Source: a virus. From it: DNA of 30,601 nt. The position numbers and the translations under genes are program-made. The stretch spans positions 1 to 30,601 of the IMG/VR virus record IMGVR_UViG_3300042484_003364. One strand, written 5' to 3'. The notes under the pieces were generated by a model, which was given only the letters and a program-made list of their open reading frames with translations, ran no database searches and was not told the origin of the DNA. Shown one piece after another: positions 1 through 30,601 of this stretch (positions are counted from its first letter, which is position 1; every line of letters starts with the position of its first letter).

Positions 1-74
1 ACGGCGGCGTCCCGCGTCACGGTCGCCGCAGAGACGCCGAGCGCAGTGGCCAGATCCTTCAGCATCATCGACAT
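1..74 (-). CDS. HTH protein, N-terminal fragment; terminase small subunit (Nu1-like) candidate
   Basis: The gene starts at the ATG at 74 and runs off the left edge, so only about 24 residues are visible. They include KDLATALGVSAATVTRD, a helix-turn-helix of the kind found at the start of Nu1-type terminase small subunits and other phage winged-helix proteins. A purine-rich stretch (AAGGGGTC) lies about 8 bases upstream of the start. It follows the leftward replication genes and, in a circular genome, would precede terminase large and portal, which fits a packaging gene. Inference is moderate at best: an ATG at 68 or 65 could also serve, and any small HTH regulator would look the same over this length. 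Confidence 0.5.
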   Translation of the reverse strand, partial: MSMMLKDLATALGVSAATVTRDAA

Positions 75-188
75 AAGCTATTGACCCCTTGCGGAATTAC
101 GAAAACCCAGCACCAGCCACTAGCGGAATTTCGCGGTCGTTTCGCACCCGCGTGGGGAGGGGCTGGGAAGGACCCGTTCGCATGGTCA
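75..188. other. Short intergenic region with a repeated GCGGAATT motif
   Basis: The 114 bp between the HTH fragment and the minor tail protein gene contain two copies of GCGGAATT followed by a C/T-rich context (91-98 and 123-130), 32 bp apart. On the minus strand a promoter for the packaging genes could lie here, but I see no convincing -35/-10 pair and no terminator. Confidence 0.3.
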
Positions 189-779
189 TCAGCGGTTGAA
201 GCGCGAGAGCGCGAAGGCCAGCTCGCGCTCGAAGATGGCAGGGAAGCGCGCCTGCATGGCGGCCACCACTGCCGCCTTGATGCGCCTGGCGTTGAACATC
301 TGCGGCAGGTCGATGGTCTGCACCGGTTCGATCTGCTCGCCGTGCTTGCCGCCCCACTTGCGGCTGGCCATCTTGGTGCCGGGCTGCCTGGTGAACACCG
401 TCCGCCCCTTGTTGCCGATGAACACATTGCGGATCAGCTTGCGCGGCTGCCCGCGCTTGATCTTGACGGTGACGCCGGCCTTGCCCGCCTTCGCCCCAAA
501 CCTGATGACGTTGGCAGAGCGCGGCTTCTCTTGCGCGTCGAGCGCGGCCTCGAGGCCCAGCCTGCCGTTGAAGAACGTGGCGCGCTTGATGCGCAGCCGC
601 TGGCCCACGAAGCGCGTGTCGACCGCGAACTCCTGGCGGATCTCGCGGCTCATCTGCGTGCGGGCCTGGGCGATGGTGGCGTTGAGAGCCCGCGCCGTGG
701 CCTTGTCGGCCACCTCACGCTGCAGGCCCTGCAGTGCACGCTGCACCTGGGGGAAGTTGGTCTCGATGGTGATGCGCAT
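189..779 (-). CDS. Phage minor tail protein Z-like protein
   Basis: This 196-residue protein begins MRITIETNFPQVQRAL and continues with a predicted helical stretch (ARALNATIAQARTQMSREI). That is the layout of the prophage minor tail protein Z family (gpZ), which assists the head-tail connector region of lambda-like phages. The basic middle part (IKRATFFNGRLGLEA, VKIKRGQPRKL) also fits. The start at 779 gives the family's usual length; a longer open frame upstream overlaps the next gene and has no family signal. The gene follows the 87-residue gene by 1 bp, so the two are probably translated from one mRNA. Its position beside replication and packaging genes is odd, because in lambda Z lies between FII and U. 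Family assignment is by eye. Confidence 0.7.
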   Translation of the reverse strand: MRITIETNFPQVQRALQGLQREVADKATARALNATIAQARTQMSREIRQEFAVDTRFVGQRLRIKRATFFNGRLGLEAALDAQEKPRSANVIRFGAKAGKAGVTVKIKRGQPRKLIRNVFIGNKGRTVFTRQPGTKMASRKWGGKHGEQIEPVQTIDLPQMFNARRIKAAVVAAMQARFPAIFERELAFALSRFNR

Positions 780-780
780 G

Positions 781-1044
781 TCAGGCTCTCTTGATGCCCA
801 CGGTGTGGCCGTTCTCTTCGGCATAGAAGCACCCCGCAGGGAAGCGCTGGCGCCGCAGCCAAGCGGCCGCAGCAGCCTCGCCCTGGGTCTGCACCATGGC
901 CAGGTGCTGCCGACGGGCCTGCTGGCCTGCCTTGAGGGCCGCATCGACCTTCTCAGCCCCCAGCAGCAGCCTCAGCTCGGCCACCCATGCCGCTGTCTGC
1001 GGCATCGCCTCTCTCATTCCTTCCCTCTTCTCTTCAATGCTCAT
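781..1044 (-). CDS. Small phage protein of unknown function (87 aa)
   Basis: An 87-residue protein starting MSIEEKREGMREAM and rich in Ala, Gln and Arg. It has no transmembrane segment and no motif I recognise. The central helix (AALKAGQQARRQHLAMV) suggests a small helical protein. It is the first gene left of the symmetric repeat array, so any promoter or regulation acting from that array would hit it first. It abuts the minor tail Z-like gene, with its TGA 1 bp before that gene's ATG, suggesting translational coupling. No clear Shine-Dalgarno precedes the ATG at 1044. Confidence 0.6.
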   Translation of the reverse strand: MSIEEKREGMREAMPQTAAWVAELRLLLGAEKVDAALKAGQQARRQHLAMVQTQGEAAAAAWLRRQRFPAGCFYAEENGHTVGIKRA

Positions 1045-1050
1045 GGTCGT

Positions 1051-1246
1051 GTTACGGGTGTTTCGGGGGGCGTTACGCGGATAAGGCGCGTCGTTACTTG
1101 CGTTACGGTGTTACGCGTGGTGCTTCACACATGCGCACACGCGCCTGCGCATGTGTGTACGTGCGTGGGGTCGTAACAGCGAAACGCACGTAACCACGCG
1201 GGTTTGCGGCGTAACAGGGGTCGTAACACCCCGGGTTTGGCGTAAC
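1051..1246. repeat. Symmetric GTTAC / GTAAC repeat array with central palindrome; candidate replication origin
   Basis: Five GTTAC motifs (1051, 1072, 1093, 1102, 1110) are followed by a 12-bp inverted repeat CACACATGCGCA / TGCGCATGTGTG (1126-1137 and 1146-1157, 8-base loop). Five GTAAC motifs on the opposite strand follow (1173, 1190, 1211, 1223, 1242). Several copies are 21 bp apart, two helical turns. The array fills the only non-coding stretch between the helicase gene and the late-type genes. Iteron-like repeats next to replication genes are typical of phage and plasmid origins. An alternative is an operator or late-promoter control region for the 87-residue gene. The symmetry is seen; the function is inferred. 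Confidence 0.6.
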
Positions 1247-1256
1247 ACGCGGGCCA

Positions 1257-2702
1257 TCAGTTGGCATCCTCGAAGCGTGAGCTGCTGATGCTGCGGGTGT
1301 ACTCGCGCAGCGTGGCCTCGAAGCTCTCCACGCCGTCAGCAGCCCAGGCGCCCTCGCTCAGCCCGTTGGGCGCTGAAAGCCCCCGCGGCAGCCAGCAGCG
1401 CACCGCACGCCGGCCATCAGCGCCATGCAGCTGCACCACCTTGTAGGCCAGGCGCGCGCCGTCTGGGTCGCTGCCGCTGTGTTCCTTGATCCAGCGGCCC
1501 ACCTCGCTGGTGAAGGCGGCCTGGGCGGGCGGGAAGCGCTCGCCGCTGACATCGCACCAACGCCGGAACGCCCGGTACAGCTGCTCGGCCGAACACACCC
1601 GCAGAGGGAGCGGGAGATACCCCGCCATCCACTCATGGGCGAAGCGCTCGCTGGGGCGCCAGCCGCGCTGGATCAGCTCCTCCTTGGCCCGGGTCATGAT
1701 GGGCTTCGTGTGGCGATCGAACCCATCCAGAGGGTAGGAGAGCAGGTAGTGCAGCCACTTGCGCGCGCCGTCAGCGGCCAGGAAGTCGCGCACCTTGAGG
1801 TAGAGGCCCTTTTCATCGGCCAGCGGCGTGTACACCACCATGTAGCGCCGGTCGCGCTCTTCCAGGGCCAGGGGCTGGCTCTCATTCGACAGGAACACCA
1901 CGTTCGCGTGGTTGCTCTCCCAGCGCGTGGCCTGCTGGATCTCCCGGATCGGGAACTTCTGCTGCTGCGTCACGATCAGCTTGAGCCGATTCTTGTTGTG
2001 GTACATCTCCTGGCGGCTCACCACCTCGTCGCCGATGATCGCCAGCTTCTGGCTGAGCCAGCCGTTGAACTTGTCTTCGAGCTCGGTCTGGCCCACGGTG
2101 ATGCCATACCTGTCGTACAGGTCGCGCCACACATCCCAGTACAGGTTTTTGCCAGTGCCCTGCGGCCCGTGCATGACGATGGCCGTCTGCATCTTGGCGC
2201 CCAGCTGCTGCAGCGGCAGCGCCTGCCAGCACAGCACCCAGTGCACGATGGCGTCGACCTCGTCGGCGTGCTCGGCGCTGTTGGCACACAGGTGGCGCAG
2301 CAGCTCGAGCATGGGCTGCACCTCGCGCGCCTCGCAGGGCAGCGGCTTCGTCTCAAGCCCGCCGAACAGCTGAATGCAGCCGTCGGGCAACTCTTCGCCC
2401 GGCTCGAACATCAGCTGCTCGGGCATCACGATGCGCCGCGTGGGGTTGTTGAGCCAGGCCTTCACCGAGTCAGACGTCAGGGCCAGGCGCAGCGCGTCCA
2501 CTGGCAGGATGCGGTGGTTCTCTTCGTCCCAGACTGTCTTGGTGCCGTAGATCAGCACGAAGCGCTCCATGAGCTTCGTGTAGTTGCCCAGGTTGATGCT
2601 GCTGGGTTTGCGCTTGCGCGTAGCCCCTCCCCCCTTGGGCGCGGGTGCTCCGCCATCGGGTGGGGCAGGCGGTTCGATAGGCACGACGTTGTCAGGCTGC
2701 AT
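1257..2702 (-). CDS. Phage replicative helicase/ATPase (SF3-like, DUF5906-type)
   Basis: A 481-residue protein with a disordered, Pro/Gly/Lys-rich N-terminus (residues 1-35) and a P-loop ATPase core. Walker A is GPQGTGKN at about 179-186, and a Walker B-like strand LAIIGDEV lies at about 220-227. It is followed by a QQQKFPIREIQ / NVVFLSNE block typical of superfamily-3 helicases of phage primase-helicase systems (DUF5906 group). It should unwind DNA at the phage origin, working with the Toprim primase encoded immediately upstream; the two genes overlap by 11 bp. The start at 2702 is chosen because the longer frame upstream only re-reads the primase gene. The candidate origin lies directly downstream. 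Family is clear; the helicase role is inferred. Confidence 0.85.
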   Translation of the reverse strand: MQPDNVVPIEPPAPPDGGAPAPKGGGATRKRKPSSINLGNYTKLMERFVLIYGTKTVWDEENHRILPVDALRLALTSDSVKAWLNNPTRRIVMPEQLMFEPGEELPDGCIQLFGGLETKPLPCEAREVQPMLELLRHLCANSAEHADEVDAIVHWVLCWQALPLQQLGAKMQTAIVMHGPQGTGKNLYWDVWRDLYDRYGITVGQTELEDKFNGWLSQKLAIIGDEVVSRQEMYHNKNRLKLIVTQQQKFPIREIQQATRWESNHANVVFLSNESQPLALEERDRRYMVVYTPLADEKGLYLKVRDFLAADGARKWLHYLLSYPLDGFDRHTKPIMTRAKEELIQRGWRPSERFAHEWMAGYLPLPLRVCSAEQLYRAFRRWCDVSGERFPPAQAAFTSEVGRWIKEHSGSDPDGARLAYKVVQLHGADGRRAVRCWLPRGLSAPNGLSEGAWAADGVESFEATLREYTRSISSSRFEDAN

Positions 2703-3651
2703 GCAAAGCGTTTGAATTGAGCAGCGGCAGCACGTGCCGCAGTTGCCGCCGCACCGCGCCGATACCGTCGCGCTGGTGCAGGTCGTTGAAGTCGGTGTCC
2801 TTCTCGCCACGCGCGGGCCCGAACACCGGCCACGTGTACACACAGTTGTCGACGGTGCGCGAGCACTTGTGGGCCTTGTCTCGGCCCGGGTTGCCTGCGG
2901 TGCGCCAGTCGTCGTCGGCGCAGATCAGCAGCGGCGCGTGCGGGTACAGCGCGCGCAGCAGCTCGCAGGCCGGCTGCAGGTTGCCCGCATCCAGCGCCAC
3001 GAACACCGGCAGCCGGCGCTCGACGGCCATGCGCAGGCTCAAGCCCGTGGCGTAGCCTTCGCACACCAGCACCGGCTCGCCCACGGCCACATGGCCCAGG
3101 CGCACACCCACGCCGGGCTTGCTGAAGCCCTTGCTGAAGCGCTTGGTTCCGTCCGGCCAGATGCGCTGCACAGCGCGCAGGGCCTGCTCGCGCGGCATGT
3201 CGTACCGCAGCAGCGGCACCACGATGCTGCCGTCGGGCAGGTAGCGGCAGGCCTCGGCGTCGACGCCCTTTCGCTGCAGGTAGCTGCTGGTGCCATCACG
3301 CGCGGCGGTGGCCCACAGCTCAGCGGCACCCATGGCGGCCAGGGCTGCCAGGCGCGCGCGCTGGGCGTCTTCTTCGGCCTGGCGGGCGCGGCGGCGGGCT
3401 TCGAGCTCGTCACGATCGGCCGCGCTCAGGCCGGCCCAGTCCACCGCCACCTTGTGGGCCTCTTGCCCGCGCCAGTCGCCGAACGAACCCACCACCACGT
3501 AGGCACCGCCCTGGGTGCGCATCTCACGCAGGGCGTACCACTGGCGCTTCTTCGGGCCGAACCGCACGATGCGCCCGCTCAGGTCAAGCCGGCCGGCCGG
3601 GGGCTCGAGGCCCGCGGCAACCATCTGGCCGACAACGTCCTGGGCGTGCAT
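2692..3651 (-). CDS. Toprim-domain DNA primase
   Basis: About 319 residues. The N-terminal part (DLSGRIVRFGPKKRQWYALRE) resembles the region before the Toprim fold in zinc-finger-less phage primases. An Arg/Glu-rich helix follows (about 85-120). The Toprim core is VLVCEGYATGLSLRMAVER, VFVALDAGNLQPA and LLICADDDW, carrying the conserved Glu and the DxD acidic pair that bind metal. It would synthesise primers for phage replication together with the downstream helicase, whose start it overlaps. Two starts are possible: ATG 3651, or ATG 3693 which would overlap the preceding gene. I prefer 3651 because MHAQDVVGQMVAAGLEPP matches the usual beginning of such proteins, with GGGAG upstream. Confidence 0.85.
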   Translation of the reverse strand: MHAQDVVGQMVAAGLEPPAGRLDLSGRIVRFGPKKRQWYALREMRTQGGAYVVVGSFGDWRGQEAHKVAVDWAGLSAADRDELEARRRARQAEEDAQRARLAALAAMGAAELWATAARDGTSSYLQRKGVDAEACRYLPDGSIVVPLLRYDMPREQALRAVQRIWPDGTKRFSKGFSKPGVGVRLGHVAVGEPVLVCEGYATGLSLRMAVERRLPVFVALDAGNLQPACELLRALYPHAPLLICADDDWRTAGNPGRDKAHKCSRTVDNCVYTWPVFGPARGEKDTDFNDLHQRDGIGAVRRQLRHVLPLLNSNALHAA

Positions 3652-3670
3652 TCCCTGGCGCTCCCGGATG

Positions 3671-3886
3671 TCAGCGCTCGCCCGGGATTGCATTCCCGGC
3701 GATTCCCAAGCGCTCGGCCTTCTTGGCGAGCACGATGGCGGCATGCACTCGACGACGGATCTCTCGCTTCAGCAGCTGCTCGGCCCACGCACCCATATCG
3801 GTGTCCTCGGCGTCGGCCAGCAGCTGCAGGCCGGCGTGGTCGTCCGCGTCCAGCTTCAGGCGCAGGTCTTTGCGTTCAATGCTCAT
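3671..3886 (-). CDS. Small phage protein, RHH/plasmid-related type (71 aa)
   Basis: A 71-residue protein starting MSIERKDLRLKLDADDHAGL, with the pattern of a beta strand followed by two helices (LQLLADAEDTDMGAWAEQLLKREIRRRV) seen in ribbon-helix-helix and similar small DNA-binding proteins of phages. It precedes the primase in the leftward early operon. It may bind DNA at the origin or regulate replication genes, but neither is shown by the sequence. The start ATG at 3886 is weakly supported, with no strong Shine-Dalgarno. Confidence 0.6.
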   Translation of the reverse strand: MSIERKDLRLKLDADDHAGLQLLADAEDTDMGAWAEQLLKREIRRRVHAAIVLAKKAERLGIAGNAIPGER

Positions 3887-4060
3887 GGGTCACACGCTCA
3901 CGTAGAAGAAAGAAGCCCCACACCCAGCCCAGCCTCGGCGCGCTCGCCCACGCCAGGCCGACAGGAGGGGTCGGCCAGCAGGGCCGGGTGCAGCGCATCG
4001 CTGCGCCAAGAAGGGGCAAACCGTTGGCGCAAGAGAGAACAACCCGCGAAGGGCCGCTGC
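3887..4060. other. Non-coding gap in leftward early operon
   Basis: This 174-bp gap lies between the Cro-like gene and the 71-residue gene. It holds a 7-bp inverted repeat GGCCGAC / GTCGGCC (3956-3962, 3970-3976) without a following T-run on either strand. It could be an attenuator or an antitermination site, as lies behind cro in lambda. I see no convincing gene in it. Confidence 0.3.
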
Positions 4061-4270
4061 TTACGGGCAGGCTGCATCGCGCGCCTCGTGCACCCGCAGC
4101 ACATCGGCCAAGCGCCGCACTTTGGAATAGCCCGGGTCGCTCTCTCGCGCCTTGATTCGCAGCACTGTGTCGTAGCTGAGGCCGGCCTCTTCGGCAACGG
4201 CGCGCAGCGAGCCGGTTCTGGCTTGCAGCGACTCGATTACGGCCTCCAGAAGGTCGGTTTTGTTGCTCAT
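4061..4270 (-). CDS. Cro-like HTH regulator
   Basis: This 69-residue protein (MSNKTDLLEAVIESLQARTG...) has a helix-turn-helix at SLRAVAEEAGLSYDTVLRIK (about residues 21-40) and ends soon after, as expected of a Cro-size repressor. It is transcribed leftward, divergent from the XRE repressor gene, and heads the replication operon just as cro does in lambda. Its promoter (-10 TACAGT at 4277-4282) lies so close that the message would start about at the ATG, so it may be leaderless. It probably binds the TAGGCA/TGCCTA operators in both control regions. Binding is inferred from layout. Confidence 0.75.
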   Translation of the reverse strand: MSNKTDLLEAVIESLQARTGSLRAVAEEAGLSYDTVLRIKARESDPGYSKVRRLADVLRVHEARDAACP

Positions 4271-4276
4271 TCTGCG

Positions 4277-4305
4277 ACTGTAGGCAAACTTGCCTAAAGA
4301 GGCAA
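4277..4305 (-). promoter_or_regulatory. Leftward early promoter (lytic replication operon)
   Basis: On the minus strand, TTGCCT (4305-4300) and TACAGT (4282-4277) are separated by 17 bases, a good sigma-70 promoter. The spacer holds a perfect operator palindrome. The same architecture recurs at 5018-5046. The -10 box is about 6 bases from the start codon of the Cro-like gene. Confidence 0.7.
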
Positions 4306-4317
4306 GGCGTATTTGCC
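4281..4317. promoter_or_regulatory. Operator cluster 1
   Basis: TAGGCAAACTTGCCTA (4281-4296) is a perfect 7+7 inverted repeat with a 2-base centre. A second, wider half-site pair GGCAA...TTGCC (4301-4305, 4313-4317) follows. Both lie between the divergent Cro-like and repressor genes and overlap the leftward promoter, so repressor binding should block it. The same half-sites occur at 5006-5042. Confidence 0.7.
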
Positions 4318-4342
4318 AAGGCCTGCAGCGCACTATTCACAG

Positions 4343-4678
4343 ATGAACAGCGCCGGGCACCTGGCTCGCCTGCTGGCGACCAACCTAGAGACCCTTATGC
4401 AGGTAAGGGCAGGCCTTCACACGCAGGCGGCTGTTGCCAAGGCTGCATCCGTCGACCAGCGCACCGTCGGCCGCATCTTGAAGTGCGAGCACGCCCCGAC
4501 GCTGGCTCAAGTGGAAAAGCTGGCCAAAGCGTTTTCACTTCAGCCCTGGCAGTTGCTCGCGCCAGACCTGGACCCAGACGATCTACCCGTGCTGGTGCTC
4601 AATAGGTCTCAGTCGGAAGCATGGCGCTCTATACGCCTGGCTGCCGAGACGATCGGCAGATACAAACCACTGTCCTAG
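4343..4678 (+). CDS. XRE-family phage repressor (cI functional analogue)
   Basis: A 111-residue protein with a lambda-repressor-like HTH domain: TQAAVAKAASVDQRTVGRIL is the helix-turn-helix (about residues 25-44) and PTLAQVEKLAKAFSLQPWQLL completes the five-helix fold. A short C-terminal tail follows, with no S24 peptidase domain, so induction by RecA-driven self-cleavage is not expected. The start at 4343 is chosen because upstream residues read the operator DNA. It lies between two operator clusters, divergent from the Cro-like gene, which marks it as the lysogenic repressor. Its stop overlaps the stop of the convergent secreted-protein gene in a shared CTAG. Confidence 0.8.
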   Translation: MNSAGHLARLLATNLETLMQVRAGLHTQAAVAKAASVDQRTVGRILKCEHAPTLAQVEKLAKAFSLQPWQLLAPDLDPDDLPVLVLNRSQSEAWRSIRLAAETIGRYKPLS

Positions 4679-4980
4679 AGCAACCGCGTCAACGAGACCA
4701 GCTTAAAGCTGCCGCCCTCGCGGCGAATGACGCATGTGGTGTAGGCGGCTCGAGCCCCGTTGCCGATGGTGTACCGGCCGCCCACGCTCCAGGTGCCGTC
4801 TTTGTTGTCTACGACGGTCCACTGCGAGGAGTTGCCGAAATCAAATCCGGCCTGCCCGGTGATGCTCCGCTCAATGAATATCTTGCAGGCCGCGCGAATG
4901 CCGTCTGGCTGAGCTGTTGCTGCCATTGACGCGGCGAGCAGAACTGACGCGACCCACACCTTGGACTGTGTCTTTGCCAT
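4675..4980 (-). CDS. Secreted small protein in the immunity region (lysogenic-conversion/exclusion candidate)
   Basis: A 101-residue protein with a clear Sec signal peptide (charged MAKTQSK, hydrophobic VWVASVLLAASMAATA, cleavage near AQP). The mature part of about 80 residues has two cysteines (AACKIF, TTCVIR), likely a disulfide. The SSQWTVVDNKDGTWSVGGRY block looks like a small beta domain. Similar secreted proteins of about 100 residues occur near phage repressors. It is convergent with the repressor and lies between the two operator clusters, the place of rexAB in lambda. A role in superinfection exclusion is a guess from position. Confidence 0.65.
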   Translation of the reverse strand: MAKTQSKVWVASVLLAASMAATAQPDGIRAACKIFIERSITGQAGFDFGNSSQWTVVDNKDGTWSVGGRYTIGNGARAAYTTCVIRREGGSFKLVSLTRLL

Positions 4981-5005
4981 GACGGCACCTTGCCGTATCG
5001 AAACG

Positions 5006-5042
5006 GGCAAATTTGCCTTGACTGTTTAGGCATGTTTGCCTA
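5006..5042. promoter_or_regulatory. Operator cluster 2
   Basis: GGCAAATTTGCC (5006-5017) is a perfect 12-bp palindrome, and TAGGCATGTTTGCCTA (5027-5042) is a 6+6 inverted repeat. Both use the half-sites of operator cluster 1. The second one sits in the spacer of the rightward promoter, so the repressor should silence it. Confidence 0.7.
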
Positions 5043-5046
5043 CATT
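5018..5046 (+). promoter_or_regulatory. Rightward early promoter
   Basis: TTGACT (5018-5023), a 17-base spacer and TACATT (5041-5046) form a strong sigma-70 promoter. Transcription would start near 5053 and run through the accessory operon. If no terminator intervenes, it would continue into the integron cassettes and the intI-xis-int genes. Confidence 0.75.
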
Positions 5047-5074
5047 GCGCCCGTCAACACGACGGAGGCGCCAG

Positions 5075-5140
5075 ATGCCCACACAAGCCGAGCCCCGCGC
5101 AGCAGCCCTGCGCATAACGCCCAACGGGTGCGCGCTGTGA
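5075..5140 (+). CDS. Short leader ORF (21 aa)
   Basis: A 21-residue reading frame (MPTQAEPRAAALRITPNGCA...) with a good Shine-Dalgarno (ACGGAGG, 7 bases before the ATG). It is the first frame after the rightward promoter. Its stop overlaps the next start as TGATG, so its translation would be coupled to the lipoprotein gene. It may be a true micropeptide, a remnant of a longer gene or a translational leader. Confidence 0.45.
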   Translation: MPTQAEPRAAALRITPNGCAL

Positions 5141-5361
5141 TGCCGCCCCTCACCCGCGTAGCCCTGCGCGCCGCCGTGCTGCTGATGCTGCTGGCCACCC
5201 TGCTGTGGCTCGCCGGCTGCGGCGGCGGCGAAGACCTGTGCCGCGACGACTTCGTCGGCCCGCCCGCGCCCGGCCTTGAGCACCTGCCGCTGTGCCCGGC
5301 CGACGGCCGCCTGCGCATCACCCCGCCCAACTGCACCACCCACCCGGAGCGCTGCTCATGA
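5140..5361 (+). CDS. Small lipoprotein
   Basis: A 73-residue protein with a lipoprotein signal: MPPLTRVALRAAVLLMLLATLLWLAGC, with lipobox LAGC at residues 24-27 of the frame starting at 5140. The mature part is short and Cys/Pro-rich (GGGEDLCRDDF, PLCPADG, PPNCTTHPERC), suggesting disulfides. It is produced from the first promoter-proximal position of the rightward operon, so it may alter the host envelope early in infection, for example as an exclusion factor. That role is inferred. It overlaps the next gene by ATGA. Confidence 0.65.
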   Translation: MPPLTRVALRAAVLLMLLATLLWLAGCGGGEDLCRDDFVGPPAPGLEHLPLCPADGRLRITPPNCTTHPERCS

Positions 5362-5795
5362 ACCGCCCCACCGCAAGCCAGATCGAAGCCGCCCACGCGC
5401 TGGCCGACTACCACGCCCGCCAGGTGCAGCGCCACGAACGCACCGCCATCAACGCCATGCTGGGCGGCGTGCTCGCCGTGCTGGTGGCCCTGGGCCTGGT
5501 GTGGGCCCTGCTCACCTGGGCCGACTGCACCGCCAGCGGCGCCGCCATGTGCACCATGGCCATCACGCCCACCCGCCGCAACCTGTGGCAGCGGCTGCTG
5601 CGCGCGGTGCGGCGCTACTTCAAGCTGTGGCAGATCCGCTGGGCCGAAGACGACGTGCGCGGGCTCGAAGAAGACCTCGAAGCCGCCCAGGCCTGGGTGG
5701 CCGCTGCGCCCGGCGTCATCCAGTACCGCCGCGCACTGCTCGACGCGCTGCGCGTGCAGACCATGAGCGACGAGCTCGACGGCCGGGTGCGCTGA
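5358..5795 (+). CDS. Membrane-anchored phage protein of unknown function (145 aa)
   Basis: The protein starts MNRPTASQIEAAHALADYHA and has one strong transmembrane segment (AMLGGVLAVLVALGLVWALL, about residues 35-54). A short loop and a basic amphipathic region (RRNLWQRLLRAVRRYFKLW) follow, then an acidic helix (DDVRGLEEDLEAAQAW). It overlaps the lipoprotein gene by ATGA, so the two are translationally coupled and may act together at the membrane. I do not recognise a family. Confidence 0.6.
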   Translation: MNRPTASQIEAAHALADYHARQVQRHERTAINAMLGGVLAVLVALGLVWALLTWADCTASGAAMCTMAITPTRRNLWQRLLRAVRRYFKLWQIRWAEDDVRGLEEDLEAAQAWVAAAPGVIQYRRALLDALRVQTMSDELDGRVR

Positions 5796-5796
5796 C

Positions 5797-6192
5797 ATGG
5801 CCCGCACCGCTGCCAACGAACCCACGGCGCCCGAGCCCACGCGCGAGCAGCTCGCGCTGGCCTTTCGCCACATGGCCCGCCCGGGCTGGCCCAGCACGCT
5901 GGATGCCGCGCTGCAGGTGCATCACTACCGCATCTGCATCGTCGGCCTGGCGCGCCGCATGAGCCGCCCGGCCTGGACGGCGCTGCCGCGCCCGCTGCAT
6001 CTGGTGGACAACGGCGCCACCGTGCCGCCCACGCCGGCCGAGCCGCCGAAAGTGGAGCGCACCAAGGGCCCGCTGCGCCACGGGCCGCACGCGCCCGGCA
6101 CCACCAGCCTGGGCTGCTTTCCGCGGCGCGGGGCCAGCCATCTGCCCGCGGCTGACTTCAAGCGCCGCGCTGCCAACGACACGAAGGATTGA
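5797..6192 (+). CDS. Phage protein of unknown function (131 aa)
   Basis: This 131-residue, Pro- and Arg-rich protein begins MARTAANEPTAPEPTREQL. The first 60 residues could form helices (LALAFRHMARPGWPSTLDAALQ). The rest is low in hydrophobics and probably disordered. It starts 1 bp after the preceding stop and is part of the tight rightward operon. No motif or family is recognised. Confidence 0.5.
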   Translation: MARTAANEPTAPEPTREQLALAFRHMARPGWPSTLDAALQVHHYRICIVGLARRMSRPAWTALPRPLHLVDNGATVPPTPAEPPKVERTKGPLRHGPHAPGTTSLGCFPRRGASHLPAADFKRRAANDTKD

Positions 6193-6194
6193 TC

Positions 6195-6515
6195 ATGGCT
6201 CTGAACAACCTGCAGACGCTGCCACTCACTACGACTACGCAAAGCACCGCAGACGCGGTCGCGCACCTGCGCCGCGCGCTGCACATCGCCAACCAGGCGG
6301 TGGTAGCCGATGTCGAGACGAACTGCCCCGCGCTGCGCAGCCCCTGCGGCAGGCTCACGTGGTACGACGTGCGCCCCATGCTCGACGAGCGCGAGCATGC
6401 GCCCCAGGTCGTGGACATGGCGCGCGAGGCCATCACCTACGGCATCGACGCCGGCCTGCTGGTGCGGCAAGAAGAGCACCCGCACTGGGTGCGCGTGGCA
6501 CGGCCCGGGTGCTGA
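6195..6515 (+). CDS. Phage protein of unknown function (106 aa)
   Basis: This 106-residue protein (MALNNLQTLPLTTTTQ...) has an N-terminal Thr-rich strand. It then has two helices (TADAVAHLRRALHIANQAVV, APQVVDMAREAITYGIDAGL) and a C-terminal LLVRQEEHPHWVRV strand that looks like the end of a winged-helix fold. A small DNA-binding or adaptor role is possible but not shown. The ATG at 6195 is preferred over a TTG two codons upstream, with AAGGA 9 bases before it. Confidence 0.55.
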   Translation: MALNNLQTLPLTTTTQSTADAVAHLRRALHIANQAVVADVETNCPALRSPCGRLTWYDVRPMLDEREHAPQVVDMAREAITYGIDAGLLVRQEEHPHWVRVARPGC

Positions 6516-6517
6516 CC

Positions 6518-7027
6518 ATGCCCGCCAGCAGCAAGCCCCGCAAAGCCTACCGGCCGCGCCCGGTGGACGTGGACCCCACCCAGCTGGCCATCGCCCGCGC
6601 CGCGCTGGTGCCGCCGCCGCAGCGCGCGCTGCTGGTGCGGCCGGTGCAGCAAGCGCTCGACGGCCTGCGCACAGCCACCGGCGGCTGGCCGGCCTGGCGC
6701 GGCATGGCCGACGCCATGAACGTAGCCGAGCGCCTGGCGCTGGCCGGCATTGCCAGCGACCGCATGCCCGAGATCCAGCTCGCGCAGGATGCGCTGCAGG
6801 CGCTGCATGCCCGCCATGCCACCACTGGCAGCTGGACGCTGCGCGCCGAAGAGCTGCGCGCGCTGGACGACGGCGCCTTCTTCCACCGCGTGCAGCTCGA
6901 GCACTGCACCCAGGGCGAACTGCACGACGCCATCCAGGCCGTGCAGCGGCGCGTGGCGCAGGCGCTGGCAGGCAACGCGCCGCGGGATGCGCGGGTGTGC
7001 ATCGGGCAGCTTGGGGCGGCAGCATGA
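6518..7027 (+). CDS. Phage protein of unknown function (169 aa)
   Basis: This 169-residue, almost all-helical protein starts MPASSKPRKAYRPRPVDVDP. Its basic N-terminal tail reads like the opening of a nucleic-acid- or protein-binding tail. The body (DALQALHARHATTGSWTLRAEELRALDDG) has conserved-looking aromatic and acidic patches, but no enzyme motif is visible. It overlaps the next gene by ATGA, so the two are translationally coupled. Confidence 0.55.
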   Translation: MPASSKPRKAYRPRPVDVDPTQLAIARAALVPPPQRALLVRPVQQALDGLRTATGGWPAWRGMADAMNVAERLALAGIASDRMPEIQLAQDALQALHARHATTGSWTLRAEELRALDDGAFFHRVQLEHCTQGELHDAIQAVQRRVAQALAGNAPRDARVCIGQLGAAA

Positions 7028-7239
7028 GCGCCGCGGCCGAGCTGCTGCAGTGGGTGGCGCCTGCGCGCGATCTGCCCGATGCCGAGGTGCGCGTGCTGCT
7101 GTGGCTGCGTCAGGCCGATGGCAGCTGCGACTGGGATGTCGGGCACTGGACGGGCGCCGAGTGGATGCTCGACTGGTGCGGAGCACCGCCCGAGGGCGAG
7201 GTGCTGGCGTGGGCGCAGCCGGAAGGGCCGGCAGCATGA
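7024..7239 (+). CDS. Small phage protein, DUF551-like size (71 aa)
   Basis: A 71-residue acidic, Trp-rich protein (EVRVLLWLRQADGSCDWDVGHWTGAEW, then VLAWAQPEGPAA). The pattern of short strands with 'VLLWLR..DG...W..G.W' and 'V..WA..P.GP' resembles the small DUF551-type phage proteins. Function is unknown. It is coupled to both neighbours by ATGA overlaps, and its start lies in a 13-bp repeat (GCAGCATGAGCGC) found at two other starts in this operon. Confidence 0.6.
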   Translation: MSAAAELLQWVAPARDLPDAEVRVLLWLRQADGSCDWDVGHWTGAEWMLDWCGAPPEGEVLAWAQPEGPAA

Positions 7240-8750
7240 GCGCACGCCAATTCATCCTGCCGCTGGCCGACGAGCTGATGGTCGACCTGTTCGCCGGTGG
7301 CGGCGGTGCCAGCACCGGCATCGAGTTGGCCACCGGCCGGCACGTCGACATCGCCATCAATCACGACCCCGAGGCGGTGAGCCTGCACCAGGCGAACCAC
7401 CCGCAGACGCGGCACTTTGTCAGCGACGTCTTCGAGGTCGACCCGCACACCGTCACCGAGGGCCGGCCCGTGGGCCTGCTGTGGGCATCGCCCGACTGCA
7501 AGCACTTCAGCAAGGCCAAGGGCGGCAAGCCGGTGAGCAAGAAGATCCGAGGCCTGGCCTGGGTGGTGGTGCGCTGGGCCAAGGAAGTGCAGCCGCGCAT
7601 CATCTGCCTGGAGAACGTCGAAGAGTTCCAGACCTGGGGCCCGCTCGGCGACGACGGCCGGCCCTGCCCTGACCGCAAGGGCCTCACCTTCCAGCGCTGG
7701 GTGGCGCAGCTGCGCAACCTGGGGTACGCCGTCGAGTGGCGCGAGCTGCGCGCGTGCGACTTCGGTGCGCCCACCATCCGCAAGCGCCTGTTTCTGGTGG
7801 CGCGCCGCGACGGCCAGCCGATCGTGTGGCCGGAGCCCACGCACGGCGCCGGCCGCAAGCCTTGGCGCACGGCGGCCGACTGCATCGACTGGAGCCTGGA
7901 CTGCCCGAGCATCTTCGAGCGCCAGCGCCCGCTGGCTGACGCCACGCTGCGCCGCATCGCGCACGGCATCAAGCGCTTCGTGCTCGAGGCCGCCGAGCCG
8001 TTCATCGTGCGCATCGGCCACACCGGGCATGGTGACGCCGGCAAGGACAAGCCGGCCACCGAGCCGCTGTCGACCATCACCAGCAAGGCCGAGCACTGTC
8101 TCGCGGTGCCGACCCTGGTGCAGACGGGCTACGGCGAGCGCGAAGGCCAGGCGCCCCGCGTGCCGGGCCTGGACAAGCCGATCGGCACGCTGGTGAGCGG
8201 CCAGAAGCACGGCCTGGTGGCGGCGTTCCTGGCCAAGCACTACGGCGGCGTCGTGGGCTCGAAGCTGAGCGATGCGATCGGCACCGTCACCAGCGTCGAC
8301 CACCACTCGCTGGTGACGTCACACCTCGCCAAGCTGCGCGGCACCAGCAACAGCGCCGACACCGGCGAGCCGCTGGGCACGGTCAGCGCGCAGGGCATGC
8401 ACCACGCCGAAGTGCGCGCGCTGCTGCTGGCCTACTACGGCACCGACCAGGCGGCCCAGCTCACGAAGCCGCTGCCCACGGCCACCACGCACGACCGCTT
8501 CGGCCTCGTCACCGTGGCCGGCCAGGACTACGTGATCGCCGACATCGGCATGCGCATGCTGCAGCCGCGCGAGCTGTACCGCGCGCAGGGCTTCCCCGAG
8601 AGCTACCAGATCGAGCGCGGCGCCGACGGCCGCCAGCTGAGCAAGGCCGCCCAGGTACGCATGTGCGGCAACAGCGTCTGCCCGCCGGTGGCTGCGGCCA
8701 TCGTGCGTGTGAACTTCGTCGAGCGCGTGGCGCTGAAGGCTGCAGCATGA
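7236..8750 (+). CDS. DNA (cytosine-5) methyltransferase
   Basis: A 504-residue C5-methyltransferase. Motif I is DLFAGGGGASTGIE (about 17-30). The catalytic loop SPDCKHFS has Cys88 in an atypical S-P-D-C context instead of PPCQ. Motif VI is ENVEEF (126-131), motif VIII TIRKRLFLVARR, and motif X GNSVCPPVAAAIV near the C-terminus. It transfers a methyl group from SAM to C5 of cytosine, and in a phage it probably protects DNA from host restriction. There is no cognate nuclease nearby, so it is an orphan. The region before motif IX carries about five degenerate repeats (see findings). It is part of the early rightward operon. Confidence 0.92.
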   Translation: MSARQFILPLADELMVDLFAGGGGASTGIELATGRHVDIAINHDPEAVSLHQANHPQTRHFVSDVFEVDPHTVTEGRPVGLLWASPDCKHFSKAKGGKPVSKKIRGLAWVVVRWAKEVQPRIICLENVEEFQTWGPLGDDGRPCPDRKGLTFQRWVAQLRNLGYAVEWRELRACDFGAPTIRKRLFLVARRDGQPIVWPEPTHGAGRKPWRTAADCIDWSLDCPSIFERQRPLADATLRRIAHGIKRFVLEAAEPFIVRIGHTGHGDAGKDKPATEPLSTITSKAEHCLAVPTLVQTGYGEREGQAPRVPGLDKPIGTLVSGQKHGLVAAFLAKHYGGVVGSKLSDAIGTVTSVDHHSLVTSHLAKLRGTSNSADTGEPLGTVSAQGMHHAEVRALLLAYYGTDQAAQLTKPLPTATTHDRFGLVTVAGQDYVIADIGMRMLQPRELYRAQGFPESYQIERGADGRQLSKAAQVRMCGNSVCPPVAAAIVRVNFVERVALKAAA

Positions 8751-8956
8751 GCGCAGGCGACCGCTGGAAACTGCCCGACGGCCGCGAAGCCATCGAGCTC
8801 GACGGCAGCCGCGGCGGCCTGCTGCGCGTGGCGCCGATCGTGCCGGGCTGGCCGTTCCCGGCGCCGGCTGAGGTGGCAGCGCGCAGGATCTGCGAGAGGA
8901 TGCCGTCGCGGTATCTGCACGGGCAGGTGCCGCGGGATGATGAGGCGCTGTTGTGA
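8747..8956 (+). CDS. Small phage protein coupled to the methyltransferase (69 aa)
   Basis: This 69-residue protein starts MSAGDRWKLPDGREAIEL and overlaps the methyltransferase stop by ATGA. It looks like a compact beta fold (DGREAIEL, GGLLRVAPIVPGWPFP) with a C-terminal helix. Function is unknown. It is the last phage gene before the integron: its stop is 1 bp from the outermost attC site, so the integron boundary lies exactly at the end of this gene. Confidence 0.6.
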   Translation: MSAGDRWKLPDGREAIELDGSRGGLLRVAPIVPGWPFPAPAEVAARRICERMPSRYLHGQVPRDDEALL

Positions 8957-8957
8957 G

Positions 8958-9044
8958 GCCTGACGGGCCGCATGAGCGGGGCGCGTGACAGCGCCTGAAG
9001 ATGCAACCATGCCGGCGCGCCTCCGCTCGATGCGGGTGTTAGGG
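8958..9044 (-). repeat. attC site A (terminal, next to phage DNA)
   Basis: GCCTGAC (8958-8964) and GTTAGGG (9038-9044) enclose arms GAGCGGGGCGCG and CGCGCCTCCGCTC, which pair except for one extra T in the right arm. This is the extrahelical base typical of attC. By that base the site points leftward. The outer core GCCTGAC departs from consensus because half of it is flanking phage sequence. Confidence 0.75.
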
Positions 9045-9073
9045 CGCCGGCTCAGAAGCGAGAAGGAGCAGAC

Positions 9074-9427
9074 GTGCAAAGAGCAGTGGACTACCTGAAA
9101 AGCAAAGAGTGGAGCATGGGCAACGGCCAATGCCCAGACTGCTACGGCGTGCCAGCAAGTTGGCACGGCCACCCGCTGCACATGAAGGCAGACGGCGTGG
9201 GGCACGAGGCAGATTGCACGCTGGCTGCAGCGTTGCGCGACCTGGGCGACAAGCCGCTGATGAAGGGCGAGTTCACCAGCGCCGTGGAGTTTGAGCACTA
9301 CATCAGCGAAAGCGGCATCTACGTGACCAGGCCTAAGACGGCCGAAGGCTGCCCGCGCCACAAGGCTGAAATGCAGCGGCTGCAGCAGATTTGGCTGGCA
9401 GCGCTTGCCGACGAGAAAGCGCCCTAA
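9074..9427 (+). CDS. Integron cassette protein of unknown function (117 aa)
   Basis: A 117-residue protein starting with GTG at 9074 after a strong AGAAGGAG site. A CPDCYG motif (residues about 20-25), a later HEADC and a CPRH point to a small metal- or disulfide-containing domain. LAAALRDLGDKPLMKGEF is helical. Proteins of this kind are common as hypothetical integron cassette products. Its TAA lies inside the cassette boundary core CCCTAAC. It reads opposite to the attC polarity. I do not know the function. Confidence 0.65.
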   Translation: MQRAVDYLKSKEWSMGNGQCPDCYGVPASWHGHPLHMKADGVGHEADCTLAAALRDLGDKPLMKGEFTSAVEFEHYISESGIYVTRPKTAEGCPRHKAEMQRLQQIWLAALADEKAP

Positions 9428-9440
9428 CGAGTAGTTATGC
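9422..9440 (-). repeat. attC site B, collapsed (19 bp)
   Basis: CCCTAAC (9422-9428) and GTTATGC (9434-9440) are separated by only five bases, so the inner pairing arms are missing. Each core still matches its cassette partner (9038 and 9753), so this was a real cassette junction that lost its hairpin. It should not fold or recombine, fixing two cassettes together. Confidence 0.65.
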
Positions 9441-9458
9441 CGCCAGGGGAGAAACGAG

Positions 9459-9758
9459 ATAAAGCTGAACTGCAAACAGGGCGAGCTGGCCGTGGTGGTG
9501 CGAGCAAAGAACCGCGCCAACATTGGCAAGATCGTGCGCTGCCTTCGCTTGGCAGAAGGCTGCCCGATTGAACGCCTATTGATCTCTGACTTTGATCACG
9601 GGCCTACATGGATTGTCGAACCGGCGATGATTCACAGCAACGGCCGATCCATGCCGTATGTTGCAGACATGAAGCTGCGCCCGCTGCGAGACAGCGACGG
9701 CGAAGACGAGGTGTTGCGGCTCGTGGGGCGGCCTGTTGGCGACCCTCAAGCGGCATAA
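9459..9758 (+). CDS. Integron cassette protein, start codon apparently ATA (about 99 aa)
   Basis: The conserved-looking beginning IKLNCKQGELAVVVRAKN is encoded from 9459, where the codon is ATA at ideal spacing (7 bases) from AGGGGAG. The first standard start is GTG at 9492, which would cut off eleven residues. I therefore think the original ATG mutated to ATA and translation is weak or uses the internal GTG (88 aa). The protein has the strand-rich pattern KQGELAVVV...GKIVRCLR...DGPTWIVEPAM of a small beta-barrel. Function is unknown. The stop TAA lies in the boundary core GCATAAC. Confidence 0.55.
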   Translation: MKLNCKQGELAVVVRAKNRANIGKIVRCLRLAEGCPIERLLISDFDHGPTWIVEPAMIHSNGRSMPYVADMKLRPLRDSDGEDEVLRLVGRPVGDPQAA

Positions 9759-9891
9759 CGATCGAGTTAACGCCGCCGAAGGTCGGCGTTGAACGTTCGA
9801 GCTAAGTTGACCGATGCGGCGGCTGCCGCTGGTGACGAAGCGAGAACACGATAGCCCGCCGCAGCGGGTCAACTTGAGCGAGGGGTTCGGC
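9753..9891 (-). repeat. attC site C, long and composite
   Basis: GCATAAC (9753-9759) to GTTCGGC (9885-9891), 139 bp. Read on the minus strand it starts like a normal attC (core GCCGAAC, CTCAAGTTGACC arm, matching GGTCAACTTAGCTC arm). A second compact hairpin then follows, TTCAACGCCG / CGGCGTTAACTC, before the end core. It looks like two attC sites back to back with no gene between them. Confidence 0.7.
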
Positions 9892-9920
9892 CTCTCGTTC
9901 CGAAGCGAAAGGACGATGGA

Positions 9921-10295
9921 ATGAAGACTGCGAAGTGGTGGATGGTGCATGCGCTGCATTGGGCGGTTCTTTACGGCGCGTTTGTGGCGCAGATTGACGG
10001 CGCGATGTACGTGCTGAAGTTCTTTGTGTGGGTGATGGCGCCGCTGTCGCTGTTCCTGCTGGTGGAAAAGGCCGCCCAAGACGCCGCGAAAGAGCCGCCG
10101 CTGCCGGCGGTGCGCGGCTGGTTCACTTGGACGCAGGCGTGGGCAACACTGGCGCTGCTGGTGTGGTTTGGCCACATTGCCAGCGGGCTGGCCTGGGGCC
10201 TGGTGATGGTGATGTCCGCGCTGCACCGAGACGCCACCAAGAAAGCACGCGCCGAACTGGCAGCCAAGGACGCCAGCGCCACAAGCGCCGCATGA
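9921..10295 (+). CDS. Integron cassette membrane protein (124 aa)
   Basis: This 124-residue protein starts at the second of two close ATGs, preceded by AAAGGA. It has about three transmembrane segments: WWMVHALHWAVLYGAFVAQI, VLKFFVWVMAPLSLFLLV and WATLALLVWFGHIASGLAWG. A charged Ala/Lys-rich tail (ATKKARAELAAKDASA) follows. It should sit in the inner membrane. Small membrane proteins are common cassette products. No transporter or enzyme motif is visible, and function is unknown. Confidence 0.7.
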   Translation: MKTAKWWMVHALHWAVLYGAFVAQIDGAMYVLKFFVWVMAPLSLFLLVEKAAQDAAKEPPLPAVRGWFTWTQAWATLALLVWFGHIASGLAWGLVMVMSALHRDATKKARAELAAKDASATSAA

Positions 10296-10296
10296 G

Positions 10297-10382
10297 GCCG
10301 AACGATTGAGGAAAGCTGCCGCGCTGCGGTGGCGACGGAGCGCTGACCGCCACCCGCGGTCAGCTTGTGCGAAGGGTTAGGC
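10297..10382 (-). repeat. attC site D
   Basis: GCCGAAC (10297-10303) to GTTAGGC (10376-10382), 86 bp. The arms AAGCTGCCGCG and CGCGGTCAGCTT pair with one extra T on the right. On the minus strand this gives CAAGCTGACCGC, the usual left arm of attC. It is nearly identical to site G, and the following 16 bp (CTGTGGCCGGAGCGAG) are also identical. Confidence 0.85.
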
Positions 10383-10407
10383 CTGTGGCCGGAGCGAGAG
10401 GTGTGAC

Positions 10408-10569
10408 ATGAGGCGTGTTCTTGGCTGGCTGATGCTGGCAGCAGTGTTCGGCGGCTTGTTTGCCGCGGTTGTCGTTGCTAAGGGGTGGATGCTGGCGGCG
10501 TTTGCCTTTGGCGTGGCCATCGCGCTGACCGCGATCATCTACGTGGCCGTGGAATGGATTGTTGGATAG
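10408..10569 (+). CDS. Small integron cassette membrane protein (53 aa)
   Basis: A 53-residue protein (MRRVLGWLMLAAVFGGLFAA...) that is almost entirely two transmembrane helices: GWLMLAAVFGGLFAAVVVA and AAFAFGVAIALTAIIYVAVE, joined by KGWML. A GAGAGGTG ribosome site precedes the ATG. The TAG lies just before the boundary core GCCTAAC. Two-helix peptides like this are frequent in integrons and phages (holin-like, toxin-like or membrane-modulating), but the sequence gives no specific function. Confidence 0.65.
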   Translation: MRRVLGWLMLAAVFGGLFAAVVVAKGWMLAAFAFGVAIALTAIIYVAVEWIVG

Positions 10570-10570
10570 G

Positions 10571-10623
10571 GCCTAACGGGCCGGGTAAGCCGCCCGGAGG
10601 GTCGGCTTACCCGGGTGTTAGCC
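10571..10623 (-). repeat. attC site E (short, 53 bp)
   Basis: GCCTAAC (10571-10577) to GTTAGCC (10617-10623) with a perfect 12-bp stem CCGGGTAAGCCG / CGGCTTACCCGG and a 10-base loop. No extrahelical base is evident, unlike the others. It may work less well, or act as a transcriptional hairpin; no T-run follows. Confidence 0.7.
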
Positions 10624-10785
10624 GGCCGGTGGAGGACGCGAACGATCTATGAGCGCGCGCAGCCACGCCAGCCCGTGCGCGTCGATCTTGGCCCACTGCG
10701 CAGCCGTGAGGCGGATTGAGCGTTGCACCAGGCGCTGGTCTTCAGGCACGGGTGGGCGACCGCCAAGATTTTTTTGCTGTTCCAT
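10618..10785 (-). CDS. Ribbon-helix-helix-like small regulator in a cassette (55 aa)
   Basis: A 55-residue protein (MEQQKNLGGRPPVPEDQRLV...) whose core QRSIRLTAAQWAKIDAHGLA fits a ribbon-helix-helix DNA-binding fold, with a basic strand followed by a helix. Similar 'RS(I/V)RL(T/S)AAQWAK(I/V)DA' proteins are common cassette products. It is the only cassette gene reading in the attC direction, and its TAA lies in the boundary core GGCTAAC. A TATACT box (10797-10792, minus strand) lies 6 bases from its ATG, suggesting its own promoter and a short or absent leader. It may regulate the two divergent small genes. Confidence 0.65.
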   Translation of the reverse strand: MEQQKNLGGRPPVPEDQRLVQRSIRLTAAQWAKIDAHGLAWLRALIDRSRPPPAG

Positions 10786-10886
10786 GCGGGGAGTATAGGT
10801 GATTCAACAACTTATGCGTAGGGGCTTGTGCTGCTTTAGTTTCTGTGATTCAATAACACCCATCGACACACCAACCGGAGAGCAAC
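10786..10886. promoter_or_regulatory. AT-rich divergent promoter region inside a cassette
   Basis: This AT-rich stretch differs from the surrounding DNA. GTGATTCAACA (10799-10809) and GTGATTCAATA (10845-10855) are direct repeats 46 bp apart. On the minus strand TATACT (10797-10792) fits a -10 box for the RHH-like gene. On the plus strand TTGTGC (from 10826), a 17-base gap and TTCAAT is a weak promoter for the genes at 10887 and 11018. The repeats may be operators for the RHH-like protein. Confidence 0.5.
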
Positions 10887-11021
10887 ATGCAAGCCAAGCA
10901 AGACACCGTAACCATGACCTGGCAAGCCAACGGCCGCAACTGGCGCGAGCTGCGCTGCTGGAACGGCCGGGGATTCCAGTACTTCACGCAGTACGAATAC
11001 GCGCCGGGGCTGTGGCTGTGA
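10887..11021 (+). CDS. Tiny cassette protein (44 aa)
   Basis: A 44-residue protein starting MQAKQDTVTMTWQANGRNWR, rich in aromatic residues (WNGRGFQYFTQYEYAPGLWL) and likely a small beta sheet. CCGGAGAG lies 7 bases before its ATG. Its stop overlaps the next start in GTGA, so the two genes are coupled, a layout seen in toxin-antitoxin pairs. No known family is recognised. Confidence 0.5.
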   Translation: MQAKQDTVTMTWQANGRNWRELRCWNGRGFQYFTQYEYAPGLWL

Positions 11022-11188
11022 GCGAGGGCCGAAGGCCCCCTGAGCAGGGGCGCAAGGTGATCGACTTGGCGCAGCAGCGCCACAAGCGCCTGGTGCTGGC
11101 CGAGTTTGACCGCCAGCAGCATCAGGCGGACCGCGAGGCCCGCGAAAAGCGCGCGGAGGTCGAGCGCCTGGCTCGGCATCGCGTGTGA
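11018..11188 (+). CDS. Small charged helical cassette protein (56 aa)
   Basis: A 56-residue protein starting with GTG, overlapping the preceding stop by four bases. It is very rich in Arg, Glu and Gln (QQRHKRLVLAEFDRQQHQ, EAREKRAEVERLARHRV) and probably one long amphipathic helix or coiled coil. A partner or DNA/RNA-binding role with the preceding protein is possible. The stop lies 1 bp before the boundary core GGCTAAC. Confidence 0.5.
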   Translation: MSEGRRPPEQGRKVIDLAQQRHKRLVLAEFDRQQHQADREAREKRAEVERLARHRV

Positions 11189-11189
11189 C

Positions 11190-11294
11190 GGCTAACACCA
11201 AGCTGAACGGCCCACAAGGGCCGGCACGAAAGGACGAGAAATGAGCACACAGCAGCCCGGCCCTTGTGGGTCCGATTCGAGCGCCGTGTTAGGC
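11190..11294 (-). repeat. attC site F
   Basis: GGCTAAC (11190-11196) to GTTAGGC (11288-11294), 105 bp. The arms GGCCCACAAGGGCCGG and CCGGCCCTTGTGGGTCC pair over 16 bases with one extra T on the right, again giving leftward polarity. This is a different arm family from sites D, G and H. Confidence 0.85.
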
Positions 11295-11320
11295 CACGCT
11301 GGTGGCGAAGCGAGGAAGTG

Positions 11321-11590
11321 ATGGCAACAGGCTACTGGATGGAGAACGCAATGCAGCCCGGCCGGCATGTGCTGGTGGACTGCGGGCCGTGGAGCGAGCC
11401 GACGACGCAAGAGCGCTTCAAGCGGCTGCGCGAGCGCGTGGCGCTGCGGAACTTTGAGCGCGTGGGCAATGACAGGCTGGTGGTGCGGTTGCCCCCGAAG
11501 GTGGCGCCGACCGTCCTGGCCGACATGCCAGAGATTCAGCCAGGCGCAGCCGGCTACTGCTGGTGCACGCACGGTTTTTGCGTGGCCTAA
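11321..11590 (+). CDS. Integron cassette protein of unknown function (89 aa)
   Basis: An 89-residue protein starting MATGYWMENAMQPGRHVLVD, chosen because AGCGAGGAAG precedes ATG 11321 and upstream residues read attC. A strand-helix-strand pattern follows (HVLVDCGPW, TTQERFKRLRERVALRNFERV, DRLVVRLPPK), then a C-terminal GYCWCTHGFCVA with three cysteines, perhaps metal-binding. The stop lies in GCCTAAC. Function is not known. Confidence 0.6.
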   Translation: MATGYWMENAMQPGRHVLVDCGPWSEPTTQERFKRLRERVALRNFERVGNDRLVVRLPPKVAPTVLADMPEIQPGAAGYCWCTHGFCVA

Positions 11591-11670
11591 CGATTGAGGA
11601 AAGCTGCCGCGCTGCGGTGGCGACGGAGCGCTGACTGCCTACCGCGGTCAGCTTGTGCGAAGGGTTAGGC
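11585..11670 (-). repeat. attC site G
   Basis: GCCTAAC (11585-11591) to GTTAGGC (11664-11670), 86 bp. It is nearly identical to site D, differing only in the left core and a few loop bases. It shares the extrahelical base and the 16 bp beyond the site, so the two cassettes downstream of D and G share their attC and leader. Confidence 0.85.
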
Positions 11671-11692
11671 CTGTGGCCGGAGCGAGGAAACG

Positions 11693-11902
11693 ATGAGCGA
11701 CCTACTAGCCCGCATTCGTGCGGCACAAGTGCAAGCGGCTGAGGAAGCGGTGATTGCCAGCATTCCCGCCGACTTGAAAGAGCACATGCGCAAGGCCGAC
11801 GAGGCCTTCAAGGCGCGCGGCGGCTGCAAGGGCTGCGGCAGCATGGTGCTGGCGGTGCATCGAGGCGGCTGCCCGACGCTGCGAGAGCCGGACTTCTACT
11901 GA
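11693..11902 (+). CDS. Small cysteine-containing cassette protein (69 aa)
   Basis: A 69-residue protein (MSDLLARIRAAQVQAAEEAV...) with an N-terminal amphipathic helix of about 40 residues. A compact C-terminal GGCKGCGSMVLAVHRGGCPTLREPDF follows, where CxxC plus a later His/Cys could hold zinc. A GAGG site lies upstream. Its stop is 2 bp before the boundary core GCCTAAC. No family is recognised. Confidence 0.6.
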   Translation: MSDLLARIRAAQVQAAEEAVIASIPADLKEHMRKADEAFKARGGCKGCGSMVLAVHRGGCPTLREPDFY

Positions 11903-11904
11903 AG

Positions 11905-11990
11905 GCCTAACGTGGAGCTAACCGGGCGCCCGCTTGGCGGCCCCGGAGCGTGACACGCCGTTGGCGCTCCGGTTGAGCGCAGGGTTAGAA
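11905..11990 (-). repeat. attC site H (first site next to attI)
   Basis: GCCTAAC (11905-11911) to GTTAGAA (11984-11990), 86 bp. The arms AACCGGGCGCC and GGCGCTCCGGTT pair with one extra T on the right. The minus strand reads AACCGGAGCGCC first, the canonical attC left arm. GTTAGAA is complementary to the attI-side core TTCTAAC. Confidence 0.85.
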
Positions 11991-12007
11991 CTCTGGTGGA
12001 GAAAGCA

Positions 12008-12403
12008 ATGCACCTGTGGGAAGTGGATCACCCGTACTACTGCAACGAGGGCAACTACTACGCCAGCGAGTCGGTGTGCGATGAGTACAAGTCGTGGGCC
12101 TCGTTTGCCGAAACCTACAAGGACGCCGACATGGACATGAACCTCGTGTTCCGGTGGGACTGGCGCGAAGGCAAAGACTGGGGCCTCGGCCCGTTCACCG
12201 GGGATGTGCACTACCGCAACGGTCGTCTGCTCATCTTCTGGATGGGCCAGCGCAAGGGCCTCTATCGCTATTCGACGGTGGAGGTGTGCCGGGCCGATGA
12301 GCCCAGCGTGCGCGCGTTCTTGCTGCCGCGGTGGGAGCACCTCAAGACCCTGTGGGAGCCGCTGAGTTCTAACGTTAATTCGACCGCAGGAACCGCGGCG
12401 TAA
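12008..12403 (+). CDS. Integron cassette protein, MHLWEV family (131 aa), stop supplied by attI
   Basis: This 131-residue protein starts MHLWEVDHPYYCNEGNYYA, with GGTGGAG 7 bases upstream. The sequence (DADMDMNLVFRWDWREGKDW, YRNGRLLIFWMGQRKGLYR) is of a type I associate with widespread hypothetical cassette proteins. Function is unknown. It is the cassette nearest intI and reads towards it. No stop lies before the cassette boundary: the frame crosses the core TTCTAAC into the attI-like site and ends at 12403, adding about 10 foreign residues. Confidence 0.65.
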   Translation: MHLWEVDHPYYCNEGNYYASESVCDEYKSWASFAETYKDADMDMNLVFRWDWREGKDWGLGPFTGDVHYRNGRLLIFWMGQRKGLYRYSTVEVCRADEPSVRAFLLPRWEHLKTLWEPLSSNVNSTAGTAA

Positions 12404-12414
12404 CACCGACCACC
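12367..12414 (-). promoter_or_regulatory. attI-like integron recombination site
   Basis: On the minus strand, from intI outwards, GTTACGC (12405-12399) is followed 32 bases later by the crossover core GTTAGAA (12373-12367), with AATTAAC just before the core. As I remember it, attI1 has the same GTTACGC direct-repeat element 32 bases before its GTTAGGC core. The site lies directly upstream of intI, where attI belongs. No Pc promoter is evident. Confidence 0.65.
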
Positions 12415-13524
12415 ATGCCCATCACCCAGGCGCCGCCCACCAGCACGAGCATTACGCGCCGCACCAGCGCCGCGTTGAGCTGCGAGCCGGCCAGCGCGCG
12501 CCTGGATGTCCCGTTGCCCAGGCCGAGCGCCACGCCCGAGCCTGGCCAGCGCGGCCACCTGCAGCACCTGCTGGTGTCGGCCATCCGCACGCGCCACTAC
12601 AGCCGCCGCACCGAGCAGGCCTACTGGCACTGGACGCGGCAATTCGTGCTGTGGAGCGGCAAGCGCCACCCCATCGACATGGGCGCGCCCGAGATCGGCC
12701 AGTTCCTCAGCCACTTGGCCACCGAGCGCAACGTCAGCGCCAGCACCCAGCGCCAAGCCCTGGCCGCGCTGCTGTTCCTGTACCGCTGCGCCCTGCAGAT
12801 CGAGCTGCCCTGGGTCGACGACATCGTGCGCGCCAAGCAGCCCCAGCGCCTGCCGGTCGTCCTCACCCGCGACGAGATCGCCCGGCTCTGGCCGCAGATC
12901 CCGCAGGCCTCGCGCCGCGGCCTGGTGCTGCGCCTGCTGTACGGCACTGGCATGCGCCTGCTCGAGGGCCTGCGCCTGCGCGTAAAGGATGTCGACTTCG
13001 CCACCGGCACCATCACCGTGCGCGCCGGCAAGGGCGACAAAGACCGCACCGTGATGCTGCCGCAGAGCCTGGCGCCCGAGCTGCGCGAGGTGCTGGCCGA
13101 GCGCGAACGCTGGCACGCCGTCGATCTGGCCACCGGCCACGCTGATGTCGAGCTGCCGCACGCGCTGCACCTCAAATACCCGGCCGCGCCGCGGCAGCTC
13201 GGCTGGCAGTTCCTCTTTGCCACCGAGGACTACGTCACCTGCCCGCGCACCGGCGCCATCCGCCGCCACCACCTGCACGAAGACGGCATCCAGCGCCTCA
13301 TGGCCAAGGCCGTGAAGGCGGCACGCATCCACAAGACGGCCACGCCGCACACCCTGCGCCACAGCTTCGCCACCCATCTGCTGCAGGCGGGCTATGACAT
13401 CCGCACCATCCAGCAGCTGCTGGGCCATGCAGACGTCGAGACGACCATGATCTACACCCACGTGCTGCCCGCCACCCAGGGCGGCCGCGGCGTGCTCAGC
13501 CCGTTGGACACACTGGCCGCCTGA
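12415..13524 (+). CDS. intI: Integron integrase
   Basis: A 369-residue tyrosine recombinase that inserts and excises cassettes at attI x attC. RTRHYSRRTEQAYWHWTRQF and the QALAALLFLYRCAL block match the IntI N-domain. Catalytic residues are Arg181 (GTGMR), Lys206, His312 and Arg315 (PHTLRHSFATHLL), His338 (LLGH) and Tyr347. All sit exactly 35 positions after those of IntI1 (146, 171, 277, 280, 303, 312). The IntI-specific insert (ALHLKYPAAPRQLGWQFLFA) and RRHHLHED are present, so it is IntI and not XerC/D. The first about 35 residues are an unusual Pro/Thr-rich extension, and no Shine-Dalgarno precedes the ATG. It ends 2 bp before the excisionase-like gene. No LexA box is seen. Confidence 0.95.
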   Translation: MPITQAPPTSTSITRRTSAALSCEPASARLDVPLPRPSATPEPGQRGHLQHLLVSAIRTRHYSRRTEQAYWHWTRQFVLWSGKRHPIDMGAPEIGQFLSHLATERNVSASTQRQALAALLFLYRCALQIELPWVDDIVRAKQPQRLPVVLTRDEIARLWPQIPQASRRGLVLRLLYGTGMRLLEGLRLRVKDVDFATGTITVRAGKGDKDRTVMLPQSLAPELREVLAERERWHAVDLATGHADVELPHALHLKYPAAPRQLGWQFLFATEDYVTCPRTGAIRRHHLHEDGIQRLMAKAVKAARIHKTATPHTLRHSFATHLLQAGYDIRTIQQLLGHADVETTMIYTHVLPATQGGRGVLSPLDTLAA

Positions 13525-13526
13525 GC

Positions 13527-13886
13527 ATGCCCACCACCTGGTCGCTCGACGATGCCGCCGCGGCGCTGAAGACCAGCGCCGAGACGGTGAGCGACTGCAT
13601 CCACAATCGCGGCCTGCCGGCGGCGCGCATCGGGCGCGCTTACGTGCTGGTCGACGAAGACGTCATCGCCTGGGTTCGCACCCAATACGGCAGGTTTCAG
13701 GGGGACGCATGCGGCTCTATCAGCGCGGCCAACGAGGCACGTGGTGGGTTGACCTCGGCGAGATCGCAGGCCAGCGCGCTCGACGCAGCACTGGCACCAG
13801 CGACCGCGCCGCGGCGGCGGAATACGCCGCCACCCTTGCGCGCGATCTCTGGCGGGCCCGCCGGCTCGGCGAAGCCCCCGCGGTGA
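13527..13886 (+). CDS. Excisionase-like HTH protein
   Basis: The first 55 residues (WSLDDAAAALKTSAETVSDC, then GLPAARIGRAYVLVDEDVIA) form a MerR/HTH_17-type winged helix as in phage excisionases and recombination directionality factors. The remaining 60 residues are low-complexity and overlap the integrase gene by 178 bp in another frame, so the functional part may be only the N-terminal domain. It starts 2 bp after intI and immediately precedes the integrase, the expected place for an excisionase. It would bind the attachment site arms and favour excision. Confidence 0.7.
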   Translation: MPTTWSLDDAAAALKTSAETVSDCIHNRGLPAARIGRAYVLVDEDVIAWVRTQYGRFQGDACGSISAANEARGGLTSARSQASALDAALAPATAPRRRNTPPPLRAISGGPAGSAKPPR

Positions 13887-15001
13887 CGTGGGACCAGGCC
13901 GTGGTGGCCTGGCTCGAGGAACACCAGCACCGCCGCAGCATCGAAGAGATCAAGCGCGTCCTGCGCTGGCTCAGCGCCCATCTGCGCGGCCGCATGCTGG
14001 CCGAGATCACCGATCCCGTCATCCGCCAGCTCAGCAAGGCCCGCAAGGCTGAGGCAGTGAACCGCCGCGAGATCGCGCGCGCCGTCGCCGCCGGCCGCAC
14101 CCCGCCGGAACCCAAGCCCACCAGCGGCGCCACCGTCAACCGGCACATGGCCCAGCTCAGCGCCGTGCTGCACTACGCCCACAAGCGCGGGTGGCTCGAC
14201 GCCGTGCCACCCATCACCAAGGCCGCCGAGCCGGCCAAGCGCGTGGCCTGGATCACCCACGAGCAGGCCGCCGAGCTGCTGGCCGAGCTGCCGCCGCACC
14301 TGCGGGCCATGGCGGCTTTCGCGCTGGCCACCGGACTGCGCGAAACCAACATCCGCCTGCTCACGTGGCAGCAGGTCGACCTGCCGCGCGCGGTGGCGTG
14401 GTTCGAGGGCGACGAGATGAAGGCCGGCAAGGCCCACAGCGTGCCGCTCAATACCGAGGCGCTGCAGGTGCTGGGCCTGCAGCACGGCCAGCACAAGCGC
14501 TGGGTCTTCCCGGTGCCGCGCTGGGAGCCGGCCGAGAAGCCCGAAGACAAGCCGCGCCAGGTGGCCGACGCGCCCACCGGCAAGATCAGCAGCGCCGCCT
14601 GGCGCAAGGCCTGCACCCGCGCCGGCCTCCCGTGGCTGCGATTCCACGACCTGCGCCACACCTGGGCCAGCTGGCACGTGCAGTCAGGCACGCCGCTGGC
14701 GGTGCTGCAGGAGCTGGGCGGCTGGGCCAGCCTGGCCATGGTGCAGCGCTACGCCCACCTGGGCCGCAGCCACGTGGCGCAGTGGGCCGGCAACCTGGCC
14801 GGCGGTGGCACAACTCTGGCACAACCTGCGCCGCCGGCACCAACGAAAACGGCCCCCGAAGGGGCCGTTCACGAGGGGGAACCGATGGGGTGGCTGATGG
14901 GACTCGAACCCACGACGACCAGAATCACAAGACGTTCCCGGGCTGCCGACGTGTTGCAGATCAAGGACTTACAGCGCCGCCGCAAGCCGAAAGCTGCCTG
15001 A
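13709..15001 (+). CDS. int: Phage site-specific integrase (tyrosine recombinase)
   Basis: A 430-residue tyrosine recombinase. The N-terminal arm-binding part (MRLYQRGQRGTWWVDLGEI), a core-binding domain (about 55-170) and a catalytic domain are present. Residues Arg211 (ATGLRETN), His313 and Arg316 (FHDLRHTWASWH), Trp339 (LGGW) and Tyr348 (VQRYAHL) are visible. It integrates the phage at a tRNA-His gene. The C-terminal GWLMGLEPTTTRIT is the tRNA 3' end read in the opposite direction, so the last about 25 residues would change on integration. The start is chosen after CAGGGGGAC. The late-operon terminator and arm-type sites lie inside its 3' end. Confidence 0.92.
   Translation: MRLYQRGQRGTWWVDLGEIAGQRARRSTGTSDRAAAAEYAATLARDLWRARRLGEAPAVTWDQAVVAWLEEHQHRRSIEEIKRVLRWLSAHLRGRMLAEITDPVIRQLSKARKAEAVNRREIARAVAAGRTPPEPKPTSGATVNRHMAQLSAVLHYAHKRGWLDAVPPITKAAEPAKRVAWITHEQAAELLAELPPHLRAMAAFALATGLRETNIRLLTWQQVDLPRAVAWFEGDEMKAGKAHSVPLNTEALQVLGLQHGQHKRWVFPVPRWEPAEKPEDKPRQVADAPTGKISSAAWRKACTRAGLPWLRFHDLRHTWASWHVQSGTPLAVLQELGGWASLAMVQRYAHLGRSHVAQWAGNLAGGGTTLAQPAPPAPTKTAPEGAVHEGEPMGWLMGLEPTTTRITRRSRAADVLQIKDLQRRRKPKAA
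14807..14823 (+). promoter_or_regulatory. Integrase arm-type site, left of core
   Basis: GGCACAACTCTGGCACA, repeated exactly at 15006-15022 on the other side of the attachment core. Each copy contains two GGCACA units 11 bp apart. Identical direct repeats flanking the core are expected of integrase arm-binding sites. Confidence 0.65.
14844..14869 (-). terminator. Rho-independent terminator for the leftward late operon
   Basis: Read on the minus strand, AACGGCCCC-TTCG-GGGGCCGTT forms a 9-bp stem with a UUCG tetraloop, followed by TTTTCG. This is a classic intrinsic terminator placed to stop late transcription at the end of the convergent integrase gene. Confidence 0.75.
14886..14930 (-). promoter_or_regulatory. 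Phage attachment core (attP), 3' part of tRNA-His
   Basis: The minus strand reads the anticodon arm with TTGTGAT (anticodon GTG), GTGGGTTCGAGTCCCAT (T arm) and CAGCCACCCCA. That is the 3' half of a tRNA-His with its typical C73 and encoded CCA. The 5' half is missing on the other side, so it is the phage copy of the crossover region, not an intact tRNA gene or attL. It lies within the integrase coding sequence. Confidence 0.8.
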
Positions 15002-15005
15002 CCTC

Positions 15006-15022
15006 GGCACAACTCTGGCACA
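15006..15022 (+). promoter_or_regulatory. Integrase arm-type site, right of core
   Basis: Second exact copy of GGCACAACTCTGGCACA, 4 bp after the integrase stop. A further GGCACA at 15052-15057 may be a third half-site. Confidence 0.65.
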
Positions 15023-15043
15023 GGCCGGCACACTCGGGCGCAG

Positions 15044-15277
15044 CTACGGCACAGCCGCCAGCGCCGCCGCCCTGCACTGCCAGTACAGCCCCACCACCTC
15101 GAGCAGCTTGCGCGTGGTGTCGCCGAAACTGTCGCCCGCCAGCGGCGTGAGCTCAGGGCACGCCGCCACCACCAGCGGCGCTGCCGGCGCCAGCTGGGCC
15201 GAGCGCGGCATTGATGCGCTGCAGCTGCTCAGCAGAATGGCGGCAGTCACGGTACACAGTGCGCACTTCGATCTCAC
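15044..15277 (-). CDS. Rz1-like outer-membrane spanin, nested in Rz
   Basis: A 77-residue lipoprotein starting with GTG at 15277: VRSKCALCTVTAAILLSSCSA has a lipobox LSSC (Cys19). The mature part contains CPELTPLAGDSFGDTTRKLL, the pattern of Rz1 proteins of betaproteobacterial phages. Its first about 125 bp lie inside the Rz gene in another frame, as in lambda. With Rz it joins inner and outer membrane and fuses them in the last step of lysis. Confidence 0.75.
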   Translation of the reverse strand: MRSKCALCTVTAAILLSSCSASMPRSAQLAPAAPLVVAACPELTPLAGDSFGDTTRKLLEVVGLYWQCRAAALAAVP

Positions 15278-15488
15278 GCTCGACCTCCTGGCGGATGGTG
15301 GTGTGCCGCACCTGCATGCGGGCGATGGCCTCGGCGGCCGCCGTCGCGCTGGCCTGCCCGGCCTGCTGCGCCAGGCGCTCAGCGCGCGCCTCTTCGGCCT
15401 CGCAGCCGGCCCGGCCGTCCTGGCGGCCTTGCCAGTAGGCACCGCCGGCCACCACGGCAGCCAGCAGCAGCGACCAGGGCAGCGTCAC
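15153..15488 (-). CDS. Rz-like inner-membrane spanin
   Basis: A 111-residue protein starting with GTG at 15488, overlapping the endolysin stop in GTGA. An N-terminal signal anchor (TLPWSLLLAAVVAGGAYW) is followed by a long periplasmic coiled coil (EAEEARAERLAQQAGQASAT... EVEREIEVRTVYRD) ending in CRHSAEQLQRINAALG, the layout of Rz. A longer upstream frame only re-reads the endolysin gene. It acts with the nested Rz1. Confidence 0.8.
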   Translation of the reverse strand: MTLPWSLLLAAVVAGGAYWQGRQDGRAGCEAEEARAERLAQQAGQASATAAAEAIARMQVRHTTIRQEVEREIEVRTVYRDCRHSAEQLQRINAALGPAGAGSAAGGGGVP

Positions 15489-15907
15489 GGATAGAACACG
15501 CGCCGCCCACTGCGCGGCGGGCGCAGCTGCACGTGCGCCCAGCCCTTGGTGGCCGCCGGGTGCTCCATCCACAAGGCCAGATCCCGCAGCACGGTGTCGG
15601 CGTTGGCCAGCAGCCACTCGTCGAGGTCGCCATCGGGGTCGAACAGGTCGATGGCCAAGCACTGCATGTGCAGGCTGCGCGCAGCCGCGCCAGGCGTGGC
15701 GCCGTTGATCTCAGGCGGCCGCCAGCCGCTGCTGACGATGCTGCCTGTGCGCGGGTTGCTCTCCAGGCTCACGCCGGCCGTCTTGGCCAGCACCAGCAGC
15801 GCATTGGCCGTCTCGACGGTGCGCGCCGCGTTGGCCCGCAGATCGCTGCCCAGCAGATGGCCGTGCGCTCTGTCGCGGCCCATGTAGTAGTCGGCCAGGG
15901 TGATCAT
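15485..15907 (-). CDS. Endolysin, M15 family peptidase
   Basis: A 140-residue protein with the M15_3 metallopeptidase signature: SLHMQCLAIDLFDP gives the SxHxxxxAxD zinc site (Ser78, His80, Asp87), and GWAHVQL gives His125. SSGWRPPEIN precedes it as in D-Ala-D-Ala carboxypeptidase-like endolysins, which cut the peptide cross-links of peptidoglycan. There is no signal peptide, so it needs a holin for release; membrane-protein genes lie directly upstream in the operon. It overlaps the preceding gene by 4 bp and Rz by 4 bp. Confidence 0.9.
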   Translation of the reverse strand: MITLADYYMGRDRAHGHLLGSDLRANAARTVETANALLVLAKTAGVSLESNPRTGSIVSSGWRPPEINGATPGAAARSLHMQCLAIDLFDPDGDLDEWLLANADTVLRDLALWMEHPAATKGWAHVQLRPPRSGRRVFYP

Positions 15908-16200
15908 GATCTCTCTGCCTCCTGCAGCTCACCGTGCGCCGAATCCAGGCGCGTGCCGGGTGGCGCCGCGTAGCGCCACCGCCAGGCGCCGGCCAGCAGG
16001 TACACGGCCACGCCCAGCGCCAGGGCGAACTTGCCCGCCTCACCCGGTAGGAACAGGCCGCCGGCCAGCCCCAGGCCTATGACCAGGTGCGAGCCGAAGA
16101 CGGCCGGGTCTGTGACGCCGCGCTGCATCTGGTTGACGCGGCACAGCACGCTCCACAGGCCCGCCATCAGCAGCAGGGCCGTGCACACGGTGATGGTCAT
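15904..16200 (-). CDS. Small membrane protein, holin candidate (98 aa)
   Basis: A 98-residue protein with three hydrophobic segments (TITVCTALLLMAGLWSVLC, SHLVIGLGLAGGLFLPGE, FALALGVAVYLLAGAWRW) and a charged tail (HGELQEAERS). It has the size and topology of class I holins and lies directly before the endolysin. It overlaps the genes on both sides by ATGA. Which of the neighbouring membrane proteins is the true holin cannot be told from sequence. Confidence 0.65.
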   Translation of the reverse strand: MTITVCTALLLMAGLWSVLCRVNQMQRGVTDPAVFGSHLVIGLGLAGGLFLPGEAGKFALALGVAVYLLAGAWRWRYAAPPGTRLDSAHGELQEAERS

Positions 16201-16616
16201 GGTGAATCGCCCTCATTGCGCCGGGGTTCCGCGCGGCGTCGCAGGCTCCACACCCATCGCGCCACGTCTACCCAGCTATGCCCGATCGCCGGCAGCAAAA
16301 ACGCCACCGGCAGCAGCAGCCCCGTGGGCTGCACGACTGCAGCCGCCGGGACCATGGAACTCAGCACGCTGGCCAGCACCTGCGCCGTGGGCACGGTGAT
16401 GCCCAGGGTGGCCACCAGCGAGGCCACCACGAAGGCGACGAGGTGCCCGCGCGACACCGGCGGCATGCGCCACACGCCCACCATCACGCCGCCGAACCAG
16501 CCGAGCATGATGGCGCCATAGGCACCCACGGCCAGCGCGAAGTCGGGCCCCAGGGCGGCCGTGGCCAGCAGCACGGCCACCGACACGATGCCGGGCACTT
16601 GTTCATCGGGCGCCAT
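16197..16616 (-). CDS. Membrane protein of the lysis cluster (139 aa)
   Basis: This 139-residue protein has about four hydrophobic segments (IVSVAVLLATAALG, LAVGAYGAIMLGWFGGVMVGVW, LVAFVVASLVATLGITVP, PTGLLLPVAFLLPAIGH) and a basic tail (RRRAEPRRNEG). Its ATG at 16616 follows GGAGGTGG at good spacing, so it is preferred over ATGs further upstream. It resembles phage holin-superfamily or tail-associated membrane proteins that occur with R-type lysis cassettes. Its role could be a holin, antiholin or pinholin. Confidence 0.6.
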   Translation of the reverse strand: MAPDEQVPGIVSVAVLLATAALGPDFALAVGAYGAIMLGWFGGVMVGVWRMPPVSRGHLVAFVVASLVATLGITVPTAQVLASVLSSMVPAAAVVQPTGLLLPVAFLLPAIGHSWVDVARWVWSLRRRAEPRRNEGDSP

Positions 16617-17007
16617 GGCCACCTCCATCTGGTTGTTCAAGCCGCTGCGACATGGCCGCGGCCAGCAGCAGCAGCAGCCACAGCCCGATGGCGCCCAGCG
16701 GCACGTCGAAGCGGGCGCTGCACTGTTCCTGCCCAGGCAGCACCGGCCAGGGCGCGGCCAGCCACAGCATCGAGCAGCCGACGGTGAGCGCCTGCCACAC
16801 GGCCACCAGCGCGGCGCAGGCCCACACCCAGCCGCTGCGGTAGGCGTTGCACACCATGCCCAGCAGCACCAGCACCACCATGGCCTGGCTCACGTTCCAG
16901 ACGTCGACCTGCGCGTCGATGGCGGCCTGTTTCCAGGCGTACTGGGCCACGCCACCCACCAACAGCAGGCCGGCAGCCTCTGGCAGGTAGCGGCGTGCCG
17001 GCATCAT
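16603..17007 (-). CDS. Membrane protein of the lysis cluster (134 aa)
   Basis: A 134-residue protein with about four transmembrane segments (EAAGLLLVGGVAQYAW, SQAMVVLVLLGMVCNAY, WVWACAALVAVWQALTVG, LGAIGLWLLLLLAAAMS). It overlaps the following gene by 14 bp and the 48-residue gene by ATGA. The sequence is typical of small phage membrane proteins between tail and lysis genes. No assignment beyond lysis-cluster membrane protein is supported. Confidence 0.6.
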   Translation of the reverse strand: MMPARRYLPEAAGLLLVGGVAQYAWKQAAIDAQVDVWNVSQAMVVLVLLGMVCNAYRSGWVWACAALVAVWQALTVGCSMLWLAAPWPVLPGQEQCSARFDVPLGAIGLWLLLLLAAAMSQRLEQPDGGGHGAR

Positions 17008-17150
17008 CGCGGCGTACCCGGGCGCGGGCCGCCGCCGCTGAGCGGGCGCACCAGCGTGTCGAGCCAGGGCTCACCGGGCACGCGCATGCGCCAGGCGGCG
17101 AACAGGATGCCGGCAACGGCGCCGGACAGGAATAGCATGGTTTCGATCAT
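17004..17150 (-). CDS. Small membrane peptide (48 aa)
   Basis: A 48-residue protein starting MIETMLFLSGAVAGILFAAW: one transmembrane helix (residues 4-20) followed by a basic Pro/Gly-rich tail. GGAGCC lies 6 bases upstream of the ATG. It overlaps the next gene by ATGA. Small one-helix proteins here often belong to the lysis cassette. Function is unknown. Confidence 0.55.
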   Translation of the reverse strand: MIETMLFLSGAVAGILFAAWRMRVPGEPWLDTLVRPLSGGGPRPGTPR

Positions 17151-17165
17151 GGGAAGGCTCCAGGG

Positions 17166-20100
17166 TTAGCGCTTAATGAGGGTGACGTACAGGTCAGGCG
17201 CTTTGTGGATCACCGGCTCGTAGAAGATGCCGACGCCAGGCTCGTCACCTTTCCAATAACAGCCAATGCGGTACGTAGTGCCAGCCAAGACGCTGAAGCG
17301 CGCCGCCAGCGTGTACGCAGCCCGCGTCCGGTTCATTGACGAGGTGGCCTGCACCTTGTTTGGGTTTGTCAGGTCGCCCACGTCGAAGAGGTATTCGCCG
17401 TCACCCAGGCTTGTCAGTGCAGATGGCGGCTGGCAGGCGATGCCAATGGTGCCGATGCCCCAGTCGCCAGTGCTCGTGCTGGTGAGCGATGCGTCCACCT
17501 TCATGGTCACCTCAGCCACTGAGTCGACAGACGGCGTGAACTCGACGCCATCCACCAGCACTGGCCCGCCGCGGTCACCTTTGGGGTAAGTGCTCGTGCT
17601 GGTCGGGATGGTCAGGATCTGGGTCGCGGCGCCGCTGGCGATCTGTCCCGTGTCGACACTGTTCAAGGTCGCCAGCGCACCCAGCCGCGCCTTGGCGTTG
17701 GCGTTGATCTTGTCGAGCACGGCCTGGCGCGTGGTGTAGACGTCTGCGAACTTGCCCCGGAAGGTGGCGCCGACGATGGTGGTGTTGCCGGCTAGGTTGT
17801 CCCAGGCCACGGGCGTGGTGAGCGTGGCCAGGTAGGCCACAAGAGCGGTGACCGCCGCCTCGTATGCGGTCTTCTCGGTGGTGACCGCGTAATTCAGCGC
17901 CTGCGCGCTGATGCCCGGCTGCTCGGCCACGATGACGTCGCGGTCCAGGATGACGCGCGGCTTTTCGTCGGGCGTGAGCAGGCTGTCGCTGGCAATGCTG
18001 GCCAGCGTGGCGTTGGCCGTGTCGGCGCCGCCTTGCGCGGCGGCCGCGGCGGCCGCCGCAGCGCTGGCCGCCGCCTGGGCGGTAGCGATGCCCGCATCGC
18101 GCGCGTCTACCCACACGCCCGCCAGACGCACATAACGGCGCTCGCCGTTGTCCGAATCCAGCCATTCGTCGTTGTCTTGCGACACGCCCGCACCGGGCGG
18201 GTCAGCCTGGCGCCAGATGATCGGCGCCCGCCGCCCGCTCACCAGGTGCGTGATCTGCCGCCACGGGCTGCGCATGCCCAACGTGTTGACGGCGCGCGCG
18301 CGGATGGCGACCAGGCGGCCGATGCGCTGGCCGAAGACATCCGCCGCCACCGCCCGGCCGGCCAGCGGGGCGATGGTGGGCCAGTCGCCGGTGGGCAGGC
18401 CGCCGTACACCTCGGCCACCTGCACCTCGATGCTGCCGCTCTGGCGCACGGCCTCGCTGGCGACGGCGTCCCAGGTGACGCGGATGCGCGCCATGCTGGA
18501 GCCGTCGACCTGCGCCACGCCGCCGCTGGTGGCGGCCAGGCCGGCGATGGCCGGCGGCGCCGCGGGCCGCGGCAGGCCGGTGTTGGGGCTGGTGTTGAGC
18601 AGGTCGAAGACGGCGTCGGGCGTGTAGATGGCCGCGGCGGTTTCGCGCAGGGTGAGCAGCACGCCGCCGGTGAGGCTGAAGCGCCAGCCCATCACCTCGA
18701 AGAGCTTCCCGGCCCAGCCGAAGCGCGGCAGGGTGACGCTGACCACGTCGAAGAGCTCGAGGCTGTACGCCCGCAGGTTGCACGGCAGCGTCAGCGTGAG
18801 GCCCTCGCGCGCCTCGCGCAGCAGCACGCCGCACACGTGCTGGGCATGCACCGCGCGGGTGACGCCGCCCAGCTGCAGCTCGGTGGGCAGATCGCGGCCG
18901 TCGGCGGCCACGTAGCTGTCGGCGCGCACCTCGGGGCCCGGGGTCTGCACCCAGCCCTGGGCCGCGTCGGCGTAGGTGGGGCGCATGATGTTGACAGCGT
19001 CGGCCGTGGTGGCGCCCGGCGTCACCTGGATGGCCTCGGCGCTGGTGACCCAGTCTTCGGTGATGCTGGCCACCGGCGCGCGGTACGCACCCGCCCGCAC
19101 GCTGAGCCGGCCGCCGGCCCAGCCCCACTGTCCGGCCATGGCCTCGCAGATTTCGCTGAGCGCCTCGTCGGGGTTGCTGTCGAGCGGGATCACGATGCCG
19201 CACTGGTACAGCGGCAGCACCACCGGGCCGCCGCTGGGCAGCGCAAAGGTGGTGGACACGTCGCACGCATTCGCCGCGGCCGCAAAGGCGGGCTCGTTGA
19301 GCTCGGCCGTGACGCAGCCGCCGCCGTAGGCGTAGAGGGCCCAGTCGCGGGCGATCAGCGCGGGGTTCTCCGTCCAGGCGGTGGTGCTGGTGCGCGGGTC
19401 GAACACGCGCGCGCCGCGCATGACGGCGCTGATGCTGGGCACGCCACCCGGGAAGGCATCTTGATCGAACTGCAGGGTTACCAGCAGGCAGGCGATGCCC
19501 TCGAAGCGGTCAGACGTCTGCACGGCCGAGCCCACCAGGGGCTGCAGGTCGGGGTACAGGTTTTGGCCCGGCGCGCCGGTGTAGGCGCGCACGCGGGCCT
19601 TGCTGCTGGTCGTCTCCAGCTGGAACTGCACGCGCCAGTCGCCGTCGATCGGCGCGCCGCTCACGCTGAAGGTGGTGCCGGTCAGCGAGCCGGCCAGGGT
19701 GATGTCGGTGGCCGAGTCGCTGCCTGGGTTGGTGGTGAACACCGCCACCGGCGTAGTGCCCGCCACCGGCACGCCGGGCAGCACCACGCTGCCCGAGCCG
19801 CTCGACACCGGCATGGTGACGGTGAGCGATTCGCGCGTGGTGAGCGAGTACGGGGCGCTGGTGACGTTGCCCGCGAGGTCGAGCGTGACGGGCTTGTCGT
19901 CGAACCAGATTTCCTCGATGGCGTCGACCTGGTGCCCGGCCAGTGCGATGACGAGCGTGTAGAACTCGCTGTTGGCGCCGTGGGTCTGCTTGAAGAGCAC
20001 GCCGTCGACGTTGCGCACGCGGCCATAGACGCGGCTGCGCGCGGCCTGGGCGGTGGCGGTCATCACCAGGCGGTCGGACACGCTGGCGTTGAAGGCATCG

Positions 20101-20258
20101 CGCGCGGCGCGCTGCTGCTTGCGGCGCTGGTGGTTGCCATAGCCGATGCTGGCCACCGCAAACGCCGTGTAGGTGAGCGTGGTGATCTGCGCCGCCGTCA
20201 GCACGCTGGTGGCCGTCAGCGTGTTGGTGGCGATCCAGGCTGCTACGGTTTCAGGCAC
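17166..20258 (-). CDS. Tail tip / host-specificity protein (gpJ-like)
   Basis: About 1030 residues from GTG 20258, which overlaps the NlpC/P60-like gene. The N-terminal part (SVSDRLVMTATAQAARSRVY, HGANSEFYTLVIALAGHQVD, IEEIWFDDKPVTLD) matches the start of tail tip proteins of the lambda gpJ type. The central region builds the tail hub. Then come a fibronectin-like part (IRVTWDAVASEAVRQSGSIE), an Ala-rich coiled coil (AQAAASAAAAAAAAAQGG), a helical TTEKTAYEAAVTALVAYL block and a C-terminal beta domain (about 900-1030), the likely receptor-binding end. A longer frame upstream only re-reads the preceding gene. It sits at the tail end and decides host range. Confidence 0.85.
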   Translation of the reverse strand: MPETVAAWIATNTLTATSVLTAAQITTLTYTAFAVASIGYGNHQRRKQQRAARDAFNASVSDRLVMTATAQAARSRVYGRVRNVDGVLFKQTHGANSEFYTLVIALAGHQVDAIEEIWFDDKPVTLDLAGNVTSAPYSLTTRESLTVTMPVSSGSGSVVLPGVPVAGTTPVAVFTTNPGSDSATDITLAGSLTGTTFSVSGAPIDGDWRVQFQLETTSSKARVRAYTGAPGQNLYPDLQPLVGSAVQTSDRFEGIACLLVTLQFDQDAFPGGVPSISAVMRGARVFDPRTSTTAWTENPALIARDWALYAYGGGCVTAELNEPAFAAAANACDVSTTFALPSGGPVVLPLYQCGIVIPLDSNPDEALSEICEAMAGQWGWAGGRLSVRAGAYRAPVASITEDWVTSAEAIQVTPGATTADAVNIMRPTYADAAQGWVQTPGPEVRADSYVAADGRDLPTELQLGGVTRAVHAQHVCGVLLREAREGLTLTLPCNLRAYSLELFDVVSVTLPRFGWAGKLFEVMGWRFSLTGGVLLTLRETAAAIYTPDAVFDLLNTSPNTGLPRPAAPPAIAGLAATSGGVAQVDGSSMARIRVTWDAVASEAVRQSGSIEVQVAEVYGGLPTGDWPTIAPLAGRAVAADVFGQRIGRLVAIRARAVNTLGMRSPWRQITHLVSGRRAPIIWRQADPPGAGVSQDNDEWLDSDNGERRYVRLAGVWVDARDAGIATAQAAASAAAAAAAAAQGGADTANATLASIASDSLLTPDEKPRVILDRDVIVAEQPGISAQALNYAVTTEKTAYEAAVTALVAYLATLTTPVAWDNLAGNTTIVGATFRGKFADVYTTRQAVLDKINANAKARLGALATLNSVDTGQIASGAATQILTIPTSTSTYPKGDRGGPVLVDGVEFTPSVDSVAEVTMKVDASLTSTSTGDWGIGTIGIACQPPSALTSLGDGEYLFDVGDLTNPNKVQATSSMNRTRAAYTLAARFSVLAGTTYRIGCYWKGDEPGVGIFYEPVIHKAPDLYVTLIKR

Positions 20259-20703
20259 TGGGCATCTCCATCGGCTGCGCCGTGCAGCGCCAGGCGCGCA
20301 CCACGGCATCGGCCGGCACGGCCACCACGCCCAGCGGCGCCGCCGCGTGCCAGGCGGCACCACCCCACACGGCCAGCGCGGGGCGCTCGGGGTCGTGCTG
20401 GCTCAAGCCCACGTCACCAGGCTGGGCCAGCGCCACGGGCACCACGCGGCCGGCGCGGCGGATGGCCACACCCGCCACGCCACCGAAGCGGGCCAGCACG
20501 CGCGTGGCCTCGGCGGCGGTGCTGTACGTGCCACGCAAGTCGGCGGCGGGGTCGTGGCCCGTCACGGCCAGCACGGCATCGGCGGCGAAGAGGCAGCAGT
20601 CGTGCACACCCCACTCGAAGGGCTGCGCCTCGCGCGCGGCGAACAGTGCCGCCAGCCGCTCGGGCCAGTCGCGCAGGCGCTGGGTGGGCAGGTGCGGGCT
20701 CAT
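20251..20703 (-). CDS. Tail assembly protein with NlpC/P60-like fold (gpK-like)
   Basis: A 150-residue protein with EWGVHDCCLFAADAVLAVTG, in which Cys36 (or Cys37) after His35 is in the position of the NlpC/P60 cysteine of DUF6950-type tail proteins. The later DVGLSQHDPERPALAVWGG holds a candidate catalytic His. Such proteins sit between the distal tail protein and the tip gene and may cleave peptidoglycan during DNA entry. It overlaps both neighbours (ATGA, and 8 bp with the tip gene). Confidence 0.75.
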   Translation of the reverse strand: MSPHLPTQRLRDWPERLAALFAAREAQPFEWGVHDCCLFAADAVLAVTGHDPAADLRGTYSTAAEATRVLARFGGVAGVAIRRAGRVVPVALAQPGDVGLSQHDPERPALAVWGGAAWHAAAPLGVVAVPADAVVRAWRCTAQPMEMPSA

Positions 20704-21266
20704 TGGCGGAAGTAGGCCGCGGCGGGCCAGCGGTCTTGCACCTGCGCCTGGCTGAGCACGTAGCGCAGGCTGGTGTCGCCGGGGTGCAGGCGCTGCTGGT
20801 CGCCGTCGGTGTAGCGCAGCGGCTTGGGGCGGCGGAAGGTGTCGCCGCGGTGCACGGCCACCACGCCAATGGTGCAGTCTTCAGCGCCGTGGCTGATGGG
20901 CATGCTGTCGAGCGTGCCGGTGAAGATGGTCGGCGCGTCGAGCACGGCGTGGGTGGCGGGGTCGAGCACCACCATGCGCAGCACGCAGCCGGTGCCGCGC
21001 ACCTGCTCGCTCAGCGCCAGGGCGATGCTGTCCAAGGGCACGCCGCTGAGGGTGAAGCGCAGGCCCTGGGTGCTCTGCACTTCGTCGGTGACGGCCTCCA
21101 CCGCGCCCAGCGTGCCGGTGCCCCAGTACAGATTGCCCGCCCACGAGATGGCCACGCTGCCGGTGCACAGGCGCACGGGCGGGTCGAAGGCCAGATCGAG
21201 CAGCAGCGCCATGGGCACCACGGGCCCGGCCAGCACAGCCTGCGCGGGTGCGGTAACGCTGCGCAC
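20700..21266 (-). CDS. Minor tail protein (gpL-like / DUF2163-type)
   Basis: A 188-residue protein from GTG 21266, with GGAGGT 6 bases upstream. Its sequence (LDLAFDPPVRLCTGSVAISW, NLYWGTGTLGAVEAVTDE, TLSGVPLDSIALAL) has the pattern of distal tail proteins of the DUF2163/gpL group that connect tube and tip. The start overlaps the preceding stop in TAGTG. A much longer frame through the preceding gene is a shadow. Confidence 0.7.
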   Translation of the reverse strand: MRSVTAPAQAVLAGPVVPMALLLDLAFDPPVRLCTGSVAISWAGNLYWGTGTLGAVEAVTDEVQSTQGLRFTLSGVPLDSIALALSEQVRGTGCVLRMVVLDPATHAVLDAPTIFTGTLDSMPISHGAEDCTIGVVAVHRGDTFRRPKPLRYTDGDQQRLHPGDTSLRYVLSQAQVQDRWPAAAYFRQ

Positions 21267-22378
21267 TACCAGACCTCCACGAGGTCGAGCGCGGTGCTCT
21301 CGATGACGCCGGGGCGGCGCACCGGGCCGGCCTGCATGGCGGGCAGCACCATCTCGACGGTGGGGCGCAGCCACGTCACTGCGCTGGCCGATGCGATGAC
21401 ACCCCGCGCGCGGTTGATGACCGGCACCACCAGCGCGCCCGCATCGTTGGCGGTGCAGTTGGCGGCCACCATGAACAGCTGGCCGCCGGCGCCGATGAAG
21501 TCGCCGGCCAGCAGGGTGGCAGCGCCGGGCCATGTCAGATCGACGGCGCCGGGCTTGATGGCGCACACGTCCCAACGCACGGCGCGCGTGCCGGTGGCGC
21601 CCGTGGCGCTGGTGAGCAGCCGCACGGTGCACTGCGTGGTGCCTGCCGGCGCGGTGGACGTGGCGCCGAAGCGCGTAGGCGTGCCGGTGACGGCGATGGT
21701 GGCCACTGTGCCCCCGCCGATGATGCTGCCGCCGCTGTTGCGCCACTCCACCGCGATGCGGGCGCTCTGGTTGGGATCGCCCCGCACGTTGGCCAGAAAG
21801 GTGTAAGGCCCCGGCGCCAAGCCTTGCACGCCGCGCTCGACGCCGGCCTCGTGGCTGGTACCGAGCGCGCCATAGTTGGCCGACATGCCCTGCTCGAAGG
21901 CACCATCGTCCTGGCCGCCGCTCTCCATGGTGTAGACGACGCTGGTGACGCTGCCGATGGTGACGGCAGCCCATCCATCGGCGCGCCCGTCGGCGTTGGT
22001 GTCGAACTCGAAGCTGCCGCCCAACATGACGCTGCCGCCAGTGGCGTTGGCCAGCGTCAGCGACGTGGCGCCGCGGGTGGTGGCCAGGCCCAGCGTGGGC
22101 GCGCCGCGCAGGCTGCCGCGCGGGGCGCCGCCGGTGTGGAAGGGCCACACGCGCACGCGCTCCACGCCGCCGGCCAGCAGGTTGGCAAAGACGCCCACCC
22201 CGCGCGGGTCGTGCTGGAACTGCGGCGCCAGGCTGCAGCTGAGCACCCAGCGCTCGGCGATGAAGTCCACAGCCTGCAGCGTGCCGTTGAACGGGCTGGC
22301 GAACTGCGCGCCGGCCTTGCGCAGCGAGAGCTCGGCCACCTGGGGGATGAGGCCTGCCGGCCAGTCGATGGTGGCCAT
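21266..22378 (-). CDS. Distal tail / minor tail protein with an inserted beta domain
   Basis: A 370-residue protein. Residues 1-105 (MATIDWPAGLIPQVAELSLR, FIAERWVLSCSLAPQF) and the last about 100 (LLAGDFIGAGGQLFMVAANC, GVIASASAVTWLRPTVEMVL) read as one distal tail fold. Between them (about 105-265) lies a separate beta-rich insertion with FEFDTNADGRADGWAAV and PGPYTFLANVRGDPNQSARI, the style of carbohydrate-binding modules. It may let the tail recognise surface sugars. It lies between tape measure and gpL-like genes. Confidence 0.7.
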   Translation of the reverse strand: MATIDWPAGLIPQVAELSLRKAGAQFASPFNGTLQAVDFIAERWVLSCSLAPQFQHDPRGVGVFANLLAGGVERVRVWPFHTGGAPRGSLRGAPTLGLATTRGATSLTLANATGGSVMLGGSFEFDTNADGRADGWAAVTIGSVTSVVYTMESGGQDDGAFEQGMSANYGALGTSHEAGVERGVQGLAPGPYTFLANVRGDPNQSARIAVEWRNSGGSIIGGGTVATIAVTGTPTRFGATSTAPAGTTQCTVRLLTSATGATGTRAVRWDVCAIKPGAVDLTWPGAATLLAGDFIGAGGQLFMVAANCTANDAGALVVPVINRARGVIASASAVTWLRPTVEMVLPAMQAGPVRRPGVIESTALDLVEVW

Positions 22379-22380
22379 GG

Positions 22381-24357
22381 CTACAGCACCCGGGCGGCGC
22401 GCAGCCGCTGCATGATGGTGGATTCGACGTGCTGCATGCCCAGCTGCACGGCGTTGGTGACTTCGCCGCGGGTGACGCTGGCCGCCACGTTGACGGTGAC
22501 GGCCATGCCGCCCAGCGCGTGGTTGGGCACCACGGTGCCGGCCGAGGCCGGCATCACGATCTCGGGGCCGCGCTCGCCCACCAGGTAGGCGCGGCCGGCC
22601 GACACCGGGCCCCCGTTCGCCCGGGCGCCGCCGAACACGCTGGAGCCCAGAAAGCCCAGCAGGCCGCCGAACTCGCCGGTTTTGCCGTAGTTGCCGAAGA
22701 GCGCCTCGCCCAGCTTGGCGGCCAGCGCCTGGGCCACCATGCGCTGCAGTAGGTCTTGCCAGATCTGGCCGATGTCGTCAGCGTTGCCCTTGATGACCTG
22801 CAGCACGCTGTCGCCCAGGGCGTCTTGAATGTTGCGGGCGGCTTGGCTGGCGAACTCGCTCACCTGGCGCAGCGGCTCGGCCAGCTTTGCGAATTCTGGA
22901 AACTTGAAGTCACGCAGGCTTGTGGAGATTTCGTCGACGCCCTTGCCGTACGTGCGCAGCCAGGTGTTCAAGCTGATGAACTCCTGGGAAAACAAGACGT
23001 CGGCCCGCGCCCGCTGCTTTGCCAGTCGTTCTTGTTCGGTGCTGAGGCTTTCGGTCAGACGCAGCCCCTCGGCCCGCAGGGCGTTGAGCTCTTCTTCGAT
23101 CTTGGCCTCGCTGCGCCGCACATCGAGGCCGCGCGCCAGCGCCAAGGCCTGCGCGGCGACACCCTTCTCGATCACGCCGTAGAGCCCGCGATTGATGGCA
23201 ATGCGCAGCTTTTCTTCTTCGCCCACCTGCCGCGTGGCCAGCAGCTGGTCGCGCAGCTGGTCGACGTAACGATCGAGCGCGATGGCCTGCTGGCGTTGCC
23301 GTTCTCCCGCCTTCTCATCGATGAAACCCAGGCTCTCTGTCTGGCGCAGGCGCCCGCCCCCCTCGTTGGCCGGCCGGCCTTTCTTGTCGGCCAGCGTGAT
23401 CTTCTCGAGCTGCGCCAGGTAGTCGGCGGCGGCCGACTGCAGGCGCTCGTAGTTGCGGATGGTCTGGCGCGCAGAGTCCTCGGCCAGGAAGCTGCCCTGC
23501 CCGCCGGCCAAGGTAGCCCGGGCGCGCGCCACGGCAGGCTCCATGCGCTCGGCGGCCGTCCTGAGCCCGTCGATCTGCCCGCGCAGCGCGCCCAGGTCGG
23601 CCTGCTTGGCAAGGCCGGCAAAGAAGCCGCCCGGGTTGCGGGCCGCCTGGTTCAGCACCTCCAGCAGGCTGTTCATCGACGGCAGCAGCGCGCCCGCCAC
23701 CGCACGGCCCGCGTCGGTGGCGTTTTTGGCGAACTGCGCCAGCTTGATGTTGAAGGCCTCGGCCTCGGCGGCTTGCTTTTCGGTGACGGTGGCGTTGAGC
23801 TCGCCGCTCCTGGCCAGGTCGGCCAACAGCGGCGCCACCTGGCCGAGGCTGCGCCCGAACAGCTCCATGCTGGCCCGGGCCTTGTTGCCGTCGTCCGGGA
23901 AGCGAGCCAGCGCCACGGCCGTCTGGCGCAGCGCCTCGGCCGGGTCTTGGTCTCGCAGATCCGCGAGGCTCAAGCCCAGGCGGCGGAACACCTCGGCCGC
24001 GGCGCTGCCAGGCTTGGCGCCGGCCAGCGCCTGGTTGAACTTGACCAGCGCCGCCTGCACCGTCTCGAAGCTCGTGCCCGTGCGGGCCGCCACGTCCTCG
24101 AGCGCGCTGAGGTTGCCGATGCTGGCACCGGTGGCGTCCTTCAGGTCGTTGAGCCGGTCGATGCCGTCGACCACCTGCTTGAAGTAGGCCGTGAGCGACA
24201 CCCCGCCCAGCACAGCCGCCAAGCCGCTGGCGACCGCTGAGAAGCTGCCGGTGAGGGCCTGCGCCTGGCCGCTGAGCTGCTGCAGCCGGCCGCGAACGGC
24301 CTGGAACGCGCCAGCGGTCTCGTCGGTGGCGCCGATGGCAATGCGTGCGCGGGTCAT
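22381..24357 (-). CDS. Tail tape measure protein
   Basis: A 658-residue protein starting MTRARIAIGATDETAGAFQA. It is long, mostly helical and Ala/Gln/Arg-rich with coiled coils, and has a hydrophobic stretch AVASGLAAVLGGVSLTAYF near residue 50. The C-terminal GGARANGGPVSAGRAYLVGE and GPEIVMPASAGTVVPN is the conserved end of lambda-like tape measures. Its length sets tail length; 658 residues suggests a tail of about 100 nm by the usual ratio. It overlaps the chaperone gene end by ATGA. Confidence 0.9.
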   Translation of the reverse strand: MTRARIAIGATDETAGAFQAVRGRLQQLSGQAQALTGSFSAVASGLAAVLGGVSLTAYFKQVVDGIDRLNDLKDATGASIGNLSALEDVAARTGTSFETVQAALVKFNQALAGAKPGSAAAEVFRRLGLSLADLRDQDPAEALRQTAVALARFPDDGNKARASMELFGRSLGQVAPLLADLARSGELNATVTEKQAAEAEAFNIKLAQFAKNATDAGRAVAGALLPSMNSLLEVLNQAARNPGGFFAGLAKQADLGALRGQIDGLRTAAERMEPAVARARATLAGGQGSFLAEDSARQTIRNYERLQSAAADYLAQLEKITLADKKGRPANEGGGRLRQTESLGFIDEKAGERQRQQAIALDRYVDQLRDQLLATRQVGEEEKLRIAINRGLYGVIEKGVAAQALALARGLDVRRSEAKIEEELNALRAEGLRLTESLSTEQERLAKQRARADVLFSQEFISLNTWLRTYGKGVDEISTSLRDFKFPEFAKLAEPLRQVSEFASQAARNIQDALGDSVLQVIKGNADDIGQIWQDLLQRMVAQALAAKLGEALFGNYGKTGEFGGLLGFLGSSVFGGARANGGPVSAGRAYLVGERGPEIVMPASAGTVVPNHALGGMAVTVNVAASVTRGEVTNAVQLGMQHVESTIMQRLRAARVL

Positions 24358-25045
24358 GCCTCAGGCCCTCCCGGCAGCAGCGCCATGAAGTCGTCCACCG
24401 AATGGATGCCGGGGTCGGCAGGCGCGTCGTCCCAGGGGTCGAGCGGCATAAAGTCGCGCGGCGCCCAGGTGCGCGCATCGCGCCGGCGCAGCGCGCCGTT
24501 GGTGGCAGCGGCCAGCAGCTCGGCGTGGCGCAGGGCATCCCAGCGCGGACCGATGCGGTGCGCGTCGAGCCAGGCGTGCCACTCGTGGAATTCCTGCGCG
24601 CTGAGGTTGCGTTCGAGCCATGCGACGGTGCATCTGAGGTGACTGGCCAGCTCGTAGAGCGCGCGGCGCTGCGGGCTGGCCTTCAGCCGTTTTTTGGGGC
24701 ATCCAGGCCAGTGAGGCGCAGTGCACAGTCGGCCAGGCGCAGGCCGGCCTCTTGATGGCGCTGCACGAACGCTGCCCACTGCGCAGCGCTGTAGACCGGC
24801 TGCTCGTCAGCCGCCAGCACGCACAGGTGCAGCACCAGCGGCAGCACCTCGAGTGCGGCGCGCTGGGCTGCGTCTTCTTCAGCCTCGCCCGGCTGCGCCT
24901 CGCTGTAGCGCCGGCGCGTGGCGTCGAAGCGCGCGAGGCGCGGCATGTCCATGCCCCGCACCAGCACCGTGCCGCCGATCTCGGGCACGTCGACCTGCTC
25001 TTCGGGCAGCACCACCGGCGCGATGGCCTCGCGGCTGATCAGCAT
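24354..25045 (-). CDS. Tail assembly chaperone fusion made by -1 frameshift (gpGT-like)
   Basis: The upstream frame reaches AAAAAAC (24695-24689 on the minus strand), a classic X-XXY-YYZ slippery heptamer. It sits 3 codons before the gpG stop. A -1 slip joins 119 residues of gpG to 111 residues of the next frame (RLKASPQRRALYELASHLRC... DFMALLPGGPEA), giving a 230-residue fusion. The second frame has no own start with a ribosome site. In lambda this ratio of G to GT controls tail assembly. The stop overlaps the tape measure start. Confidence 0.8.
24683..25045 (-). CDS. Tail assembly chaperone (gpG-like)
   Basis: A 120-residue acidic protein starting MLISREAIAPVVLPEEQVDV, with helical ALEVLPLVLHLCVLAADEQP. 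Position before the tape measure and the slippery site near its end identify it as the short chaperone form. It should hold the tape measure during tail assembly and leave the finished tail. Confidence 0.8.
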   Translation of the reverse strand: MLISREAIAPVVLPEEQVDVPEIGGTVLVRGMDMPRLARFDATRRRYSEAQPGEAEEDAAQRAALEVLPLVLHLCVLAADEQPVYSAAQWAAFVQRHQEAGLRLADCALRLTGLDAPKNG

Positions 25046-25055
25046 GCCGGCCCCT

Positions 25056-25706
25056 TCAGGTGGCGTAGGTGGTCGGGTCGCTGAAGAAGCTGACGCTGAT
25101 CTCGCCGCGCAGCGTGCTGTCTTCCACCGTGGGCACCTGGCGCAGGCTCCAGTAGCCGTTGGCCACTAGGCGGCTGTTGTTGCTGAAGACCATGCGCAGA
25201 GCCACCGGCGTGGCGGCATCGCTGGCGGCCAGCACCGGCGCCCACCACGACAGCGCCGGGTCGTAGAACACGGGAAGCGTCACCTGCACCGGGGTGCGGG
25301 TGGTCGGGATCTGCTTCTGGATGGTGTCGGTGAGCGTGGTGATGTCGCTGAACTGCGGATCGCCACCGCTGACGCTGAGGCCGCTGGTGATCTGCGAGAT
25401 CGACGTCCATGCCGTGATGCGGCGGATCGAGCCCGTGCCCGTGCCGGCCGGGTAGAACGTGGTCGACACGGTGTTGACGCCCTCGAAGGTGACGTCGTTG
25501 GTGGAGACCACGGCAGCGCGCACGATGCGGCCGTTGAGGCGGTCCCAGCCGCTGGTGACTTCGAGGAAGTCGCCCACCACCACACCGTGGCCGCCGGCCA
25601 GCGTGGCCACGGCCTGGGTGGCGTTGGTGATGGCCGTCATGTTGGACACCGAGCCGTACGTCGACGCGATGGCCACCTGGGTGCCGGTTGAACGAGTGAT
25701 GGCCAT
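25056..25706 (-). CDS. Major tail tube protein
   Basis: A 216-residue, Thr/Ser-rich beta protein (MAITRSTGTQVAIASTYGSV...). GHGVVVGDFLEVTSGWDRLN, RRITAWTSISQITSGL and GYWSLRQVPTVEDSTLRGEI give the beta-sandwich pattern of phage tail tube proteins. Its place between tail terminator and chaperone genes agrees. A run of good codons and its position suggest high expression. Confidence 0.8.
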   Translation of the reverse strand: MAITRSTGTQVAIASTYGSVSNMTAITNATQAVATLAGGHGVVVGDFLEVTSGWDRLNGRIVRAAVVSTNDVTFEGVNTVSTTFYPAGTGTGSIRRITAWTSISQITSGLSVSGGDPQFSDITTLTDTIQKQIPTTRTPVQVTLPVFYDPALSWWAPVLAASDAATPVALRMVFSNNSRLVANGYWSLRQVPTVEDSTLRGEISVSFFSDPTTYAT

Positions 25707-25722
25707 GGTGTGGCGCTCCTTT

Positions 25723-26154
25723 TCAGCTCAAGATGACGCCCGGCGCAGCCGGGGCGACGAAGTAGGTGCACTGCAGCTGCAGCGTGATGCGGGCGTTGGC
25801 GGCCTCGCCGTCGCCCGTGGTCTCGCGGTTGATGCCGACGAGCTGCAGGCCGTGCGGCAGGGGCGGCGCGAAGAGCAGCGCCAGGCCAACCTCGGCCAGC
25901 GCGTGCATGGCGTCGTCGGCATCGGCCACGGCGCGCAGCGTGTACTGCACGTCGACGCCCAGCGTGTGCTGGTTGATGGCGTCACCGATGGTGGACTCCA
26001 GCACCTGCTCGTCGGCCGCGAACACGCGGGCGGCGGGCAGCTCGGCCTCATCCCAGGGCCAGGTGCGGCTGGTGCGCACGCCACCGGTGCCCAGCGCCTG
26101 CGGCGCCAGGCGCGCGGCCAGCGCGTCGACCACTTGAGCAGCTGCCAGCGCCAT
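25723..26154 (-). CDS. Tail terminator (gpU-like)
   Basis: A 143-residue protein starting MALAAAQVVDALAARLAPQA, with the helix-strand pattern of gpU-type minor tail proteins (WPWDEAELPAARVFAADEQV, HTLGVDVQYTLRAVADADDA, ARITLQLQCTYF). Tail terminators cap the tube and join it to the head. It lies between the head-tail joining gene and the tube gene, as U does relative to V. Confidence 0.75.
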   Translation of the reverse strand: MALAAAQVVDALAARLAPQALGTGGVRTSRTWPWDEAELPAARVFAADEQVLESTIGDAINQHTLGVDVQYTLRAVADADDAMHALAEVGLALLFAPPLPHGLQLVGINRETTGDGEAANARITLQLQCTYFVAPAAPGVILS

Positions 26155-26157
26155 GGC

Positions 26158-26433
26158 TCAGGCCCGGGCCAGCACCAGGCGCTGCAGAAGGCCGTCGGGC
26201 GGCTCTTTCAGCACCTGGCGCACGGTGTAGGTGTCGACGCCCGAGACCAGCAGCTGCTGGCCGGGGGACGGGCCCACCGCCTGGGTGGGCTCGAGCAGGA
26301 AGGACGGCTGCTGTGTGACCGAGCTGAGCTCGTCGACACTCTCCAGATCGAGAATGCCCCGCACCGCAACGCCCGCCAGCACCGCAGTGCTGGCGAATGC
26401 GTCGAAGTAGGCGCTGAGGTTCTCGCCCTGCAT
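26158..26433 (-). CDS. Head-tail joining protein (gpFII-like)
   Basis: A 91-residue protein starting MQGENLSAYFDAFASTAVLA, with GVAVRGILDLESVDELSSV and LLVSGVDTYTVRQVLKEPPD. It fits the FII head-tail attachment family in size and in the small beta-barrel pattern. The start at 26433 is chosen because residues further upstream are low-complexity. It directly precedes the tail terminator; a Z gene is missing between them and seems to lie at 189-779. Confidence 0.75.
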   Translation of the reverse strand: MQGENLSAYFDAFASTAVLAGVAVRGILDLESVDELSSVTQQPSFLLEPTQAVGPSPGQQLLVSGVDTYTVRQVLKEPPDGLLQRLVLARA

Positions 26434-26461
26434 GGCCGCTGCCTGCTGCGCCTGCTGCCGA

Positions 26462-28357
26462 TCAGGTGGTGAGCGCGTCGACCATGGCCGAGAAGCTCTC
26501 GGCACGGCGCACGGCGATGTCCACGTCTTGCAGCGTGATCACGCGCACGGTGCCGGCGGTGCCGCCGGTGTAGGGGTCGACCATCAGGTCGAGGCCGCCC
26601 CACATGCCGATGATCAGGTCGGCGAAGTTGCCGAACAGGATGGCCGAGCAAACCGCGCCAGAGCTGCCCTTCACCAGGTTGCTGGGCACCGCGTTGGTGA
26701 CTTCGGCGCGGTAGCCGTTGAGCGGCGTGGTGCCGGCTTCCCACAGGAACTGCGCCGTGGACGCAGCCTTCTCCACCGTCTTGAGGCGGCCACGCACGCG
26801 GGCGTTGGTGAGGTAGCCCAGGGTGCCGATGTCGGCGTTGTCTTGCGCGACCTCGGTCTCCAGCGCCACGATGTTGGCAAACGTGGGCACCAGGCCGTTG
26901 GTGCCACCCGCCACAGAGCCGATGCCCACGACGTTGAGGATGCCGCGCGGCTCGGCGCCCGAGCCCGAGCCGTTGATGCCGGCGCGCTGCAGCTCGAGTG
27001 CCAGCACGGTGGCCAGGTCTTGGCGCACGAAGGCCTCGACGTCCAGGCTCGACTGCAGCAGCAGCTTGCGGCTGATGTCGGTGAACGCGCCCATCGTTTT
27101 GGGCGACATCGTCACCTGGTCGAAGGCCTGCTGGCTTTCGGTGGGCGAGGCGTTTTCCGCCACCCAGAAAGCACCGCCGGCGCCGGTGGCGCGCGGGATG
27201 GCGATGTTGCCCGACAGGCCCGTGAGCATCTGCGTGCCCATGCCCATGAGCACCATGCGGTTGCGCAGCAGCTCGATGAAGTCACCAGCGCGCAGATCGG
27301 TGGCCACGGTGTTGCCGCCCATCGAGGCGGTGCCGACCAGCAGGTCGCGGCGCAGCACGTCGGTGGGCACCATGATGCCGCGCGAAGCCTTGCCCGACTT
27401 CTCGCTGGCGGCGCGGCCGACCTCGATCTCGAAGGCTGCCGCCTCTTGCGCGCTGCGGTGGCCGGGGTTGGCCAGGGCGTTGAGCGCGCGAACGAAGCTG
27501 AAGCGCTGCACTTCCTTCTGCGTGAGGCCGATGTCGGTGTTGGGCTTGGTGGCCTTGGCCAGGTGGGCCATGGCCTGGGCGCGGAACTCGTCGAGCGGGG
27601 TGCCCGCGCGCACGGCGGCCTGGGCCAGCTTGTCCACGCCCTGTGCGCGGAACTCTTCGCCGATGGCGATGATGGTGTCGACGCGGCCGCGCTCGGCGGT
27701 GGCGCCCTGCTGCCGCTCGGCGGCGGCGTCGATGACTGGATCGGACATGGTGGTAACTCCACGGGTGGCGGCCAGCGGTGCGCCGGCCTTGGGTTGGGTA
27801 GCGGGGCTGGCAGCACCAGCAGCTGCGGCGTCGGCACTGCGGCCGACACCGACGGTGGGATCGGCCGGCACGCTGACGAGAGAGACCTCGTAGGGCTCCC
27901 ACGACTTCACGCGGTAGGTGCCGACACCGTCGCGCTCTTCCTCGAGCACGGCGTCGTGGATCACGTAGCCCACCGACACGTTGCGGCGGATGCCGTCGAT
28001 CACGTCTTGGAAGACCTCATTGGCGCGCGCGCTTCTCCCGAAACGCACCACGGCGCGGGCCACCCGGTCCTTGCCGATCTGCACCTGTTCGATCACCCCG
28101 ACCTGGTCGCGGCTGTCGTGATCCATCAGCAACGGGCCGCCCTTGGTGAGGCGGTCCATCTTGATGCTGCTGGCCTGGTGGTCGAGCACCTCGATGCCCC
28201 AGCCACGCTCGTATGGCTCTTCACTGCTGAAGGCCAGCGTGACGGTGCGCGCCTCTTCGTCGACCGCAGCGCGGTCGCCGCCGAGGCTTAGCGCGCGGGT
28301 TGCGCGTGTACCGGGTGCGTAGCGGGTTTCGAGGGCTTGACCATCCATGCCTGGCAT
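26462..28357 (-). CDS. Prohead protease-major capsid protein fusion (HK97 type)
   Basis: A 631-residue protein. Residues about 15-170 are a U35-type prohead protease (MDHD with His80, RRNVSVGY with Ser128, SWEPYEVSLVSVPADP). A linker rich in Ala/Pro follows (about 175-205). Residues about 210-631 are scaffold-delta helix plus HK97-fold capsid protein (AAFEIEVGRAASEKSGKA, SGNIAIPRATGAGGAFWVAE, MGAFTDISRKLLLQSSLDVE, RVITLQDVDIAVRRAESFSA). Processing should release the capsid protein. Protease-capsid fusions are known in several phages. An alternative start at 28348 removes 3 residues. Confidence 0.88.
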   Translation of the reverse strand: MPGMDGQALETRYAPGTRATRALSLGGDRAAVDEEARTVTLAFSSEEPYERGWGIEVLDHQASSIKMDRLTKGGPLLMDHDSRDQVGVIEQVQIGKDRVARAVVRFGRSARANEVFQDVIDGIRRNVSVGYVIHDAVLEEERDGVGTYRVKSWEPYEVSLVSVPADPTVGVGRSADAAAAGAASPATQPKAGAPLAATRGVTTMSDPVIDAAAERQQGATAERGRVDTIIAIGEEFRAQGVDKLAQAAVRAGTPLDEFRAQAMAHLAKATKPNTDIGLTQKEVQRFSFVRALNALANPGHRSAQEAAAFEIEVGRAASEKSGKASRGIMVPTDVLRRDLLVGTASMGGNTVATDLRAGDFIELLRNRMVLMGMGTQMLTGLSGNIAIPRATGAGGAFWVAENASPTESQQAFDQVTMSPKTMGAFTDISRKLLLQSSLDVEAFVRQDLATVLALELQRAGINGSGSGAEPRGILNVVGIGSVAGGTNGLVPTFANIVALETEVAQDNADIGTLGYLTNARVRGRLKTVEKAASTAQFLWEAGTTPLNGYRAEVTNAVPSNLVKGSSGAVCSAILFGNFADLIIGMWGGLDLMVDPYTGGTAGTVRVITLQDVDIAVRRAESFSAMVDALTT

Positions 28358-28370
28358 GCTCGCCAGACAC

Positions 28371-28400
28371 GCGGCCGCCGATAAGGCAAACGGCGGCCGC
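28371..28400. repeat. Intergenic perfect hairpin
   Basis: GCGGCCGCCG (28371-28380) and CGGCGGCCGC (28391-28400) form a perfect 10-bp stem with a 10-base loop between the 63-residue gene and the protease-capsid gene. No T-run follows on the minus strand, so it is more likely an mRNA processing or stability element than a full terminator. Confidence 0.6.
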
Positions 28401-28402
28401 TG

Positions 28403-28594
28403 TCAGCCCAGCGCGCGGCAGAGGATCAGCGCCTCTTCCTCTTCGCGGTTGATGAACTCGCTGAAGTCAGGCGCAGGCGTGCTCAGCAGCGGCCGCCGGC
28501 GGCGCGGCAGGTTGGTGCCGCCGGCCATGGGGGGCGGCGGCGGGGCGGGCACTGCGCGCGGCTGCAGCAGCAGCAGGTAGTACAGCGGGAGCAT
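28403..28594 (-). CDS. Small structural-region protein (63 aa)
   Basis: A 63-residue protein starting MLPLYYLLLLQPRAVPAPPP, with a hydrophobic start, a Pro-rich and basic middle (PRRRRPLLS), and an acidic helical end (FINREEEEALILCRALG). The start could be a membrane anchor. It lies 2 bp after the large virion protein gene and before the capsid fusion. Function is unknown. Confidence 0.55.
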   Translation of the reverse strand: MLPLYYLLLLQPRAVPAPPPPPMAGGTNLPRRRRPLLSTPAPDFSEFINREEEEALILCRALG

Positions 28595-28596
28595 GC

Positions 28597-30183
28597 TCAG
28601 GCGAAGTAGATGTCACCCACCACATCGCCCACCGCGGTGGCGGTGGCGTCAGCATCGGCCGAGCCGGTCACGACTGATCGGCTAATAGCCGTGCCGAAGG
28701 CGATGCCCAGAGGGAACGAACACACGGCCTTGTCGTTGGGCGGAATGCCGATCGTCTGCGCCACTGCAGCGCCCGCCGTGGCGCTGGCCACGTTGTGCAG
28801 CTTGACGTAGCGCCACGATGCCGTCGTGTTGCTCAAGCACCAGCCGTACACGCGGCCGGCTGCGGCCTTGATCTGCGCGACGTTGGTGGTGGCGGCGCTG
28901 ACGATGTGGTGGCCGCTCATCGCGCCCGTGGCATTGGCCCGCACCTGCATGCCCATGTCGCCCACCAGGTTGGCACCGGCGGGCAGAGCCGCCATCGTGC
29001 CCTGGTTGACCGTGAGCGCGCCGCCCATCACCTGCACCGGCGTGGCGTTCGTCGCGGCCGGGTCGGCGCCGCTGATTCGCACCTTGTTTCGCGGCTGGTC
29101 TTCCACCGACAAGAAACCGATGGTGGCCGTGGTCGTGCTGGCCGGCGCCGTGCTGCCGTTCTGGATCACCAGGAACAGGTACAGGCTGACATCCTCGTCG
29201 GGGATGTTCGTGATTCGGCTGGCGCGCGCCGTCCATTGGAAGCCCGTGTTGCTGGCCGCCAGCGCGTCGGCGTAGCCCATAGACATGACATCGGTGCCGA
29301 TCTGCCCGACGTGGCCCGGCGATGCGGTGGTGTTGATCGTCGCCGTGGTGTTGCCGCTGGCCCAGCCGCGGCGCTGCGCGTCGATCAGGGCATTGGTGGC
29401 CGTGGTGCCGGAATACTCGGCGGCCATCCAGTTGAAGCCGTACAGCGTGAGCGTGCCGCTGCCGCTGGCAGGCCAGCCGGCCACGGTGAACGTGACGGTG
29501 AGGCCCGACACGCTGGCGATGGCCCAGCGCCCGGGGATGCCCACGCTCGACAGCACCGCTAGGCGCAACGACTGGCCAACGTTCGCAGCGGTGAAGGGGT
29601 TGGCCGTCGGGAAGGTGACGGTGACGCTGGTGGCGCTGTTGATCGTGTAGGCCAGGCCGTCGCCGACGAGATCAGCCAGCTCGACGCGGAAGGTCTGGTT
29701 GGCAATGCGCTGCGACAAGATCAGCTGATACCTGGCCAGCATGGCGCCGCGGAAGACGTCGACCGAGCGGAACACCGTCTCCGAATTGATGGTGGTGCCG
29801 GTCGTCACGACGAGGTTGCCGCCGGACTGGCTGACCACCATGCCGGCGCCGGTTTTCAGCAGCGACAGCTCGGCCGCGGCAGAGCCCTGCAAGCCCGAGC
29901 CCACCTCGGCGAAGCCCACGCGCCAGAAAAACGGGCTCACCTGGCTCACGGGCACGCCGCCGTTGCTCTGGGCCGGCTGCTTGTTGTTCATCGACTGCAC
30001 GGCATCGCGCACAGCGGTGAGCAGCAGGTTGGCCGCGGTCAGCGTGGCATCGTCGGCCGCCTTGAACGGCTCGCCGGTGCCCGGGTCGGACGGCAGATAG
30101 GCCCCGTGGTGCTGGCCGCCGATCAGGTGCGTGGCAATGTCGACTAGCGCGTCGTTGCCGTCTTTGGCTGGAATGGCCGACAT
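28597..30183 (-). CDS. Large virion-associated protein of unknown function (528 aa)
   Basis: This 528-residue Ser/Thr/Ala-rich protein begins MSAIPAKDGNDALVDIATHL. After a helical first 80 residues it is predicted beta-rich with many Asn/Thr turns (NSETVFRSVDVFRGAMLARY, TFPTANPFTAANVGQSLRLA, HHIVSAATTNVAQIKAAAGR). This composition is typical of fibre, decoration or adsorption proteins. It lies between the portal-like and protease-capsid genes, where lambda has C/Nu3 and D, so a head-decoration or head-fibre role is possible. No family is recognised. Confidence 0.6.
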   Translation of the reverse strand: MSAIPAKDGNDALVDIATHLIGGQHHGAYLPSDPGTGEPFKAADDATLTAANLLLTAVRDAVQSMNNKQPAQSNGGVPVSQVSPFFWRVGFAEVGSGLQGSAAAELSLLKTGAGMVVSQSGGNLVVTTGTTINSETVFRSVDVFRGAMLARYQLILSQRIANQTFRVELADLVGDGLAYTINSATSVTVTFPTANPFTAANVGQSLRLAVLSSVGIPGRWAIASVSGLTVTFTVAGWPASGSGTLTLYGFNWMAAEYSGTTATNALIDAQRRGWASGNTTATINTTASPGHVGQIGTDVMSMGYADALAASNTGFQWTARASRITNIPDEDVSLYLFLVIQNGSTAPASTTTATIGFLSVEDQPRNKVRISGADPAATNATPVQVMGGALTVNQGTMAALPAGANLVGDMGMQVRANATGAMSGHHIVSAATTNVAQIKAAAGRVYGWCLSNTTASWRYVKLHNVASATAGAAVAQTIGIPPNDKAVCSFPLGIAFGTAISRSVVTGSADADATATAVGDVVGDIYFA

Positions 30184-30186
30184 GGC

Positions 30187-30601
30187 TTAGACCTCGGTGG
30201 TGGTGCTGCTGCTGATGCGGCCAGCGCTATCGCGCTCGATGCGCGTGGTGCTGGTGCGGGCCGGCATCTCCAGCGCCACGTTGATGGCCGGTGCCGGCAT
30301 CTGCGCCTCGAGGTTGACCTGCGGCGCGGCCACGTCCACCTGCACGGCGGCGGGCTGCACTTCGTTCACCACCGTCACGGCGGCCGGCGCCACGTTGACC
30401 ACCGGCGCGGCCACGTTGATCACCGGCGCAGGGGCCGGCGCCTCGACGCGCAGCGCGAGCTCGACTGTCTTGCCTTCGGCCACGTAGCCGCGCGTCATGC
30501 GCATGGCGTTCTCCACGTCGGGGTTGCCGGCCACGGCCGGCTGGGCAGCGCGCCGGCGGGCGGCGGGCTGGTCGTCTTCGGGGTCGTCGGCGTCGTCGTC
30601 A
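30187..30601 (-). CDS. C-terminal part of a phage protein, portal candidate
   Basis: The frame is open to the right edge and ends at 30187, giving about 137 visible residues: an acidic stretch (DDADDPEDDQPAARRRAAQP), a helix (NPDVENAMRMTRGYVAEGKT), then a repetitive Val/Ala/Pro region (APVINVAAPVVNVAPAAVTV...). It ends in RTSTTRIERDSAGRISSSTT. Such VNV/VTV-Pro tails followed by 'D..GRI' are found at the C-terminus of phage portal proteins, and the position before capsid genes agrees. A start within the window (GTG 30534) is possible but unlikely. Confidence 0.5.
   Translation of the reverse strand, partial: DDDADDPEDDQPAARRRAAQPAVAGNPDVENAMRMTRGYVAEGKTVELALRVEAPAPAPVINVAAPVVNVAPAAVTVVNEVQPAAVQVDVAAPQVNLEAQMPAPAINVALEMPARTSTTRIERDSAGRISSSTTTEV

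Follow-up and report, generated by a model that had tools for sequence, protein, structure and literature searches.

The locus analysed here raises the question of what a mirrored array of short repeats, lying between a helicase gene and late-type genes of a virus, might be for. The virus is represented by record IMGVR_UViG_3300042484_003364, which is incomplete; the whole of its 30,601 nt (positions 1-30,601) is called the window below.

The array and the genes around it

The array fills the gap between two minus-strand reading frames: the gene for a DUF5906 helicase of the SF3/D5/NrS-1 (or D5/NrS-1/P4-alpha) type (1257-2693; 478 aa; Pfam DUF5906, E 4.4e-16), and a small ORF without an assigned function (781-1044), which forms the far border of the array and for which a similar reading was seen by eye in several close relatives. 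Beyond the small ORF lies a tail-completion/minor-tail-Z-like gene (189-782, minus strand), in agreement with a first-pass annotation that had placed the array between the helicase and late-type genes. The helicase gene is overlapped by the gene for a partner primase on the same strand (2692-3744; Pfam Toprim_3, E 4e-8; PHROG 2249 DNA primase, E 1.6e-79). No DNA polymerase gene was found among the window proteins searched, which represent part of the ORFs.

The carrier is a phage with virion genes of its own, among them tail genes and a single ORF (26462-28357) in which the prohead protease is fused to the major capsid protein; this ORF matches NCBIfam NF045541 below the cut-off and the HK97 capsid family TIGR01554 above it. 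The phage record also contains an integron-like cassette array (8957-13521), whose neighbours are a gene for a cytosine methyltransferase on one side and a phage integrase on the other. It includes an integron integrase gene (12415-13521, plus strand; NCBIfam TIGR02249, E 1e-128) and attC-like sites between small cassette-like ORFs, such as the near-identical 103-nt repeats at 10296-10398 and 11584-11686, which end in GTTAGGC. No integrase related to this one was found in the other loci fetched, and the region may derive from misassembly or from insertion into a prophage.

The arm of the array distal to the helicase gene (1051-1115) consists of six sites, counting one-mismatch copies: GTTACG at 1051-1056, 1072-1077, 1102-1107 and 1110-1115, and GTTTCG (1060-1065) and GTTACT (1093-1098), each with one mismatch. 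The proximal arm (1172-1246) also has six, namely CGTAAC at 1172-1177, 1189-1194, 1210-1215, 1222-1227 and 1241-1246, and CGAAAC, with one mismatch, at 1180-1185. All six sites of each arm face the centre in the same sense. The first-pass annotation had reported five GTTAC on the plus strand (1051, 1072, 1093, 1102 and 1110) and five GTAAC (1173, 1190, 1211, 1223 and 1242), several of them at 21-bp steps; these positions are confirmed, and the steps are exact at 1051-1072-1093 and 1190-1211, with GTTTCG and CGAAAC as the sites that it missed. Further one-mismatch matches on the opposite strand overlap the array sites with an offset of one base.

GTTAC or GTAAC occurs 16 times in the whole window, with ten of the 16 inside 1051-1246, five each way (shuffles, mean 9.5), and there is no second GTTACG cluster in the incomplete 30.6-kb record. 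A mirror score, which counts 6-mers that are forward words on one side and reverse words on the other, reached 9 for the array; none of 100 shuffles scored more than 5, and none of 294 other windows taken from the record more than 8. An automatic count of 7-mer sites in the window alone gave 8.6, against 5.5 for shuffles and 8.8 for the best control window; this count is indecisive for the window alone because it is blind to orientation, and it is the oriented mirror score that is decisive. Rfam offered no useful match to the array as an RNA element; its one hit, to a microRNA (E 0.83), is attributable to chance.

Occurrence in related phages

A protein search provided 17 viral and two genome loci as close relatives (helicases 56-100% identical), and comparison with these loci bore out the array, which is recognisable just past the helicase stop codon in 19/19. 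The site word is GTTAC in most of them, with GTTGC in L016, GTCCC in L017, L018 and L020, TTTAC in L015 and a GTTAT-like word in L013; where the word is substituted, both arms are altered together. The two most diverged loci have arrays that are visible by eye, although L019 does not pass the exact 6-mer mirror test and the score of L013 is low. The sites share a common lattice, lying about 0, 8-9, 17-18, 38-39, 48-51 and 59-69 nt from the inner edge of their arm.

More distant phages, with helicases 30-37% identical, carry an array at the same place made of unrelated words, including TGTGCGG, TTCCGACA/TTCAGACA, TGTTGGGT, GGTTAGGG and TGGTGCA. Among these carriers are Stenotrophomonas phage S1, Halomonas phage H4907, Pseudomonas phage Lodos, SC_9, KT1, PG1 and Moraxella phage Mcat7. 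Phages in which a DNA polymerase gene adjoins the primase (MW2, LKO4, Vibrio 69E27.1 and MW202898) gave no detectable mirrored array. A survey of 187 loci was reduced to 58 helicase clusters, with locus L039 set aside on account of a frameshift that misplaced its stop; automatic 7-mer discovery, with the centre of the array masked over its alternating tract (see below), beat all 20 shuffles in 48 of the 49 array-bearing clusters. Six sites per arm is a mode and not a rule: the 6+6 arrangement is the commonest (13/49 clusters), and the total is 10-13 in 37/49. Full mirroring of the two arms is seen in the window and S1 families; in those of Lodos and H4907 it is confined to the inner blocks, and the outer right block has the opposite direction.

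Between two iterons 21 nt apart, the window (1198-1210) and its relatives have a AAACCCGCGT-like box. In several relatives the opposite arm has this box in inverted form, and distant relatives show CTAAGTTGTTG-like letters at the box position.

The centre of the array

Between the arms is an alternating purine-pyrimidine tract (1126-1167; 42 nt, 64% GC) with almost perfect alternation. It was overlooked in the first-pass annotation, which had instead placed a 12-bp palindrome at the centre. The palindrome exists, as a 12-nt inverted repeat (1126-1137 / 1146-1157, with an 8-nt loop) inside the tract, but it is not conserved as the central feature, and it is the alternating tract that is constrained: in a test of 20 tracts against shuffles that preserve the purine/pyrimidine pattern, the palindrome was significant in the window only (p=0.003), and it is a property peculiar to this phage.

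The alternating-run score of the tract (33) is the strongest in the record, the next best being 15, and the tract is likewise the top-ranked alternating run of the genome in H4907, S1 and Lodos, but not in P4. Across 50 array-bearing clusters the median score was 18.5; the 2286 control windows had a median of 8.0, and all of them stayed below 20. The loci in this comparison are related and the windows overlap, so that its p value is only nominal. The median was 6.5 in eight more distant clusters, and the score is weak in the S1 family. The tract lies a median of 10 nt past the inner left sites. Its mean G+C is 0.72 vs 0.54 for the rest of the array, and it is the richer part in 45/49 clusters. 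Because it is G+C-rich and built of CG, GC, TG/CA and GT/AC steps, the tract is not an AT-rich melting site. Alternating purine-pyrimidine DNA of this composition is of the sequence type that forms Z-DNA.

Not all relatives share this kind of centre. The lowest-GC 20-mer in the window centre is 0.55, so that the AT-rich centre of SaPI and PICI origins is not found there, and the window and S1 families in general have a centre without an AT-rich stretch (lowest-GC 20-mer, median about 0.5). Lodos and H4907 types have an AT-rich stretch after the tract (lowest-GC 20-mer about 0.3), in partial likeness to the SaPI/PICI centre. Moraxella-type relatives (43-47% GC) have an AT-rich centre and in most cases no tract, with L209 as an intermediate. 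Since the Moraxella-type relatives that have the AT-rich centre are mostly without the tract, tract and AT-rich element are probably alternatives for the same job, with the tract replacing a melting element.

Ahead of the inner right sites, the Lodos family and the window's distant relatives have a T-run and then C/T-ATGCG or TACGCG-like letters (e.g., TTTTTTTCCTACGCGAG and TTTTTTCCCATGCGCGA), as in L024 (about 5435-5475) and the centre of L017 and L019. This is possibly a further shared origin element.

The helicase as putative initiator and the reading as an origin

The core of the helicase resembles NrS-1 primase-polymerase (PDB profile match, E 2.7e-14). For an AlphaFold2 model of the helicase, in which the ATPase core is poor and the C-terminus good, the nearest solved folds were NrS-1 (Z 13), African swine fever PrimPol, SaPI5 primase-helicase (Z 10.3) and poxvirus D5/E5, and the model also matches SaPI PriRep1 with dsDNA (Z 7). 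A winged helix is predicted at the C-terminus (residues about 344-468), and this domain alone gave as tied best matches RFX-DBD and the P4 origin-binding domain (1ka8: Z 6.0, 84 residues, 3.7 A); a Z of 6.0 is middling and speaks to fold and not to function. Once core divergence is controlled for, divergence of the site word still tracks that of the C-terminal domain (n=15 relatives; partial r 0.55, p 0.001), in a Mantel test whose permutations ignore phylogeny and whose related loci are not independent. The primase partner varies between families (Toprim or Prim-Pol), as does the downstream gene, and the helicase is constant; the array therefore belongs with the helicase. From the predicted fold and the co-variation, we infer that the DUF5906 helicase is the initiator that reads the iterons.

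We consider it likely that the array is the replication origin of the phage, worked by the adjacent helicase. The first-pass annotation had suggested an origin with two opposed sets of initiator sites, a proposal strengthened by the conservation of the array beside the helicase, the concerted change of the word, the winged helix resembling the P4 origin-binding domain, and the published layout of SaPI/PICI and P4 origins. At the array, GC skew does not switch in any of the four sequences examined (window, H4907, S1 and Lodos), which speaks neither for nor against an origin.

The best reading, by analogy with the published models for SaPI and PICI origins, is of an origin with a self-loading helicase that would work like P4 crr. 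The GTTACG sites would be read by the winged helix at the C-terminus of the helicase, as its fold and co-variation suggest. The facing six-site arms would then gather about one hexamer each, in opposite orientation; site number and orientation are observed, and hexamers would be expected from the NrS-1 and SaPI helicases. In what is the weakest step of the model, the strands may open in the central alternating tract, which would replace the AT-rich melting site of SaPI, PICI and P4, perhaps through a flip to Z-DNA under negative supercoiling that leaves the B-Z junction unpaired. The two helicases would finally depart in opposite directions, the partner primase would prime, and the host polymerase would replicate both ways. 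It is a doubtful extension of this model that a large group of complete temperate proteobacterial phages has 6+6 mirrored origins in which a GC-rich, Z-capable tract replaces the AT-rich element and double hexamers open the DNA via a supercoil-driven B-Z transition.

The first-pass annotation did not recognise the arrangement from a described phage, yet close published parallels exist in P4 crr and the SaPI/PICI ori. The SaPI ori follows rep directly and is recognised by the C-terminal domain of Rep, apparently as two hexamers (PMC7581432), and PICI origins have two iteron sets around an AT-rich region and are functional on plasmids (PMC6092414). As in the window, the SaPI/PICI arrangement has a centre between two groups of short iterons, directly 3' of the gene for an initiator helicase, which appears related to that of the window, by fold only, and has a C-terminal DNA-binding domain; as in these phages, the iteron word differs between elements. 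However, their centre is AT-rich, whereas that of the window is a GC-rich alternating purine-pyrimidine tract, and they are satellite islands without virion genes of their own, whereas the window is from a phage with capsid and tail genes. For these two reasons we do not file the window array as a PICI origin.

In P4, crr is located just 3' of the alpha gene with the same inner arrangement (read from the P4 record), and alpha matches DUF5906 and Toprim_3 and has a similar C-terminal winged helix. The type 1 repeats of crr are oriented ++ -- + in each 120-bp unit, with the fifth repeat pointing the other way, as does the outer right block of Lodos and H4907. In contrast to the window, where the array is single and its word is GTTACG, crr is duplicated and has an AT-rich middle without an alternating tract, and P4 has a separate ori, with its own repeats, about 4.5 kb from crr. 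SCCmec Cch2 resembles our proposal in being a self-loading helicase with a C-terminal domain that binds to short iterons located 3' of the encoding gene (PMC7581432), but its putative origin comprises three AAGTG direct repeats only, and mirrored arms are not reported as needed for binding. Phage BPP-1 was considered as the closest phage parallel and rejected, with no comparable mirrored array in the stretch read.

The place of the array at the border of early and late genes could have other meanings. A packaging (cos/pac) site bound by terminase would suit S1, in which a small terminase gene is close behind the array, and L016, in which a Nu1-like ORF and a large terminase gene come after it; but the array stays by the helicase in Lodos, H4907 and PG1 even though their small terminase gene is about 1.9-3 kb off, behind other genes. 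With the site word also changing along with the helicase C-terminus, this explanation is extremely improbable. That the array precedes late genes, and is followed by an antiterminator-like gene in H4907, would also agree with an operator or regulatory region for the downstream genes (for a repressor, a late activator or a terminator). We consider this very improbable: it is the downstream gene that differs between families and the helicase that is constant, the repressor/cro-like genes at 4.0-4.7 kb have no further copies of the word around them, and no sigma-70-like promoter or terminator was found at the array.

Other alternatives concern the working parts of an origin. The functional unit might be a long stem-loop (cruciform) and not the iterons, as proposed for plasmid pRN1 and phage BIP-1, in which, as in the window, a candidate origin lies 3' of a primase-SF3-helicase gene; there a large hairpin is the presumed assembly site of the replication protein. 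The pRN1 hairpin is required for replication (PMC4234260), and the inverted arms of the window can pair, with a single strand that folds better than shuffles (z -4.85). However, the pRN1 and BIP-1 hairpin is without iterons, whereas in the window iterons are the conserved unit and the arms are out of register: the steps between exact sites, from outer to inner, are 19, 12, 21 and 17 in one arm vs 21, 21, 9 and 8 in the other. Arm-to-arm identity is 333/377 at site positions vs 143/209 at spacers, and the right arm of Lodos and H4907 is partly in direct orientation and so cannot join one hairpin; a stem-loop as the functional unit is thus improbable. An origin whose iterons are recognised by some other protein, of the phage or of the host, which then loads the helicase, draws some support from the middling match (Z 6) of a common helix/wing fold. 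It is an unlikely arrangement, given that array and helicase stay together despite changes in the primase partner and small neighbour genes, that the word co-varies with the C-terminal domain of the helicase, and that SaPI and P4 set the precedent.

Read as an origin worked by its own helicase, the array would provide a candidate origin and a probable initiator for many phages with an unannotated replication start. No description of a mirrored origin in these phages was found in the open-access literature searched, a body outside which most subscription papers lie. According to a 2018 statement, the organisation of PICI origins is found in no other known bacterial replicon; this would need widening if origin activity were confirmed. 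The extension to complete phages of a layout called unique to phage-inducible islands bears on the source of the islands' replicon. The conserved GC-rich centre raises the question of how a helicase would open an origin that is not AT-rich, with the AT-rich-centre variants available as natural comparisons, and arrays with differing words, together with their matching C-terminal domains, make up a natural set for learning the specificity code between protein and DNA.

One annotated gene coincides with such a mirrored array: gp2 of Stenotrophomonas phage S1 (L021; 2454-2804), which is probably not a gene.
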